A stretch of DNA of 64,000 bases from Herpetosiphon geysericola (GCF_001306135.1 NZ_LGKP01000002.1:1-64000), one strand, 5' to 3'; counted from the stretch's first letter, positions 1-64,000 are shown. A program made the numbers and translations. Notes: a model not told the origin generated them from the letters alone.

Positions 1-126
1 GGTGGCCACGCGATTTGAGAAACTGGCCCTGAACTATCTCGGATTCGTCCATCTGGCGATGATTCAACGCTTGGTGCGTATCCTTGCACCAGCGACATCG
101 GTATCCTGAATTATCAGACAGAGCCT
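1..126 (+). mobile_element. Right end of an IS5-type insertion sequence
   Basis: The first 109 bases encode the C-terminal tail of an IS5-like transposase, and the following 15-20 bases would be the right terminal inverted repeat. The insertion boundary is placed near 126 because the minus-strand Hsp70-like reading frame loses sense there and runs into the element. The exact end, the target duplication and the left end cannot be fixed because the rest of the element is outside the window. Confidence 0.6.
2..109 (+). CDS. IS5-family transposase, C-terminal fragment (cut by window start)
   Basis: Thirty-five codons are open from the window edge to a TGA at 107-109. The peptide VATRFEKLALNYLGFVHLA, followed by a basic hydrophobic tail, resembles the extreme C-terminus of DDE transposases of the IS5 group, where an R-[YF]-[DE]-K-L-A-x-N-[YF] motif follows the catalytic Glu helix and precedes a short helix. 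Catalytic residues are not in view. The reading sense is from outside the window towards the right. The family call rests on this one motif. Confidence 0.6.
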   Translation: MATRFEKLALNYLGFVHLAMIQRLVRILAPATSVS

Positions 127-254
127 ACTGATGGATGTGGTTTGCCAAGATGTGTTAAGCTGGCAGGCACCATCTTTCTCGATTCAAAATCTTGTTGAAT
201 CAATGTGATTAAACTACTGGTCGTACCAAAATCTAAGCCGAATGTTGCAGCCAT
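114..254 (-). pseudogene. Hsp70/DnaK-like protein, N-terminal remnant interrupted by an IS
   Basis: An ATG at 254 opens a frame whose product begins MAATFGLDFGTTSSLITLIQ, the first phosphate loop (D-x-G-T-T) of actin/Hsp70-fold ATPases. It later reads LGKPHPSVGSV, matching the 'kP.PSV' strand seen in Hsp70-like proteins. After about 43 codons the frame enters the IS end and stops at 114-116. The start overlaps the stop of the upstream coiled-coil gene by 22 bases, which suggests translational coupling. The rest of the gene, if kept, lies beyond the IS outside the window. It differs from the true dnaK at 34219, so it is an accessory Hsp70. Confidence 0.65.
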
Positions 255-1207
255 TGTAATTCCCTTTCTACAAGCTGTAGAAGATTGTTTAATCGCTCTT
301 CAACAACTTCCAATCGCTTAGGATCTGCTTGAATTGCTTCAATACTCGTAGTTAACCAACGTATCATTTGGCCTTGTAATACACCAGAAAAGTGCTCTCG
401 TAATTCATTAGTTTTATATAAAAAAGATGCCTTCATACTATTAATATCATTTTCTAGATTATTTTTCTCTACCTCTAAATTTGTTACTTTATTTTCAAGA
501 TTATTGATTGTTGAATTTAATTCATTTATTGAATTAATATACTTATTATTCTGATCATATAGATAATTTGCTTTATTTATTAAAGCATTTGATTTATCAT
601 TGATTGAACTAATATAATCAGATAAATAACTTGATGATTCGGGATTAATAGTGAAATATGTTACTATATCTATAAGGTTATTATATGCATACTTTGAATT
701 TGAGATTTCTTTGATTATGTATAAGTATTCATTTTCGTTTATTAGTTTATTTAATAAACTGTAATATAAATATATAGTTATAGTATTTATATTATAATCT
801 TTATTATTTATGAAATTTCTAATTTTGGTTGATAATGAAATAATATCTCTGAAATCAATAATAGATATTATATTATCTCGTTCAATCATATATTCTACAC
901 ATTCTGTTAGTAGTTTATTGATCTCAGGGATATTTTTTGTTTTATTTAAAAGTAAAAGAAATTTGTTTGTATATTCTGTTTTTTTAATAATGCACTCAAT
1001 AAATTCATTTCTTTCCTCAATACTCATCTGAATTGGTTTTCTAGTTTTTTTAATTATAAGTTTGTTCGTGATTTTATCACGAGTTTTATTAGAATCATAT
1101 TGAATATATTCAATAAATTGATCAATGTCTCTTTTAACCGTAGTGATAAATTCAATCCAAGGAGATTTTGGTTTTGCCGATTTTAGTGTTGAACTATCTT
1201 TTTGCAT
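233..1207 (-). CDS. A+T-rich coiled-coil protein upstream of an Hsp70-like gene; possible GrpE-like C-terminus
   Basis: This 324-residue protein has no signal peptide or membrane segment. Residues 1-200 are helix-rich and full of Asn, Ile and Lys. Residues about 205-265 form a heptad-rich coiled coil (SINELNSTINNLENKV and onward). The last 60 residues (ELREHFSGVLQGQMIRWLTT onward) are more normal in composition and amphipathic. A long coiled coil followed by a helical domain just upstream of an Hsp70-like gene recalls the layout of GrpE nucleotide exchange factors, but this is inference only and no signature residue is decisive. An AAGGAA element lies about eight bases before the ATG. It is the middle gene of a minus-strand operon, 36 bases after the zinc-finger gene. 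Base composition is very low in G+C (13 of 60 in 661-720), a sign of transfer. Confidence 0.7.
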   Translation of the reverse strand: MQKDSSTLKSAKPKSPWIEFITTVKRDIDQFIEYIQYDSNKTRDKITNKLIIKKTRKPIQMSIEERNEFIECIIKKTEYTNKFLLLLNKTKNIPEINKLLTECVEYMIERDNIISIIDFRDIISLSTKIRNFINNKDYNINTITIYLYYSLLNKLINENEYLYIIKEISNSKYAYNNLIDIVTYFTINPESSSYLSDYISSINDKSNALINKANYLYDQNNKYINSINELNSTINNLENKVTNLEVEKNNLENDINSMKASFLYKTNELREHFSGVLQGQMIRWLTTSIEAIQADPKRLEVVEERLNNLLQLVERELQWLQHSA

Positions 1208-1243
1208 ATCATTATTCCTTATGTAAATTTGAAGAAGGGATTA

Positions 1244-2332
1244 TCAATATTGTAACCTATTTCTGTGAATCTCTGCTTTTGAATCTTGATGACTCCTTTC
1301 ATAATAGGACAAACAGATTAGATGCAATTTTCTTGCATCTTGGTTGCTAACGAGATTATTAGAACTTCTGAATAATATATCTTCCAATTTATCAATGTCA
1401 ATATTATTTTCTGAGTAATATAATTTATTACAAGAATCAATAACTAGTTTAGTGAGAGTATCAATTGGACATATATTTAAAGATACATTTGCCTGACTTC
1501 TCGGACAAGTACTATGAAATGTATTTATCTCTTTTTTTCTAAACATTTCTAAAGCTATTTCTAATTCTAGTAAATTTGTTTTCATCTTTGCATTAAAAAT
1601 ATTCAGATTTAATCTAATAGCATTCGCTATAATATTTGGGATAGTTCTGTTGTATTTTTTTAGAATGTTTAATGATGAACGCATTTTTTCATCAAAATCA
1701 CCAAAATTAAATGATGATCTTCTATTTTTGGGATTATCCTTCATAACAATTCCTAAAGCATAATTAGCAAGAGCATTCTTGTAGTCTAAATATTTTGAAT
1801 CAAAATTAGATTCTTCCATGAAATAATGTATATAATCATGATTTAATTGATCAATAGCTAGTTTGTCTATAAATATTTTATCAATTTCATTAAGAATGTC
1901 ATCATTCATGATTTTGAATTCTATAAAATATTTTTGAATAGCATTAGGTTTATTTATTAATGTAATAATAATTACACAATCTCTTTCTTTGGAAAAGATA
2001 GATTTTAATTCTTGAATTGATATATCTTTTAGTAAACGATTATTATATTGTATTTGACATGACGAAGTATTCAATATCTCTATTGCATTAAATGATATGG
2101 GTCTTGTAATAATCTTTTTGCTAGTTATCTCTTTATCATGAATTATTAGCTTAGGAAGTTGTAGTGGATGCTCTAAATTAATATGAGCTTCACGTTCCCT
2201 TGAAGTATTGAATAAACGACCACATGTAGGGCAGGCAAATTGATGAGGTACTTTATGATCATCTTTAGCTACGATATGATTTTCCCAAAAGCGCTCAACA
2301 TCATCTTCAAGTCTCCAGCCTAATGTTGGCAT
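1244..2332 (-). CDS. C2H2 zinc-finger protein of unknown function, first gene of the A+T-rich operon
   Basis: The frame is open further upstream, to 2584, but the ATG at 2332 has a strong AAAGGAG five bases before it and lies downstream of a good promoter, so a 362-residue product is called. Residues 34-55 form a canonical C2H2 finger: Cys34 and Cys37, twelve residues, then His50 and His55. The finger follows an acidic/aromatic N-terminus (MPTLGWRLEDDVERFW). The rest is Ile/Asn-rich, apparently helical, and matches nothing I recognise. Single C2H2 fingers are uncommon in bacteria, where they bind DNA or protein partners. Linkage to a coiled-coil protein and an Hsp70-like ATPase suggests a substrate-recognition role, but this is inference. 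Confidence 0.7.
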   Translation of the reverse strand: MPTLGWRLEDDVERFWENHIVAKDDHKVPHQFACPTCGRLFNTSREREAHINLEHPLQLPKLIIHDKEITSKKIITRPISFNAIEILNTSSCQIQYNNRLLKDISIQELKSIFSKERDCVIIITLINKPNAIQKYFIEFKIMNDDILNEIDKIFIDKLAIDQLNHDYIHYFMEESNFDSKYLDYKNALANYALGIVMKDNPKNRRSSFNFGDFDEKMRSSLNILKKYNRTIPNIIANAIRLNLNIFNAKMKTNLLELEIALEMFRKKEINTFHSTCPRSQANVSLNICPIDTLTKLVIDSCNKLYYSENNIDIDKLEDILFRSSNNLVSNQDARKLHLICLSYYERSHQDSKAEIHRNRLQY

Positions 2333-2389
2333 CTTTACTCCTTTATAAATATACATATATTCTGGTAAATTATTGATATTATGTTCTTT

Positions 2390-2418
2390 AATATAAGGAA
2401 AATGCAATGAGAATTCAA
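2390..2418 (-). promoter_or_regulatory. Sigma-70-type promoter of the zinc-finger/coiled-coil/Hsp70-like operon
   Basis: Read on the minus strand, TTGAAT (2413-2418) and TATATT (2390-2395) are separated by exactly 17 bases. Transcription would start near 2383, about 50 bases before the ATG at 2332. The promoter lies just past the htrA terminator, so the island has its own transcription unit. Confidence 0.6.
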
Positions 2419-2430
2419 TACCTAAAAACA

Positions 2431-2466
2431 TCGGGCGGGTGCTATCAGTCGATTGCACCCGCCCGA
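2431..2466 (-). terminator. Intrinsic terminator of htrA
   Basis: A perfect 12-bp inverted repeat (TCGGGCGGGTGC at 2431-2442 and its complement at 2455-2466) encloses a 12-base loop and is followed on the minus strand by a GTTTTT run. It lies downstream of htrA and marks the boundary between normal-composition sequence and the A+T-rich island. Confidence 0.85.
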
Positions 2467-2590
2467 GTTTGCTGTGTGGAGAGGTCTGGCATAAGGGAAA
2501 CCGTGCAGCCTGCAAAAAAGATACGGCTCGCGATCCAGATCTTTGAAATATCCCCCCAAGGGGTGATAAAATTGGGCTAACCACTCCGTT

Positions 2591-3805
2591 TTAAGGGCGT
2601 GCCCCCAAGATTACCTCGACTGTTTGCTCTTGATCATCGCGAATAATCGTCAAATTAACTTTATCGCCAACCCGCGAATCGTTGATATGGGCAATCAGAT
2701 CGTCGCTTGAGCGAATACGTTCGCCATTGAAGGCGGTCACAATATCGCTATCAATAATCAATTCAGCGCCTTCAACTTGGATGCTGTTTGTGCCCAAGCG
2801 AATGCCTGCTTGATCAGCGGGGCCATCGACAACGACATTGGTGACGAGTGCACCTTGGTTAACTGGCAATTTCAATTCTTCCGCCAATTGGGCGCTAATC
2901 GTGAGCATGCTCACGCCCAAATAGGCCGAATCGTGCTTGCCTGTTTTAATCAGATCTTCAACAATGATTTTGACCGTATTTGCAGGTACGGCGTAGCCAA
3001 CCCCTGCAAAGGCTGGAGCTGCCGTCGGGTCGCTGACCCGAATTGCGGTGTTGATGCCAATCACTTCGCCGTTGCTGTTGAGCAACGGGCCGCCGCTATT
3101 GCCAGGGTTAATGGCCGCGTCGGTCTGAATGATGCGGCTGATCCGAAATTGGCCGCCATTGGCTAGGGTGCGCCCAGGCAACGAACGCCCTTCGACAGCG
3201 CTGACAATCCCCAAGGTCATCGTATTTTGCAAGCCAAAAGGATTGCCAATCGCAATCGTATCTTGGCCAACTTGAACCTCGCGTGAGTTGCCAAAAACCA
3301 TCGGCGCGATGCTGCTTACTTCCTCGGCCTCAACCTTAATCACCGCAATATCGTTATCTTGATCAGCGCCGCGCAAGGTTGCTGGCACTTGGCGGCCATC
3401 GGAGAAGGTGACAAAAATGCGGGTAGCACCTTCGATGACATGGTTGTTGGTGGCGATATGGCCTTGATCATCGACCAAAAAGCCTGAGCCAAGCGCTTCT
3501 TGGGTCACTTCTTGGCTGCTTTCGCCAGCAACTTCGGTGTCGATACTGACGACAGCAGGCCCAACCCGCTTGTACAAATCGATGCGGGCTTGCTCATCGC
3601 TAAGATCATTGCTTGGGTTGGGATTAACCGAACTGGCTGCAACTGGCGTTGGATCAGCTGACAGAGTTGGCTTGAGATTTGTACTTTGCTCAGGAGTCGC
3701 TTGTTCGCTCGGAGCAAAAATCCAAATTAAGATACTGCCCAGGATACAAAGCCCTAGTGGAATAAGAAATGCTGGAATCAAAACACGCATGCTGCGTTGC
3801 TTCAT
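2591..3805 (-). CDS. htrA: HtrA/DegP-type membrane-anchored serine protease with PDZ domain
   Basis: The protein degrades or refolds damaged extracytoplasmic proteins. The ATG at 3805 is preferred over the one at 3814 because AAAGGA lies eight bases before it, giving 404 residues. An N-terminal membrane segment (about residues 9-30) is followed by a Ser/Pro/Thr linker. The S1C trypsin-fold domain carries His122 (ATNNHVIEGA), Asp152 (DQDNDIAVIK) and Ser237 in the classic NPGNSGGPLL. One PDZ domain covers about residues 300-390 (AYLGVSM and DQAGIRLG). It is monocistronic and ends at the terminator at 2431-2466. Domain order and length are typical of single-PDZ HtrA proteins. Confidence 0.95.
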   Translation of the reverse strand: MKQRSMRVLIPAFLIPLGLCILGSILIWIFAPSEQATPEQSTNLKPTLSADPTPVAASSVNPNPSNDLSDEQARIDLYKRVGPAVVSIDTEVAGESSQEVTQEALGSGFLVDDQGHIATNNHVIEGATRIFVTFSDGRQVPATLRGADQDNDIAVIKVEAEEVSSIAPMVFGNSREVQVGQDTIAIGNPFGLQNTMTLGIVSAVEGRSLPGRTLANGGQFRISRIIQTDAAINPGNSGGPLLNSNGEVIGINTAIRVSDPTAAPAFAGVGYAVPANTVKIIVEDLIKTGKHDSAYLGVSMLTISAQLAEELKLPVNQGALVTNVVVDGPADQAGIRLGTNSIQVEGAELIIDSDIVTAFNGERIRSSDDLIAHINDSRVGDKVNLTIIRDDQEQTVEVILGARP

Positions 3806-3881
3806 GCAAAACATCCTTTCTGCATAATCACCGAAAATGGTGTAGGCTGCATGCTATAATTTTATCGCAAAATTTATTTGT

Positions 3882-3912
3882 GGGGGTCAGGGATTAGGGG
3901 TCAGGGATCGGG
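3882..3912. repeat. Short tandem 'GGGGTCAGGGAT' repeat
   Basis: Two degenerate copies of a 12-base unit (GGGGTCAGGGAT) lie between the divergent htrA and penicillin-binding protein genes. The same unit recurs at 18791-18810 and 60031-60055, so it belongs to a dispersed family of short periodic repeats. Confidence 0.7.
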
Positions 3913-3965
3913 AATATGCTGATTTTAGCCAGCCCCATTGCCCAGCGACCAGTCCCCAAACGACT

Positions 3966-6773
3966 ATGGCACAATCAAACAGCGATCAACCACAATTAAC
4001 TGCTCGGCAGGAACGGCGTTCGGCGCGGGCTGCTCGTCGTCAAGCGCGCCCATGGTGGCTCAAAGCACTGATTCTTTTGGTGCAACTGCTGCTGATTGGG
4101 GTCTTTTGCATCCTTGCCGCTAGCTTGGGTGGCTATTGGTATTTTAGCCGCAATTTGCCGTCGATTGATAATTTGGGCACCCATCGCGCCTTTGAAACTA
4201 CCAAACTCTATGCCCGCGATGGCACAACTTTGCTGTATGAGATTTTCGATCCTAACGCTGGCCAACGTACAGTCGTACCATTCAGCGCGTTCTCCGAGTA
4301 TCTTAAACAGGCCACGATTGCGGTCGAAGATAGTAATTTTTATACTAATCCTGGGGTCAATTTGCCTTCGATTGCCCGGGCAGCGTTGGCCAATTTGACC
4401 GACCAAGAAACTGGCCAAGGCGGCGCTTCGACGATTACCCAGCAATTGGTGCGCAATGTGTTGCTTTCGCCAGAAGAACGCGGCCAGCAAACGCCCAAGC
4501 GCAAAATTCGCGAGGCAATTTTGGCCTACCAAATTAGCCAACGCTATTCCAAAGATCAAATTTTGGCCTTGTATTTGAACGAAATTCCCTATGGCAATAA
4601 TGCCTATGGTGCTGAGGCTGCTGCCCAAGCCTATTTTGGGGTTAGCGTGAGCGATTTAAGCTTGGCCCAAGCAGCGATGTTGGCAGGCTTGCCCCAATCA
4701 CCATCGCAACTTGATCCCTTGGTCAATGCAGATGCCGCCAAACAACGCCAAGAGATCGTTCTGGCGGCGATGGTGCGCAACAACACGATCACCCAGCAAC
4801 AAGCAGAACAAGCGTTTGCTGAAGTTCTGTATGTTAAGCCGTCGCAAGTGAATTTGACTGCACCGCACTTTGTGTTTTATGTGCGCCAATTGCTTGAAGC
4901 GCGTTACGGCCCAGAATTGCTCTATCGGGGCGGCTTGCGAGTGACCACGACGCTTGATCCGCAATGGCAGGCAACCGCTCAGCAAGAGGTGCAGCAACGG
5001 GTCAGCGAAATTACGGCGCAAAACGCAACCAACGGTGCGGTGGTGATGCTTGATCGCAAAACCAACCAAGTCTTGGCGATGGTCGGCTCGGCTGATTACA
5101 ACAATGCGGCGATTGATGGCCAAGTGAATGTGGCCTTAGCTGAACGTCAACCAGGCTCGGCGCTCAAACCGTTTGTCTATGCGGCGGCGATGATGCGCGA
5201 TTGGACTGCGGCCAGCGTGCTTTGGGATGTACCAACCGAATATCGCTTTGCTGGGGGCGAGGTGTATGCGCCCAAAAATTATGATCGTAATTTTCATGGG
5301 CCGGTTTCGATTCGAGTTGCCCTAGCCAATTCATTCAACGTGCCAGCGGTCAAAACCCTTGATCATGTTGGCATTGACGAGTTTTTGCGCTTGATGCAGC
5401 GGGTTGGCATCAGCACCCTCGATGATCGCCCACGCTATGGTTTATCGTTGGCGCTTGGCGGCGGCGAAGTAACCCTGATGGAATTGACCACTGCCTATAG
5501 CGTGTTTGCCAACGAGGGCAATTATCGACCTGCCTCAACCATTTTGAAGGTGGTCAATACGCGCGGCGAAGTGCTCGAAGCTTGGAGCGAACCACCAAGC
5601 CAACCAGCCTTGGGGCCAGATGGCAATGGGTTGGCGTTTATCGTTTCAAGTATGCTAAGCGATAACCAAGCCCGCGAATGGATGTTTGGGCCAGACAATG
5701 CCATGGAATTGCCCAACGATCGGCCTGCGGCGGTCAAAACCGGCACGACCGACGACGACCGCGATAGTTGGACGGTTGGCTATACGCCGAGTGTGGTGAT
5801 TGGCGCGTGGGTTGGCAATAGCGACAACAGCCCAATGGATGCAGTGCCTGGTTCGTTTGGCGCTGCCGTGATTTGGAATCGTTTGATGACCAAGTTTCAC
5901 GAAGGCTTGCCAATCGAGCAATTTACGCCGCCAGCGAATGTTTCCGAGCACGAAGTTTGTATTCCAACTGGCACCAAACCATCGAAAGCCTGCCCTAACA
6001 TTCGCAGCGAATATTTTGTCAATGGCACTGAGCCAGTTGAAACCGAAAATGTGTATCGCACAATTCGGGTTGGGCCAAGTGGCGATTGTGTGGCCTTGCC
6101 CGACCAGCCAGGCGAAGATCGGGTCTTTGCAATCTATCCCGATGAGGCTGGCAATTGGGGCGAGACTGGCGGCTTGGGCACTCCGCCAACCAAGCCTTGC
6201 GCTTTGGTGAACCCAACCAATGCAGGCAACGCCAATGTGCCAATTGCCTTGATCGAGCCAACAGACGGTGCAGCCTTAGCCGCGCCAATTCGAATTCGCG
6301 GCAGCGCTGCTGGCGATTACACGGTTGCTTGGGGCACTGGTGCGAATCCCAGCAGCTGGACGACGATTATCGAAGGCTTTGGCGGCATTTCCAATGGCTT
6401 GTTGGCAATTTGGAATGCTGATGGCTTGCCCGAAGGTCAATACAGTTTACGTTTGTTGGTCAAGCAAAGCAACGGCATGAACGAGCAACGAGTTACGATC
6501 TATCTTGATCGAACTGCGCCAACGATTAGCATCACGGTGCCAGCCACGGCCTTGCGCGGCCAATCGGTGCAGTTTCAAGCCAATGCCCAAGATGATCGGC
6601 AGCTTGCCAAGGTTGAGTGGACAGTTAATGGCGAGGTGTTTATGCGCGAGCAAGCGCCGTATAGTCTTGATTTCAGCCCAACCCAGGCTGGTACCTATCG
6701 CGTTGTGGCCACGGCAATTGATCAAGCTGGCAATCGCACAACCAGCAGCGTCAGTGTATTGAGCGTGAAATAA
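3966..6773 (+). CDS. Bifunctional class A penicillin-binding protein (transglycosylase/transpeptidase) with C-terminal Ig-like region
   Basis: It polymerises and cross-links peptidoglycan at the outer face of the membrane. The 935 residues comprise a basic cytoplasmic tip, one membrane helix (about 33-58), and a GT51 transglycosylase domain with catalytic Glu121 in VEDSNFYTNPG and the GGASTITQQLVRN motif. The transpeptidase domain follows, with Ser398-x-x-Lys401 (GSALKPF), Ser456-Phe-Asn458 and KTG at 591-593. After about residue 650 comes a Cys-containing linker and two beta-rich, Ig-like stretches (about 750-935), which makes it longer than the common PBP1a. The GT51 motif differs from the textbook EDxxFxxHxG by Asn in place of His. 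No clear Shine-Dalgarno precedes the ATG; no better in-frame start is visible. Confidence 0.93.
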   Translation: MAQSNSDQPQLTARQERRSARAARRQARPWWLKALILLVQLLLIGVFCILAASLGGYWYFSRNLPSIDNLGTHRAFETTKLYARDGTTLLYEIFDPNAGQRTVVPFSAFSEYLKQATIAVEDSNFYTNPGVNLPSIARAALANLTDQETGQGGASTITQQLVRNVLLSPEERGQQTPKRKIREAILAYQISQRYSKDQILALYLNEIPYGNNAYGAEAAAQAYFGVSVSDLSLAQAAMLAGLPQSPSQLDPLVNADAAKQRQEIVLAAMVRNNTITQQQAEQAFAEVLYVKPSQVNLTAPHFVFYVRQLLEARYGPELLYRGGLRVTTTLDPQWQATAQQEVQQRVSEITAQNATNGAVVMLDRKTNQVLAMVGSADYNNAAIDGQVNVALAERQPGSALKPFVYAAAMMRDWTAASVLWDVPTEYRFAGGEVYAPKNYDRNFHGPVSIRVALANSFNVPAVKTLDHVGIDEFLRLMQRVGISTLDDRPRYGLSLALGGGEVTLMELTTAYSVFANEGNYRPASTILKVVNTRGEVLEAWSEPPSQPALGPDGNGLAFIVSSMLSDNQAREWMFGPDNAMELPNDRPAAVKTGTTDDDRDSWTVGYTPSVVIGAWVGNSDNSPMDAVPGSFGAAVIWNRLMTKFHEGLPIEQFTPPANVSEHEVCIPTGTKPSKACPNIRSEYFVNGTEPVETENVYRTIRVGPSGDCVALPDQPGEDRVFAIYPDEAGNWGETGGLGTPPTKPCALVNPTNAGNANVPIALIEPTDGAALAAPIRIRGSAAGDYTVAWGTGANPSSWTTIIEGFGGISNGLLAIWNADGLPEGQYSLRLLVKQSNGMNEQRVTIYLDRTAPTISITVPATALRGQSVQFQANAQDDRQLAKVEWTVNGEVFMREQAPYSLDFSPTQAGTYRVVATAIDQAGNRTTSSVSVLSVK

Positions 6774-6784
6774 GTTCTTAACTA

Positions 6785-6824
6785 AAAAATGCTGCTGAAT
6801 GTTTTTGCATTCAGCAGCATTTTT
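6785..6824. terminator. Bidirectional terminator between the PBP gene and dinG
   Basis: A perfect 17-bp stem (AAAAATGCTGCTGAATG at 6785-6801 and its complement at 6808-6824) closes a 6-base loop, with an A-run before and a T-run after. It can therefore terminate both convergent genes. Confidence 0.9.
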
Positions 6825-6838
6825 GCTTGCATTGAAAT

Positions 6839-9622
6839 CTACACCAGCCAGCGGGCCGCAGTTGTTGCTAGCTCAGAGAGTGGCTTGCGCTGCACGGTGC
6901 ACGCGGGCAATGATTCAAGGAACTGGTGGCCATAATTTTTGCTGAGCAAGCGCCGATCAAGCACCACCACAATCCCGCGATCATCCTTGGAGCGAATGAG
7001 GCGGCCAAAGCCTTGTTTGAAGCGCAAAATCGCTTGCGGCACTGAGTATTCTGCAAAGGCATCGTCGAAGCCTTCAGAACGCGCCGAAAACACTGGATCA
7101 TTGGGCACGCTGAAGGGTAATTTGGTAATCACCAATACGCTCAAGGCATCGCCAACCACATCTACGCCTTCCCAAAACGAGGCTGTGCCCAGCAAAACCG
7201 TGCGTGGGTCAGATTTGAAGCGCTGGATCAACGAGCGTCGTGAGCCATCCATACCTTGCGCCAAGGTCGAAATATCTGCTTGCTCAAGGCTTTCGCTAAT
7301 GCCATGATAGGTTTGGCGTAGCGAGGTATTGGCCGTGAACAAGGCTAAGGTGCGACCACCAGTCGCTTTGCATAAATGAATTAATGCATCTTCCATGGCG
7401 CGTTGATAATTGCGCTCGTTGGGTTCGGGCATATCGGTTGGCAAATAGATTAAGGTCGATTTGCTGTAATCAAATGGTGAATCGAGCTGCATGGCCGTGG
7501 CTTCGTCTAAGCCCAAGCGTTGTTTGGGATAATCGAAGCTATTGCTGACCGAAAGCGTGGCTGAAACCAAAATATTGGCCCGTTTCTTCATCCATAAATC
7601 TTCGCTGAGCAAGGGCCCGACATGAATTGGCGCTGCTTGGACTAACAATTCGCGGCGGCGTTGATCGGCGGTAAGCCAGGCCACGGTTTCTTCGTTGCCA
7701 TAAATCACCAAATCAAATTGGCGTTGTAAGTCGCCGCAGGCATTGACAATGCCCTTGACCCGCATTACCAAATCGTCGTAGCCGTTAATATCGCGGCCTT
7801 CGAGATTATCCAAAATTGCTTGGAGTTTGCCAAAACCATCGCCAATTTTGCGCAAATTAATGCTCAAATTTTCCCATGTTTGCTCAACTTGGCTCCATTC
7901 GGCGTGGCGGCGAATTTTGGTCGTGATGCGCAATTGGGGATCGTATTGGGTTACGCTACGATCTTTGGCCATAATATCGTTGAAAATGCTGAACAATTGT
8001 TGGGCTGCATCGCGAGCTTTTTCAACATTCGGGCGCACATCGGCGCTAATATCTTCGAGCTTGCGTTGCTCTTTATGATCGACTGTGCTCAAACGGAAGA
8101 GCTGCGGCCACTCGTTGAGCACGCCGCTGGCCAAGCGTGCGCCGCCTGTGCTGTGCATATCGTTGAGCAAGCCGTTCAAGCTGTGCTGCGAAATCCGAAA
8201 TCCCAATTGGTCGGTAGCAACATCTTCGAGGTTATGCGCTTCGTCGATAATTAAATGATCGTAGCGCGGCAAAATGCCAGGCGACTTAACATCGGCCATC
8301 AACAAGGCATGATTGGCTACCACGATATGGGCGTTTTCGGCCTCGGCGCGGGCCTTGAAGAAGAAACATTCGTTGTAGAGCGAGCAGCGTTGGCGCAAAC
8401 ATTGGTCGGGATCAACATTCACATTGTTCCAAACCTGCTGTTCGCCTTGAATCAACATCAATTCTGAACGGTCGCCATTGTTGGTTGATGGCAGCCACAG
8501 TTGTAGCTTCAACAAGCCGCGGGTTTGATCTTCGTTGTGGTCTGGCTGGGCGCGAAAGGCTTCGTAGCGCTTCAAACACAGGTAATTGCTGCGGCCTTTG
8601 AGCTGCACGGCGCGCAAGGCAGGCGCTTGGTCGGGATGCTCGGCCAAGAGTGCTTGCACGGTCGGAATATCTTTGGAGCACAATTGATCTTGCAAATTGA
8701 TCGTGTTGGTCGAGATGACCACTCGTTCGCCGCGTTGGCGTGCCCATTGGGCGGCTGGCACGAGGTAGGCTAAGCTTTTGCCAGTGCCGGTTGGCGCTTC
8801 GATCATCAAAGTATCGCCTTGATTGAGCGCTTCGGCGATGGCCACGGTCATTTCGATTTGCGGTTGGCGTGGCTCATAGCCAGGAAACATACGGCTAAAG
8901 CCACCTTCGGCCCCAAACATTGCGCCAATCGCTTGGCTATCGAGCAACTCTTGGTTGCCAGTTGGTTCAAGCGCAACTGGGCGCACAATTGGTTTTGGCT
9001 GAAATTCAATTGGTGCTTGCCAGACCGTTTGCACGCGGCGTTTGGCAATTTCGCCAAATAATTTGGCCAGCGGCCATTGCAATTTTTGGGTGGTTTGAGC
9101 GATGTTATGCAATTCGGCGGCTGATAATTCGGCTAATTTATTGAGTAATGCGGTAAACACCAAGCGGCTAGCTTCTGCATCGGCCAAAGCGCGGTGGGCG
9201 TCGGGATGTTCAATTTGCAAATGTTCGGCGATGGTTGAAAGCGAATAATTGGGCAATTGGGGAATCAACAAGGTTGCTAAATCGAAGGTATCGTAATAGG
9301 GCTGGGTCACTTTTAGCCCTTGTTGCTGCAAAAAGCGCAAATCACCATCAACTGAATGGCCAATAATTGGGTAGCTTTTGAGAAATTTGGCCAACTGCCC
9401 GCCAATGCTATTGAAGCTTGGTGCGGTGGTCAATTCGTGAGCATCGATGCCAGTTAAACGAGCAATTTTGATTGGTAGCACCTGTTTGGGTTTGACCAAC
9501 GTTTGGTAGGTTTCGAGAACCTCGTTGCCACGAAATTTAACGGCCCCAACTTCAATAATCTCATCGCGCCCTGGTTCTAAGCCAGTTGTTTCCAAATCCA
9601 AGGCGATATATATCGGTTCCAC
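6839..9622 (-). CDS. dinG: DinG-family ATP-dependent helicase fused to a DEDDh exonuclease domain
   Basis: This 927-residue protein has an N-terminal DEDDh 3'-5' exonuclease domain (residues 1-165; Asp9 and Glu11 in DLETTG, Asp94, His143 and Asp148 in HRALADAEA). A superfamily 2 XPD/DinG helicase follows. Walker A is EAPTGTGKS (275-283) and DEAH is at 460-463. Cys349, Cys408, Cys413 and Cys419 are placed to bind the family's iron-sulfur cluster. Motif VI reads QGFGRLIRS near the C-terminus. The exonuclease-plus-DinG fusion is typical of Firmicutes and Chloroflexi, and helicase activity on repair intermediates is expected. It is monocistronic and convergent with the PBP gene. Confidence 0.93.
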   Translation of the reverse strand: MEPIYIALDLETTGLEPGRDEIIEVGAVKFRGNEVLETYQTLVKPKQVLPIKIARLTGIDAHELTTAPSFNSIGGQLAKFLKSYPIIGHSVDGDLRFLQQQGLKVTQPYYDTFDLATLLIPQLPNYSLSTIAEHLQIEHPDAHRALADAEASRLVFTALLNKLAELSAAELHNIAQTTQKLQWPLAKLFGEIAKRRVQTVWQAPIEFQPKPIVRPVALEPTGNQELLDSQAIGAMFGAEGGFSRMFPGYEPRQPQIEMTVAIAEALNQGDTLMIEAPTGTGKSLAYLVPAAQWARQRGERVVISTNTINLQDQLCSKDIPTVQALLAEHPDQAPALRAVQLKGRSNYLCLKRYEAFRAQPDHNEDQTRGLLKLQLWLPSTNNGDRSELMLIQGEQQVWNNVNVDPDQCLRQRCSLYNECFFFKARAEAENAHIVVANHALLMADVKSPGILPRYDHLIIDEAHNLEDVATDQLGFRISQHSLNGLLNDMHSTGGARLASGVLNEWPQLFRLSTVDHKEQRKLEDISADVRPNVEKARDAAQQLFSIFNDIMAKDRSVTQYDPQLRITTKIRRHAEWSQVEQTWENLSINLRKIGDGFGKLQAILDNLEGRDINGYDDLVMRVKGIVNACGDLQRQFDLVIYGNEETVAWLTADQRRRELLVQAAPIHVGPLLSEDLWMKKRANILVSATLSVSNSFDYPKQRLGLDEATAMQLDSPFDYSKSTLIYLPTDMPEPNERNYQRAMEDALIHLCKATGGRTLALFTANTSLRQTYHGISESLEQADISTLAQGMDGSRRSLIQRFKSDPRTVLLGTASFWEGVDVVGDALSVLVITKLPFSVPNDPVFSARSEGFDDAFAEYSVPQAILRFKQGFGRLIRSKDDRGIVVVLDRRLLSKNYGHQFLESLPACTVQRKPLSELATTAARWLV

Positions 9623-9765
9623 AGATGCTCCTCGCTAGCAAGCTCGATGTCGCTCAAATGTTTTGCCATTATACCTGTTCTAGGCCTCAAAACAAGTCGA
9701 TCGCTTGGCAACTATAGCAGTTATGGGTTCGCGAATTATTATTTGTGGGTACTAATGATTCACCT

Positions 9766-9823
9766 CCCTTCCGTCCCTCCGCCGGAGGGAAACGCAAGGG
9801 GCTTTAATCCCCCTGCACCCCCT
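9766..9823 (+). repeat. G+C-rich dispersed repeat, single copy
   Basis: The stretch starts CCCTTCCGTCCCTCCGCCGG, contains the palindrome CCCTCC-gcc-GGAGGG, continues through a purine-rich AAGGGGCTTTAATCCCCC hairpin and ends with GCACCCCCT. The same architecture occurs three times at 41406-41920. It may be a small non-autonomous or REP-like element; no ORF or long terminal repeats are visible. Confidence 0.75.
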
Positions 9824-9974
9824 CAAGGACATGTGATGGAAGGCTAAATATCCACCGATGAAACACGGGATTGGTGCTTCTTACCGCGCTGCTATTGCAT
9901 GCCACCCAGCGCTTTAACCAAATAGCAGCTATTTTTAGCTAAAACTTTCTAATCTAAAATTAATATAAGATAGA

Positions 9975-10004
9975 TTGACAATTATTAGCAGAATAGGTTA
10001 CACT
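9975..10004 (+). promoter_or_regulatory. Promoter of the DUF2089/LiaX-like operon
   Basis: A consensus TTGACA at 9975-9980 and TACACT at 9999-10004 are spaced by 18 bases. The predicted start lies about 28 bases before the first gene's ATG at 10040. Confidence 0.6.
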
Positions 10005-10039
10005 TTTTCGCAGATGAACTGATACTTCGCGAGGTATTG

Positions 10040-10396
10040 ATGAATCCTATCTTGACTCAATGTCCAGTTTGTATGGGCGAACTAACCAGCACTCGGTTGG
10101 AATGTGCAATTTGTAACACGGCGATTGAAGGCCAATTTACGCTCGGGCGCTTGGGACGTTTGACCCGCGAACAACTCAGCTTTGTGGAACTCTTGGCCCA
10201 ACATCGGGGCAACGTCAACCAAGTCGCAGGATCGTTGAATGTTTCGTATACGACAGCGCGAATGCGCATGGACGAAATCGCTGCCGCCTTGGGTGCGCCG
10301 CCATCAATTTCGCGGCCTGATTCCCGCGAGGTGTTGCGGCAACTTGAAACCGGCGAACTGAGTGCTGAAGAAGCGCTCAAACTGCTGCAAGGCTAG
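10040..10396 (+). CDS. DUF2089-family protein with zinc-ribbon-like N-terminus and HTH
   Basis: The 118-residue protein starts at the ATG at 10040, five bases after GAGG; an upstream TTG is less likely. Two CxxC pairs (CPVC and CAIC) form a probable zinc ribbon. A helix-turn-helix-like segment follows (QVAGSLNVSYTTARMRMDEI), as in DUF2089 proteins thought to act as small regulators. The C-terminal 24 residues (LRQLETGELSAEEALKLLQG) form a short SHOCT-like helical hairpin that also occurs in the next two genes. It is the first gene of a tight three-gene operon (11 and 12 bases between genes), probably autoregulatory. The function is inferred from family and context. Confidence 0.85.
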   Translation: MNPILTQCPVCMGELTSTRLECAICNTAIEGQFTLGRLGRLTREQLSFVELLAQHRGNVNQVAGSLNVSYTTARMRMDEIAAALGAPPSISRPDSREVLRQLETGELSAEEALKLLQG

Positions 10397-10407
10397 GAAG
10401 GTATTCA

Positions 10408-10770
10408 ATGGCAACCGAAGAACGCATGCGCATTTTGCGCCTGATTGAAAATGGCCAATTGACTGCCGAAGAAGGCGCACGTTTGCTTGGCGTGATGGAG
10501 CCAAACAATCGAATTTCTCGCCCAGTGCGTGCTCAATGGGTCCGCATTCGCGTCACCGATTTGAAGTCCAACCATCACAAAATCAATGTCAATATTCCAG
10601 TTGGCTTGATTAGCATTGGCTTGAAACTCGGCGCACGCTTTGCTTCCAACAAACATACGACGCTTAACTTTGACGAAATGTTGGAAGCAATTCGCGGCGG
10701 TATGACTGGCAAAATCGTTGATATGGAAGATCTCGAAGACGGCGAACGCATTGAAATTGTGGTTGAATAA
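10408..10770 (+). CDS. Small SHOCT-like domain protein (LiaX/YvlB N-terminal type)
   Basis: The 120-residue protein opens with the SHOCT-like hairpin (ILRLIENGQLTAEEGARLLG) and continues with a basic beta strand (WVRIRVTD) and a segment with conserved 'VNIPVGLISIGLKLG'. This arrangement is typical of small proteins encoded beside LiaX- or DUF4097-type envelope-stress genes. There is no signal peptide or membrane helix of full length. AGGAAGG lies just before the start codon. It probably works with the flanking genes, perhaps as an adaptor; no catalytic motif is seen. Confidence 0.8.
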   Translation: MATEERMRILRLIENGQLTAEEGARLLGVMEPNNRISRPVRAQWVRIRVTDLKSNHHKINVNIPVGLISIGLKLGARFASNKHTTLNFDEMLEAIRGGMTGKIVDMEDLEDGERIEIVVE

Positions 10771-10782
10771 GGAGTCTGAGCG

Positions 10783-12345
10783 ATGCAACAACGAATTAAT
10801 ATTGGTACGAATCCAACTGTGGCGGTTCGCATTTGTGAAGGAAACTTACGGGTTATTGCCCACGATTTGGCCGAAGCTTGGTTTGATGTTGATGAAAATG
10901 AAATTAGTTTTCGTGCCCAAGAGGGCCATCTTTCGATCGAGCGCTGCTCCGATGATTTGGAATTGCGCTTGCCCCATGGCACAACCTTGACCCTAGAAAT
11001 GGTGCAAGGCGACCTAGACATTAGTGGGATTGCGGCTGTGCACACCCGCCAAATCGAAGGCGATCTTAATATTCGCGATGTGCAAACCTTCGAAGGCGCT
11101 TCGGTGCAGGGCGATGCAGTATTAACCAAAAGCGCCACCATTAACATCGCCAACATTGATGGCGATCTCAAGATCTATGAGAACACTGATACTGTGGTAG
11201 TCAAAAATGTCAATGGCGATGCGAAAATTGGCCAAGTGCATAACCTGACGATTTTCAATATTCATGGCGATTTGAGCGCCAGCGATATTGCTGGCGATGT
11301 GGCAGTTACTCGGGTGAGTGGCGATGCAACCTTGCGTGGCACAATCAAAAGCCTTGCGCCAATTCACGTTGATGGCGATTTGAAACTGGGCATTGTTTGG
11401 GCGCCAGAGCATGTCTATCACGCCAACGCGAGTGGCGATCTGATTTTGGAAATGGCTGATGATGCTAATTTGACCGTCAATGGCTTTGTGCAAGGCGATG
11501 TTTCGGGGATGTCCGACCGTGAGCCTGGTGGAATTAGCCTGACCTGGGGCAATGGATCGGCCCGGCTCGAAGTCAATGTCCAAGGCGATTTGAGCATTCG
11601 CGGCGCTGCGGCAGCAGGCCAAGCACAGAGCGTTGGCAGCAATAATTGGGGTGGCAACTGGAATTGGAAGAGCGATGATTTCAACCGCGCAATTCGCGAT
11701 TTCACCGACGATCTAGCCTCGATGGGCCGCGATATTGCCGCTCAATTCAGCGAACTCAGCCGCGATTGGCATGGTGGCAAGGGCGAAAAGGCTGCTGAAC
11801 GGGCACGCCAAGCCACCGAACGCGCCGCCGAACGAGCTGCCAAAGCCGCCGAACGGGTCAGCGTGCGGATCAACGAACGCGAATATCGCTTTGACCCTGA
11901 GCGTATCGAGCGCTTGAAAGAGCAAGCCAAGCGGGCTGCTGATGAAGGCATTAGTCGCGCCTACGAGGCGATTGGCCAAGCGTTGGGCAATATCGAGAAA
12001 AATGTTGCTCGGCCAAATGCGCCACGCCCGCCAGCGCCGCCAGCAGCGCCAAATGCTCCAGCAGCACCAGCAGCGCCAAATGTGCCCCACCGTGTCTCGA
12101 TTAGCGAAGATGATGGCTCATCATCAAGCCAACACGTGGCCTACACTGGCGATACCGTGCGGATTACGCCAGAGCAAGCAGCAGCCGCAGCGCAGGCAGC
12201 ACCGGTTGCCCAAGCAGCTGAAACTCCAGCAGCTGCAGCGCCAGCGGTTGATAAAACCCAAGAACGCTTGGCGATTTTGAAGATGGTGCAAAGTGGCAAG
12301 ATTAGCGCCGATGAAGCAGCGCTGTTGCTCGAAGCATTAGGCTAA
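10783..12345 (+). CDS. LiaX/DUF4097-like beta-helix protein with Ala/Pro-rich region and C-terminal SHOCT-like motif
   Basis: The 520 residues fall into three parts. Residues about 1-275 are a right-handed beta-helix-like region with repeated 'G-D-[LAV]' turns every 15-20 residues (VQGDLDISG, IEGDLNIRD, IDGDLKIYE, VNGDAKIGQ), as in DUF4097 adhesin-like domains. Residues about 300-385 are highly charged and Ala/Arg/Glu-rich helix, followed by a Pro/Ala linker of PAAPNAPAAPAAPN type. The C-terminal 25 residues (ILKMVQSGKISADEAALLLE) repeat the SHOCT-like hairpin of the two upstream genes. LiaX-like proteins monitor envelope stress in Firmicutes; a comparable scaffold or sensing role here is inference. 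GGAG lies eight bases before the ATG. Confidence 0.8.
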   Translation: MQQRINIGTNPTVAVRICEGNLRVIAHDLAEAWFDVDENEISFRAQEGHLSIERCSDDLELRLPHGTTLTLEMVQGDLDISGIAAVHTRQIEGDLNIRDVQTFEGASVQGDAVLTKSATINIANIDGDLKIYENTDTVVVKNVNGDAKIGQVHNLTIFNIHGDLSASDIAGDVAVTRVSGDATLRGTIKSLAPIHVDGDLKLGIVWAPEHVYHANASGDLILEMADDANLTVNGFVQGDVSGMSDREPGGISLTWGNGSARLEVNVQGDLSIRGAAAAGQAQSVGSNNWGGNWNWKSDDFNRAIRDFTDDLASMGRDIAAQFSELSRDWHGGKGEKAAERARQATERAAERAAKAAERVSVRINEREYRFDPERIERLKEQAKRAADEGISRAYEAIGQALGNIEKNVARPNAPRPPAPPAAPNAPAAPAAPNVPHRVSISEDDGSSSSQHVAYTGDTVRITPEQAAAAAQAAPVAQAAETPAAAAPAVDKTQERLAILKMVQSGKISADEAALLLEALG

Positions 12346-12354
12346 AATTCGCTC

Positions 12355-12386
12355 AACAGGCGGGCTAGTTTGCTAGCTCGCCTGTT
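12355..12386. terminator. Bidirectional terminator between the LiaX-like operon and the HD-GYP gene
   Basis: A 14-bp stem with one G-U pair (AACAGGCGGGCTAG and CTAGCTCGCCTGTT) closes a TTTG loop and is followed by TTT. It separates two convergent genes only about 40 bases apart. Confidence 0.85.
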
Positions 12387-12388
12387 TT

Positions 12389-14779
12389 TCATTGCTCGCT
12401 GACTGGGTTGCGCACCTCGGCAACGCTCATGGTTTTGAGCAATTGCAAAAATACCTCAACCACCATTGGATCAAAATGTTTGCCCGACTCAGTCGCCAGA
12501 TATTCCATAATTCGCTGATCCGACCAGCCTTTGCGATATGGACGATCAGAGCGCAACGCATCCCAAACATCGACCACAGCAAATACTCGCGCCGCCAATG
12601 GAATAGCTTCTGCTTGCAAGCCCTTGGGATAGCCCGTGCCATCCCATCGTTCATGATGATAATGGGGAATATCGAGCGAGCCTTGCAAGTAGAGAATTGG
12701 CGCTAGCAACTGGTAAGCATAGACTGGATGGCGGCGCATAATCACCCATTCGTCATCATCGAGCGGGCCTGGTTTGTGCAAAATTGCATCGGGCACGCCC
12801 ATTTTGCCAATATCGTGGAGCAACGCGCCGCGCCGCACATGAATTAATTCCTCTGCGCTGAATTTGCCCATAGCCGCTGCGAGCTGTTCGGTCATCCACG
12901 TCACGCGCTGGGTATGGCCTTCAGTCTCGTGATCGCGCAGATCCAAGGCCCGCGACCAGCCTTCGATCGTCATATCGTAGGCGCTAGTAACTTCATGATT
13001 GATTTGTTGCAAATGCTGGAAGAGCAGGGCATTATCCAAGGCGGCGGCAACTTGGCTGGCATAGGTTTGCAGCATATCGTTGCGCTCAGCTTGAAAGAAA
13101 TCTGCTTGGTTGCTTTGCAAATTGAGCATGCCGAAGGTGTGATTATGGCTGACCAAGGGAAAAGCCATGGTTTGGCTAATGCTGTCATCAAGCGGCTCGA
13201 CTGCTTCTATTTCAATTTGGATGTTTGGTAGATGGGTTTTGTTATGATTGGTTTGGTCAAGCAGTTGATCACTTTGATTGAGCGTAAGCCAAGCCCGTTG
13301 CGCGCCAAAGATATTGACACAGCTATCAGCAACATCGCGGGCCAATTCTTCAACTTTGAGCTTGGTGGTTAAGCGTTGCGAGCTATAGTAGAGCGCGGTG
13401 AGCGTTTGCATTTGCAGGTCAAGCTGCTCACGGGTTGCCTTGTACGAGCTAAGATCTTCGATCATGGCGATTGTAAAGAGTGGCTGGTCGTCGCTATCTT
13501 GTACCAACGAGGCACACAAACGCCCCCAAACAATCCCACCATCGGAGCGTAAAAAGCGCTTTTCAATTTGATACGAATCGCATTGCCCAGCAAGCAACTC
13601 TTGGTTTAAGTTCATTTCAAATTGCCGATCATCGGGATGGGTAAAATTGATAAATGGCACTTGTTGCAGCTCGCGTTCGTTAAGATTCAGCAACATGCAG
13701 GCGGTCGGGTTAGCGCGGAAGGCCATCCCATTGCTATCAATTAAAACAATCCCGATCGCTGCATGCTCAAACATTGCGCGAAAGCGCGCCTCGTTGGTGC
13801 GCAACGCTTGTTCGGCAGCGCGTTGGGTGGTTATATCGCGGAGGGTGGCGATTGTCACCATTTCGCCATTGATTGGTTGAAGATCAATATTAACCAAAGT
13901 CCAAACTATGTGGCCATCGCGATGTTTAAAGGCCATTTCATAATCACGAACCTTGCCTGTTTGTTTTGCCGCCTGCAGCAGGGTGCTGCGTTCTTGGGGA
14001 TTGGCATACAAATTTTCGAGCTTAAACTGCATAAATTCTGCGTGCTGATAGCCCAACATCTGGCTGCCGGTAGGATTGACTGCGATGACCGTGCCATCGA
14101 TTTTGGCCATGCCAATGCCTAAGGGAATCGTCTCAAATAGTAAGCGATATTGTGCTTCAGAATGGCGTAATTCAGCTTCGATTCGTTGGCGTTCAGTCAA
14201 CTCAGTTTGGGCTTTTTGCAAGGCGTTATAAACCAATCGCCCACTGACAATTTGAAAAACCAGCATCAAGCCAAAGTAAAAACTATAGCTGAGCCAGCGC
14301 GAAAATGGCGTATAAACAATTAATGACTTTGGCAGCAGTTGCTTGGTTTCGAGCACCACGGCGGCTAAGGTTACACCTAAACTGAGCATGGCAACCAGTA
14401 AGCTAGCCCGTTCGCTGAGCAAAAAGCTGGCAGCGAAAATAACGAAAAAATAGGCGATGATCGCAGGCGAGCTAATTCCGCCAGTGCTGAGCATCAAACC
14501 GCTAAACACCAGCCAAAATAAGCCAACAAACAGCTTGGCTGCCAGATTAAGGTGGTCGTGTTTGACCAAACTCCAGAGCCAAACGCAGATCAGGTTGACT
14601 ACTGCAATGATTGCTAGGCGGGGCCAGCTAATATTTGCCTGCATCAAACTTAACAGAATTTGGACGGGCGTAAAAACAAAAAAGACACCCCTAAGCATCA
14701 CCAGCAATAACTGTTGGCGTGCTTGAGCATCGCTTAATGTGCGTGGAATCAACGAGCGCCAATGCATAACTCTCACCAT
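12389..14779 (-). CDS. Membrane-bound PAS-PAS-GAF-HD-GYP phosphodiesterase
   Basis: A predicted c-di-GMP hydrolase of 796 residues. Residues about 20-190 contain roughly six hydrophobic helices with short loops, a membrane sensory region. Two PAS domains follow (about 210-330 and 335-455; each with 'GxV' or 'GMAFRANPTA' cores and a PAC-like 'RDG' or 'SDGG' strand), then a GAF domain (about 470-610). The HD-GYP domain carries HDIG at 655-658 and GTGYPKG near 715, with the family's HHERWDGTGYP. All metal-binding residues expected for an active enzyme seem to be present. The start may instead be the in-frame ATG at 14767; neither has a strong Shine-Dalgarno. Confidence 0.92.
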   Translation of the reverse strand: MVRVMHWRSLIPRTLSDAQARQQLLLVMLRGVFFVFTPVQILLSLMQANISWPRLAIIAVVNLICVWLWSLVKHDHLNLAAKLFVGLFWLVFSGLMLSTGGISSPAIIAYFFVIFAASFLLSERASLLVAMLSLGVTLAAVVLETKQLLPKSLIVYTPFSRWLSYSFYFGLMLVFQIVSGRLVYNALQKAQTELTERQRIEAELRHSEAQYRLLFETIPLGIGMAKIDGTVIAVNPTGSQMLGYQHAEFMQFKLENLYANPQERSTLLQAAKQTGKVRDYEMAFKHRDGHIVWTLVNIDLQPINGEMVTIATLRDITTQRAAEQALRTNEARFRAMFEHAAIGIVLIDSNGMAFRANPTACMLLNLNERELQQVPFINFTHPDDRQFEMNLNQELLAGQCDSYQIEKRFLRSDGGIVWGRLCASLVQDSDDQPLFTIAMIEDLSSYKATREQLDLQMQTLTALYYSSQRLTTKLKVEELARDVADSCVNIFGAQRAWLTLNQSDQLLDQTNHNKTHLPNIQIEIEAVEPLDDSISQTMAFPLVSHNHTFGMLNLQSNQADFFQAERNDMLQTYASQVAAALDNALLFQHLQQINHEVTSAYDMTIEGWSRALDLRDHETEGHTQRVTWMTEQLAAAMGKFSAEELIHVRRGALLHDIGKMGVPDAILHKPGPLDDDEWVIMRRHPVYAYQLLAPILYLQGSLDIPHYHHERWDGTGYPKGLQAEAIPLAARVFAVVDVWDALRSDRPYRKGWSDQRIMEYLATESGKHFDPMVVEVFLQLLKTMSVAEVRNPVSEQ

Positions 14780-14958
14780 AGAATGAACGTAAACTAGCGT
14801 GATTGAGCAATGTTGGGCCGGAATGAAGCTAGGTTCGTTGGAGAACAGCGTAGCTTAAGTATACTATAGGCTTGGTATAAGGCGAAGTCGAATCTGCCTG
14901 CTTGACAAACCGCCCAAAGCGTCCGACCATAGCTATTGTTTGTGTGAGGAACGCTCCC

Positions 14959-15873
14959 ATGCATTTTCCACGCGATCTGCGCGCTTATGGGATTGAATCG
15001 CATTGGCTGAATACTGCGCCAATGACCCGCCGCTTGCTGTTTGTTTATGCTCACCCCGACGACGAGAGTTTTGGTAACGCTGGCACGATTGCCTATTATG
15101 CCCATCACGGGGTTAGCGTGCATTATGTTTGTGCCACCCGTGGCGAGGCTGGCGATGTTGACCAAAGTTTGTTGCATGGCTATGGCGATATTGCTACCTT
15201 GCGGGCAACCGAGTTGGGCGATGCAGCTAATGCAATGGGTTTGGCCGCCTATCATTTTTTAAATTATCGTGATTCGGGCATGGCGAACACGCCCGCCAAC
15301 GAGCATCCCGCAGCCTTGGTGCAAGCCCCAGTCGAAGCAGTTGCGGCCAAAATAACCGCCGCAATTCGGGCAATCCAACCGCAGGTTGTGATTACCTTTA
15401 ATGAATATGGCGGCTATGGCCATCCCGATCATATTGCAATTCATCATGCAACCCATATGGCCTTTGAGCGAGCTGGCGCTGGCTCGTGGTTGCCCGAACA
15501 ACTTGATGCTGGCTTGCCTACTTGGACTCCGCGCAAACTCTATTACTCGACCTTTAATCCCTTGATGATTAAATTGATGGTACGGGCATGGCGACTTTCT
15601 GGCCGCGACCCGCGTAAGGGCGGCAACAATGGTGATGTTGATTTTGTAAAGATTTTGGATGCGGTCAATCTGCCAACTGCCAGCGTCGATTGCTCAAGCG
15701 TGATTGACCAAAAAGTTGCTGCTTGGCAGGCCCATCGCAGTCAATTTGGTCAAATGGCGCTGAGCCTCAAACTTCCCCGTTTGCTGCGCCAGCGCTTTCT
15801 TGGCCGCGAGCAATTTAGCCGGGTTGTACCAGCGCCAAACGGCCACGAGCACGATTTGTTTGAAGGATTGTAA
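14959..15873 (+). CDS. PIG-L/LmbE-family N-acetylglucosaminyl deacetylase-like hydrolase
   Basis: A zinc-dependent deacetylase fold of 304 residues. The metal-binding motif AHPDDE follows the first strand (LLFVYAHPDDESFG), and the second part of the site is GYGHPDHIAIHHAT, with His residues as in MshB/BshB/LmbE. The start at 14959 has AGGA eight bases upstream; a later ATG at 15022 (MTRRLLFVYAH) gives the usual family start but has no ribosome site. The substrate is unknown; relatives act on GlcNAc-inositol or GlcNAc-malate in low-molecular-weight thiol synthesis or on antibiotic precursors. No thiol-biosynthesis partner is next to it. Confidence 0.88.
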   Translation: MHFPRDLRAYGIESHWLNTAPMTRRLLFVYAHPDDESFGNAGTIAYYAHHGVSVHYVCATRGEAGDVDQSLLHGYGDIATLRATELGDAANAMGLAAYHFLNYRDSGMANTPANEHPAALVQAPVEAVAAKITAAIRAIQPQVVITFNEYGGYGHPDHIAIHHATHMAFERAGAGSWLPEQLDAGLPTWTPRKLYYSTFNPLMIKLMVRAWRLSGRDPRKGGNNGDVDFVKILDAVNLPTASVDCSSVIDQKVAAWQAHRSQFGQMALSLKLPRLLRQRFLGREQFSRVVPAPNGHEHDLFEGL

Positions 15874-15907
15874 TGATGAAGAGCATAGAACAGAGAGCAT
15901 AGAACAT

Positions 15908-16060
15908 CAAAAGTCAAAAGTCAGAAGTCAGAAGTCAAAAGCCCAAAGCCTTTGCGATCTTCGCGCCCTTCGTGGTTTCAAAACGAGGGGTCGAGGATCG
16001 GCCGCCCATGCTATTCCAATAGCCAAAAGCCTAGTGCCAATAGCCATTCATGATTGAATA
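15908..16060. repeat. Cluster of short periodic intergenic repeats
   Basis: The gap between the PIG-L gene and the propeller array holds AAAAGTCAAAAGTCAGAAGTC-type heptads, then 'GCGATCTTCGCGCCCTTCGTGG' type 9-mers, then 'CCAATAGCCAAAAGCC' units. All three patterns recur elsewhere in the window (18820-18850, 43646-43925, 47505-47783, 59105-59330). Confidence 0.75.
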
Positions 16061-16076
16061 GAGAGGAGCAATTCTG

Positions 16077-18761
16077 ATGCAACCACAACGGGAACGAGTG
16101 AAACTGGGCAAAGATCGCAATTGGTGGCGTTTGCTGCCAGTGCTTGGGGCGCTGGGCTTAATTGGCTTCATGCTGGTGCTCACATTCATGCCAAGTAGGC
16201 TTGATGATGCCAACCTTGAACCAAGCGTCGTGGCCTTGCTTGGCTCGCCAACGCCAAGTATTCAGCCAAGCCCGACCTTGATTGCTGCGCCGTTTCCTGC
16301 GTGGCAACCAGAGAAATCAGCGCCGCCAATCCAAGTTTTGCCAGCAGACCCAGGCGAGGTTCGTTTAGCGACGATTGAACCGGCATTCACCAGCGTTCCA
16401 ACCAAGGATCTGCATGATGCCGAGTTGTTGCCAACGATCGTGCCCATCATTGAACAACCAACCACGATGATTCCAGCAGCAACGATTGTGCTTCAAACGC
16501 CCACGACGCTGCCAACGTTAACTGCGCAACCTACGCCTGTTGGCCAAATTCATAGCTATGCAATTATTGTGCGTGCTGATACAGCACAATATCAATTGGT
16601 ACTGCTTGAGGCCACAGACTTTGTGCCAATTGCGACCGTCGATGAGTATGCAGCAAGCTTTATGGCGCTGTTGCCTGAGCAACAAACTTTGCTGTTGCCG
16701 CGCAACCAAAACTTAGTTGCAATTGATCTCAAAACGGGCCAGCCACGTTGGAGTATGCAATTATTGCCTAAAAAACCGTATGATCGTAAAAGTAGGCTGA
16801 CGATCGACAATACTGGTAGCGGGGTCTATGTGCTTGATCAAAGTAGCGATGATGCACGTTGGACGTGGAGCCATCTCGCGATTCAGGATGGTCAACTACT
16901 GGACGGTCCAAGCTCATTGCCCCTTCCAGGCCATAGCCATACCATGACCAGCGATGGCAAGATTTGGGGTATCGACGATGATCAACTGTTTCAATTTGAC
17001 CCCAGAACCATGACAAAACGTGATTTTGGTGCACTTAGGATTAATTCCATTACTGGTGATGGCACGCAACCATTCTTGGGTGTGTTTCGGGCTTCAACCA
17101 GTGTGAGCCTGATCGATTGGGCAAGTGGCAACGAGCAGCAAGTAGCATTAAATCCGCCGTTTCATGGCAATCTATTTAGCGCCACGTTCTCGAATGACCA
17201 ACAAACCTTGGTGGTTGAGAGCATTGTGAGCAGTGATGATCCACGTGCTGATGATGTTTATCTTAGTTCGGTCTACAACCTGCAAACTGGGCAATTGCTT
17301 GGGATTAGCGAAGTTGCCAATCTTAGCTCAATCTACCCTGGCATAACCGCTGATCAATGGTTAATCTCTAGCTCCGATTGGGAGCGTGAGCAACGGTTGG
17401 TGAGCCGATGGAATGTCGCAACCAATAGCTTGACTGAGGTTGTTCCGGCTTCAGTTTGGGGCGATCATGGCATTGTATGGCTGGGTGATCTAGCAGGCCC
17501 AGCGATTAATCTGCCAAATAGCGACTATCAAGCGGCGGTTACGCCATTACCAACCATAGTGCCAATGTATGATCAGCCGAATTTGCCAACGATTCAGCCC
17601 CCAAGCATTGAGCCAGTGGCAATTTTTGGCGATCGACTTGGCACGGATTTGCGCTTGCAACGGCTATCGTCTGATCAAACGCTTGACGTTCTGGTTGAGG
17701 AAGGCGCTAAGCTGTTTGAGCGTTATAATCAGCCGCCCTTAGTGCTGCACCATCCCAAATCAAAAACATGGCAATTGGTTGATCTGGTGAGCCAGCAAAC
17801 GGTCGAATGGGAATTTGAAAAGATTTTGAGCGACGAAAGTTTTATCAACAGCATCCTTGCGCCAAATTATCAAAGCATGGTGGCGCTGGTGGGCCAAGAT
17901 CTGCGCAGCAACGATCAATTTACTGGGGCAAGCCAACTGCTGCAAATTAATACCCAAACTGGCGCATGGAATGTGCTCGCCGATTCACGCAGCTGGCCAG
18001 AATTGAAATGGTCTACGCCGCTTGCTTGGCAAGGCGATAGCATCTATTTTCTGCAAGCCAGCAAAAACCCCCAACTGCTCTGGCGGGTGCAGCTTGGGCC
18101 GCCATTTCAAGCAGAAAAAATCGCTGAAATTCCAGCAATTGTGGCCAACATTCCTGATGTGAGCAGTGCGATTCTGGCCCGCGTATATGTTTCGCCCAAC
18201 CAACGTTGGCTAATCTACCCGCTGGCTACTGCCAATAAAACCATGGTGCTGCGGGTGCTTGATTTGGTTAAGCAGCAAAGCCACGATATTGCGCTGCCCT
18301 TGATGCCCTTAGCAGCCGATGATCTCAGTTTTTCGCCCGAAGGCAATAGCTTTGCTTTTATGTTGCCAACAGCTGAGGGGAGGAGTGCTCCGGCCTTATA
18401 CCAGTTTGAGCAGCAACGCTGGTATCAACTAGATTCAGGCGAGTATTTCGAGAGTGGCGAAAGCCCATTTTTATGGTCGCCTGATGGGCATTGGTTGTTG
18501 CTGGATTTTGCAACTATTAGCCGCGAACAACGGCTCGGCGTTTATAACGCCCAACAGCCAAGCCTCGTATTTAGTACACAGCGCGATCCCCTCAAAGAAC
18601 CAGTCGCCTTGTATAACGATGGCAAAACGCTGCTCGCCCAACATTTGTGGCAACCAAGCCTTGAGCAACTCAGCTGGAATGGCCAAGCATTGCAGATTGA
18701 TTGGCGTATTAGCGAGGATGTTGGCCTTTCCGAAGAGATTTATTATGTGTATCCCCGTTGA
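16077..18761 (+). CDS. Propeller-array protein 1: membrane-anchored protein with Pro/Thr linkers and two beta-propeller-like halves
   Basis: This 894-residue protein has a short basic cytoplasmic tip (MQPQRERVKLGKDRNWWR) and one membrane helix (about 19-39). A Pro/Thr/Ser linker (about 40-158) follows, then two large beta-rich halves (about 158-490 and 530-894) joined by a second Pro-rich linker (AVTPLPTIVPMY). The halves contain repeated W/Y-rich strands such as 'AIDLKTGQPRW', 'VYVSPNQRWLIYPL' and 'LWSPDGHWLLLDF', as in WD40/TolB-like propellers. It ends in YYVYPR. GGAG lies eight bases upstream of ATG. It is 67% or more alike by eye to the next gene over long stretches. The role is unknown; an N-in, C-out surface sensor or binding protein is inferred. 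Confidence 0.75.
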   Translation: MQPQRERVKLGKDRNWWRLLPVLGALGLIGFMLVLTFMPSRLDDANLEPSVVALLGSPTPSIQPSPTLIAAPFPAWQPEKSAPPIQVLPADPGEVRLATIEPAFTSVPTKDLHDAELLPTIVPIIEQPTTMIPAATIVLQTPTTLPTLTAQPTPVGQIHSYAIIVRADTAQYQLVLLEATDFVPIATVDEYAASFMALLPEQQTLLLPRNQNLVAIDLKTGQPRWSMQLLPKKPYDRKSRLTIDNTGSGVYVLDQSSDDARWTWSHLAIQDGQLLDGPSSLPLPGHSHTMTSDGKIWGIDDDQLFQFDPRTMTKRDFGALRINSITGDGTQPFLGVFRASTSVSLIDWASGNEQQVALNPPFHGNLFSATFSNDQQTLVVESIVSSDDPRADDVYLSSVYNLQTGQLLGISEVANLSSIYPGITADQWLISSSDWEREQRLVSRWNVATNSLTEVVPASVWGDHGIVWLGDLAGPAINLPNSDYQAAVTPLPTIVPMYDQPNLPTIQPPSIEPVAIFGDRLGTDLRLQRLSSDQTLDVLVEEGAKLFERYNQPPLVLHHPKSKTWQLVDLVSQQTVEWEFEKILSDESFINSILAPNYQSMVALVGQDLRSNDQFTGASQLLQINTQTGAWNVLADSRSWPELKWSTPLAWQGDSIYFLQASKNPQLLWRVQLGPPFQAEKIAEIPAIVANIPDVSSAILARVYVSPNQRWLIYPLATANKTMVLRVLDLVKQQSHDIALPLMPLAADDLSFSPEGNSFAFMLPTAEGRSAPALYQFEQQRWYQLDSGEYFESGESPFLWSPDGHWLLLDFATISREQRLGVYNAQQPSLVFSTQRDPLKEPVALYNDGKTLLAQHLWQPSLEQLSWNGQALQIDWRISEDVGLSEEIYYVYPR

Positions 18762-18790
18762 TTGAGTACCGGTGTTGGTGGCGAGAGTTC

Positions 18791-18850
18791 AGGGGTCGGG
18801 GATCAGGGATTAAGTATGAAGCCAAGAGCTAAAAGCCGATAGCCAATCAG
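18791..18850. repeat. Short periodic repeats between array genes 1 and 2
   Basis: The stretch carries 'GGGGTCGGGGATCAGGGAT' followed by 'AAGAGCTAAAAGCCGATAGCCAATC', the same two families seen at 3882-3912 and 16020-16045. Confidence 0.65.
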
Positions 18851-18875
18851 GTTTGAAGAGAGAGGAGTAATGCTG

Positions 18876-21566
18876 ATGCAACCACAACGAGAACGGGTAA
18901 AACTAAGTAGGGATCGCAATTGGTGGCGGGTGCTGCCGGTGGTAGGTGCGCTGGGCTTAATTGGCTTGATGCTGGTGCTCACATTCATGCCAAATAGGCT
19001 TGATGAAGCCCATATTGCAGTGAGTGCGGTGGCCTTGCTTAGCTCGCCAACGCCAAGCATGCAGGCTATCCCGACTATGGCTGATTCACCATTTCCAACA
19101 ACGTTGCTGAGCGAGCTACCGCCAAGCAGCGATTTGCCTGTGCGGCCAGAGTTGAGTGTACAACCTTCAGTCCTAGCTTTGACAGTTGATCCAAACAGCA
19201 TGCCAAATGATCCAATGCTGTTGCCAACAGTTGTGCCCGTAATTGATTTTCCGACAGCAACTATGCCACCGCCAGCCAGCGCAACTGTGCCCGTGGTAGC
19301 GCAAAGCCCCACTCCCATCCCAACCTCAACCTCATTGCCTATGGTAGCTGAAGTCGTGCATAGCTATGCGCTGATTCATAGTACGCCGAATCAATCTCAA
19401 TTAGTCCGTATTGAGGCGGATCAATTGATCCCGATTGTTACTGCTGATAAATCTGCCAGACCCTTGACGCTGCTGCTGCCCAAACAACAAACCTTGTTCA
19501 TTCCGCGTAATCAAACCTTGCTTGCAATTGATCTTCTTACTGGGCAACCACGTTGGACATATGAATTATTGGAAAAAACAATTAATTCCTCTAGCAAAAG
19601 CCTCATCCTTGATCAGGCTGGAACGGGTATCTACCTAGTGTATCGTAACAATCAAGATCGACATTGGCAATGGAGGCATTTGGCGATTCACGATGGTAAA
19701 ACCCTCACTGCACCAAAACAGCTGAACTTATCCCTCGGTCCATTCAACATAACAAGTGATGGCAAAATTTGGAAGGTTGAAAAAGGAACGCTCGTTCAGT
19801 TTGATCCATTGACTACAACCAAACGGAGTTTCGGTTTAGTCAAGCATCCTCAAATTATTGGTAATGGCCACCACCCGCTTTTAGCGGTATTGCGGACTTC
19901 AACCACGTTGAGCCTGATCGATTGGGCGACTGGCAATGAGCGGCAGGTGCCATTAAATCCGCCGTTTCAGGGAGGGATGACGCAGGCCAGCTTTTCAGAC
20001 GATCAACGTATTTTGCTTGTTAGAAGCATTGTGCCCAATAGCAATGAGCTTGCTAAGCGCGATTCCCTGCTTTCGGCCTATAATCTGGATAATGGCACCT
20101 TAATTGCGACTAGAAATATTGGTGCTGCTTCCTTGTTCTACCCAACCTTGATCGCTGATCAATGGATGATTGAGCAACTTGATGCTCATAGCGAACAATC
20201 GAGATTGCTGCGTTGGAATGTGGCAACTAATCAAGTGATCGAAGTCGTTGGGCCAGTAATTTGGAGTAAGGTTAGGGCTGCGTGGATGGGCGAATTTACT
20301 GGGGCACCGATTAATCCAGTGAGCATAGAGCTTCAGACAGCAGTTACCCCACGGCCCCTTGAGGTGTCGTATGATCGCTCATCACCGTTGCCCACAATTG
20401 AGCCGCCAAGCACCCAGCCAATTGTCCTTCTTAGCGAGCGACTAGGTGGGGGGGAAACATTGCAACGCTTCAATACGGATCAATCACTTGAGGTGCTTTT
20501 AGAGGATTTTAGGTATGAGTTTCCTCGCTACAATCAACCACCTCTCTTGCTGCAACGTCCTACATCAGATACATGGCGTTTGGTCGATGGCGCAACGCTA
20601 CAAACAGTAGTTTGGCAATTTGAGGCTCCGATCAATGCAGAAACGTATATCCCGATCATTCTTGACCCAACTTATCAAAGCATGGTGGCGGTGGTGCACA
20701 AAGATCTGCGCAAAGACGACCAATTTACTGAGCCAACCCAATTAGTGCAAATCAATACTCAAACAGGCGCATGGAATGTGCTGGCCGATTCGCACACATG
20801 GCAACATTTAATCGGGTCTGCACCAATCGCATGGTATGGTGATACAGTTTATTTTAATCAATGGAACGAAGGAAAATCAATTAGGCTTTGGCGGGCACAA
20901 CTCGGGCCTCCATTTCAAGCAGAAAAAATTGCTGAAATCCCAGCAATTGTGGCCAACATTCCTGATGTAGACAGTGCGCTTCAGGCTAAAGTGTATGTCT
21001 CGCCTAATCAACGTTGGTTGCTGTATCCCCTTGCAGCTGCTAATAAAACAATGGTATTGCGCGCGCTCGATGTAGTTAATCAACGCAGTCATGATATTGC
21101 TTTGCCCTTGATGGATATTAATGAGCTAAGCTTTTCGCCTGATGGCAATAGTTTTGCTTTTATGCTGCCAACAGCTGATCGAGCAGCCGAGTATCCCGCG
21201 TTATACCAGCTTGAGCAGCAACGCTGGTATCAGCTCGATCTTAGTAGTAACGGTTATAAGCACAAGTTACCGTTTTTGTGGTCGCCTGATGGACACTGGT
21301 TGTTGGTCAAACTTAGTACCAAGAGCCAAGAAACCCTGATGGCTGTCTATGATGCTCAACAACCAAGCCAGGTCTTTCGTACAGAGCTGGCTTTTCGCAC
21401 CCAGCCATTGGCCTTGGATAACGATGGTAAAACATTGCTCGTTACCCATTTCTTGCAACCAAACCTTGAGCAGCGTACTTGGAACGGCCAAGCATGGCAG
21501 AGTGATTGGCGCATTGATTCCCCAATTAGCAATCCTGAAGCAATTTCTTATCTTTATCCCCGTTAG
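18876..21566 (+). CDS. Propeller-array protein 2, close paralogue of protein 1
   Basis: The protein has 896 residues from the ATG at 18876, chosen by analogy with gene 1 and by GGAG placement; an ATG six bases earlier is possible. Layout is as in protein 1: basic tip MQPQRERVKLSRDRNWWR, membrane helix, Pro/Thr linker (about 40-160), propeller-like half 1, linker AVTPRPLEVSYDRSSP, half 2. The second half shares an almost identical block with protein 1 (AEKIAEIPAIVANIPDV, then VYVSPNQRWL, then ANKTMVLR), while flanking parts are much more divergent. This is a pattern expected from gene conversion or strong local constraint. It ends in SYLYPR. No enzymatic motif is visible. Confidence 0.75.
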   Translation: MQPQRERVKLSRDRNWWRVLPVVGALGLIGLMLVLTFMPNRLDEAHIAVSAVALLSSPTPSMQAIPTMADSPFPTTLLSELPPSSDLPVRPELSVQPSVLALTVDPNSMPNDPMLLPTVVPVIDFPTATMPPPASATVPVVAQSPTPIPTSTSLPMVAEVVHSYALIHSTPNQSQLVRIEADQLIPIVTADKSARPLTLLLPKQQTLFIPRNQTLLAIDLLTGQPRWTYELLEKTINSSSKSLILDQAGTGIYLVYRNNQDRHWQWRHLAIHDGKTLTAPKQLNLSLGPFNITSDGKIWKVEKGTLVQFDPLTTTKRSFGLVKHPQIIGNGHHPLLAVLRTSTTLSLIDWATGNERQVPLNPPFQGGMTQASFSDDQRILLVRSIVPNSNELAKRDSLLSAYNLDNGTLIATRNIGAASLFYPTLIADQWMIEQLDAHSEQSRLLRWNVATNQVIEVVGPVIWSKVRAAWMGEFTGAPINPVSIELQTAVTPRPLEVSYDRSSPLPTIEPPSTQPIVLLSERLGGGETLQRFNTDQSLEVLLEDFRYEFPRYNQPPLLLQRPTSDTWRLVDGATLQTVVWQFEAPINAETYIPIILDPTYQSMVAVVHKDLRKDDQFTEPTQLVQINTQTGAWNVLADSHTWQHLIGSAPIAWYGDTVYFNQWNEGKSIRLWRAQLGPPFQAEKIAEIPAIVANIPDVDSALQAKVYVSPNQRWLLYPLAAANKTMVLRALDVVNQRSHDIALPLMDINELSFSPDGNSFAFMLPTADRAAEYPALYQLEQQRWYQLDLSSNGYKHKLPFLWSPDGHWLLVKLSTKSQETLMAVYDAQQPSQVFRTELAFRTQPLALDNDGKTLLVTHFLQPNLEQRTWNGQAWQSDWRIDSPISNPEAISYLYPR

Positions 21567-21587
21567 GCACATATGCTATTGATCCTG

Positions 21588-21624
21588 CCAACCCGACTCC
21601 TCCTAAATGCGAAAGTCGGGTTGG
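21588..21624 (+). terminator. Stem-loop after propeller-array gene 2
   Basis: A perfect 11-bp inverted repeat (CCAACCCGACT / AGTCGGGTTGG) encloses a 15-base loop. It lacks a clear T-run, so it may be a weak terminator or an mRNA end-stabilising hairpin. Confidence 0.5.
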
Positions 21625-21775
21625 TATGGGCGTAGCGTTAAAATCGTTTGTTTGTGGCCCTGCATTGCGTGGCTCAGCTTGGCATCAGTTTGCTATCATT
21701 GTGCAACCCATGCTGCTTGCGCTAGGCTGGATCATACTATTCCCCATGATCAAACACGAGTGAGAGGGTTTGCTG

Positions 21776-23227
21776 ATGGACGATCGTTCTGCCGCCAAGG
21801 CTCGCAATGGACTGCGCCGTTGGTGGGTTTGGCTGCTAAGCGGCGCACTGATTGGGCTTGGCGTACTTGTCGGGTTGCTGTTTGGTTTAAGCCCTGTTGA
21901 TCAAGCCCAACCTAGCCCTACCAACCAGCCAACAGCCGTGGCGCTTGCCGCCTCGCCCAGCCCCAAACCAAGCGCGACTGCCACGATTGTGCTGTTTCCA
22001 AGCACAACACCCATGGCAACCCTTGCAACACAAGCTCGCACAGCGCTGCCAATCAACCAATTTGGCCCGCTAGCTACGCTCGACCCCGAGTTGATTAAGC
22101 CCGAACCAACTAAGCCAGCTGCTGTTCCGCTGGCGGTGGCAACCCGTGATATGTTTGCCAATGCTTCGCCATTACCAACTGTAACCGCAATTCCCGAGCC
22201 TGCGCTTGAGCGCCATATCTATCTGATCAATCGCGATACTGCTGGCTCGCAGGTGTATTTGAACCGTGCTGATCCCAATCAGTTAGTGCCAATTGCTGCG
22301 ATTGATGCCAATAGCGAGGGCTTGGTTGCGATTTTGCCAGCCCAGCAAACCTTGCTGATTCCCCGCAATCGGCAACTGATTGCAATCGATTTGCTGAGCA
22401 AGCGTGAGCACTGGCGCTCCTCATTAGCCCCCACATTGGGCGGCATGTTGGCGCTTGATCAAGCCAAAACTGGCATTTATGTGCTTGAGCAAGGCGAACA
22501 GCATAATCTTTGGCACTTAAGTTATTTGGCCTTGGCTGATGGTCGGGAGTTGGCGCCAAGTAACGATTTTCAGTTTGTACCTGATAGTGCGCCAGTGGTG
22601 ACTGCTACTGGCCAGATTTGGTTTGTCCAGCAGCGCGAACTCTATCGTTTAGACCCAGCAACCAACATTCAGACCCGCTTTGGCATGAGCTACAACAACC
22701 AGCTTATGGGCAATGGTCAACAAACCGAATTGGCTATTTTTCGCGCAAGCAACGAGCTTGGTTTGATCAATTGGGCAACTGGGGCCGAGCGCAGCGTGCG
22801 TTTAAAGCAGCCGATCAAGGGCGTGATTTTCAATAGCAGCTTGGCGCTTGATCAAACCATGCTGCTGGTTGGCAGTGATCCGAATGAACAGGCAGTCGAT
22901 ATTGATCAACAGCGGAACTACTATTCAGTCTATCGATTGACCGATGGCGAACTGCAAACACAGCGCTTTCAGAATTCATCTACCCTATTTTACCCAGCAA
23001 GCATTGCTGACCAATGGCTTGAAGCGCCGACCAGCGTAGAATTGCTTTTTTACCACTCGTTGGTATATCGCTGGAATAGCTCAACCGCCACAACTGAGAG
23101 TTTCGTAGCTCCGATTGAAGCGCATACCCAACAGATTTATTGGCTGGGCGAAGTTGTTGGGTCGGCAGTTGCGCCTTTAGGCCCAGAGTTTCACGCAATA
23201 GTCGACCCAACGCCCACGCCACATTAG
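21776..23227 (+). CDS. Propeller-array protein 3: N-terminal-half paralogue
   Basis: The 483-residue protein starts at the ATG at 21776 (GAGAGGG seven bases upstream). It has a cytoplasmic tip with Arg/Lys, a membrane helix (WVWLLSGALIGLGVLVGLLF), a Pro/Thr linker to about residue 140, and one propeller-like half resembling the first half of proteins 1 and 2 (LINRDTAGSQVYLN, LLIPRNRQLIAIDLLS). It stops at DPTPTPH, exactly where the longer paralogues have the inter-domain linker, so the second half is missing. The next gene supplies a second half with its own anchor. No frameshift linking the two is seen. Confidence 0.72.
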   Translation: MDDRSAAKARNGLRRWWVWLLSGALIGLGVLVGLLFGLSPVDQAQPSPTNQPTAVALAASPSPKPSATATIVLFPSTTPMATLATQARTALPINQFGPLATLDPELIKPEPTKPAAVPLAVATRDMFANASPLPTVTAIPEPALERHIYLINRDTAGSQVYLNRADPNQLVPIAAIDANSEGLVAILPAQQTLLIPRNRQLIAIDLLSKREHWRSSLAPTLGGMLALDQAKTGIYVLEQGEQHNLWHLSYLALADGRELAPSNDFQFVPDSAPVVTATGQIWFVQQRELYRLDPATNIQTRFGMSYNNQLMGNGQQTELAIFRASNELGLINWATGAERSVRLKQPIKGVIFNSSLALDQTMLLVGSDPNEQAVDIDQQRNYYSVYRLTDGELQTQRFQNSSTLFYPASIADQWLEAPTSVELLFYHSLVYRWNSSTATTESFVAPIEAHTQQIYWLGEVVGSAVAPLGPEFHAIVDPTPTPH

Positions 23228-23414
23228 TTGCTTGACTCTTTGGCACCGCCTGCGCCGCTTGCGCCGCCAACCAATTCGCCCAATTCGCGTTAACCGATGC
23301 TGAATGGGAGCTTGCTTGGTGCATCTAACTCGAACCCACGCCTAGCAGCAGGGTGAGCTATATGTATTCCAGCTAACACAGTGAGTAATAGTGCATATAT
23401 TGAGAGGATTGCAG

Positions 23415-24977
23415 ATGGAAAAGCATTCGCAGCGTGCCAAAATTGGTCGTTCATGGCGCAAATGGTCTTTGCTGATCGTGATCGCAGGCCTTGGTTTATT
23501 GATCACGCTGATTGTGGTGGCCCAAACCACCGCGCCATTAGTCTCGAACCCTACCCTAACGGCGCTTGCTGGTGGGCGTTGGCAAGCGCTCGATTCGCAA
23601 GCGCAGCTGACCACTACGCCGATTCAGCCAATTCCGCTTATTATGGCAACTGTGCCGAACATGAGCGAAGCTGCATCTGTGCCCGCAACGATCCTGCCAA
23701 CCCTAACCAGCGTGCCAACCTTGGCGGTTGCAACTCCAGCGGCTGAAGATATGCAGCCTGATGATCTGGACTATCTTCAGACTGCGACAGCTCTCGCCTT
23801 AAAGCCAACTCCTCTGCCAACCAGTGTGCCTGCTACGCCTCAATTTATTGGCTTAATCAGCGCGGTGATGAATGGTGAGGGCGATATGGTGCAACAAATT
23901 GATACCAATCGTCAAGCCTATCTGGTGGCAGAGCATGTGGTTATAACTGTGCAGCGCTATGATCAGCCACCAGTCTTGTTGCAACAGTCTGAGCCAAATA
24001 GCATGCAGCTTACCGATTCGCTCAATGCCCAATGGTTTCAATGGCAGTTTGCCAAGCCTGTGGATGTGCGCGATTTTGAGCTTGTGCTCAGCAGCAATCA
24101 GCAGCAACTTTTGATTAAAACCCAACAAGACCTCTTTGCAACTGATCGATTTATTGGCTCAATTCAAGTAGCGACGCTCAACATACAAACTGGTGAATTG
24201 CAGGTTGTGGCTGATTCGTTGGCCTGGCCAGAGTTAAAATGGGCACGCTTGCTTGCCTGGCAAGGCGATCATGCCTATTTTTTCAACGAGCAACGCAAAA
24301 CCAGAGATCTGTGGCGCTTACAGGTGGCACCTGAACTTCAGGCCGAAAAAATGCTTGAGATACCATTGGCCGTTGGCTTTGATGCTGCAACCGATACCCA
24401 TTATGCTGGTGAGGTGCTGGTAGCGCCCAATCAACGCTGGTTGCTCTATTCATTACCCCATCCAAATGGCATGCTGTTGCGGGTCGTTGATTTAACGACC
24501 GAGCAGTTTGTTGAGCTTGAAATGCCCCTCCTCGGTCTGGATCAAATTAGTTTTGCGCCTGATGGCGAGAGTTTTGCAGTGATGCTGCCCGCAGCCCAGA
24601 GCACCCAAGTCTATCCTGCGCTCTATCATTTAGCCAGCCAGCGCTGGTTTCGTTTGGCTGCCAATCAGGAATATGCAATGCGCTTTGAGTGGTCTGCTAA
24701 TGCTGATTGGTTGCTGTATCGAACGCCAGCAAATCAGCTGAATATTTACAATACCCGCCAACCAAGTTTAACGATTAGCGGCTATTTTGTTGATTCAGGT
24801 AGCGATTCGGGCTATCCACTCGCCCTGCTCAACGATGGCAAAACTATCTTGATCGATCATTATGAAAGTGATCGGCTTGAGCAATATCGCTGGAATGATC
24901 AAGCTTGGCAGTTAGAATGGCGAATCAAGGATGCCCCGATCAACCAGCTTAATCTTTTATTTGTGTATCCTCGCTAA
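23415..24977 (+). CDS. Propeller-array protein 4: C-terminal-half paralogue with its own membrane anchor
   Basis: The 520-residue protein starts at the ATG at 23415, six bases after AGAGGA. The cytoplasmic tip is EKHSQRAKIGRSWRKW, then a membrane helix (SLLIVIAGLGLLITLIVVA), a long Pro/Thr linker (to about residue 140), and a single propeller-like half that corresponds to the second half of proteins 1 and 2 (QRYDQPPVLLQQ, VLVAPNQRWLLYSL, ISFAPDGESFAVML). It ends in LFVYPR. It complements the half-length protein 3 just upstream. The tip is nearly the same as that of protein 5. Confidence 0.72.
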   Translation: MEKHSQRAKIGRSWRKWSLLIVIAGLGLLITLIVVAQTTAPLVSNPTLTALAGGRWQALDSQAQLTTTPIQPIPLIMATVPNMSEAASVPATILPTLTSVPTLAVATPAAEDMQPDDLDYLQTATALALKPTPLPTSVPATPQFIGLISAVMNGEGDMVQQIDTNRQAYLVAEHVVITVQRYDQPPVLLQQSEPNSMQLTDSLNAQWFQWQFAKPVDVRDFELVLSSNQQQLLIKTQQDLFATDRFIGSIQVATLNIQTGELQVVADSLAWPELKWARLLAWQGDHAYFFNEQRKTRDLWRLQVAPELQAEKMLEIPLAVGFDAATDTHYAGEVLVAPNQRWLLYSLPHPNGMLLRVVDLTTEQFVELEMPLLGLDQISFAPDGESFAVMLPAAQSTQVYPALYHLASQRWFRLAANQEYAMRFEWSANADWLLYRTPANQLNIYNTRQPSLTISGYFVDSGSDSGYPLALLNDGKTILIDHYESDRLEQYRWNDQAWQLEWRIKDAPINQLNLLFVYPR

Positions 24978-25058
24978 GCAAATTCTACAGAGTTTGCTAT
25001 GCTTGTTGGAAGGTTCGATAGTGTGCTCAAACAAGGGCAACCATGAGAGGTATTGATA

Positions 25059-27452
25059 ATGGAAGAGCATTCGCAGCGCGCCAAAATTGGTGGTTCAGGT
25101 CGGCGCTGGCAAAGCTTGCCAGTGATGGCAGGGGTTGGTTTATTAATCGCCATGATTTTGGCGGCCCAAACCCCAGCGCCACCAGCGCCCGTGCCAACTG
25201 CCACGGTGGTTGCTGAAGCAATTGTAACCCCGAGTATTGCAACCCAGCCGCAACCGAGCCAGCCGCTTCCCGCCAGCAAGACGCTTGATCTGGGCGAGCA
25301 GCAACTCGTGTTGGTTGGGAGTGGGTCTGAGCTTACGATCTGGGATGGCGTTAATCAGCCAGAAATGCGAGGCAGGCTTGGAGATTGGGATGTGACAATC
25401 ACCATCGATCGTGAGCGGGAAGTGCTGTTGAGTCGCAATTATGTTTGGCTGGAAGCCCGTTCGCTGCGTGATGATCGGCGTTTGTGGCAATTGCCAATTT
25501 ATAGCCAACAAGCCCAACGTGAAACCACAATTTTGGATGTGGTTCGCGATCCGTTTATGAATGTAGTTTGGTTGCTTGAAAAGCAGGCCACCAATGATCC
25601 GTTTCAGCCTGCGACGGTGCGGTTGCGCGGGCTTGATAGCCAGAGTGGCCTAGAATTGCGCCAATATCAAGCGCCATTGCTGCGCCAACAACCAAAAATA
25701 TTGCCAACCGCTGTTGGCCCATGGCTTTTGGCCGATGGCCAATTGTTTGGCTTTGATGCGGCCAGTGAAGGCTTTGCCGAACCATGGTTTAGCCAACTTG
25801 AGTTTGCTGCGGTGGCAGCCGATGGGCAGCGGGCCTTGGTTTTTGGTTCGGGCATGGTCAGCGAAATCGATTTGCTCAAGCGCCAAACGCTCAACCAAAC
25901 TGAATTTTCACATCTACCCCGCGCCAATAGTATTCAGGAAATGCTGGTTTCGCCCGACCTCAACTACGTGGTCGCGGTTGTTAACAGCTCCGATAATTCA
26001 AGCATGAATTTGATCCAGCGTATTTTCGCCTACGATCGGGCTGGCAATGGGCTTGGCTTTTGGCAACGCCACTTAGTCTATGAAAGAACCCATACCAGTA
26101 GCTACGATATTAGTCAGTTGATTCGCTTTCTCGATGATCAACGTCTCATTCTGCTCAATCGCACTGGTAGCTTCGAAACGATTGATCTATCAACCAACCA
26201 AACCCAAATTACTGAACTGGCCCATCAACCTGAAGCAGTTCAGCCAGAATATAGCAGTTTTGCCCTCATTCCTAAGTTAACTCTCTTGCCCAGCGTCAAT
26301 ACTCCCCGCTTAGAACCCATACGGGTAACGCTGCTAGAGAATGCCCCGCTTGCTGCATCAGTCGCCGATCAACCCTTGGCCTTGGTCAATAATGGCAGCG
26401 AGATCAAGCAACTTTGGGCTGAAGATGTGCGTGGCGTCGTGCAACAAGCAAATAGCTATAGCATTGTACGGCAGAATGCTCCACCATTGCTGATCGAGCA
26501 TGCAGAGCAAGCCTTGCAGATTTTTGACCCAACCACCCAAACCACAATGACGCTTGAGTTAGAGCCAGCAGAAGCCAAAAGTTTAAGTGATTTTGCGGGA
26601 GTCAGCGCGCCAGATAATCAAAGTGTGGTGCTCTGCTACAGCTATCATTTCGATGAGAGCGCCAATTCACGGGTTAATCGTTGCCTGGCTGTTGATCTCC
26701 AAACTGGCTATAAAAGGGTTTTTGCTGCATTGCCCGCAGCAACCTACTTAACGCCTATCTATTTGTATGGGCAGCAGGTGACGATTGTGGGTCGTACTTC
26801 AAACTCTGGTGATGACCGCTACTTGGTGTGGCAAACCACATTTAATGAGCCAGCCGAAGGCACAAATTTGCTCGATTCGACTGATGTGGAGCAGCTTTGG
26901 TATACGGTTGGCTCGCCAACAGTCGTCTATCAAAATCACAAAGATCAGCTCTACAGCTATTCAACCCTGCACGGGATTGCGCATTTGCTTATGCCAACCA
27001 GTGCCAGCAAAGCCCTTGAAATTGAGATAGCGCCCGCTGGCCAGACGATTATGCTGTTTGAGCGAACCTATCCCTTGCGCTATGGCACGCTGATGCTGTT
27101 CGATAGTGCAACGGGCTTAGAATTGCTGCGCCGGCCGCAAACTAAGAGTTTTCGAGGTACGTGGTCGGGCGATAGTCAATCCTACTTGCTTGCCGAGAAT
27201 CAAATGATTAATTCTCGCTTGGATACGCTGAGCCGCAACGGCCAAATTGGTCATTCGCTGCTCGTGGCTGATTTGTTCAATTTGACCAAAAGCGATTGGT
27301 TTGGCGAGCGCTTAATCTTGGATACGCTCAATGAATTGTATGTTTTAGAGCGTATCAATCAACACTGGTTGCCGTTGGCCAAAGTTGCTGATTTAGAGTC
27401 AATTTATTCATCACGATCATCAACTGTTGAATATGTGTATCCGCAACCATAG
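25059..27452 (+). CDS. Propeller-array protein 5: two-half paralogue with shortened linker
   Basis: The protein has 797 residues from the ATG at 25059 (GAGAGG eight bases upstream). It starts EEHSQRAKIGGSGRRW, then a membrane helix and a linker of only about 40 residues (PAPPAPVPTATVVAEA). Half 1 (about 80-400) and half 2 (about 430-795) are strongly diverged from proteins 1 and 2 but keep the Trp-rich strand pattern and a QNAPPLLIEHAEQ segment matching 'YNQPPLLLQRP'. It ends VEYVYPQP. Two Cys residues appear in the second half (VVLCYSY and RCLAVDL). Function unknown. Confidence 0.72.
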   Translation: MEEHSQRAKIGGSGRRWQSLPVMAGVGLLIAMILAAQTPAPPAPVPTATVVAEAIVTPSIATQPQPSQPLPASKTLDLGEQQLVLVGSGSELTIWDGVNQPEMRGRLGDWDVTITIDREREVLLSRNYVWLEARSLRDDRRLWQLPIYSQQAQRETTILDVVRDPFMNVVWLLEKQATNDPFQPATVRLRGLDSQSGLELRQYQAPLLRQQPKILPTAVGPWLLADGQLFGFDAASEGFAEPWFSQLEFAAVAADGQRALVFGSGMVSEIDLLKRQTLNQTEFSHLPRANSIQEMLVSPDLNYVVAVVNSSDNSSMNLIQRIFAYDRAGNGLGFWQRHLVYERTHTSSYDISQLIRFLDDQRLILLNRTGSFETIDLSTNQTQITELAHQPEAVQPEYSSFALIPKLTLLPSVNTPRLEPIRVTLLENAPLAASVADQPLALVNNGSEIKQLWAEDVRGVVQQANSYSIVRQNAPPLLIEHAEQALQIFDPTTQTTMTLELEPAEAKSLSDFAGVSAPDNQSVVLCYSYHFDESANSRVNRCLAVDLQTGYKRVFAALPAATYLTPIYLYGQQVTIVGRTSNSGDDRYLVWQTTFNEPAEGTNLLDSTDVEQLWYTVGSPTVVYQNHKDQLYSYSTLHGIAHLLMPTSASKALEIEIAPAGQTIMLFERTYPLRYGTLMLFDSATGLELLRRPQTKSFRGTWSGDSQSYLLAENQMINSRLDTLSRNGQIGHSLLVADLFNLTKSDWFGERLILDTLNELYVLERINQHWLPLAKVADLESIYSSRSSTVEYVYPQP

Positions 27453-27472
27453 GACCAGCAAGGGAGAAGGCT

Positions 27473-28585
27473 ATGCAAAAAGTATATCGAATGGTTTTGC
27501 TCGGCTTGGTGGTTGGGTTGTTGTGCAATTGCCAAGCGCAACAGCCCACACCAACCGCCGTTAGCCAAGCCACGCCAACCGCGCCGTCTGCTGCTCAAGC
27601 TCGCCCAACCCTGCCAATTGCCACCCCAACCCAAGCCTTGAGTGTGCCAGCCAATGAACGAGTGTTGGTGAAGATAACTCGGCTTGGAACTCAGCTTGAT
27701 AAGCATTATGCATGGCTAACCACAACTGGTACATTAACGGCCCAACGTTTGTATGAACCATGGCTGGTTGCTGCGATTCCAAACACCTCAACGATGATTT
27801 GCTTTAAGTATGAAACACTGTGTTTGTTTGATCTTGAAGAGAATAAGATCGTGTGGGAGGTGGCCGCGCCCGATTTCTTTGGCTCGCTTGATCCATTCGT
27901 TACTCTTGATCAGGATGCTCAAGGAATCTACATTGTGTATGGACGGCGTGGCAAAATACTTGATCTGCCGATGGGTTGGCTTCATGTGCGATTAAGTGAC
28001 GGGATTGTTTTAGAGCAAACAATCCTCACAAAAGTTTCGACAATTAGATCAGGCTGGCTTAGCGCAACTGGCGATTTTTGGTTTCAACCGCACAATAGTG
28101 ATCAGCTTTGGCTGTATGCACCACGCAACCACAACTTAACCTTTGCCAGCGTTGAAGGTTTAGTCACATCGAGCCAACAACGACTCTTTGTGCTCGCCAA
28201 TCACCAAACCGTAATTGAGTTGAATGCGCTTGATGGCTTACTAATTCGAAGTATTGAGCTTTCACCAGCGTTAGCGCTCGATCCTCTTAATATTATGGTT
28301 GCACCCAACCTCGATCAAGTTGCGTTTGGGTATGGGTATCCGCCACATAATCATTGGCAAATCTATAGCCTCAAAACAGGTCAATTACTCGAAGACTATC
28401 ATTCTGAGCTAGGGATTAACCTCGTTCCTAGCTATCAAGCTGGCTATTGGTATACCTATGAAACACAAAGCACAATGGCCAACTTTGTTGAGCTATGGCA
28501 TCCTGCTACGCAGCAGCATACATTGCTCGATCTGCACCAACAATTTGGTGAAGGTATTGGAAGATTATGGCTTTGGCCTGAGTAA
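27473..28585 (+). CDS. Propeller-array protein 6, possible lipoprotein, cut by an in-frame stop
   Basis: The 370-residue product begins with MQKVYRMVLLGLVVGLLCNC, a signal peptide whose Cys residues lie where a lipobox could act, although the -1 residue is atypical. A Gln/Pro/Thr linker and one propeller-like half follow (ITRLGTQLDKHYAWLTTTGT, VVRW-like strands). Unlike the other five, it has no cytoplasmic basic tip of the R-x-K-[LI]-G type. The frame stops with TAA at 28583-28585, yet the same frame continues open for another 124 codons with related sequence. GGGAG precedes the ATG by about eight bases. Confidence 0.65.
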   Translation: MQKVYRMVLLGLVVGLLCNCQAQQPTPTAVSQATPTAPSAAQARPTLPIATPTQALSVPANERVLVKITRLGTQLDKHYAWLTTTGTLTAQRLYEPWLVAAIPNTSTMICFKYETLCLFDLEENKIVWEVAAPDFFGSLDPFVTLDQDAQGIYIVYGRRGKILDLPMGWLHVRLSDGIVLEQTILTKVSTIRSGWLSATGDFWFQPHNSDQLWLYAPRNHNLTFASVEGLVTSSQQRLFVLANHQTVIELNALDGLLIRSIELSPALALDPLNIMVAPNLDQVAFGYGYPPHNHWQIYSLKTGQLLEDYHSELGINLVPSYQAGYWYTYETQSTMANFVELWHPATQQHTLLDLHQQFGEGIGRLWLWPE

Positions 28586-28588
28586 GTT

Positions 28589-28960
28589 ATGCGGTGTTAC
28601 GATCATGCTAGCCAAACATGGCAGCTGCTTGATCAACAACCAAGTGGGCCAATGATAACCACCACTCCAATTGTCGGTTGGTCGGCTGCTGGCACGCGCT
28701 TGTGGTGGCAACGCAGTGTGCAGCAGCCCTTGCTCAGCAAGCAATATCGGGTTTATGCCGCCGCAACTGGCGCCTTGGAATGGACTGATGAGTTGCCATT
28801 GCATAATCATGCGGTTGTTAGCGCCGATGCTGAAACGCTGGTATTGGTTGGGGTTGCTGGCAATTTGATTCAGCAGTGGGTGCATGGCCAAATTACTGCC
28901 CAGTTTCCGCTGCCAGCTGAACTATTGAGCCAGCGCGCAGTGACGGCATTTGGGCGCTAA
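28589..28960 (+). pseudogene. C-terminal continuation of propeller-array gene 6 after an in-frame stop
   Basis: The frame is the same as that of 27473-28585 and resumes one codon after its TAA. The product (MRCYDHASQTWQLLDQQ, IVGWSAAGTRLWWQRS, NHAVVSADAETLVLVG) carries the Trp-rich propeller strands expected of a second half, but is only 123 residues. There is no independent ribosome site and no gap, so a nonsense mutation in a longer gene is the simplest view. Reinitiation at the nearby ATG or a sequencing error is possible. Confidence 0.6.
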
Positions 28961-28966
28961 AAACCA

Positions 28967-29002
28967 AAAGCTCCAGCTTAGCCTAAGCCAAGCTGGAGCT
29001 TT
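28967..29002. terminator. Bidirectional terminator at the end of the propeller array
   Basis: A perfect 13-bp inverted repeat (AAAGCTCCAGCTT / AAGCTGGAGCTTT) lies between the convergent array and the M4 protease gene. Confidence 0.8.
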
Positions 29003-29013
29003 GAAGTTAATCG

Positions 29014-32000
29014 TTATTTGGTGACGGCTGGCAGATACACGCCAACGCCACGGCATTGATTGGTTTCAGTAATCAAACTGATGTCGTCAATGCTAAAGCG
29101 AATGATCTCCGCAGTCGAATTATTGACTGAATCGAAGCGCAAGACATGCGCGCCTGATTCAAGGTCGGTCAATGGAATCGTTACTTTGGCATAGCCATTG
29201 TCGTATTCGGTGTTTGCATCGGTGACACGGAACACTTCTTCACCATCAATGGTAAGCTTGACGTAATCTTGCGTGCCACGGCCATTATGCTCATAGATCG
29301 AAAGATAGAATTCAAGCGTTGCATCGCTCGCGGTTGAGGTGAAGGTTTGCTCTGCAAACGCGGTTTCGGTGCTGCCAGCGCGTGCACCAAAGCGCAACCA
29401 GCTATTGCCTGTGCGTGGCTCGCCAGCACAGCCAGGCAAGAAACACAATGGTGGTGAAACGTCGCCAAACGAGCTTGAGAAGGCTTCCCAGCCCTCGCCG
29501 CGCTCAAAGCCACCATCAATCACGCTTTGGCCAGCGGTTTCAACTTCAACATTGAACACTTGGCTGGCGGTGCGATTGCCGCTGTCGCGGACGGTTACGG
29601 TAATTGGGTAACTGCCAACTTCGGTGGCACAAGCACAATTGACCGTCGCTTTTAAGATCCCTGCTTGGTTGGCGATGTTGACGTTCAAGCCTGCTGGGGC
29701 GCCAGCAACGCTCACGGCCAACGAACCAGCCAAATCAATATCATCAGAGGCCGTGCCAATGACAGCACTGCTGATTTTGCCTTGTTGGGCCAAAACATCG
29801 CTGGTTACGAACAAGCTTGGAGCTGCTGGAGTTACTGCGCCGCTACAGCTGTAGATTGCGAAATCGTCAATTGACCAAGTGACCGAGCGGCTTGGGGTTG
29901 GGTTGTCGCCAAGCGCCACTTTGAAGCGGAAGCGTACTGATTGGCCAGCCAAACTTGAGAGATTTAAGCGGCTAGCGGTGTAGCCATTGCTGTTGCCAAC
30001 ATAGGCTTGCTCGCCTGCAAATTCGCCGCCTTCAGCGATGTTGTTTGGCCCGTTGTAGCTAAACAAGCCTGCTGCTGATTGCCAGCTGTTGCCGTTGTTG
30101 GTGCTATATTCAACTACGCCTGCATCGATTGGGGCATAGAAATCGTAGGCATGGCGGAAGTAGGCAAAGCCATTGGCTGGAACCGTCACAGCTGCATTTT
30201 GGCTGAAGGCCGATTCTTCAACATCTTGGTTTACACCATACACGCCATTGTAGTTGGTTGCCGAACCACTGCCGCTGGTTGCATAGGCGCCAACAATTTG
30301 GGCTGGATTGGTCGTCCAGCTTTCGTTGCTACCGCTCAAGGCGCTTGAAGTCCATTTGGTGTTTGGCAAGGCTTCAAAATCATCGGCGAAAACATTAACT
30401 TGGGTTTGGCCAGGGCTACATGCCTTGATGTCAGGTGCTGGCGCGTTGGTTGGCTGTAAATCCATTTCGGTGGCCAAAATGGTCTTATTAACTTCAGCAC
30501 AATCAGCTGCCGTAATCCCATGATTGCCAGTCAGGCTGCTACACGCTTGGCGCAAGGCCGACGCTAAATCAGCATAGTCGCTGCCCGAAGTCAACGAGCT
30601 AATTTGGGTTTCATAGAATAAATGGGCAGTTTTGGTGATACCAATCGAGTTGATCGTTTGGCCGTTGAAGCTGTCGCCATCGGTCAACAGATAGGCAGCC
30701 TTGTTGGCAATCCCGCTGTTGGTGTGCACGCCACCATTATCAGCCAAACTTGCGTCAAGCACATACAATGGGCTGAGCATGCTATCAGGCTGGCCGCCTT
30801 GCGGTGGGTCTTGCATATCACGCAAGCCGCCCAAATCTTCGCCCATAATCCAACGAGTACTTGCATCATCGTCGGCGCTACCATTGGTTTGATCCATGAA
30901 TTCGCCGAAGATATCCGACATAGCTTCGTTGATTGCGCCTGATTGGAAGTAGTAGAACAGGTTTGAGGTATATTCGGTTACGCCGTGCGACAATTCGTGG
31001 GCAACCACGTCGTCGGCAGCAGCAAAACCTTCACCATAGGTCATTTGGCGGCCATTCCAGAAGGCGTTGCCATAAGGACAGCCAGCGCCAGGTGGGCAGT
31101 GCTTGACCAATGAAATCAAGCTCATACCGTTGTTGTCGATGCTGTTGCGGCCAAAGAACAAGTTGAAGAAGTCGTAGGTATCGCCCGAATAATCATAGGC
31201 GGCATCAATATCTGCATCGCCACTGGCAGCTGAGTTTTCAACCCGCACATATTCGCTGGCTTCATCACAGTTGTTATTGGGCGTGTTGTCGTTATCAACC
31301 ACGTTGTCGTCGTCGCAGACGAAGCGATTTTTGGCATAGCCAATTTGGTTGAAGGCTAAGCTAATCTCGCCCGACTGGGCATTGACAAACACATACTCGC
31401 GAATTGGCTCGCTGCTGGTTGATTCAATCGTGACCAACCAAACTAAGCTATTTTTTTGAACGCCAGTGCCACCCAACAAGGCTGGGTTGTAAATTGAAAG
31501 CTCGCTTTTGCGCACATTCAAGTTGGCAACGTTGGCATCGTATTTGGCGGCAACATAGTTTTGGGCTGTGCTGTTGGCGGTAGCTTGGCTCAGTTTGGCG
31601 CTGGTGCTCAGATTGAGATTTGGCAACACCTCGCCATTCATGCTCAGCAATTCGCCTGCTTGGTTCAATTGCACTTGCAATTCGCCAGCAACCACTGGCA
31701 CGCCTTGGTAGCGTTGTTGATAACGCACAACTTGGCGACCGTCTTGGGTGGTGGTCGTTTTGACAACTGCTGCATCGCTTGCTTGCGCTAAGCCAAATAA
31801 GCTGCCATATTCGGCCAGATAGGCGTTGGCAACATTCAGCGTATCAGCCCGATTCAGGCCGGCTGGCTGATCAAGGGTTGTGCCTGCTGCCGCGCCAATC
31901 CAACGCACATAGCCAGTTTGGCTGTGGCGGGCAAGCTTAGCTCCTTGGTTGAGCAAGCGATTGATTGGTGAATTGGTGGTTGGAGTTTGGGCATTGCTTC

Positions 32001-32067
32001 GGCTCAATGGAAGCATGCTCACCACAATTAATGCTGCTAGCAAACGCAGCACACGCATCGAACGCAT
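29014..32067 (-). CDS. Secreted thermolysin-family (M4) zinc metalloprotease with C-terminal beta-sandwich domains
   Basis: The 1017-residue precursor has a signal peptide ending near SRSNAQT, then a propeptide of FTP/PepSY type (about 30-235). The M4 catalytic domain carries His357-Glu358-Leu-Ser-His361 and third ligand Glu381 (INEAMSD). After about residue 545 come a CARDB- or MAM-like lectin fold (EDFEALPNTKW, SVTWSIDDFAIYSC), an Ig-like domain (about 760-850) and a further jelly-roll-like domain with a final IDDISLITE. It ends with GVYLPAVTK, shared with the protease at 51533. AAGGAAGG lies three to six bases before the ATG. It probably degrades prey or environmental protein, in line with a predatory or saprophytic lifestyle. 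Confidence 0.93.
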   Translation of the reverse strand: MRSMRVLRLLAALIVVSMLPLSRSNAQTPTTNSPINRLLNQGAKLARHSQTGYVRWIGAAAGTTLDQPAGLNRADTLNVANAYLAEYGSLFGLAQASDAAVVKTTTTQDGRQVVRYQQRYQGVPVVAGELQVQLNQAGELLSMNGEVLPNLNLSTSAKLSQATANSTAQNYVAAKYDANVANLNVRKSELSIYNPALLGGTGVQKNSLVWLVTIESTSSEPIREYVFVNAQSGEISLAFNQIGYAKNRFVCDDDNVVDNDNTPNNNCDEASEYVRVENSAASGDADIDAAYDYSGDTYDFFNLFFGRNSIDNNGMSLISLVKHCPPGAGCPYGNAFWNGRQMTYGEGFAAADDVVAHELSHGVTEYTSNLFYYFQSGAINEAMSDIFGEFMDQTNGSADDDASTRWIMGEDLGGLRDMQDPPQGGQPDSMLSPLYVLDASLADNGGVHTNSGIANKAAYLLTDGDSFNGQTINSIGITKTAHLFYETQISSLTSGSDYADLASALRQACSSLTGNHGITAADCAEVNKTILATEMDLQPTNAPAPDIKACSPGQTQVNVFADDFEALPNTKWTSSALSGSNESWTTNPAQIVGAYATSGSGSATNYNGVYGVNQDVEESAFSQNAAVTVPANGFAYFRHAYDFYAPIDAGVVEYSTNNGNSWQSAAGLFSYNGPNNIAEGGEFAGEQAYVGNSNGYTASRLNLSSLAGQSVRFRFKVALGDNPTPSRSVTWSIDDFAIYSCSGAVTPAAPSLFVTSDVLAQQGKISSAVIGTASDDIDLAGSLAVSVAGAPAGLNVNIANQAGILKATVNCACATEVGSYPITVTVRDSGNRTASQVFNVEVETAGQSVIDGGFERGEGWEAFSSSFGDVSPPLCFLPGCAGEPRTGNSWLRFGARAGSTETAFAEQTFTSTASDATLEFYLSIYEHNGRGTQDYVKLTIDGEEVFRVTDANTEYDNGYAKVTIPLTDLESGAHVLRFDSVNNSTAEIIRFSIDDISLITETNQCRGVGVYLPAVTK

Positions 32068-32288
32068 AGACCTTCCTTACACACTAAAAACTATTGACAT
32101 TCAGCATCACGCTATAAGGAGAGTTGCCAGACCCCCCAGATGCTACCTGCTCCTCAATCAGCAGAGTTTCTCCCCGACCCAGATTTGTACCCTCCTCATA
32201 GCACTTGATGATCATATTGCAATAGCGTTTGGCGATTATAGCCGATTCTGGGCAAAATGTGCATAGTTCTTATGATAGAGATCTATCG

Positions 32289-32305
32289 AAAATTGGGCCA
32301 ATTTT
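32289..32305. promoter_or_regulatory. 17-bp palindrome AAAATTGG-G-CCAATTTT, possible operator
   Basis: Perfect 8-bp arms around one central base lie in a divergent intergenic region, 222 bases from the M4 protease start. Such symmetry fits a dimeric repressor site, but no regulator is adjacent. Confidence 0.35.
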
Positions 32306-32373
32306 TGAGATTAAGTCGCAACTGGTCTGAATTGGCTGAATGTTAGAGCGATGTAAGAGCTAGTCCAGCCCCG

Positions 32374-32402
32374 TTGCTAGCTCTTTCGCGGCGTGTTACA
32401 AT
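32374..32402 (+). promoter_or_regulatory. Promoter of the hrcA heat-shock operon
   Basis: TTGCTA (32374-32379) and TACAAT (32397-32402) are 17 bases apart, a vegetative-sigma type promoter, as expected for HrcA/CIRCE-controlled genes. Transcription would start near 32409, just before a 7-bp GGCGTGC/GCACGCC hairpin (32410-32428). Confidence 0.65.
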
Positions 32403-32447
32403 ATTCAGCGGCGTGCGGCGAGCACGCCAATCTTATAACTTACCGAG

Positions 32448-32474
32448 TTAGCACTCGGCGGCCAAGAGTGCTAA
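32448..32474 (+). promoter_or_regulatory. CIRCE operator (HrcA binding site)
   Basis: A perfect consensus TTAGCACTC-N9-GAGTGCTAA lies 14 bases before the hrcA ATG and about 40 bases after the predicted transcription start. It is the binding site of the HrcA repressor encoded next to it, giving autoregulated heat-shock induction of the cluster. Confidence 0.97.
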
Positions 32475-32487
32475 AGCGAGGTGAGCG

Positions 32488-33552
32488 ATGAATCTAGAAC
32501 TCAATGAGCGGCGACGACGGGTGCTTAAGGCGGTTATCCAACAATATATCGATACGGCAACGCCTGTCGCCTCGCAAGATCTTGCGCGGAGTTTAGGGGT
32601 TAGCTCAGCAACTGTTCGCAACGAAATGGCAGCCTTAGAAGATGCTGGCCTTTTGACCCATTTGCACACGTCGGCTGGGCGCTTGCCCACCGATGCTGGC
32701 TATCGCTTCTTTGTCGAAAATTTGATGGATCGGGCGGCGCTTTCCACCCAAGAACAGCGCATGATCCAACATCAGTTCTATCAAATCCGCTCGGAATTGA
32801 ACCAATGGATTCATTTGGCAGCAGCGGTTTTGGCTCGAACTGCCCAAACCGCAGCCGTGGTTACCCCGCCGCGTGCCTATGAAAGTCGCTTTAAACATAT
32901 TGAATTGATCGCGATCAACGATGCTTTGGTGTTGATGGTTTTGGTGTTGCACGAAGGCTCGGTTAAGCAACAAACGCTGCCCGCCGACCCCAACACCACC
33001 CAAGAGCAGCTTAGCAGAATCGCTGGCCGGATTAATGAGCTTTGTCATGAAGCTTCGGCCAGGGTGATTACGGCCCTCGCGCTAACGCAGCCTGTGGCTC
33101 AGCCACCGCTCAGCAGTTTTGAAGTGCTGGTGATCGAGAGCGTGGCGCGGGCAATGCAACAATTCGAGGAGCATGTCAACGAATTAATTCATCACGATGG
33201 CTTGCTCGAAATGCTGCATCAGCCAGAGTTTGGCCAGGTGACGCGGGTGCGCGAGGTGCTTTCGATTCTCGAAGGCGGCACGATGCTCGAATCGCTCATT
33301 CCCCAAGCGTTGGCCTCCGATGGCGTGCAGGTAATTATTGGCGGCGAGCATAGCCGCGATGAGTTGCGCGATTATAGCGTGATTCTTTCGCGCTACGGAG
33401 TCAACGGCGATGTTGCTGGGGTGGTTGGGGTTTTAGGGCCGCGCCGCATGGCCTATCCGCGCTCAATTTCCAGCGTGCGCTATATCGCTGGGGTCATGAG
33501 CGATCTGATGGGCGATTTATACGGCGAACGCAAAATAGAACCAACAGAATAG
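32488..33552 (+). CDS. hrcA: Heat-inducible transcription repressor HrcA
   Basis: The 354-residue protein has an N-terminal winged helix ([20 protein letters not shown], then [20 protein letters not shown]), the DNA-binding core that recognises CIRCE. A GAF-like middle domain carries the family's '[12 protein letters not shown]' near the C-terminus. Length and motifs fit HrcA throughout. GAGG lies six bases before the ATG. It is the first gene of hrcA-grpE-dnaK-dnaJ and is controlled by the CIRCE directly upstream. GroEL normally helps HrcA fold; no groEL is in the window. Confidence 0.97.
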
Positions 33553-33608
33553 TCGCATGACTAGGCTGAATTAATACTGTTTGATCTTTACGGAGGTATG
33601 GAGTTCTC

Positions 33609-34124
33609 ATGACGGAAGAAGTGCAAGCACAATCAACTGACGATACCAATCCTCAAGGCGATCCAGAAAGCCTGAACGAACGGATCGCCACGCTCGAACG
33701 CGAAGTTGAAGAACATAAAACCAACTGGATGCGCGCAATTGCTGATTTCAAAAATTACAAACGCCGCACCGAAAGCGAACGCGAGGAGTTGATTCGCAAT
33801 GCTAGCGCTGGTTTGATGTTGAAATTGCTTCCAGTGCTCGACGACCTGCTCTTGGCGATGGGCCAAATTCCTGCTGAAATTGAAAACAATCAGTGGATTG
33901 GCGGCGTTAAACAAGTACAACGTAAATTTGAAACGGTGCTTGAGGGCGCTGGCCTGCAACCAATTCCCGCCGTTGATGAAGAATTCGACCCCAATGTTCA
34001 CGAAGCAATTATGTTTGAAGAAGGCGACGAAGCCCAATCCAACAAAGTCGTGGCCGAATTACGCCGCGGCTACAAGCTCGGCGAACGGGTCTTGCGTCCA
34101 ACGGTCGTCAAAGTCGGCAAGTAG
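33609..34124 (+). CDS. grpE: Nucleotide exchange factor GrpE
   Basis: This 171-residue cytoplasmic co-chaperone releases ADP from DnaK. An acidic N-terminus is followed by the long coiled coil (ERIATLEREVEEHKTNWMRA) and the DFKNYKRR motif. The beta-domain signature FDPNVHEA and GYKLGERVLRPTVVKVGK at the end match the GrpE pattern. GGAG lies five bases before the ATG. It sits 56 bases after hrcA. Confidence 0.97.
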   Translation: MTEEVQAQSTDDTNPQGDPESLNERIATLEREVEEHKTNWMRAIADFKNYKRRTESEREELIRNASAGLMLKLLPVLDDLLLAMGQIPAEIENNQWIGGVKQVQRKFETVLEGAGLQPIPAVDEEFDPNVHEAIMFEEGDEAQSNKVVAELRRGYKLGERVLRPTVVKVGK

Positions 34125-34135
34125 GAGCACCTAGG

Positions 34136-34193
34136 CAAAGCATCGTTTAAGTGGCATCGCTGCCGTTTGTGGCTGTCGCTTAGCGATGCTTTG
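34136..34193 (+). terminator. Stem-loop between grpE and dnaK
   Basis: A 10-bp inverted repeat (CAAAGCATCG / CGATGCTTTG) encloses a 38-base loop with a secondary internal stem. It may be a processing site or partial attenuator that sets dnaK above hrcA-grpE; no strong T-run follows. Confidence 0.5.
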
Positions 34194-34218
34194 TCGCTGT
34201 CTGTGGAGCAATAACTAT

Positions 34219-36075
34219 ATGGGTAAAGTGATCGGTATTGACCTTGGAACAACCAATTCAGTGGTTGCGGTCATGGAAGGTGGCGAGGCGGTGGTGATTC
34301 CCAACGCCGAAGGCGCACGCACCACGCCTTCAATTGTCGCCTTGAGCAAAAACGGTGAACGCACGGTTGGCTTGGTGGCCAAGCGCCAATCGGTCACCAA
34401 TCCCGAAAATACAATTTATTCGGTCAAACGCTTTATTGGCCGTAAATTAGATCATCCTAGCGTTCAACGCGACAAGGATCTGATTCCCTATCGCATGACC
34501 AGCGCGCCCAATGGCGATGCACGGGTCTTGATGGGCGGTCGCGATTATTCGCCCCAAGAAGTTTCGGCCATGATTTTGCAAAAGCTCAAAGCAGATGCTG
34601 AAGCCTATTTGGGCGAGCCTGTCACCCAAGCAGTCATTACGGTTCCAGCCTATTTTGATGATTCGCAGCGCCAAGCGACCAAAGATGCTGGCAAAATTGC
34701 TGGCCTCGAAGTATTGCGCATCATCAACGAGCCAACCGCTAGCGCCTTGGCCTATGGCTTGGATCGCAACACCAACGAATTAATTGTCGTCTATGACCTT
34801 GGTGGCGGCACCTTCGACGTTTCAATTTTGGAGCTTGGCGATGGGGTGTTCGAGGTTCGGGCAACCAACGGCGATACCCACCTCGGCGGCGATGATTTCG
34901 ATCAAAAGATTATCGATTGGCTGGCAAGCGAGTTTCAGCGCGAAAATAATATCGATTTGCGCAGCGACCGTATGGCCTTGCAACGCTTGAAAGAAGCTGC
35001 CGAAAAGGCCAAACAAGAGCTTTCGAGCGTGTTGCAAACCGATATTTCGCTGCCATTTATCAGTGCCGATGCCAGCGGCCCCAAACACTTGAACACGACC
35101 TTGACCCGCGCCAAACTTGAGCAGTTGACTGGCGATTTGGTCGAACGCACGCTCAAGCCAATCAAACTTGCCTTGCAAGATGCTGGTTTGAAGGCCAGCG
35201 AAGTTGATGAAGTGATTTTGGTTGGTGGCCAAACCCGGATGCCAGCTGTGCAAGCTGCCGTCAAAAAATTCTTTGGCAAAGACCCACACAAGGGCGTGAA
35301 TCCTGATGAAGTGGTGGCGATTGGCGCGGCAATTCAGGCTGGTGTGCTTTCGGGCGATGTGACCGATGTGCTCTTGCTTGACGTAACGCCATTGACCTTG
35401 GGCATCGAAACCTATGGCGGCGTGATGACACCATTAATTGATCGCAACACGACGATTCCGACCAAGCGCTCGCAAATTTTCTCAACCGCGAGCGACAACC
35501 AAAATAGCGTCGAAATTCATGTGTTGCAAGGTGAGCGCGCCGAAGCCCGGCATAATAAATCATTGGCCCGCTTTACCCTCGATGGCATTCCTGCCGCGCC
35601 GCGTGGCGTGCCGCAAATTGAAGTTATTTTTGATATTGATGCCAACGGGATTGTCAACGTCAGCGCGACCGATAAAGCAACCAATAAAGAGCAAAAAATC
35701 ACGATCACGCCATCGTCGGGCTTGAACGATGAAGAAATTGCCTCGATGATTCGTGATGCTGAAGATCACGCCGATAGTGATGCACGCCGCCGTGATCAAA
35801 TTGCAACCCGCAATAAAGCAGATGGCGTAATCTACGCCGCCGATCGCATGCTGCGCGAAGCAGATGAGAATGTTGATTACACAGCGCGCAACACGGTCGA
35901 AGATCGAATTGCGGCCCTGCGGGCGGTGCTTGATGGCGACGATATGGAAACGATCAACAATCGTACTGCTGAATTGAGCGTAGCAATGCAACGGCTCAAG
36001 CCAGCGCCCGATTTTGGCATCGAGCCAGAAGCCCCCAGCCAAGAACAAGGCAATGCCGACGAAGTGGAACTCTAA
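34219..36075 (+). CDS. dnaK: Molecular chaperone DnaK (Hsp70)
   Basis: This is an ATP-driven protein-folding chaperone. The product has 618 residues from the ATG at 34219 (GGAG about eleven bases upstream); an upstream TTG at 34186 would add non-homologous residues. It begins [20 protein letters not shown]. The ATPase domain contains [14 protein letters not shown] and [13 protein letters not shown]. The substrate domain has [16 protein letters not shown], and a charged tail ends in DEVEL. Compared with Gram-negative DnaK it lacks the roughly 25-residue insertion in the ATPase domain near residue 80, as in Gram-positive and Chloroflexi forms. It follows grpE by 94 bases. Confidence 0.98.
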
Positions 36076-36080
36076 CGAAA

Positions 36081-36290
36081 TTATGAATTATGAAGGATGA
36101 GGGATGAAAAGGGAGGATGAGCGATAAGGAACACTATTAACTGATTTGAATAAGTTTTTTAATCTAGCAAAAATGTGAATGATGGGGATGTTCATAATTC
36201 ATCCCTCATCCTTCATCCTTCTACAAGATTAACCAAGGTATGAAGCTTTGAGGGTTTCATAATTCATCCCTCGTCCTTCATCCTTCTACA
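36081..36290. repeat. Periodic 'CATCCCTCATCCTT' repeats inside the dnaK-dnaJ operon
   Basis: Two direct copies of a 35-base unit (36191-36225 and 36256-36290, one mismatch) and one inverted copy (17 bases, 36092-36108 against 36198-36214) fill the gap. The units are built from seven-base steps of the ATCCCTC/ATCCTTC kind. The inverted copy could pair in the mRNA. Related sequence is found at 43808-43835, 47665-47780 and 59930-60243. Confidence 0.85.
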
Positions 36291-36302
36291 TAAGGGATAT
36301 GT

Positions 36303-37439
36303 ATGGCAACCGAGGCAAAACGCGACTACTACGAGGTACTAGGTGTGGGCAAAAGTGCCTCACCTGACGAGATCAAAAAGGCCTACCGCAAGTTGGCCAT
36401 GCAATATCACCCCGACCGCAACCCAGGCAATGCAGAAGCCGAAAACAAATTTAAAGAGGCAACTGAAGCCTACGAAGTGCTTTCGAACGATCAAAAGCGC
36501 CGCATGTACGACCAATTTGGCCATGCTGGCAGCAGCGGCCAAGGCTTCGACCCATTTTCGGGCTTTGGTGGCGCTGGCGGTGATCCATTCAGCACCATTT
36601 TCGATGCCTTCTTTGGCCAAGGTGCGCGCGGCGGCAGCCGTGGTGGGGCACGTCAAGGTGCCGATTTACGCGCCGATTTAGTGATTAGCTTTGAAGAAGC
36701 GATTTTTGGCACCGAAAAAGAGATCGATTATCGGCGGCTTGAATCGTGTACAACCTGTGGCGGTAACGGTGCTGAACCTGGCACCGAGCCAACGCGCTGC
36801 CCCAAATGCCAAGGTTCAGGCGAGATGCGCGTGCGAACCTTCCTGAATATGGTCACCGTAACCACCTGTGATCAATGTTCTGGGCGCGGCGTAATCATTC
36901 CGATTCCTTGTAAAACCTGTCGTGGCGAAGGCCGGATTCGCGAAACCGTCAAGCGCAAATTGACGGTGCCTGCTGGGGTTGATGATGGCATGCGGATTCG
37001 GATTGGTGGCGCTGGCGATAGCGGGCCAAGCGGTGGCTCGGCTGGCGACTTGTATGTTAATTTACGTGTCCAATCCCACGATTTCTTTGTGCGCGAAGAG
37101 AACAATATTCTGTTGCAACTGCCGATTAATATTGTGCAAGCAGCCTTGGGAGCGCAATTGAATGTGCCAACCGTTGATGGCGATGAGCCGCTGAACGTCC
37201 CAGCAGGTACGCAGGATGGCACAGTCTTTACCTTGCGTGGCAAAGGCGTGCCCTACATTGATTCATCGGGACGCAACTTAGGTCGCCGTGGCGATCAAAT
37301 GGTCGTAGTAAAAGTGCGGGTACCAACCAAGCTTAATGACGACCAGCGCGAACTGTTCCAGAAACTGGGCGAGACCATGGGCATGGATCATTTCGAGCAA
37401 AAAGAACGTGGCTTCTGGAGCAAAATCTTCGGCAATTAA
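36303..37439 (+). CDS. dnaJ: Chaperone DnaJ (Hsp40)
   Basis: This 378-residue type I J-protein delivers substrates and stimulates DnaK ATPase. The J domain (residues 1-70) carries the HPD tripeptide (YHPDRN). A Gly/Phe region follows ([17 protein letters not shown]). The zinc region has four CxxCxGxG repeats ([24 protein letters not shown] and CKTCRGEG). The C-terminal client-binding domains end in [15 protein letters not shown] is about six bases upstream of the ATG. A repeat-filled gap of 227 bases separates it from dnaK. Confidence 0.98.
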
Positions 37440-37451
37440 GCTCAATGGGCT

Positions 37452-37487
37452 AAAGGGTAGGGTTTGCTAACTAGCTACCTACCCTTT
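37452..37487 (+). terminator. Terminator-like hairpin after dnaJ
   Basis: A 10-bp inverted repeat (AAAGGGTAGG / CCTACCCTTT) with a 16-base loop begins 13 bases after the dnaJ stop. It probably ends the heat-shock operon. Confidence 0.7.
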
Positions 37488-37566
37488 GCCACCATAGTTT
37501 AACCGTTTTTTCACCCCTCACTACCCCTCGTGATTAAATTCGTGGTAAAAAAGTACATTTTGCCTC

Positions 37567-37595
37567 TTGTAAATCGTCGATACTTTTGGTACAAT
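37567..37595 (+). promoter_or_regulatory. Promoter of the zinc-ribbon protein gene
   Basis: TTGTAA (37567-37572) and TACAAT (37590-37595) are separated by 17 bases. The predicted start near 37602 leaves a leader of about 120 bases before the ATG. Confidence 0.6.
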
Positions 37596-37601
37596 AGCTA
37601 C

Positions 37602-37723
37602 GTTGACATGGTTTGGTTCCTCACATTACCTCGGACTGAGTGGATATGCAATCTCTTCCCTGAGCTTCGTGACTCCAACCTGAAACAATTGGAATCCCTT
37701 ACCATAGTTGGAGAAACAAGCTA
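37602..37723 (+). promoter_or_regulatory. Long 5' leader of the zinc-ribbon gene
   Basis: About 120 untranslated bases lie between the promoter and the ATG, with a late GGAG 10 bases before it. The length recalls cold-shock-type leaders. A 64-codon frame crosses the leader but starts upstream of the promoter and is not credited. No known riboswitch fold was recognised. Confidence 0.4.
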
Positions 37724-38134
37724 ATGAGCTTTACCGACAAGACGTTGAACTGCCGCGATTGTGGCAACGAGTTCGTATTTACCGCTGGCGAACAAGAATT
37801 TTATGCTCAAAAAGGCTTTGACAACGAGCCAACTCGCTGTTCAAACTGCCGCCAAGCCCGCAAACAAAATCGCGGTGGCGGTGGCTACGAAAGCTCAAGC
37901 CGTGGCGGCGGTGGTGGCTATAGCCGCAGCAGCTATGGCTCAGACCGTGGTGGTTACAGCTCAGATCGTGGTGGCTTCAGCTCAGATCGCGGTCAACGCG
38001 AAATGCACACCACCACCTGTTCATCATGTGGCGGCCCTGCACAAGTGCCATTCGTACCACGTGGCGACAAGCCAGTTTACTGCCGCGATTGTTTCCAAAG
38101 CCAACAATCATCATCACGCTCGAACCGCTGGTAA
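37724..38134 (+). CDS. Small Gly/Ser/Arg-rich protein with two zinc-ribbon-like CxxC pairs at each end
   Basis: The 136-residue protein starts MSFTDKTLNCRDCGNEFVF, with CRDC and CSNC pairs and a FYAQKGF element typical of the 'probable zinc-binding' family. The middle (about residues 50-95) is a low-complexity Gly/Ser/Tyr/Arg region with RGGG and SSDRGG repeats like RNA-binding RGG proteins. A second pair of CxxC motifs (CSSC and CRDC) lies near the C-terminus. The strong promoter, long leader and RGG-like tract suggest an RNA- or nucleic-acid-binding stress protein; this is inference. It has its own terminator. Confidence 0.85.
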   Translation: MSFTDKTLNCRDCGNEFVFTAGEQEFYAQKGFDNEPTRCSNCRQARKQNRGGGGYESSSRGGGGGYSRSSYGSDRGGYSSDRGGFSSDRGQREMHTTTCSSCGGPAQVPFVPRGDKPVYCRDCFQSQQSSSRSNRW

Positions 38135-38168
38135 GAACCCTGGGGAATCAATCCTCACTCTTATAAGC

Positions 38169-38200
38169 AAAGCCTGGACTCTTCCGAGTCCAGGCTTTTT
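38169..38200 (+). terminator. Intrinsic terminator of the zinc-ribbon gene
   Basis: A perfect 13-bp stem (AAAGCCTGGACTC / GAGTCCAGGCTTT) with a TTCC tetraloop is followed by T-rich sequence. Confidence 0.92.
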
Positions 38201-38378
38201 GCTGGCTTCAAGCTTAGGCACTAGTTCTTTAGTACGGATAACGACGTAGTACTAGTGCTATCCTCAACTAGCTGCGTTATACTATAGCCCAATAGTATCA
38301 GGCACTTTGCGCTTGACTTGCTGCTTGCCACCGGCGATCAGTGAGCTTGCTGCAACCTCTTGCACTGAGGGTTTTGGC

Positions 38379-39254
38379 ATGCGTCGAGTTTGGTGGGGCT
38401 TTGCTTGCTTAACGCTGATCGTCGTTAGTACTGCTTTAATCTGGTGGTTGACAACCCCAATTGAAACAAGTTTAGAACGTGCCCAACGCACTGGCATGAT
38501 CCGCATTGGCTATGCTCCCGAAGCTCCGTTTGCCTATCGCACTGCCAGTGGCGAGCTGGACGGCGAGGCAGTTGTGGTTATCAGCTGGGTTATGCAACGC
38601 TTAGGTATCTCGCAGCTTGAATGGGTTCAGACCGAATGGGCCGATTTAATACCTGGCTTGCAGGCTGGCAAGTTTGATCTGATTGCTAGTGGCATGTTTA
38701 TTACCTGCGAACGTGCCCAGCAGTTGGCCTTTAGTCAGCCAACTTTTGCCCTTAGCCACGCAATCTTGGTGAAGCTTGATAATCCGCTACAAATTCAGAG
38801 TTTTAACGATTTTCGGCGGCCTGATCGGCGTTTGGCGGTGATGCGCGGCGCTGAGGAAGCGACAATTGCTCAAGCGCTTGGGATTGATCCTCAGCAATTA
38901 TTATTTGTGCCCGATGTGCAAACTGGTTTGGCGGCGGTGCTCGCAGGGCGGGCTGATGGCCTAGCCTTAACCGAGCTTAGCGTCGATCTCTTAGTTCAGC
39001 AAGCGCCGGATTTGGTTGAACGCGCTCAGCCATTTGTGCCGCCAATTATCGATGGCAATCTGAGTATTGGCTATGGTGCGTTTGCGATGCGCCCTGCTGA
39101 TACCCATTTGCGGATCGCAATCGATCAGCAGTTGCTTGGATTTATTGGTAGCGACGAACATTATGCGTTGATTGCGCCGTTTGGGTTTTCGCGCGAACAC
39201 TTGCCCAATCGTTCAACTGCCAGTATTCTCCAGTCGTGCGAGCATGGCTCATGA
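38379..39254 (+). CDS. Membrane-anchored periplasmic-type solute-binding protein (SBP_bac_3-like)
   Basis: The 291-residue protein starts at the ATG at 38379 (GAGG eight bases upstream). An N-terminal membrane helix (WWGFACLTLIVVSTALIWWL) anchors a bilobed amino-acid-type binding domain. It contains MIRIGYAPEAPFAYR, the central LIPGLQAGKFDLIASGMFIT and ADGLALTELSVDLL. No permease or ATPase gene is adjacent. Instead its stop codon overlaps the ATG of a hybrid sensor kinase, so it probably serves as the extracellular ligand-sensing partner of that kinase rather than in transport. The ligand is unknown. Confidence 0.85.
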   Translation: MRRVWWGFACLTLIVVSTALIWWLTTPIETSLERAQRTGMIRIGYAPEAPFAYRTASGELDGEAVVVISWVMQRLGISQLEWVQTEWADLIPGLQAGKFDLIASGMFITCERAQQLAFSQPTFALSHAILVKLDNPLQIQSFNDFRRPDRRLAVMRGAEEATIAQALGIDPQQLLFVPDVQTGLAAVLAGRADGLALTELSVDLLVQQAPDLVERAQPFVPPIIDGNLSIGYGAFAMRPADTHLRIAIDQQLLGFIGSDEHYALIAPFGFSREHLPNRSTASILQSCEHGS

Positions 39255-41392
39255 AGGTTGTGGCTTGGCTGCGACGTAAAGAATTACGTCCATTAATTGC
39301 CTTATTGAGCGTGGCATTCGTCTCGGTTGGCCTGTTGCAGGCCAATTATTACCAAATGCGCGCGATGATTCAAACCCAAATTACTGCATTTAATGGCTTG
39401 ACTCAAGCTCGCTTGAATATGCAACGCGGCTATTTGATTGCCGAGCAAGTGCTGAATGGCAACCAAACCTTATTGGCTCAGGATGCAATCGCCTATCTTG
39501 ATTGGGCGATTCTAGCGGTTGATGATTGGCAGCAAGGCCAAAATCCGGTTGCGGTGTTTGATCAATTGCTGCCGCCCGCGCCACCCATGGCCCAAGCGCT
39601 TAGCCAATATCGCCAAGATTTGGGCGATTTTCGCAGCTTGTTATTGGAACACCTTAATCGTCCTCAAAATCAGGCTCAAACCACGATTGATCGACGGATT
39701 GCCTTCTCGCAACTTGAGTTAGAAGCAGAACAGTTGGAAAATCGGCTGTACCTTGATTTGGAAATAGCGATTAAACGCCAATCGGAACGCTATTCGCTGA
39801 TTTTAGTTGGTTGGTCGATCTTTTTGATTATGATTGCTGGCCTCGTCTATCGGCTGGCAAGTTTACAGCGTTTAGCAGTTGCCCAATTAAGCGCTAGCGA
39901 AAATCAGTTTCGGGCTCAATATGCTGGGATTCCGATTCCAACCTATACATGGCGCTGTGTTGATAATGATTTTATGCTCGAAACCTATAATGATGCAGCG
40001 ATTTCTATCACTCAAGGTACAATCACTCAATTGATCAATCAATCAGCTAAGCTTTTCTACCAGCATGATTCGGAAATTCTCGATCATTTTCAGCGTTGCT
40101 ATCAGACAAAAAAGACTATTCATCAAGAGTTGCGCTATCAATTTAAATTTAGCGATCAATTCAGAGATTTATATGTAAGCTATGTTTTTATTGAGCCAGA
40201 TTTGATCATGGTGCATACAGAAGATCGAACTGATCGTAATCAATTACAAATGCAATTGATTCGTGCTCAGAAAATGGAAAGTATTGGGCGTTTAGCTGGT
40301 GGTGTAGCTCATGATTTTAATAATTTGCTAACAGCAATTAGTGGTTATACAACCCTTGCGATCGATAGTTTTCAACATGGCTTGCCTGTGCTCGAAGAGC
40401 TAGCTGAAATTCAGCATGCAACCAATCGTGCTGCCTTGCTCACAAGTCAATTATTAACGTTTGCCCGCAAGCAACAGCTCCAACCAAAAATCATTAATCT
40501 CAACGATTTAATTATTGCCATGGAGAAATTAATTAAGCGTGTCTTACCTGAATCAATTCATTGGAAAACTGTGCTTAATCCTGCCATTGATGTTGTTGTG
40601 GCTGATGCAGGCCAAATTGAGCAAGTGCTTTTAAATCTTGTGGTGAATGCGCGCGATGCGATGCCCAATGGTGGGCATTTGTTGGTTGAAACCTATAATC
40701 TGGTGGTTGATGCAGCCTATGCGCGCAGCCATGTTGATGTGCCGATTGGTCAGTATGTGGTGTTTGCGGTAAGCGATACTGGGATTGGGATGAGCCAGGC
40801 AGTCCAGAGCCGAGCCTTTGAGCCATTTTTTACCACCAAAAGCGATCATGAAGGCACTGGGTTGGGCTTGGCAACCAGTTATGGCATTATCAAACAGCAT
40901 GGCGGCCAGATTAGTTTGTATAGTGAAGTTGATCGTGGCACAACGATCAAAATCTATTTGCCGCGTTCGGAGCAACTGCCCGCCATTGAGTCGCCCCATT
41001 TTAGCCAAAACCTGCCCCGAGGCAACGAAACCATCTTGGTCAGCGAGGACGAGCCACAGGTGCGCGCTGTCTTGGTGCGCATGCTGCAAGGCTTAGGCTA
41101 TCGTGTGCTGGAAGCAGCTCACGGCTCGGCTGCCTTGGAAGTCTTGCAGGCTCACGCTACAGGCACGATTAAGTTGTTGATCAGTGATCTGGTTATGCCC
41201 CAGATGGGTGGTTTTGAGCTAGGCCAGCTGGTGAGCGAGCTTGATCCAAGCCTCAAAATTTTGTTTATTTCAGGCTATTCTGAACATAGTTTGGCCCAAC
41301 AACAGCAATTTACGCAGCAACCATTGTTGCTCAGCAAGCCGTTTTCATTGGCAACCTTAGCGCAAACTGTGCGCAATATCTTGGATGCTTAG
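39251..41392 (+). CDS. Hybrid sensor histidine kinase with C-terminal receiver domain
   Basis: The 713-residue protein starts at the ATG that overlaps the upstream stop (ATGA at 39251-39254). A membrane helix near the N-terminus (LIALLSVAFVSVGLLQA) and a second at about 180-200 flank an extracytoplasmic helical segment. A PAS-like region follows. Then HisKA with phospho-acceptor His in GGVAHDFNNLLTAISGY, and HATPase with NLVVNARDAMPNGG and GTGLGLATSYGIIKQHGG. The receiver domain at about 590-713 has phospho-acceptor Asp in LISDLVMPQMGG. Translational coupling to a binding protein suggests a joint sensor. The end of the gene is copied into the downstream 225-bp tandem repeat. Confidence 0.93.
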   Translation: MKVVAWLRRKELRPLIALLSVAFVSVGLLQANYYQMRAMIQTQITAFNGLTQARLNMQRGYLIAEQVLNGNQTLLAQDAIAYLDWAILAVDDWQQGQNPVAVFDQLLPPAPPMAQALSQYRQDLGDFRSLLLEHLNRPQNQAQTTIDRRIAFSQLELEAEQLENRLYLDLEIAIKRQSERYSLILVGWSIFLIMIAGLVYRLASLQRLAVAQLSASENQFRAQYAGIPIPTYTWRCVDNDFMLETYNDAAISITQGTITQLINQSAKLFYQHDSEILDHFQRCYQTKKTIHQELRYQFKFSDQFRDLYVSYVFIEPDLIMVHTEDRTDRNQLQMQLIRAQKMESIGRLAGGVAHDFNNLLTAISGYTTLAIDSFQHGLPVLEELAEIQHATNRAALLTSQLLTFARKQQLQPKIINLNDLIIAMEKLIKRVLPESIHWKTVLNPAIDVVVADAGQIEQVLLNLVVNARDAMPNGGHLLVETYNLVVDAAYARSHVDVPIGQYVVFAVSDTGIGMSQAVQSRAFEPFFTTKSDHEGTGLGLATSYGIIKQHGGQISLYSEVDRGTTIKIYLPRSEQLPAIESPHFSQNLPRGNETILVSEDEPQVRAVLVRMLQGLGYRVLEAAHGSAALEVLQAHATGTIKLLISDLVMPQMGGFELGQLVSELDPSLKILFISGYSEHSLAQQQQFTQQPLLLSKPFSLATLAQTVRNILDA

Positions 41393-41967
41393 ATATCTCG
41401 TCGTTCGCCACCCTTCCGTCCCTCCGCCGGAGGGAAACGCCGGGGGTTTTCATCCCCCAGCACCCCCTAATAGTTGCTTGTTGGATTGTTGTTATGGTTC
41501 CAATTCCCAAACTTTGTGTGCTTTGCATGCAAAAAAACACTCTGCACCTCTGCGTTAAGCGTTTAGGTTTCATTGGCAACTTTGGCCCAAACTGTGCGCA
41601 ATATCTTGGATGCTTAGATATCTCATCGTTCGCCACCCTTCCGTCCCTCCGCCGGAGGGAAACGCCGGGGGTTTTCATCCCCCAGCACCCCCTAATAGTT
41701 GCTTGTTGGATTATTGTTATGGTTCCAATTCCCAAACTTTGTGTGCTTCGCGTGCAAAAAAATACCCTGCACCTCTGCGTTAAGCGTTTAGGTTTCATTG
41801 GCAACCTTGGCCCAATGGTACGCACAGTGCTGGATGCTTAGATAGCTCATCGTTCGCCACCCTTCCGTCCCTCCGCCGGAGGGAAACGCCGGGGGTTTTC
41901 ATCCCCCAGCACCCCCTAATAGTTGCTTGTTGGATTGTTGTTATGGTTCCAATTCCCAAACTTTGTC
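41346..41967 (+). repeat. 225-bp tandem repeat, 2.8 copies, starting inside the kinase gene 3' end
   Basis: The unit CATTGGCAAC... recurs at 41346, 41571 and 41796, giving two full 225-base units and a partial third to about 41967. Each unit begins with the last 47 bases of the kinase ORF including its TAG, followed by the G+C-rich dispersed repeat (CCCTTCCGTCCCTCCGCCGG...) and a 'CTGCACCTCTGCGTTAAGCG' repeat. The copies differ by scattered substitutions; the third has a more diverged pseudo gene end (CAATGGTACGCACAGTGCTG). The rest of 41968-42064 holds nothing recognised. Confidence 0.92.
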
Positions 41968-42064
41968 TTCTTCTGGTTTAAACATGGACTCTGCAACTCA
42001 AACATTGGCAACTAGCCCAGCACAAGGTATGCTTAGCAATGAGCAATTTTAGTGGTGTGGTGTG

Positions 42065-42697
42065 ATGAAAAAATATGAATTAATTTTGTTTGATTTTGAT
42101 GGCACGTTGGCTGATTCGATTCCCTGGTTGGTCAAAGCGATCAACGGGGTAGCCGAAAAATATAAATTTCGCCAACTTACGCTGAAGGAATTTACTGAAT
42201 TGCGGGGCCGCAGCCCGCATGAGGTCATGAAGTATATGCAGGTGGCTTGGTGGAAAGTGCCATTAATCGCCCGCCATATGCGCCAGCTGGCGGCCCAGAA
42301 TATTCGTCAGATTCAGCTGTTTGAGGGCATGGACATCATTTTGGCTCAGCTGAGTGCCGCCGATGTGCGGTTGGGCGTGGTCAGCAGCAATAGCGAAGAG
42401 AATGTGCGCCATGTGCTCGGCGATGCCTTGGCGAATGTAGTTGAGTTTTATGAATGTAGTGTGCCGATTTTGCGCAAACGAGCACGTTTTGAGCGGATTG
42501 TGCGCAAAGCCAACCTTGAGCGCGAAAAAATTCTGTGTGTTGGCGACGAAATTCGCGATGCAGAGGCGGCTAAGCAAGCGCAATTGGCTTTTGGCGCGGT
42601 TGGCTGGGGCATGAGCCGCATCCAAGATTTTGCACCGTATGCACCACGCGAGGTTTTTTTTCAAGTTTCCGATATTGCTACCCGCTTGATCGATTAA
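42065..42697 (+). CDS. HAD-superfamily hydrolase, phosphoglycolate phosphatase-like
   Basis: The 210-residue cytosolic phosphatase has motif I DFDGTLADS near the N-terminus (Asp nucleophile), a helical C1 cap (about 15-85), motif II in VVSSNSEE, the Lys (CSVPILRKRARF) and motif III CVGDEIRDAEAAKQA. Family members remove phosphate from small metabolites such as phosphoglycolate; the substrate is not predictable. The start at 42065 has only a weak GTGGTGTG stretch upstream; a GTG just before is also possible. Confidence 0.9.
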   Translation: MKKYELILFDFDGTLADSIPWLVKAINGVAEKYKFRQLTLKEFTELRGRSPHEVMKYMQVAWWKVPLIARHMRQLAAQNIRQIQLFEGMDIILAQLSAADVRLGVVSSNSEENVRHVLGDALANVVEFYECSVPILRKRARFERIVRKANLEREKILCVGDEIRDAEAAKQAQLAFGAVGWGMSRIQDFAPYAPREVFFQVSDIATRLID

Positions 42698-42793
42698 ATT
42701 GCCCAGCAACAAACCTGAATTTTAGGGTTTTTGGGGGTACAATAGATGAAGTTCCGTACTGAACGGTATTGATTGTGTTTTGGAGGAAGCTCG

Positions 42794-43645
42794 ATGAGCC
42801 TCGGTTCTCTAACATTTAAGCTTGGTGGCGATCTCGAAATTCGGCGGTTGGGCTATGGTGCGATGCGCATCACTGGCGATGGAATTTGGGGCGAGCCAAG
42901 CGACCCCGAACAAGCGAAGGCTGTCTTGCGTCGCGCTGCCGAACTTGGGGTTAATTTTATTGATACCGCTGATTCGTATGGCCCCGATGTGAGCGAACGC
43001 TTGATCGGCGAAGCCTTGCATCCGTATGCATCAGACATGGTGATTGCAACCAAAGGTGGTTTGTTGCGCGGCGGCCCAAACATTTGGTATTCCAATGGGC
43101 GGCCTGAACACTTGCGGATTTCGCTTGAAAAAAGCTTGCGCCAATTGAAACTCGAACGCATCGATCTCTATCAATTGCACCGCATCGATGCTCAAGTGCC
43201 TTTGGAAGAATCGTTGGGCGCGTTGAGCGATTTGCGCAACGAAGGCAAAATTCGGCATATTGGCTTGAGCGAAGTTAACAATGAACAACTGGCCCAAGCT
43301 CAAAAAGTTGTGCCAATCGTTTCGGTGCAAAATCGCTATAGCATTGGCGACCACGAATGGGAAAGCATGGTCGATGCCTGCGAAGCCCAACAAATTGCCT
43401 TTATTCCGTGGTTTCCCTTGGCTGCTGGCAAACTAACTGCGCCTGGCGGCACGCTTGATCAGATTGCCAAGAAACATGAAGCCACAGTTGGCCAAATTGC
43501 CTTGGCTTGGTTGCTCAAACGCTCCCCAGTGATTTTGCCAATTCCTGGCACCTCGAAAATCAAGCACCTCGAAGAAAATCTGGGCGCTGAAAAAATTGCC
43601 TTGAGCGATGAGGATTTCCAAACCTTGCGCGAATTGCAAGCATAA
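42794..43645 (+). CDS. Aldo/keto reductase
   Basis: This 283-residue NAD(P)H-dependent oxidoreductase has the (beta/alpha)8 AKR fold. The start at 42794 has GGAGG seven bases upstream. The catalytic tetrad is visible: Asp in FIDTADSYGP, Tyr in the same motif, Lys in VIATKGG, and His in LYQLHRID. The cofactor-binding end reads ILPIPGTSKIKHLEENL. The closest recognisable types are bacterial oxidoreductases acting on small aldehydes and ketones. A TACAAT (42737-42742) may be its -10 box. It ends 30 bases before a strong terminator. Confidence 0.92.
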   Translation: MSLGSLTFKLGGDLEIRRLGYGAMRITGDGIWGEPSDPEQAKAVLRRAAELGVNFIDTADSYGPDVSERLIGEALHPYASDMVIATKGGLLRGGPNIWYSNGRPEHLRISLEKSLRQLKLERIDLYQLHRIDAQVPLEESLGALSDLRNEGKIRHIGLSEVNNEQLAQAQKVVPIVSVQNRYSIGDHEWESMVDACEAQQIAFIPWFPLAAGKLTAPGGTLDQIAKKHEATVGQIALAWLLKRSPVILPIPGTSKIKHLEENLGAEKIALSDEDFQTLRELQA

Positions 43646-43676
43646 GTTAAAGGTCAAAGGTCAGAAATCAAAAAGC

Positions 43677-43727
43677 AAAAGGGATTAGGCTATGGAGGAT
43701 GTATTCCATCAAGCCTAATCCCTTTTT
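43677..43727 (+). terminator. Terminator after the aldo/keto reductase gene
   Basis: A perfect 14-bp stem (AAAAGGGATTAGGC / GCCTAATCCCTTTT) encloses a 22-base loop and is followed by TT. Confidence 0.85.
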
Positions 43728-43925
43728 AAAAGTCAGAAGGCAGAAATCAAAAGTCAAAAAGCAAAATAGAGTACGCATTTAACGCAGAGGCGCAGAGCTT
43801 CAAAAATATGAAGGATGAGGAATAAAGGATGAAATGCACGGCAGAGGGAATGAGAAAATTTCGCGACCTTCGCGCTCTTCGCGGTTTCTCAGCTTCGTAT
43901 CCTTCGTGGATTAAATTAAAAAAGG
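43728..43925. repeat. Cluster of dispersed short periodic repeats
   Basis: The intergenic stretch contains 'AGTCAGAAGGCAGAAATC', 'TTTAACGCAGAGGCGCAGAG', 'ATGAAGGATGAGGAATAAAG' and 'CGCGACCTTCGCGCTCTTCG', then 'TATCCTTCGTGGATT'. Each motif occurs in other gaps of the window. The gap 43646-44134 has no credible gene. Confidence 0.8.
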
Positions 43926-44031
43926 GTAGCAATGCTACCCAATCAACCACCACATATCACTTCCACACACTAGTTCGCACCTCTCACTGATTATTGTAGC
44001 AACTTCCTACGTAACTGCCTAGCACCCTTGT

Positions 44032-44051
44032 GTAACAATTAGGTAACAATT
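44032..44051 (+). promoter_or_regulatory. Direct repeat GTAACAATT with 11-base period, possible OmpR/PhoB-type box
   Basis: Two identical 9-mers start at 44032 and 44043, one helical turn apart, about 85 bases before the response regulator gene. OmpR/PhoB-family regulators bind such tandem half-sites, and the downstream gene encodes one, so autoregulation is plausible. Confidence 0.4.
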
Positions 44052-44134
44052 GGCTGATAAAGCGCTGATGTGCTGCTGAGAGTGCGCTTTTATAGCTAAA
44101 ATAGCCCTATGCAACAATTTGGAGGTTTTGGGCT

Positions 44135-44827
44135 ATGAGTGGTCGCATCCTGATTGTCGATGATGATCCAGCAATTTTAAGTGGCGTAAGCACCCTGTTG
44201 GAGCAAGCAGGCTATGAGATTGCTCAGGCTGCAAGTGTGGCCCAGGCGCGGGCCCAATTACAGGCATTTAATCCCCCAAGCTTAGTGATTCTCGATTTAA
44301 TGTTGCCCGATGGCGATGGCTTTGAGTTGTGTCGCCAAATTCGCCAAAGCAGCCAATATTTGCCAATTTTGATGCTTTCGGCGCGTGATGAATTGCATGA
44401 TCGGGTTGAAGGCTTGACAGTTGGCGCTGATGATTATTTAACTAAGCCGTTTGCCCCTGCTGAATTAGTGGCACGAGTACGAGCAATTTTGCGCTTGGCT
44501 CAACATCAACGCGAAACGCTTGGCGCATTGGAATGTGGCAAATTGCGCTTCGATTGCGAATTGCAGCGCGCCTGGTGGGATGAACAATTGCTTGAATTAA
44601 CCCCCAAAGAAAGTGGTATTTTAGTACAATTAATGCGTCAGCCAAGCCATGTTTGGGGCCGTTTGGCCTTGTTGCAAACTGTTTGGGGCACCAACTTTTT
44701 GGGCGATTCACGGATTGTTGATGTATGTGTGCAACGCTTACGTGCTAAAATCAACCAACTTGATCCTAGTGCCGACCCAATTCAGACGGTGCGTGGGTTT
44801 GGCTATCGCTTGAAGTGTGAGCCATGA
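44135..44827 (+). CDS. OmpR/PhoB-family response regulator
   Basis: The 230-residue regulator has a receiver domain (residues 1-118) with phospho-acceptor Asp in LVILDLMLPDGDGFEL, the acidic pair in LIVDDDPA and Lys in DDYLTKPFAPAEL. A winged-helix DNA-binding domain follows (about 130-230; LTPKESGILVQLMRQ, RIVDVCVQRLRAKI, TVRGFGYRL). GGAGG lies nine bases before the ATG. Its stop overlaps the start of the sensor kinase by four bases (ATGA), and the two form a two-component pair with a third gene. Confidence 0.96.
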   Translation: MSGRILIVDDDPAILSGVSTLLEQAGYEIAQAASVAQARAQLQAFNPPSLVILDLMLPDGDGFELCRQIRQSSQYLPILMLSARDELHDRVEGLTVGADDYLTKPFAPAELVARVRAILRLAQHQRETLGALECGKLRFDCELQRAWWDEQLLELTPKESGILVQLMRQPSHVWGRLALLQTVWGTNFLGDSRIVDVCVQRLRAKINQLDPSADPIQTVRGFGYRLKCEP

Positions 44828-45636
44828 TTGTTCTGCCGCTCAAAGCTATGATTTTTGGGATATTGCTGCTGCTGTGGCTGGTTGCCAGCCTTGGCTGGTG
44901 GTTGGGCCAGCGTGGCAAGCGCCCAATTATTCAACATAGTGCTGATCCGATTTTGCGCCAGCAAATTGCCCAACATCGGGCTTTTATTGGCACGCTTTCG
45001 CATGAATTGCGCACGCCGTTGACCGCGCTTTTAGCTCATACCGCAATTGTGCGCAACCAACAAAGCGAGCAAACGGTGCGCGACCATTCGTTGCTGACGT
45101 TGGAACGCGAAGCCCAACGCATGGCGCGCTTGGTACGCGATCTCTTAGAATTGCATCGCTTAGAATTGAGCGACGAATTGCCGTTAGTGCCGGTCAATGT
45201 GGCGCTGCTGGCCGAAGAAGCGATTGCTAGTATTTGGGTGATGGCCGATGAAGCACAAATCGAATTGCAATTTGAGGCCGACCCAACCCACAAGCGCGTT
45301 TTGGCCCATCCTGATCGCTTAAAACAAGTTTGGTTGAATCTGCTAATCAATTGTTTACGTTATTGTCGAGCTGGCGATCGGGTGTTGGTGCGCGTAGAGG
45401 CCAGCGAGCAAGGGTTGCGTTGTAGTGTTGAAGATAGCGGGCCGGGGATCGCCGCCGCTGATTTGCCGCATGTAACTGAGCCATTGTATCGTGGCGTGCT
45501 GGATAATCAAGGCAGCGGCTTGGGCTTGAGCTTGGTCAAACAGATTTTGGCCCGCCATCATAGCAGCTTGCAGCTTGAAAGCAGCACCAGCCCGCCGACT
45601 GGCACCCATGTATGGTGGATTTTGCCCTATGACTAA
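44824..45636 (+). CDS. Sensor histidine kinase
   Basis: The 270-residue kinase has a single N-terminal membrane helix (AMIFGILLLLWLVASLGWWL) and almost no extracytoplasmic domain. HisKA carries the phospho-acceptor His in GTLSHELRTPLTALL, followed by HATPase with NLLINCLRYC, EDSGPGI and GSGLGLSLVKQI. It therefore probably senses through the membrane or partner proteins. Its 3' end overlaps the next gene by eight bases. Confidence 0.94.
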   Translation: MIVLPLKAMIFGILLLLWLVASLGWWLGQRGKRPIIQHSADPILRQQIAQHRAFIGTLSHELRTPLTALLAHTAIVRNQQSEQTVRDHSLLTLEREAQRMARLVRDLLELHRLELSDELPLVPVNVALLAEEAIASIWVMADEAQIELQFEADPTHKRVLAHPDRLKQVWLNLLINCLRYCRAGDRVLVRVEASEQGLRCSVEDSGPGIAAADLPHVTEPLYRGVLDNQGSGLGLSLVKQILARHHSSLQLESSTSPPTGTHVWWILPYD

Positions 45637-47029
45637 ATGGCGTTGGCTTAGCCTACTCGTTCTTGGTTCAATCATCTACTGGCTGTTGCCAATTGACGGT
45701 AATTTAGTGCTTCAGACCAACCAACAGGCTGGCTGGCCGCAAATTTGGTTCGAGCGCGATGCCGAAAATCAGCAATGGGTCTATGTGCGCGATAACCAGC
45801 CTTGGGTGTATGTGGCCCTAACGCTTGATGGCGCGACCTTGAGCCGCGACCAACAATTTGCCACTGGCAGCGACCCATGGACATGGCGTTGGAACACAAC
45901 AGGCAATTTGACCCAAGCTGATATTCGTTTTTACCACGATTGTGATCGTGGTTGCCAAGAGCGTGGTAGTTTGATGCTTGGCCAGCCTGCGCCAACCCCG
46001 ATGCCACGCCAAAGCACCTTGCTTGGCGCTGTGTTCGCCAATCCTGAGCGCGATTGGCATGGCCGCGCTGCTTGGACGATTGAATTGGCCTATGCGTTGC
46101 GGGCCGATGAAAGCCAATGGAGCATCGATGCCTTGGCCTCGCGGGTGGCGGCGGCGCATAAAGCTGGCTTGCGGGTGATTATTCGGGTTGCCTACGACCA
46201 AGGCCAAAGTTTGCCGCCGAATGATGATGAAACTGCCTTGGCGATCTTTTTGCGTTTTTGCCAGCGCTTGGCTCATGATCAACGCTTGCAGGCGGTTTAT
46301 GGCTATAGCATTGGCAATGGCTACAATAGCATTGGCGAAAATACCCTGACCCAAGAACCATTAACTCCTGCTTGGGTTGCGCGCATGCTGGTTGGTTATG
46401 GAGTTGCAGTTGAGCGCCACGATAATGTGATTGAAACCATGCGCGGCTTGAATCCGCAGCTCAAATTGTTGGTCGGGCCAGTGCGGCCTTGGAGCAACGA
46501 TGCTGATGGCGCTTGGGCCGATCCGCTGAATCAACCATGGCTTAATTATTTTAATAGTTTGTTGCTATTGCTGGATCAAACGATTCGTTTGAAGCATGCG
46601 CAGCAAATTAATGTTGCCCCCGATGGCTTTGCCGTGAGTACCTTTGGCTGGCCAGAACAGAGCGCCGACCCTGCCCAAGAGCCATTACGCGATCTGTATC
46701 GGGAGCAATCGGGCAAGGCCCAGCGTGGGTTTCGGGTCTATCGCGATTGGCTGGCGATTATCAATCGTTATCCAAGTATGGCCAATCGTCCGGTGTATAT
46801 CACGGCTACCAACACGTTTCACCCTGAGCAAGGCCAAACGCCGCTGGAGAATTATCCCCAAGGGTGGCTGCGCAATGCGCTGCGCGAAGTGAGTGGCAAC
46901 CCGCAGGTGCAGGCCTTATGTTGGTTTGTTGATCAGCCATTTGGCCAACAATGGCGCGAATGGAGCCTGAGCGAGCCGCAAGGCAAAATGCATGAAGCCG
47001 CTCAGGAGTTTGATCAGCTGTTGCGCTAG
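45629..47029 (+). CDS. Membrane-anchored TIM-barrel-like (glycosidase-like) protein of unknown function
   Basis: The protein has 466 residues from the ATG at 45629, inside the end of the kinase gene. An N-terminal hydrophobic segment (LSLLVLGSIIYWLLPI) is a membrane anchor or uncleaved signal. After a beta-rich N-terminal region (about 25-120) comes a stretch with barrel-like alternation: GLRVIIRVAYDQGQSLPPND, LQAVYGYSIGNGYNSIGE, LKLLVGPVRPWSND, RPVYITATNTFHPEQG. This resembles glycoside hydrolases with extracellular barrels. Catalytic acids cannot be assigned with confidence. Co-transcription with a two-component system suggests a signalled surface activity or a sensor partner. Its stop overlaps the convergent OsmC gene by four bases. 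Confidence 0.7.
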   Translation: MTKWRWLSLLVLGSIIYWLLPIDGNLVLQTNQQAGWPQIWFERDAENQQWVYVRDNQPWVYVALTLDGATLSRDQQFATGSDPWTWRWNTTGNLTQADIRFYHDCDRGCQERGSLMLGQPAPTPMPRQSTLLGAVFANPERDWHGRAAWTIELAYALRADESQWSIDALASRVAAAHKAGLRVIIRVAYDQGQSLPPNDDETALAIFLRFCQRLAHDQRLQAVYGYSIGNGYNSIGENTLTQEPLTPAWVARMLVGYGVAVERHDNVIETMRGLNPQLKLLVGPVRPWSNDADGAWADPLNQPWLNYFNSLLLLLDQTIRLKHAQQINVAPDGFAVSTFGWPEQSADPAQEPLRDLYREQSGKAQRGFRVYRDWLAIINRYPSMANRPVYITATNTFHPEQGQTPLENYPQGWLRNALREVSGNPQVQALCWFVDQPFGQQWREWSLSEPQGKMHEAAQEFDQLLR

Positions 47030-47487
47030 GTTTGTGGCTCGATGCTAATTTCGGTATAGACTGAGTTGGCCAGAAAGCATTTGTCGTGGGCTTGATGATG
47101 GAAGTGCTCGATTTGCTCGGCACTGGGTGCTGGCTCGACCCAGGTTATGCTTGGGCGCAAGGTTACGTTGCGCATAACAATTTTGCCAGCACTATTTTTG
47201 CCCATTTTGCCGAGGGCCTGATCGGCATAGTGCTCGACGACAAAGCCTGCTTCGGCCACGATTGATAAAAACCAGAGCATATGACAGCTTGATAAGGCTG
47301 CCACAAAGGCTTCCTCAGGATCAACTGCCTGTTCGTCAGAGTAGGGCAGAGGCACAACATGTGGCGATGAAGAGCCTGGCACAACCTGGCCGCCATCGAA
47401 AATCCAACGATGAGCGCGGCTATACTTGCCGTCGCTAAATAAAGCCGCCTTGCGCTCCCATTCGAGGGTAACTGTGTAGCCTGCCAT
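47026..47487 (-). CDS. OsmC/Ohr-family peroxiredoxin-like protein
   Basis: The 153-residue protein matches the OsmC fold. The N-terminal beta sheet is followed by the long helix with the conserved Cys (VAALSSCHMLWFLSIVAEAG), and a second Cys lies in HDKCFLANSV. These two Cys are those used by family members to reduce organic hydroperoxides. The tail gives SVYTEISIEPQT. Its TAG shares the CTAG at 47026-47029 with the stop of the convergent gene. Ribosome site GAGTTAAAC is weak. Confidence 0.92.
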   Translation of the reverse strand: MAGYTVTLEWERKAALFSDGKYSRAHRWIFDGGQVVPGSSSPHVVPLPYSDEQAVDPEEAFVAALSSCHMLWFLSIVAEAGFVVEHYADQALGKMGKNSAGKIVMRNVTLRPSITWVEPAPSAEQIEHFHHQAHDKCFLANSVYTEISIEPQT

Positions 47488-47504
47488 TGTTTAACTCCTC
47501 AACT

Positions 47505-47783
47505 ATGATCCACGAAGGGTGATGGGCTATAGGCTGTAGGATAGCTGAAACCGCGAAGCACGCGAAGGACGCGAAGGCTGATTTTTAGCCACAGATTGCA
47601 CTGATTTGTTTGATTTGGTTCTTCTTAGCCACGAATTCCACGAATTCCACGAATGATCACTATTCATCCTTCATAATTCATCCCTCATCCTTTGTTTCTC
47701 TGCGCCTCTGCGTTAATGAATTGATCCACGAAGGACACGAAGATGAGGTTATTGATTTCATCCCTCATCCCTCATCCTTCGCT
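47505..47783. repeat. Repeat-filled intergenic region between OsmC and M20 peptidase genes
   Basis: The stretch consists of 'CGCGAAGCACGCGAAGGACG', 'CCACGAATTCCACGAATTCC', 'TCCTTCATAATTCATCCCTC', 'CTCTGCGCCTCTGCGTTAA', 'CCACGAAGGACACGAAG' and 'CATCCCTCATCCCTCATCCTT'-type units in a row. It holds no gene. All families recur in other gaps. Confidence 0.85.
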
Positions 47784-48914
47784 CTACAACGTTTCAATCA
47801 AGCGGGCCAATAAGGCAGCGCGGGGGGCGAATTGACTGATTGAAAGCCATTCGTCGAAGCTATGCGAATCGCTGCCCCAGCCGCCAAGCCCATCGAGGGT
47901 TGGCACGCCAATCGCCGAGGTAAAATTGCCATCCGAGCCGCCGCCTGTGCCACTGGCTTTAATCGGCAAATTGAGTTGCTTGGCAATTTGTTCGGCAGCA
48001 GCATATAAGGCCATCGTCGCAGGCGTTGGTTCCATGGCTGGGCGATTTACGCCGCCTTCCAAGCTCAATTTGGCTCCAGCAAGCCGCGGCGCTAATTGAT
48101 GTAATGCTTGATCGACCCGTTCGGCCTCGCCAACTTTGCGTGCGCGCACGTCGATTGTGCAGTGGGCTTCGGCGGCTACCACATTGGCAGCAGTGCCCCC
48201 GCTAATTTTGCCAATATTGATCGTTGTGCCAATTTCGGGCCGCGCTAAAGGCAAAATCTGACCAATTTGGTAGCTTAATTCATGAATTGCGCTAATGCCA
48301 AGCTCTGGGGCAACGCCTGCGTGTGATGGCTTGCCAGTAATTACTAAATCATACATGCTGACACTTTTGCGCCATGTTTTGAGCCAGCCACCTTCTTCTG
48401 CCGATTCGATAATCAGCGCAGCGCGACAGCCACGGGCCTGTTCTTCAATATAGCGCCGCGAGGTTGGGCTACCAATTTCTTCATCGGTGGTAATTAAGAA
48501 TTTCAAGGGGCGGCTAGTCCAGCGTCCAAAATGGCGTAAGGCTTGCAAGGCAGCGCAGGTCAGCAAAATACAGCCCTTCATATCGCTCACGCCTGGCCCG
48601 CGCACAACATCACCATCAATTCGGAAGGGAAACTCATCGATCGTGCCTGGGGGATAAACAGTATCAACATGGCCGACAATCAGGATTGGCTCGCCCTCGC
48701 CTGGCCAGCTGGCCAACAAATGGTCGGCTTGGGGTTTGCCATTGTATTTGCGCACACTTGCGCCAAGTTTGCTCAAGCGCTCGCCAACCACATTGACCAT
48801 CCAAGAAACCGCCGTAATATCACGGGTAAACGACTCAATTTCGATCCATTGACGCATTTCATCCAACAGATCCGGTAGGCAAGCATCAAGATAGGTTAAA
48901 AGCTGACGAGGCAT
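47784..48914 (-). CDS. M20-family metallopeptidase (carboxypeptidase G2/glutamate carboxypeptidase type)
   Basis: A zinc-dependent cytosolic exopeptidase of 376 residues. Metal and catalytic motifs are present: VGHVDTVYPPG (first ligand and catalytic Asp), GVSDMKG (bridging Asp), TTDEEIGSPTSR (catalytic Glu and Glu ligand) and GTGGGSDGNFTSA near the C-terminus. A dimerisation domain (about 175-290; GKPSHAGVAPELG) interrupts the catalytic domain. GGAGG lies six bases before the ATG. It is probably involved in peptide or folate-type turnover; the exact substrate is not predictable. Confidence 0.93.
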   Translation of the reverse strand: MPRQLLTYLDACLPDLLDEMRQWIEIESFTRDITAVSWMVNVVGERLSKLGASVRKYNGKPQADHLLASWPGEGEPILIVGHVDTVYPPGTIDEFPFRIDGDVVRGPGVSDMKGCILLTCAALQALRHFGRWTSRPLKFLITTDEEIGSPTSRRYIEEQARGCRAALIIESAEEGGWLKTWRKSVSMYDLVITGKPSHAGVAPELGISAIHELSYQIGQILPLARPEIGTTINIGKISGGTAANVVAAEAHCTIDVRARKVGEAERVDQALHQLAPRLAGAKLSLEGGVNRPAMEPTPATMALYAAAEQIAKQLNLPIKASGTGGGSDGNFTSAIGVPTLDGLGGWGSDSHSFDEWLSISQFAPRAALLARLIETL

Positions 48915-49034
48915 GGTCTTCCTCCATCACTAAGCAGTTATAGCTGTATTGTACCGCAGCCATTGCGCAAGCCTGTCTTGCATCAGGCTAACGAGCGTGC
49001 TATGCTGCATTTTGGTCGTTGCTAGGAGGTGGGT

Positions 49035-50279
49035 ATGTCCCAAATGGAGTTCCTCCGTCGAGTGCCCCTATTTGCAGACCTTTCGCTCGAAGGCTTGCAA
49101 ATGCTCGACGGTCAGGCCCGAATTCGTGGCTTGCCAGCAGATGCGTGGTTGTTTCACCAGCGTGATCGTGGCGATGCCTGTTATGTGGTGGTGAGTGGCA
49201 CCTTGCGTTTAGTGCTCGAGCAAGGTAGTTCTGAGGAAACGACCCTTGGTTTGTTAGGGGTTGGGGCATTTTTCGGCGAGCTGAGCTTATTGGAGCCTGA
49301 TGGCACGCGGGCTGCTGGCGCAATTGCGGTTGTCCAAAGCGAGGTTTTGGAGATTCCGATTGCGGCATTTGAAACCTTGTTGCATACCTACCCCGCGATT
49401 GCCTACAATATGTTGCGGCGGGTTGCGGCCCATGTGCGCCGCTCCGATGAACGACGTTTGGAAGATTTGCGGCATAAGAATCGGCTGTTAACTGATGCCT
49501 ACACTGCCTTGGAGCAAGCCCAAGCAGAGGCTTTGCGCCGTGCTCGCGCTGCCCGCGAATTGGAGTTGGGCCGCGAATTGCAACGCCGCTTGATTCCTAC
49601 CACTTTTCCAAGCGTGCATGGCGTGGTGATTGCCGCCGCGACCTTCCCTGCCTACGAGATGAGCGGCGATTTCTACGAGGTTCGCCAACTCAGCGAGCAT
49701 ATGCTTTCGATTATGATGGCCGATGTTTGCGATAAAGGTGCGGGCGCTGCCTTGGTAATGGCGATGGCCAAAGGCTTGTTGCTAGGTATGGATCAGCGCG
49801 ATCCGCTGGCCTTGGTCGAACGCTTCAATCAATTGATTCGCACGACCAATCTTGATGCAGCAGTGATTACTATGGTCTATTCGCATTTAGATTTGGCGCG
49901 ACGCCGCTTTACCTATGTGCGGGCTGGCCACGATTGGCCATTGCATTATCGGGCCAAGCAAGGGCGGGTTGCCATGCTTGAGGGTGGCGGTATGCCCGTC
50001 GGCATCACCGAAGAAGCCTTTTTCGAGGAGATGCACACCGATTTAGAGCCAGGCGATGCCTTGGTGTTTTATACCGATGGCTTGTGCGATGCGCGCAATT
50101 TTGCTGGCGATACGTATGGCCGCGAACGCTTGATTTCAGCAGTTCAAGCCTATGGACGCTTACCAGCCCATGGCCTTGCAGATGCCATCCTTGGCGATGT
50201 GCGCGCCTTCCAAAGTGGCACGCCGCCGATCGACGATTTGACCTTGTTGGTCGTCAAGTTCAATCCTGAACCAAGCTAA
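49035..50279 (+). CDS. Cyclic-nucleotide-binding-domain protein fused to SpoIIE-type PP2C phosphatase
   Basis: The product has 414 residues from the ATG at 49035 (GGAGG five bases upstream; the GTG before it is unlikely). The N-terminal cNMP-binding domain (1-125) contains GDACYVVVSGTLRLV and GAFFGELSLLEPDGTRAA, the phosphate-binding cassette pattern, with GELSLL as in CRP-like domains. A helical linker (about 130-190; LEQAQAEALRRARAARELEL) leads to the PPM/SpoIIE phosphatase domain (about 195-414; metal-ligand Asp in MADVCDKGAGAALVMA and DDLTLLVVK at the end). It is expected to dephosphorylate an anti-anti-sigma-like or other target in response to a second messenger. No STAS partner is adjacent. 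Confidence 0.92.
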   Translation: MSQMEFLRRVPLFADLSLEGLQMLDGQARIRGLPADAWLFHQRDRGDACYVVVSGTLRLVLEQGSSEETTLGLLGVGAFFGELSLLEPDGTRAAGAIAVVQSEVLEIPIAAFETLLHTYPAIAYNMLRRVAAHVRRSDERRLEDLRHKNRLLTDAYTALEQAQAEALRRARAARELELGRELQRRLIPTTFPSVHGVVIAAATFPAYEMSGDFYEVRQLSEHMLSIMMADVCDKGAGAALVMAMAKGLLLGMDQRDPLALVERFNQLIRTTNLDAAVITMVYSHLDLARRRFTYVRAGHDWPLHYRAKQGRVAMLEGGGMPVGITEEAFFEEMHTDLEPGDALVFYTDGLCDARNFAGDTYGRERLISAVQAYGRLPAHGLADAILGDVRAFQSGTPPIDDLTLLVVKFNPEPS

Positions 50280-50376
50280 GCTTCATCAACATAAGCGAAT
50301 ATCGTTATAATGCAAGCATATTCTTTGCCAAAACGATGGTGTGAAAACGCTATCATGGCGATATTGCGGAGATACC

Positions 50377-51246
50377 ATGCGATTTGTAACGCTCAAAACA
50401 GCGGTTGGGCCGCGCCCAGGCATTGTGCTCGGTGATCGGGTGATGTTGCTCGATGGCTATCAATCCCTCCAAGCCTTGATCGAGGCTGGTGATGCTGGCT
50501 TAGAAATCGTCAAAGCAGCCTTGCCTGAATATCAAAGCCGGGCAGGGATTCAGCTCAATCTTGATCAATTATTAGCTCCGTTGCCGCGCCCATTGAAAAA
50601 TGTGTTTTGTGTTGGCTTGAACTATGCTGCCCACGCCCGCGAATCGTTGCAAGCCAAAGGCCTCGAAGTTAAAATGCCTGAACATCCGGTCTTTTTTACC
50701 AAACCACCAACCGCGATTAATAGCCCAACCGGCGAAATTGTGATCGATCCAGCGGTTTCCGAACGGATTGATTGGGAAGTTGAGTTGGGGGTGATCATCG
50801 GCAAAGCTGGCAAAAACATTAGCCGCGAGCAAGCCATGGAGCATGTTTGGGGCTATACTGTGATTAACGATATTTCGGCCCGCGATTTGCAAACTCGCCA
50901 CCAGCAATTTTTCAAAGGCAAAGCGCTCGATGGCTCATGCCCAATGGGGCCGTGGATTATTACCAAGAGCGAGTTGACCGACCCGCATAATTTGGTTGTG
51001 CGCTTACGGGTTAATGGCGAGATCAAGCAAGAATCCAATACCAACGATCTTATTTTTGATATTCCAACCTTAATTAGCGTGCTCTCGCAAGGCATGACCC
51101 TTGAACCAGGCGATATTATTGCAACTGGCACGCCTGCTGGCGTGGGCTTTGCCCGTACCCCGCAAGAATTTTTGCGCCCAGGCGATTTGCTCGAAACTGA
51201 AGTTGAAGGCATTGGCATGCTGCGCAATCCAGTTGTCGCTGGCTAA
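50377..51246 (+). CDS. Fumarylacetoacetate hydrolase-family protein
   Basis: The 289-residue protein starts at the ATG at 50377 with GGAG five bases upstream. The FAH fold carries FCVGLNYAAHARES, the metal-binding EVELGVIIGKAG, GYTVINDISARDLQ and GTPAGVGFARTPQEF near the C-terminus. Family members cleave or hydrate C-C bonds in aromatic amino acid or catechol degradation (for example 2-hydroxyhepta-2,4-diene-1,7-dioate isomerase, acylpyruvase). No pathway partners are near, so the reaction is not assigned. Confidence 0.93.
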   Translation: MRFVTLKTAVGPRPGIVLGDRVMLLDGYQSLQALIEAGDAGLEIVKAALPEYQSRAGIQLNLDQLLAPLPRPLKNVFCVGLNYAAHARESLQAKGLEVKMPEHPVFFTKPPTAINSPTGEIVIDPAVSERIDWEVELGVIIGKAGKNISREQAMEHVWGYTVINDISARDLQTRHQQFFKGKALDGSCPMGPWIITKSELTDPHNLVVRLRVNGEIKQESNTNDLIFDIPTLISVLSQGMTLEPGDIIATGTPAGVGFARTPQEFLRPGDLLETEVEGIGMLRNPVVAG

Positions 51247-51255
51247 TTTTTCACC

Positions 51256-51303
51256 AAAACAGCATTCTGACAAAAGTGTATTATTTGAAGAATGCTGTTT
51301 TTT
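51256..51303 (+). terminator. Intrinsic terminator after the FAH-family gene
   Basis: A 13-bp perfect stem (AAAACAGCATTCT / AGAATGCTGTTTT) encloses a 20-base loop and is followed by TTTT. Confidence 0.85.
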
Positions 51304-51436
51304 ATTGCCCGCATAAGTTATTTAATTGTAGTTGAATTAATCGAAATCTCCATCTAGCTAGCTAAATTCAACCGATTAATCGAGCGCCAATTTGAATATA
51401 TATCGGCTTATCGCGATAAGACAATAGTTAATAAAT

Positions 51437-51465
51437 TTGACAAATAGCCTAAATCTTTTTATATT
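51437..51465 (+). promoter_or_regulatory. Strong promoter of the secreted protease gene
   Basis: A consensus TTGACA (51437-51442) and TATATT (51460-51465) are separated by 17 bases in an A+T-rich gap. The start would be near 51472, about 60 bases before the ATG, which has AGGAGG seven bases upstream. The gap 51304-51436 also contains the palindromes TAGCTAGCTA and CGATTAATCG. Confidence 0.75.
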
Positions 51466-51532
51466 AAGCTTATTAACAAATCCTCTCAATTCCCCTCAGT
51501 GTTGTGTGGAACTCACCTCAGGAGGTTAAAGC

Positions 51533-54139
51533 ATGGTTCGATCCCGTTGGCTCTTTGCTTTACTTGCGATTACCGTTTTATTATCGGTAATTGGGGCTAA
51601 GGTACCGTTCACTGCTGCGCAAAATCAAGCCAGCACGTCCGACCGACCGTTGGCATTGGCTCAAGGCTTGAAAGATTTGGCGACTGTAGCCCAGATTGCG
51701 GTGCCAGAACTTGATGTAGCCAAAGAGCGTTCAGATGCCGCCAAGCGCCCAAGCAATAGCCCAATGCGTTTTGCCAAAGATTACCAAACCTCGCTTGATC
51801 TCAAGCAGGTCTCAACGATCGAAGTTGTTGGCAATCGCACGGTAGCGCGCTTGCGGGTTAGCGCTCCCAAAGCCTTGTCGATCAACCTTGGCTATACGCG
51901 CTACAACTTGCCCAAGAGCGGCCAATTGTTTATGTACAGCCCTGATTATCGCTCAGTTATTGGGCCATATGGTGCTGCTGATAACGAAGTTCATGGCCAA
52001 CTGTGGACGCCAATTGTCGCTGGCGATGAAATTATCATCGAATATAGCGCTGATAGTGGCGAGTTTGCCACAGCCGATCTTATCCTGAGTGCAATCAACC
52101 GTGGCTTTAGTGGCTTCGGGGTTCCGCGTGATCTTTTAGTTGATAAATCAGGTTCATGTAATGTCGACGTTATTTGTCCAGAAGGCGACGACTGGCGCGC
52201 AGAAATCAATGCAGTTGCTGCCTACACCCTCGAAGGGATCGATACCTGTACTGGATCGTTGGTCAATAACACTGCCCAAGACCAAAAACCATACTTTTTG
52301 ACCGCCAACCACTGTGGGATTGATCCAAGCAATGCTGCTTCGATGGTGACATATTGGAATTACGAATCAACCTTGTGTCGCACGGTTGGCTCGGCTGAAA
52401 ATGGCACGCCATTGCCCAAGCCCAACACAACCATGACTGGGGCAATCTTACGGGCTGAATATGCCCCATCAGACTTTGCCTTGGTTGAGCTTGATGATGA
52501 AATTCCAACCGAATATTCACCATACTGGACTGGCTGGAATGCCCAAAGCGGCGATTTCGCCAGCGTTGTGGCGATTCACCACCCTGGCGTTGAAGAAAAA
52601 CGGATCAGCTTCGAAAACCAAACAACCCAAACCACTGGCTACGGTGGGGAAACTGTTCCAGGCGATGGGACGCACATTCGGGTTGTTGACTGGGATTTAG
52701 GCACGACTGAAGGTGGTTCATCGGGGTCGCCATTGTACGATCCAAACCATCGCGTGGTTGGCCAACTCCATGGCGGCGGCGCTGCCTGTGGTAACGATGA
52801 ATCTGACTGGTATGGTCGGATTTCAGTTTCGTGGAATGGTGGCGGTACCAGTGCAACGCGCTTGAAGGATTGGCTTGACCCAACCAACTCAGGTTCGTTG
52901 GTGCTTGATGGCAATGGTGGTACCCCTGCGTTCACCATGAATCTCAACCCTGCGAGCTTGGCAGTTTGTGCTCCAGCCTCGGGCCAAACCACGGTTAACT
53001 TAAATTGGATCTCAGGGTTTAGCGAGCCAGTAAACCTTTCTGCAAGCAACTTGCCTGCTGGGGCAACCGCAACCTTTAATCCAAACCCAGTGATTTCACC
53101 AACCTTGAGCAGCCAACTAACCATTGGGAATGTAAGTGCTGCTGCGGCTGGCGATTACACGGTTGTGGTGCATGCCGATAGCGCGAGCATTACCCGCACC
53201 GCCGACTTGGATCTCAGCGTCTCAGCTGGTATTCCAAGCGCAGCCCCAACCTTGACTGCACCAGCCAACAATGCTAGCGATGTCAGCGATACCCCAACCT
53301 TCAGTTGGACAAACGCTAGCGGAGCAGATAGCTATGTGCTCGAAATTGCCAGCGATGCGAATTTCAGCAATTTGGTTTACACGGCTACGACCGAGTTGAC
53401 CAGCTTGACCAGCGCTCCTTTGAGCACCAACACCAAACACTACTGGCGCGTGCGCGCTGCCAATGCATGTGGAGTTAGCGCCAATAGCACAACCTTCAGC
53501 TTTACCACTGAAGCAGCACCTGGCGATTGTTCAATTGGCACCGAAACCGTGGTTACCTTTGAAGAAGATTTCGAAACCAATCCAAATTGGACCCACGGTG
53601 GCACTGGTGATACCTGGGCACATGGTGCATTTGGCTACGGTGGCACCTCAGGGATGAAGGCAATCGATCCTACTTCGGCCTCTGATCAATGGCTGACTAC
53701 GCCAGCAATTAGCTTGACCGAAGGTCTGACCCATACCCTGCAATTCTGGAACTCACAAACGATTGAAGATCGCGCAGCTGGCGGCTGTTATGATGGCGCG
53801 TTGATTGAAGTATCAACCGATGGTGGCTCAGCATGGCAGCAAATTCCTAATGCAGCCTTGTTGACCGACCCATACGATGGCGCAATCACCGCCTCGTCGA
53901 ACCCACTCAATGGCCGCGATGCCTGGTGTGGCGACCCACAAGACTGGTTGAAGAGCGTGGTTGATTTGTCAGCCTACAACGGCGAAACGGTCATGTTCCG
54001 CTTCCGCCTTAGCTCAGACAGCTCAGTTGGTCGCCCTGATGGTTGGAAGATCGATAATGTCAGCGTGAAGGCTTGTAGCGAAGAAACTGTGCCAGAAGGC
54101 CCAGCCTTGGTCTACTTGCCAGCAGTGATGAAGAACTAA
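51533..54139 (+). CDS. Secreted trypsin-fold serine protease (lysyl-endopeptidase-like) with FN3 and C-terminal beta-sandwich domains
   Basis: The 868-residue precursor has a signal peptide (MVRSRWLFALLAITVLLSVI, cleavage near FTAAQ) and a propeptide of about 200 residues. The trypsin-fold domain carries His260 (FLTANHCG), Asp314 (APSDFALVEL) and Ser397 (GGSSGSPLYD). Several Cys pairs (CNVDVIC, DTCTGSL, NHCG, TLCRTV) are placed as in Achromobacter lysyl endopeptidase. Then come a beta domain (about 465-570), an FN3-like domain (about 570-665) and a MAM-like domain (EEDFETNPNWTH; DGWKIDNVSV). It ends in LVYLPAVMKN, a tail shared with the M4 protease at 29014. It is expressed from its own promoter and terminator. 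Confidence 0.92.
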   Translation: MVRSRWLFALLAITVLLSVIGAKVPFTAAQNQASTSDRPLALAQGLKDLATVAQIAVPELDVAKERSDAAKRPSNSPMRFAKDYQTSLDLKQVSTIEVVGNRTVARLRVSAPKALSINLGYTRYNLPKSGQLFMYSPDYRSVIGPYGAADNEVHGQLWTPIVAGDEIIIEYSADSGEFATADLILSAINRGFSGFGVPRDLLVDKSGSCNVDVICPEGDDWRAEINAVAAYTLEGIDTCTGSLVNNTAQDQKPYFLTANHCGIDPSNAASMVTYWNYESTLCRTVGSAENGTPLPKPNTTMTGAILRAEYAPSDFALVELDDEIPTEYSPYWTGWNAQSGDFASVVAIHHPGVEEKRISFENQTTQTTGYGGETVPGDGTHIRVVDWDLGTTEGGSSGSPLYDPNHRVVGQLHGGGAACGNDESDWYGRISVSWNGGGTSATRLKDWLDPTNSGSLVLDGNGGTPAFTMNLNPASLAVCAPASGQTTVNLNWISGFSEPVNLSASNLPAGATATFNPNPVISPTLSSQLTIGNVSAAAAGDYTVVVHADSASITRTADLDLSVSAGIPSAAPTLTAPANNASDVSDTPTFSWTNASGADSYVLEIASDANFSNLVYTATTELTSLTSAPLSTNTKHYWRVRAANACGVSANSTTFSFTTEAAPGDCSIGTETVVTFEEDFETNPNWTHGGTGDTWAHGAFGYGGTSGMKAIDPTSASDQWLTTPAISLTEGLTHTLQFWNSQTIEDRAAGGCYDGALIEVSTDGGSAWQQIPNAALLTDPYDGAITASSNPLNGRDAWCGDPQDWLKSVVDLSAYNGETVMFRFRLSSDSSVGRPDGWKIDNVSVKACSEETVPEGPALVYLPAVMKN

Positions 54140-54159
54140 AGCTCTGCGCTGAATAGCAC

Positions 54160-54201
54160 AAAGCCCCGCCCTTGGTTTGCATCAAGGGCGGGGCTTTTTT
54201 T
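54160..54201. terminator. Strong terminator between the protease gene and rpiB
   Basis: A perfect 14-bp G+C-rich stem (AAAGCCCCGCCCTT / AAGGGCGGGGCTTT) with a 10-base loop is followed by a run of T. It serves the plus-strand gene and possibly the convergent one. Confidence 0.93.
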
Positions 54202-54208
54202 GCCAAAT

Positions 54209-54652
54209 CTATTGGTTTTCGAGGGCAATCACTTTATCCAAGCGGCGGGTAAAGCGCGCTTCGTTGTGGAAATTAGCACTCAAAAAGGCTTGAACAATTT
54301 CATCGGCCAAGGCTGGGCCAATGACGCGCCCGCCCAAACAGAGCACATTTAAATCATCGTGCTCAACGCCTTGATGCGCCGAGTAGGTGTCGTGGCATAA
54401 GCAAGCCCGAACCCCTTTGATTTTGTTGGCAGCAACGGTCACGCCAACACCACTGCCGCAAATCGCAATCCCACGTTCAGCTTGGCCGCTGACCACCGCA
54501 TTGCCCACCGCAGCCGCAAAATCAGGGTAATCGACTGAGGCTGGCGAATCGGTGCCAAAATCGAGCACTTCATGGCCCAGCCGCTGCACAGCCTCAATTA
54601 CTGATTGCTTCAAGATCAAGCCACCATGATCGGTTCCTACCGCAATTTTCAT
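54209..54652 (-). CDS. rpiB: Ribose 5-phosphate isomerase B
   Basis: The 147-residue enzyme interconverts ribose 5-phosphate and ribulose 5-phosphate. It begins [19 protein letters not shown], with the nucleotide-type phosphate loop and catalytic Cys in [20 protein letters not shown], and the basic/His pair in [20 protein letters not shown], all as in RpiB. AAAGGA lies seven bases upstream. It follows tkt by 76 bases on the same strand and thus shares the pentose phosphate function. Confidence 0.96.
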
Positions 54653-54728
54653 GATTTTATCCTTTCAACAGCACAACGCGAAGCACGAATTGCTCGTACT
54701 TCGCGTCATATGCTCAATCAAGCACCGA

Positions 54729-56735
54729 TTACCCAGCCAACAAGGCCTTGGCGCGGGCAATCAGGTTTTCAGCGGTAAAGCCAAATTCCTTCATCAAAAT
54801 ATTAATTGGCGCTGATGCACCGAAGTGATCAATCCCAATAATATCGCCTTCAGTGCCAACATATTTGTACCACGTGACTGGATGGGCTGCTTCAATCGCA
54901 ATCCGTTTGGTCACAGCCTTGGGCAGCACGCTTTCGCGATATTCTGCCGACTGCGCATCAAACAAGAAGGTTGATGGCATGCTGACGACGCGGACTTTAA
55001 CTCCTTCGCTGCTCAATTGCTCGTAGGCTGCGACTGCATGTTGCAATTCCGAGCCGGTAGCAATAATGATCAGTTCTGGTTGACCATCGCTATCAGCCAA
55101 CACATAGCCACCTTGGGCCACGCCTTCTGCCGAAGCGTAGCGGCTCCGATCAAGGGTTGGCAAGTTTTGGCGGGTCAAGGCCAGCAAGGTTGGGCCTTTG
55201 TGGGTGACGGCTACCCGCCAAGCTTGGCTGGTTTCGTTGGCATCACCAGGTCGCATCACATTCAAATTGGGGATAATCCGCAACGATGGAATGTGTTCAA
55301 TTGGCTGGTGGGTTGGGCCATCTTCGCCAACCCCAATGCTATCGTGGGTAAAGACTTGAATTGTGCGAATGCCCATCAAGGCTGCCAAGCGAATCGAGGC
55401 CCGACAATAATCGCTGAACACCAAGAAGGTTGCGCCGTAGGGAATCGTGCCGCCATGCAAGGCCATGCCGTTGACGGCTGCGACCATCGCATGTTCGCGA
55501 ATCCCCCAGTGCATGTTGCGGCCTTGGGGCGTTGCTGGTTGGAACGATTCTGCATGCTCAATCAAGGTAAAGGTCGATTCGGCCAAATCTGCCGAGCCGC
55601 CAATTAAGGCCGGAATTTGTTCGGCCAAGGCGTTGAGCGCTGCTTCTGATGATTTACGGGTTGCCACGCCTTTGGCATCAGCTTCCCACACTGGCAACTT
55701 GCTATCCCAACCATCTGGTAATTCACCAGCCATACGTTGCTTGAAGTCGGCAGCCTTTGCTGGCTGCGCCGCAGCATAACGGTCGAACAATTCGTTCCAT
55801 GCTTGCTCAGCGGCAGCGCCCTTGGTTAAGGCCTCGCGGAAGTGCGCCGACACTTCTTCGGGAATGTAGAAGGTTGGTTCGAGCGGCCAGCCGAGGGCTT
55901 CTTTGGTCAATTTAACTTCATCGGGGCCGAGTGGTGCACCGTGAGCTTTGGCCGTGCCAGCCCGATTGGGCGAGCCGAAGCCAATCACGGTATGAGCCAC
56001 GATCAATGATGGCTGGTCGGTCACTGCTTTGGCGGCGGTCAAGGCTGCATCAACTTGCTCGGTATTAAGCCCGTCGATCTCTTGCACATGCCAGCCATAG
56101 GCGCGGAAACGAGCTGGCACATCTTCGGTGAAGGCAATTGAGGTGTCGCCTTCAATCGAAATTTCATTATCATCGTAGAGATAAACCAACTCGCCCAATT
56201 TGAGGTGGCCTGCCAACGAAGCAGCTTCGGCGCTAATGCCCTCTTCCAAATCGCCATCGGAGACAATCGCATAAATATGGTGCTTGACGATTTCGAGATC
56301 TGGTTGATTGAACGTGCCAGCCAAATGGCGGGCAGCAATTGCCATGCCCACACCAGTTGCAAAGCCTTGACCAAGCGGACCAGTGGTGGTTTCGATCCCA
56401 GCTGCATAGCCATATTCTGGGTGACCAGCAGTTTTGCTATGCCATTGGCGGAAATTCTTCAAATCATCGAGCGTCATGTCACTGTAGCCCGTGAGATGTA
56501 ATAAACTATACAACAGCATTGAGCCATGGCCCGCCGACAGCACAAAGCGGTCGCGGTCAGCCCAAGCTGGATTAGCCGGATTATGTTTGAGGTGTCGGGT
56601 CCACAGCACATAAGCCATGGCCGCAGCCCCCATTGGTAAACCTGGGTGGCCCGAATTAGCCGCTTGCACACCATCAACCGCCAACATGCGGATTGTATTG
56701 ATGGCCAGTTCATCGAGTGTATGTGCTTGAGTCAC
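54729..56735 (-). CDS. tkt: Transketolase
   Basis: The 668-residue thiamine-diphosphate enzyme transfers two-carbon units in the pentose phosphate pathway. The start is a GTG at 56735 with GGAGG four bases upstream. The N-terminus contains [20 protein letters not shown] and [19 protein letters not shown]. The ThDP/metal motif is [20 protein letters not shown] (usual form DGDLMEG). The pyrimidine-binding domain has [19 protein letters not shown] and [18 protein letters not shown]. Length and order are standard. It is the first gene of tkt-rpiB. Confidence 0.97.
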
Positions 56736-56772
56736 AAATCCTCCTGCGGTGATGTATCAGTTCCAACTGTCA

Positions 56773-56778
56773 ATTATA
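56773..56778 (-). promoter_or_regulatory. Likely -10 box of tkt
   Basis: On the minus strand TATAAT occurs 38-43 bases before the tkt GTG. The -35 region is weak (TTACAA at 15 bases, or GAATTA at 18), so only the -10 element is called. Confidence 0.4.
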
Positions 56779-56895
56779 GCAGAGGCCGATCCATTGTAAT
56801 TCTATGGTACACTCATAATTGCAACTGCTTGGTTGTCCTTCTCACGCCTCAGGGCATGCAGCTATTCACCAGCGTGCAAGGCTAGGAGCGCAAAT

Positions 56896-58227
56896 ATGAA
56901 TTTAACCCAACAAATTCTTGAATTATATGTTGAAGTCCAACAGCGCCAACGCCAGCGCTTATTGATTCGCGCCGCTTGGATAGCTTTGGCAGTCTTATGC
57001 CTTGGCCTAATTGGCCGAAACTGGCTAGCTTGGCCGCTCTCGTGGCCAATTTTGGGCTTAATTGTGATCTTGGTGGCTGCCTTGGGCGGAGTCTATGCCT
57101 GGAAATCAATTCTTGCCCCAGCTGAATTTGTGCAAATGCTCGATCAGCAATATCAATTAAATGCCCAATTGAGCACTGCCAGCGAGTTTCAAGATCAGCG
57201 TGGTGGCTTTCACGCAGTGAATGTTGAACGCGCCAAGCGGCGTTTGCCCAGCGTTGCCCGCGATACCACTGCCCGCGTGCTGGCGCCAATTGCGCTTGAA
57301 TGGCAAAGTTTGGGCTTGGCTGCGGTGTTAGCCACGGGCTTGGTTGTTTTGGGCCAAATTAATGCTGGCTTGCCTGCCCCTACCACCGAGCCATTGCGCG
57401 AGTTGGCGAGTTTAACCACAACTGAACCGCCGCAACAGCCTGCCACTGAGCAAGATCCTGCTGCTGATCCTAATCAGCCAGTGGGCAATCAGCCTGATCA
57501 ACAACCAGAAATCAGCCCCGAAGGCCAAGAAATAGCCGATGCCTTGGCTGATGGCTTAAGTGATAATGGCGCAACACGAGCCGCAGCCGATGCTTTGCGT
57601 CGGGGCGATGTGCCACAAGCTGCCGAAGAATTGGCCAAACTTGCCGATCAAGCTGATCAGCTATCGCCGCAAACCCGCAACGAAATTGCTGATGGCCTTG
57701 AACAGGCCGCTGAGCAATTGCAAGATCAGCCGGAAGTGGCCGAACGCTTGCGTAGCGATGCTGATCAACTGCGTGGCAACCCGCAAAATGCTGCCGATGC
57801 GCTCGAAGATTTGGCCCAGCTGACCGATCAGCTTGATAATGCTCAACCTGATTTGGCCAATGGCGAGCAGAATGGCCAAGCTGGCAGCGAGCCACAAGCT
57901 GGCAACCAGCCGCAGCAAGCTCAGCCAGGCGCAAATCAAAATGGCCAGCCAAGTAACAATGGCGCTGGCAATTCTGGCACTGGCAGCCGTTCATCGCCGC
58001 CCCCAAGCGATGCGCTTGGCCCCGATGTAAGCTTGCCGGAAGCGCCTGCTGCTGGCGAAACGACTCCAGGAACTGGCGGCGATACCTCCATCACCTTGCC
58101 TGGTGGCGAGGGCACTGGTGGCGGCAATGCTGGCGGTAGCGGTGGCAGTGTGCCCGATGACCTTAGCGATCCATCTAATATTCCTGCGGAGCTACGCGAT
58201 GCGATTCAAGACTACTTCGGGCGCTAG
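56896..58227 (+). CDS. Membrane protein with long Gln/Asn/Pro/Ala-rich extracytoplasmic or cytoplasmic tail, paired with DUF58
   Basis: The 443-residue protein starts at the ATG at 56896 (AGGAG seven bases upstream). A helical N-terminus (MNLTQQILELYVEVQQRQRQ) is followed by two adjacent membrane helices (about 28-45 and 49-72), a third one at about 130-150 (LAAVLATGLVVLGQI) and then a long low-complexity region. That region is helical and Ala/Gln/Asp-rich at about 195-320 (NEIADGLEQAAEQLQDQPE), then Gly/Ser/Pro/Thr-rich to the end. The stop overlaps the DUF58 gene by 29 bases. Its layout resembles the membrane partner proteins (DUF4175/BatA-like) of MoxR-DUF58 systems. Confidence 0.8.
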   Translation: MNLTQQILELYVEVQQRQRQRLLIRAAWIALAVLCLGLIGRNWLAWPLSWPILGLIVILVAALGGVYAWKSILAPAEFVQMLDQQYQLNAQLSTASEFQDQRGGFHAVNVERAKRRLPSVARDTTARVLAPIALEWQSLGLAAVLATGLVVLGQINAGLPAPTTEPLRELASLTTTEPPQQPATEQDPAADPNQPVGNQPDQQPEISPEGQEIADALADGLSDNGATRAAADALRRGDVPQAAEELAKLADQADQLSPQTRNEIADGLEQAAEQLQDQPEVAERLRSDADQLRGNPQNAADALEDLAQLTDQLDNAQPDLANGEQNGQAGSEPQAGNQPQQAQPGANQNGQPSNNGAGNSGTGSRSSPPPSDALGPDVSLPEAPAAGETTPGTGGDTSITLPGGEGTGGGNAGGSGGSVPDDLSDPSNIPAELRDAIQDYFGR

Positions 58228-59104
58228 TGGCGACCTGTTTAACCCTGAGTTTTTAGCGCGCATCGAGCGGCTTGCTTTGCGTTCACGGCGCACTTTACGC
58301 GGCGGTTTAAGTGGCGAACATGCCTCGCGCCGACGTTTGCCAGCCCCAACATTTAGCGATCATCGTGCCTATAGCCCGGGCGACGACCTTCGCCACGTCG
58401 ATTGGTTTGCCTATGCACGCCATGAAGATTTGCATGTAAAACTTGGCGAAACCGAACAAGATATCAATATTACAATTGCTTTGGATTGCTCGGCCTCGTT
58501 GGATTGGGGCCAAGGCGAGCTGCACAAAGGTCGCTATGCCCTGCGCTTGGCGGCAATGCTCGGCTATCTCGGCCTTACCTCAAACGATCAAACCACAATT
58601 TGGCCGTTTACCAGCAAATTGATCAAGCCGTTTGGGCCGGCGGTTAGTCGGGCACGCGGCCCCGATTTGCTGCGCTATTTAAGTAATTTGAATTGGGCCG
58701 AACAAACCTCATTTACCCCGATTACCCAAGCAGTTCGTCGCAGTTCTGGCGGCATGCTTTTAATTATTTCCGATTTATGGACAAGTGATTTAGAGCCGTT
58801 GCTACGGGCTGCTGCCCCGCCAGTCTGGCAAGTTGTGGTGCTGCACCTGCTGCATCCCGAAGAAATTAAGCCTACGCTAAGCGGCCCAGTTGAATTTGAA
58901 GATAGCGAAACTGGTCAAGTGTTGGCGCTTGAGCTTGATCAACAAACTCAAAAAGATTATCGCGAAAAATTGGTGCGTTGGGTGCGCATGCACGAGCAAA
59001 TGTGTCAGCGCTATGGGGCGACCTATGCTGGCATTCGCAGCGATCGCCCGCTTGAGCAAAGCATTCTGCCCTTCCTGCGGCGGCGCGGCATTATTGGCCT
59101 CTAA
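58199..59104 (+). CDS. DUF58-domain protein (MoxR-associated)
   Basis: The 301-residue protein starts at the ATG at 58199 (GGAG seven bases upstream), within the end of the previous gene. The DUF58 signature reads YSPGDDLRHVDWFAYAR. The following vWA-like domain contains ITIALDCSASLDWG (MIDAS-type DxSxS), TSFTPITQAV and LLIISDLW. Such proteins occur with MoxR AAA+ ATPases in clusters for metal insertion or oxidative stress. No MoxR gene lies in the adjacent sequence; it may lie elsewhere. The final LPFLRRRGIIGL is typical of the family. Confidence 0.92.
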   Translation: MRFKTTSGASGDLFNPEFLARIERLALRSRRTLRGGLSGEHASRRRLPAPTFSDHRAYSPGDDLRHVDWFAYARHEDLHVKLGETEQDINITIALDCSASLDWGQGELHKGRYALRLAAMLGYLGLTSNDQTTIWPFTSKLIKPFGPAVSRARGPDLLRYLSNLNWAEQTSFTPITQAVRRSSGGMLLIISDLWTSDLEPLLRAAAPPVWQVVVLHLLHPEEIKPTLSGPVEFEDSETGQVLALELDQQTQKDYREKLVRWVRMHEQMCQRYGATYAGIRSDRPLEQSILPFLRRRGIIGL

Positions 59105-59330
59105 AGTCAGAAGTCAAAAGTCAGAAGTCAAAAATTTAACGCAGAGGCGTAGAGAAATCAGGGCTATTGGCTATTGGCTTTGGGCTATTAGATTATTCAA
59201 TCTGAGCCAATCTGTGGCTCAAAAAATGATCGTTCATGGAATTCGTGGAATTCGTGGCTAAAAAATCAGCCTTCGTGCTCTTCGTGGTTACGGTACTTCG
59301 TGCTCTTCGTGGATCAAAAACGCTAATCTA
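59105..59330. repeat. Repeat cluster downstream of the DUF58 gene
   Basis: In order: AAAGTCAGAAGTCAAAAGTC heptads, 'TTTAACGCAGAGGCGTAGAG', 'GGCTATTGGCTATTGGCTTT', 'GGAATTCGTGGAATTCGTGG', 'CGTGCTCTTCGTGGTTACGG'. The gap 59105-59431 has no gene besides these; the ribosome site AGGAGG of the next gene closes it. Confidence 0.85.
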
Positions 59331-59431
59331 GCCTAGATCGGCTATTGCTTCTTGTGCTCGAAAAAATTACTATCAAACTGGAGCATATGGTTGTTGCTGA
59401 TTCAGCTGCTGCTCCATATTAGGAGGATGGT

Positions 59432-59926
59432 ATGAATTTGATCGAACGCACAGGCGCTATCGTTGTGATAGGGCTGATCGGACTGTTCATCGTCGGAACG
59501 TTGCTTGCACCGAATCATGCCACTTCAGCAACCACAAGCAGCCTTGCCCAATCGTTTGGCGGCCCAACCGCAACTCTAGGGCCAGAACCTACCCTCCAAT
59601 CGCCTGCCAACGAAGCTATTCTGCCCCAGCCAGTTGCCCCCAACAAATGGACGTTTAATTGGCAAGGCCCGCGCTGTGGTCATACGATCCATCTCGATGG
59701 GCCTGGCGATCGGAATTATGTTTTCACTGGGGTTATGGGTCAAGGCCAAGCAATCGTCCCGTTTACCTACAGTTATACCCAAACTCAAGCGCTGCCAGCC
59801 GATGCCCTTGCGCCATGGTATTGGCATGTTGAGTATGATTGCAGCACCTACCAAGGCCAAAGTATCACCCGCACCTTCTCAGTTGTGCCTGCCAATTTCG
59901 TCTTTTTGCCCTATACAACCCAGTAA
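59432..59926 (+). CDS. Small secreted or anchored beta-rich protein
   Basis: The 164-residue protein has an N-terminal hydrophobic segment (TGAIVVIGLIGLFIVGTLL) acting as signal or anchor, a short Pro/Thr linker (PTATLGPEPTLQSPANEAIL) and a beta-rich domain. That domain has two Cys (GPRCGHTIHLDG and EYDCSTYQGQ) that could pair, with WYWHVEYD-type strands as in FN3-like folds. It ends FVFLPYTTQ, a variant of the YLPAV tail of the two big proteases. AGGAGG precedes the ATG by five bases. Function unknown. Confidence 0.75.
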   Translation: MNLIERTGAIVVIGLIGLFIVGTLLAPNHATSATTSSLAQSFGGPTATLGPEPTLQSPANEAILPQPVAPNKWTFNWQGPRCGHTIHLDGPGDRNYVFTGVMGQGQAIVPFTYSYTQTQALPADALAPWYWHVEYDCSTYQGQSITRTFSVVPANFVFLPYTTQ

Positions 59927-59929
59927 TTA

Positions 59930-60243
59930 TGAGGGATGAAGGATGAAGGATGAGGCATGAAGGTGAAGAGCAGCGGCCCATAGCACCTGTGGCTCTAGGC
60001 TGAAGCCTTTGAGCTATAGTTCAGAGGGTTCAGGTGCTAGGGATCAGGGGTCAGATTTACGTAATTATGAGAGATGAATTATCGAAACTACGAATTGCAA
60101 GAAGCACAGCTTTAACCCCAAATTATTAGGATGTGATTCATGTGCGCGTCATCCTAATAATCTATGCCAAAAAACGTAGCCTTCGTGTTCTTCGCGTTCT
60201 TTGCGGTTTCTGTAGCTCATCCCTCATAATTCATCCTTCATAA
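59930..60243. repeat. Repeat-rich gap between the small secreted protein and truB
   Basis: It contains 'ATGAGGGATGAAGGATGAAG' units, 'GGTTCAGGTGCTAGGGATCA' with 'GGGGTCAG', 'CGTGTTCTTCGCGTTCTTTG' and 'CATCCCTCATAATTCATCCT' at the end, besides the hairpin at 60122-60161. No gene is seen in these 323 bases. Confidence 0.8.
60122..60161. terminator. Perfect 12-bp hairpin downstream of the small secreted protein gene
   Basis: ATTATTAGGATG (60122-60133) pairs with CATCCTAATAAT (60150-60161) around a 16-base loop. There is no T-run, so it may be a structural or protein-binding palindrome rather than a terminator. Confidence 0.4.
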
Positions 60244-60249
60244 TGTGCT

Positions 60250-61146
60250 TTACGCTTCGGGCGCAAAGACCTTGATTGGCTGATAGCCAGTTTCGCTCAA
60301 CAACGCAATCGCCACTAATTGGCCAGCTTGATCAAGCAAGCCTACTCGTTCGGCAGTGCTCGCAACCTGCACAACCCGCCCCATGCGCACATCGGCGATA
60401 ACCGCCTCAGGCAGCGAGATTAAAGGCCAGTTGGCAATCGCTGCCTGTGGTGGCAACAAGGCCGCCGCCAAAACCTCAGGTTGTTGATCAAGATCAGCCA
60501 ATGCAATGCTTGTGCTCAAATCAAAGGCTCCTGCTCTGGTGCGCCGCAAGGCAGTTAGGTGCGCACCACAACCAAGCAAGGCCCCAATATCGCGGGCCAA
60601 GGCGCGAATATAGGTGCCTTTGCTGCAATCGACTGCGATCGTTAATTGCTGCGCATCCCAAGCCAACAAATCAAGCTGCTCGATTGTGATTGGGCGGGCG
60701 GGCAACTCGATATGCGTGCCTTCGCGAGCATACTCATACATGCGTTTGCCATCGACCCGAATTGCTGCATATTGTGGCGGCACTTGTTCGATTGCGCCGC
60801 GAAATTGGCTCAAGACGTGTTCAATCAAGCCTGGTTCAAGCGCAGGAACCGCCGATTCAGCAATCACGTTGCCTTCTGCATCGTCGCTATCAGTGGTGAT
60901 GCCAAGCCGCAATGTTGCAGTATAGGCTTTGCGATCTTCCTCTTGTAGATATTCGAGCAGACGGGTGGCATTGCCCAAAGCAATTGGCAGCACGCCTGTG
61001 GCCATTGGGTCGAGCGTGCCACCATGGCCCACCCGTTTCATGCGTGCAGTTCGTTTGACCACCCGCACCACATCGGTTGAGGTCATGCCTTGGGGCTTAT
61101 CGATGTTTAAAAATCCATGCAGCATACGCAAAAATGGCTCGCTCAT
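60250..61146 (-). CDS. truB: tRNA pseudouridine-55 synthase TruB
   Basis: The 298-residue enzyme makes pseudouridine 55 in the T-loop of tRNA. It has GFLNIDKPQGMTSTDVVR at the N-terminus, catalytic Asp in GHGGTLDPMATGVLPI, and YIRALARDIG, with a C-terminal PUA-like portion. The ATG at 61146 has only AAAGG at a long spacing; the ATG at 61125 (MLHGFLNIDKPQG) gives the more usual family start. It is the last gene of infB-rbfA-nrnA-truB. Confidence 0.95.
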   Translation of the reverse strand: MSEPFLRMLHGFLNIDKPQGMTSTDVVRVVKRTARMKRVGHGGTLDPMATGVLPIALGNATRLLEYLQEEDRKAYTATLRLGITTDSDDAEGNVIAESAVPALEPGLIEHVLSQFRGAIEQVPPQYAAIRVDGKRMYEYAREGTHIELPARPITIEQLDLLAWDAQQLTIAVDCSKGTYIRALARDIGALLGCGAHLTALRRTRAGAFDLSTSIALADLDQQPEVLAAALLPPQAAIANWPLISLPEAVIADVRMGRVVQVASTAERVGLLDQAGQLVAIALLSETGYQPIKVFAPEA

Positions 61147-61171
61147 CTACGAGCCAGCACCTTTCTATCAA

Positions 61172-62164
61172 TTAGGCCAAGGCTACCCGTAATGTGCTTA
61201 GCACCAAATCTCGGGCTTCGTCCAAGCCAAGCTGCAAAGTTGCGCCAGCAGCTTCGCGATGGCCGCCACCACCCAAGCTATGGGCCACACTGCCAACATC
61301 AATCCCAGGCTGCGAGCGCATGCTGATTTTCACCGTGCCATCACGCCGCTCTTTAAACAGCACATAGGCTTTGGCTGTGGCAACGCGGCTGAGATAGGCT
61401 GTAATTTCATCGCCAGCCTCATCATCTGCGCCAGTGCCTTGTTGCATGGCTTGGGTAAATTCAGTCCAGATAATATCGCCTTCGTCGTGCATGCGCTCAA
61501 TTGCCATGCCCAAAGCTTTGGCATGGGCAAACGGCTTGCCATACATCATCGAGCGCATAACCTCGTTTAAGCGCCCGCCGAGCGCCAATAAATCGGCGGC
61601 AACCCGCAAGGTGCGCGGGCTGGTATGCGAGGTTTGGAAGCTTTGGGTATCAGTCACCAAGCCCATCAACAAGGCGGTTGCGGTTTCTGCATCAATTGCT
61701 TGGTTCCACGCTTGGGCCAGCAAGCCCAAAATTTCGCAGGTTGCGGCGGCTTCGGTCATCACCAAGTTTAAAAAGCCTTCGCCGCTATTGGTGGCATGAT
61801 GATCAATCACCAACAATGGGCGTTGAGCCAAATAGGCCCGTTCAGCGCTAAAAATTGGCTCAATCCGCGAGATGCTGCCAGTATCGACCAACACCACTAA
61901 ATCAACATCGGCGGGCAAACTTGCCCCTTGGCTATAAACCCCAACCTCTGGCGCATCGGGCAAAACCACCGCCAAACTTGGCAGTTCGGTTGGCAAAACC
62001 ATAGTTACCCGACAACCCATCGCCCGTAAAATGCGGGTTAGCCCAATACTTGAGCCAACTGCATCTCCATCGGGATTGATATGCGAGGTAACCAAAATAT
62101 GGCGTGCGGCGGTCATGGCATCACGCAGGGCCGGAGCCGCTTGTTGAATAGTGGTATACAGCAT
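61172..62164 (-). CDS. nrnA: DHH/DHHA1 phosphoesterase, NrnA-like (oligoribonuclease/pAp phosphatase)
   Basis: The 330-residue enzyme degrades nano-RNA and 3'-phosphoadenosine 5'-phosphate. The DHH domain carries VTSHINPDGDAVGSSIG, VVLVDTGS and VIDHHATNSG, with Mn-binding Asp and His residues. The DHHA1 domain ends with the GGGGHREAAGAT signature. It lies between rbfA (11 bases upstream) and truB (25 bases downstream), the usual place in Firmicutes and Chloroflexi. Confidence 0.93.
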   Translation of the reverse strand: MLYTTIQQAAPALRDAMTAARHILVTSHINPDGDAVGSSIGLTRILRAMGCRVTMVLPTELPSLAVVLPDAPEVGVYSQGASLPADVDLVVLVDTGSISRIEPIFSAERAYLAQRPLLVIDHHATNSGEGFLNLVMTEAAATCEILGLLAQAWNQAIDAETATALLMGLVTDTQSFQTSHTSPRTLRVAADLLALGGRLNEVMRSMMYGKPFAHAKALGMAIERMHDEGDIIWTEFTQAMQQGTGADDEAGDEITAYLSRVATAKAYVLFKERRDGTVKISMRSQPGIDVGSVAHSLGGGGHREAAGATLQLGLDEARDLVLSTLRVALA

Positions 62165-62175
62165 CGTGGTATTCC

Positions 62176-62556
62176 TTATTCGTCGTCTAGTTTTGGGGGA
62201 TTAACCCGCCGTTCTTCGTCCACTTGGTTGAACAGCGCATCCATATGTTGGCGCGTATCAATCGTCACGTCAAGATGGAAATGCAACTCTGGCACAGCCC
62301 GTAACTTCATTTGCTGGCCAAGCTCACGCCGCAAAAAGCCTTTGGCCCGATCAAGGGTTGCAATCGAATCTTTGCGCGCTGCATCATCGCCCATTACGCT
62401 GACGTTGATATTGGCATGATACAAATCTGGGCTAACATTTACGCTGGTCAGGGTCACAAAGCCCAAGCGTGGGTCTTGAATTTCAAATTGAATCGCGTTG
62501 CTCAAAATTACTTTAATTTCTTCGGCAACCTGTTCAACTCGTTTATTTTTTGCCAT
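62176..62556 (-). CDS. rbfA: 30S ribosome-binding factor RbfA
   Basis: The 126-residue KH-fold protein helps mature the 5' end of 16S rRNA. The start at 62556 (MAKNKRVEQVAEEIKVILS) has GGGAG eight bases upstream; a longer frame begins at 62613 but has no such site. Motifs include IQDPRLGFVTLTSVNVSPDL and the Asn/Ala stretch ANINVSVMGD. It follows infB and precedes nrnA. Confidence 0.96.
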   Translation of the reverse strand: MAKNKRVEQVAEEIKVILSNAIQFEIQDPRLGFVTLTSVNVSPDLYHANINVSVMGDDAARKDSIATLDRAKGFLRRELGQQMKLRAVPELHFHLDVTIDTRQHMDALFNQVDEERRVNPPKLDDE

Positions 62557-62589
62557 AACAGTCACTCCCACAGGATTCATAATGCAGAA

Positions 62590-62635
62590 TGGAGACAAAC
62601 ACACCTGTTCCAAACAACAGATCTATTTGTCTCCA
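62590..62635 (-). terminator. Hairpin between infB and rbfA
   Basis: A 10-bp inverted repeat TGGAGACAAA / TTTGTCTCCA encloses a 26-base loop just after the infB stop. It may be a processing or attenuation site inside the operon. Confidence 0.45.
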
Positions 62636-62655
62636 CTCTAACGGTTAATCAGCGC

Positions 62656-64000
62656 TTACGAGGTGCGAATAATCTTTTCTTTGCGATAGAATTCCATCGT
62701 ATCGCCAGCTTCGATGTCGTTGAAGCCATCGACCTGCATCCCACACTCGTAGCCAGAAAGCACTTCGCGCACGTCGTCTTTGAAACGGCGCAGCGAGCCA
62801 ATCCGACCGTCGTGTAACACAACCCCTGAGCGCAAAACGCGAACCAATGAGTTGCGGGTAACTTTGCCGTCGATCATCATCAAGCCAGCCACAACCTCGC
62901 GTGATGGCAAGCGGAAGGTATTGCGCACTTCTGCAAAGCCATCGGTCACTTCCTTGATCTCAGGATCGAGCATCCCGATCATGGCCTTGTTCAGGTCTTC
63001 GATCAATTGGTAAATGATGTTGTAGAAGCGAATATCAATTCCGTTTGCTTCGGCGCTGCGGCGGGCAGCAGCATCAGGGCGGGCATTGAAGCCAATGATA
63101 ATCGCGTGCGATGCCACGGCCAAGCTTACGTCCGACTCGCTGATTGTGCCCGTGCCACGGTGCAAAATCTTGATTTGAATCTCGCTTTGTTTCTCGTTCA
63201 ACTGCGCCAACGAGTGTTCGATGGCTCCAATTGAGCCTTGTACGTCGGCTTTGAGAATAATGTTAAGATCTTTGATTTTGCCTGCTTGAATTTGTTTGTA
63301 CACTTCATCAAGCGTGGTTGCTTTGCCAAGCTGGTTGGCCATATGCTCCATCTGGCGTTGGCGTTGGCGCACCGTTGCCACTTCACGGGCAATCCGTGGA
63401 TCATCGAGCACTTGCAAAATATCGCCAGCTTGTGGCACTTCTGAAAGCCCAATGATCGAGACTGGTGTGGCTGGCTCGGCAATCCGAATCCGGCGGCCAA
63501 TATCGGTAAACATGGCCCGAATTTTGCCGTGCGTTGCGCCGACCACCACAATATCATCTTGACGTAACGTGCCATTTTGGATCAACACGGTTGCGACTGG
63601 GCCACGACCCTTGTCGAGTTCAGCTTCGACGATTGTGCCGATGGCTGGTTTATCGGGGTTGGCCTTCAATTCTTGCAAATCGGCGACCAACAACACCATA
63701 TCGAGCAAGCCATCGATGTTTTTCTTGTGCTTAGCCGAAATTTCGACATCAGGAACGTCGCCGCCCCAGCTTTCAGTCGCAATCCCTTCGACAGCTAATT
63801 GTTGGCGCACGCGGTCGGGGTTGGCCCCAGGCACGTCGATTTTGTTAATCGCCACAATCATTGGCACGCCAGCAGCCTTAACGTGAGCAATTGCTTCTGC
63901 CGTTTGCGGCATCACGCCGTCGTCTGCTGCAACCACCAAAATAACAATATCGGTGACGGTTGCTCCACGGGCACGCATGGCGGTAAACGCTTCGTGGCCT
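62656..64000 (-). CDS. infB: Translation initiation factor IF-2, N-terminus outside the window
   Basis: The visible part is the C-terminal 447 or so residues. It begins in the G domain ([18 protein letters not shown], then [11 protein letters not shown], and the G4 motif INKIDVPGA), with domains II ([18 protein letters not shown]), III ([12 protein letters not shown]) and C-terminal IV. The final residues are [13 protein letters not shown]-2 binds initiator tRNA and joins the ribosomal subunits. The gene continues beyond base 64000, so G1 and the variable N-terminus are not visible. It starts the infB-rbfA-nrnA-truB run, and nusA would be expected upstream. Confidence 0.96.

Follow-up and report, generated by a model that had tools for sequence, protein, structure and literature searches.

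A transferred island in Herpetosiphon geysericola carries the front half of a candidate four-gene Hsp70 module found beside defence genes in actinobacteria

Results

An A+T-rich island is interrupted inside an hsp70 gene

The stretch of DNA analysed here (the window) covers 64 kb from the start of contig C13 in the Herpetosiphon geysericola genome assembly, which totals 6.14 Mb in 46 contigs. Its left end holds the following features:

1..127, plus strand: IS5-like insertion-sequence end, also the contig edge (recurrence at contig ends; frame with a stop at about 109)
128..254, minus strand: 5' stub of a dedicated Hsp70 gene, about 42 codons (translation; alignment to module Hsp70 N-termini)
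233..1207, minus strand: putative coiled-coil protein, 324 aa, second module gene (intact ORF; positional orthologue)
1244..2332, minus strand: single C2H2 zinc-finger protein, 362 aa, first module gene (intact ORF; hhalign; blastp)
2390..2418, minus strand: candidate sigma-70-like promoter (9 of 12 consensus matches, spacing 17)
2417..2422, no strand: right edge of the transferred island (nucleotide homology to five congeners stops)
2426..2470, no strand: inverted repeat, terminator-like hairpin of the resident htrA-like gene, adjoining the island edge

The G+C content between 128 and 2420 is 0.262, compared with 0.51 for the remaining window, and the longest open stretch on the island reaches 391 codons, against a maximum of 131 among 500 shuffles. 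Because nucleotide homology to all five congeners compared starts only at 2417-2422, and other genes occupy the island site in these congeners, the island is an insertion specific to the H. geysericola genome relative to the five. The hairpin at 2426-2470, detected as a self-complementary blastn match, is common to all five congeners and lies at the same place in each. A preliminary description of this locus had proposed a transferred island on the basis of base composition; the counts it gave (13 of 60 G+C at 661-720 and 37 of 60 at 3061-3120) are exact, and both the overall composition and the absence of the island from the congeners bear the proposal out. Other elements of that description stand in part. 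A promoter-like site does exist at 2418-2390, in the right position, but such sites are no commoner in the island region than chance would give (21 found versus 18.6 ± 4.0 expected from shuffled sequence). The proposed stop/start overlap is present between the coiled-coil and hsp70 genes, which share 22 bp, but not between the zinc-finger and coiled-coil genes, which are separated by a 36-bp gap. Finally, of three co-oriented genes two are intact minus-strand ORFs, but the third, hsp70, is a stub only.

From its start at 254 on the minus strand the stub frame (MAATFGLDFGTTSSLITLIQQDFESRKMVPASLTHLGKPHPSV) meets a stop soon after; it reads MAATFGLDFGTTSSLI...GKPHPSV, with the stop at about 114. 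The stub contains the phosphate-1 motif GLDFGTTSS, which has the DFGTT-S pattern of the Hsp70/DnaK family, and in an alignment with the N-termini of five full-length Hsp70s of the module (described below), which extends from the first residue of the stub, G-DFGTT-S and G-PH-S are shared. No Pfam family was matched by the stub alone. Positions 1-127 encode VATRFEKLALNYLGFVHLAMIQRLVRILAPATSVS, the C-terminus of a transposase-like frame, with a stop at about 109 and then the end of the element. This sequence also occurs at the ends of contigs C26, C34, C11, C7 and C3 with 99-100% identity and at contigs C27, C23 and C17 with 88-89% identity, and by eye the insertion sequence looks IS5-like. Contig C13 begins at window position 1, its break falling within the insertion-sequence copy. 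As 1-127 is the end of an insertion sequence, hsp70 retains only about 42 codons (128-254); what had been described as an Hsp70-like ATPase gene in a whole copy of the module is thus a gene cut off near its start.

No remainder of the cut hsp70 was found among the six PF00012 matches of the H. geysericola genome, and none of these lies at a contig edge: they are two DnaK-type genes, a 452-aa Hsp70-like protein seen twice (C12), a 371-aa protein (C1) and a match on C34 that looks like MreB, all of which were rejected as the missing part. The fourth gene that relatives carry (see below) was not found in this genome either, the best hit being a chance match (E 0.185). With hsp70 cut, and with neither its remainder nor the fourth gene found in the assembly, the copy in this organism is probably dead or partial. 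Indeed, it is very probable that the window holds no working system but an island relic, two orphan genes left after the insertion and the loss of the rest. The cut at about codon 42 and the missing hsp70 remainder and fourth gene argue for this; on the other side, the missing part could sit on a contig absent from the assembly, and both the zinc-finger and coiled-coil ORFs are still open, so that any decay would be recent. A relic in the window is compatible with a defence-module explanation of the family.

Relatives carry four genes in a fixed order

Little was found when the diverged window proteins themselves served as queries, except that the zinc-finger protein had a 24% match on plasmid pA of Paenarthrobacter ureafaciens. 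On this plasmid IS3 splits the zinc-finger gene; also encoded are a coiled-coil protein of 376 aa, a member of the Hsp70 family and a protein of 446 aa. A scan of genome contigs with a diverged window protein gave no match, whereas the scan with the Paenarthrobacter Hsp70 did. With the pA Hsp70 as query, four close relatives were recovered, in Arthrobacter, Pseudarthrobacter, Sphaerisporangium and Nocardioides, and genome searches added three further actinobacterial genomes with the module (G530, G991 and G1237). A second conjugative plasmid (AT5) also has a copy, in which the zinc-finger and fourth genes are hit by insertion sequences.

The order zinc finger, coiled coil, Hsp70, fourth gene is found in seven actinobacterial genomes and two conjugative plasmids. 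In the four close relatives the genes form one tight row, with 4-bp overlaps in one of them (L024), and encode proteins of about 375 aa (zinc finger), 363-423 aa (coiled coil), 590 aa (Hsp70) and 445 aa (fourth protein). Intact operons include those of Pseudarthrobacter sp. NamE5 and Arthrobacter sp. HMWF013. The preliminary description had asked whether homologues recur together, and they do so, in the same order and beside a full-length Hsp70 gene, in these nine further records; the opposite outcome, homologues never lying near Hsp70 genes, was checked and is false. Its self-contained module of three genes has to be given up, since the relatives carry a fourth gene whose product has a predicted RelE-like domain. 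By comparison with these records, we take the window to contain the front half of this candidate four-gene module, cut inside the Hsp70 gene by a mobile element.

Seeds aside, the module occurs in about 1 genome in 350-400 sampled and is therefore rare and patchy. It is horizontally spread; no copy was found in viral contigs and phage records by scans plus tblastn. The zinc-finger, coiled-coil and fourth proteins are not described in PADLOC, Pfam or NCBIfam, and no paper on the four-gene module was found in the literature searched, so the family looks undescribed in these resources, as had been suggested for the window genes. Insertion sequences have disrupted the module repeatedly (hsp70 in the window, the zinc-finger gene on pA, both the zinc-finger gene and the fourth gene in the AT5 copy). 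This fits a system whose upkeep is costly, although the host plasmids are also simply rich in that IS3.

The zinc-finger and coiled-coil proteins

The 362-aa protein has a single C2H2 finger, as noted previously, of the form C-x2-C-x12-H-x4-H at residue 34, with a zf-C2H2 score below the Pfam cut-off. The finger (C-x2-C-x12-H-x3-5-H) is present at residue 32-34 in all nine zinc-finger homologues. Comparison of the window protein with six actinobacterial orthologues by hhalign gave a probability of 97.2 (E 3.5e-11, 222 columns), and blastp against the Arthrobacter orthologue gave 23% identity over 343 aa (E 8e-15 at a stated search space of 1e9). Given these two matches and the finger kept in all nine, the window protein is best assigned to the zinc-finger family of the actinobacterial module. 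Among 399 other sampled Chloroflexota genomes there was no credible zinc-finger relative; matches in two of them (G014 and G344) lie in ordinary gene neighbourhoods without an Hsp70 gene and were discarded.

The 324-aa protein matches only generic coiled-coil profiles in Pfam, all below cut-off, and the long coiled coil that had been suggested for it is plausible. Its C-terminal ~60 residues resemble the conserved C-terminus of the module's coiled-coil family, in a weak profile match (45 columns, E 0.055). We regard it as the coiled-coil protein of the module because of its gene position and this shared C-terminal pattern; by sequence it is weakly linked to the family. The GrpE-like layout proposed earlier found no support at the sequence level: no GrpE model was matched in Pfam at E ≤ 1, and when the protein was compared by hhalign with the GrpE encoded in the window, 5 columns were aligned with a probability of 0.1. 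A J-domain co-chaperone (DnaJ) reading was likewise rejected, the HPD motif being absent from nine zinc-finger and nine coiled-coil proteins.

The module Hsp70

The Hsp70 of the relatives is a full-length member of the family (PF00012, 162.7 bits). The window contains a complete hrcA-grpE-dnaK-dnaJ set, with DnaK at 34186-36075, and aligned with this DnaK the module Hsp70 keeps GFDFGTTNS, the phosphate-2 motif DWGGGTLDLT, the adenosine motif VAGG and the lysine of the SPK-LG segment. In place of the helical lid of DnaK, its C-terminus has a conserved Cys-rich stretch, PCAVCK-WG-P-CRC. The natural reading of these motifs would be an active ATPase with a metal-binding tail.

The fourth protein has a predicted RelE-like domain

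Apart from coiled-coil noise, searches of Pfam, NCBIfam and PADLOC gave no family for the fourth protein, which the relatives have and the window lacks. It contains two long coiled coils. In a model of the whole protein (mean pLDDT 61), the N-terminal part is rich in beta structure, two long helices are present and the C-terminus forms a small domain. Because the fold search with this model was swamped by coiled coils, the C-terminal 116 residues were modelled alone, from four sequences and with modest confidence (pTM 0.61, mean pLDDT 67.6). In this model the domain consists of a strand, two helices, three strands and a helix, the element order of Escherichia coli RelE (PMC11980606). Rows 1-34 of a VIA-align search with it were all toxins of the RelE, HigB, YoeB, YafQ or ParE type, the best with Z 7.2, rmsd 2.4 and 73 aligned residues, and ribosome-bound RelE scored Z 7.1 with 86 aligned. 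Foldseek ranked HigB2 first (prob 0.85, E 0.036) and the CARF-RelE RNase Cami1 third. The scores are middling taken singly, but the list is uniform; we predict a RelE/HigB fold for the domain. RelE had been suspected from the sequence pattern of the fourth protein ahead of any structural search. The RelE, ParE and HigB sequence models of Pfam gave no match to five members of the family at E ≤ 10, and searches of the domain profile against PDB sequences and of the domain model against viral models gave none. There are conserved R, H, K and Y residues in the protein. From the modelled fold we infer that the domain may act as a ribonuclease. No antitoxin was recognised in the module, nor was any SecB or HTH antitoxin model matched among its proteins.

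The module frequently lies beside defence genes

Most of the nine further records adjoin defence genes, in line with the possible tie to defence that the preliminary description had raised. Among the genomes, L022 has HmaB/HmaC, a type IV restriction enzyme and a PRTase nearby, L023 has DndB together with a DndD/PbeC-like protein, L021 an Mrr endonuclease, L052 MADS-8-like and PDC-S44 proteins, and L072 a type I methyltransferase with a kinase-like/PP2C-like pair. An ArdC-like (antirestriction) gene lies near the module in L024, and L073 has no obvious defence neighbours. On the plasmids, DUF262, GIY-YIG, helicase and methyltransferase genes are found alongside. In a small comparison in which the flanking proteins were picked by eye and ten distant ORFs of the same genomes served as control, 13 of 20 flanking proteins had PADLOC matches at E ≤ 1e-4 versus 3 of 10 controls, and at about E ≤ 1e-40 the counts were ~7 of 20 versus 0 of 10. 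Judged by its neighbours, the module thus appears frequently beside known defence genes, the location expected of a defence system.

Discussion

Sequence establishes which genes the module has, their order, their patchy spread, the company of defence genes and the broken copy in the window, and gene order and defence neighbours in the relatives support the original suggestion of a transferred, undescribed module possibly tied to defence. We propose, at a probability of roughly 0.4, that the family is a mobile four-gene chaperone-gated module, its function most likely defence against phage or other mobile elements. In the mechanism that we envisage, the C2H2 zinc-finger protein would be an adaptor and the coiled-coil protein a partner of the dedicated Hsp70, and these three proteins would fold the RelE-like effector or retain it in an inactive complex. 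Competition for the chaperone, from phage proteins or from a disturbed proteome, might release the effector, which would cleave mRNA on the ribosome, so that the infected cell is stopped, as in toxin-antitoxin-chaperone (TAC) systems. Inhibition by the Hsp70 and triggering by phage are steps that we infer. That the dedicated Hsp70 with its Cys-rich tail and its finger and coiled-coil helpers acts specifically as an infection sensor, reading chaperone occupancy and gating a RelE-like ribonuclease, is possible but rather doubtful. If true, the few known chaperone-controlled immune or toxin systems would be joined by one based on Hsp70, and there would be a testable idea of how bacteria may sense infection via chaperone load. 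Whatever the mechanism, a four-gene family found in two phyla and on conjugative plasmids, and not listed in PADLOC, is hereby named.

Several of the same observations could also be accommodated by a stress or proteostasis device, in which the dedicated Hsp70, an adaptor and a scaffold protect a client, for example a complex of a mobile element, and the RelE-like domain is a non-catalytic binder. The ATP-site motifs kept in the Hsp70, the occurrence of the module on conjugative plasmids and a fourth protein with no catalytic family recognisable by sequence are consistent with such a device, and RelE-fold domains devoid of RNase activity exist, as in the ParE branch, which inhibits gyrase (PMC11980606). 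We nevertheless consider it unlikely: the rare and patchy distribution among defence genes is unlike that of housekeeping chaperones, and the window already provides H. geysericola with a full hrcA-grpE-dnaK-dnaJ set. An addiction or plasmid-maintenance module, with the finger and coiled-coil proteins as antitoxin, the Hsp70 as their chaperone and any defence effect secondary, would agree with the predicted RelE fold, with the TAC precedent (PMC5105189) and with copies on conjugative plasmids and near an ArdC-like antirestriction gene. However, in contrast to typical type II modules it is the final gene that encodes the toxin-like domain, in fusion with long coiled coils, and copies broken in single genes persist, although loss on the antitoxin side would be expected to be lethal were the effector active; we regard this role as quite improbable. 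Least credible, with very little probability in our estimate, is a variant of the GAP1-N2 GTPase/HSP70/GrpE system or of a CoCoNuT-like McrBC/CnuD system reduced to its chaperone part. Both of these predicted conflict systems use Hsp70-like proteins, and GAP1-N2 has actinobacterial members (PMC7159879; PMC11090510), but Pfam, NCBIfam and PADLOC detected no GTPase, McrB, McrC/CnuC or GrpE among the module proteins, and the four genes form a constant set by themselves.

Under the chaperone-gated defence reading, the closest parallels lie in toxin systems that involve chaperones. In TAC modules, SecB-like chaperones control HigB toxins, an arrangement known as chaperone addiction (PMC5105189). 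The module resembles them in having a dedicated chaperone gene beside a predicted RelE/HigB-superfamily toxin domain and in a plausible phage-triggered release, but it has an Hsp70 instead of a SecB-like chaperone, lacks a recognised counterpart of the HigA-type antitoxin, fuses the toxin-like domain to long coiled coils, and adds zinc-finger and coiled-coil proteins. In Pseudomonas putida, DnaK enhances GraT, a toxin of the HigBA family (PMC7918210), and there too an Hsp70 acts on a HigB-type toxin; that DnaK is a housekeeping protein, whereas the module Hsp70 is dedicated and encoded in the toxin operon. Sensing of phage via a chaperone component has been reported for the bacterial NLR bNACHT25, which uses DnaJ (PMC12169576). 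Cami1, which is among the structural matches, similarly places a RelE-fold domain at the C-terminus of a multidomain defence effector, but the module has no CARF domain, and its regulators would be chaperone-like proteins in place of the cyclic oligonucleotides that regulate Cami1.

Hsp70-like proteins also appear in predicted conflict systems. The GAP1-N2 GTPase systems include HSP70 and GrpE, with actinobacterial representatives (PMC7159879), and in this they are akin to the module, whose four genes comprise neither GTPase nor GrpE and form a constant set in which a C2H2 finger and a predicted RelE-like domain are encoded. Type III CoCoNuT, a predicted McrBC-like conflict system with the Hsp70-like protein CnuD (PMC11090510), likewise combines an Hsp70-like protein with coiled coils in defence neighbourhoods, and its attack is predicted to be directed at RNA. 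The module differs from it in having no McrB or McrC homologue and in its effector, which is RelE-like where that of CoCoNuT is HEPN. Furthermore, the ATP-site motifs look intact in the module Hsp70, whereas CnuD is described as degenerate (PMC11090510).

Module Hsp70 and neighboring genes

The C-terminal end of the module Hsp70 is a conserved CxxC...CxC tail, which replaces the DnaK lid, as in five actinobacterial loci:

L024:8001-9776, module Hsp70 with CxxC...CxC tail
L022:8001-9767, the same
L021:5150-6916, the same
L072:9741-11507, the same
L073:9276-11042, the same

The complete housekeeping heat-shock cluster hrcA-grpE-dnaK-dnaJ (window 32488-37439), on the same contig as the module copy, is unrelated to the four-gene module. 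Directly after the module in L072 (4210-8082) lie three genes that look like another conflict-system cassette: one product is PP2C-like, one is vWA-like, and one has both PIN-like and kinase-like parts. In Sphaerisporangium, an EcsC-family protein is encoded shortly downstream of the module (L023:11676-12737).

Island edge and insertion sequences

The right edge of the island is marked by a hairpin (CGGGCGGGTGC...GCACCCGCCCG, window 2426-2470), which is kept in all congeners and may be a favored insertion point. On both Paenarthrobacter plasmids, the zinc-finger gene is split by the same IS3 element (L017:7911-10302, L031:8134-15506), and on one of the two this element splits the fourth gene as well.

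The assembly is broken at many places by one IS family, found at window 1-127 and at the ends of contigs C3, C7, C11, C17, C23, C26, C27 and C34, with many contigs starting or stopping within a copy. The contig-end copies fall into two variants (99-100% and 88-89%).
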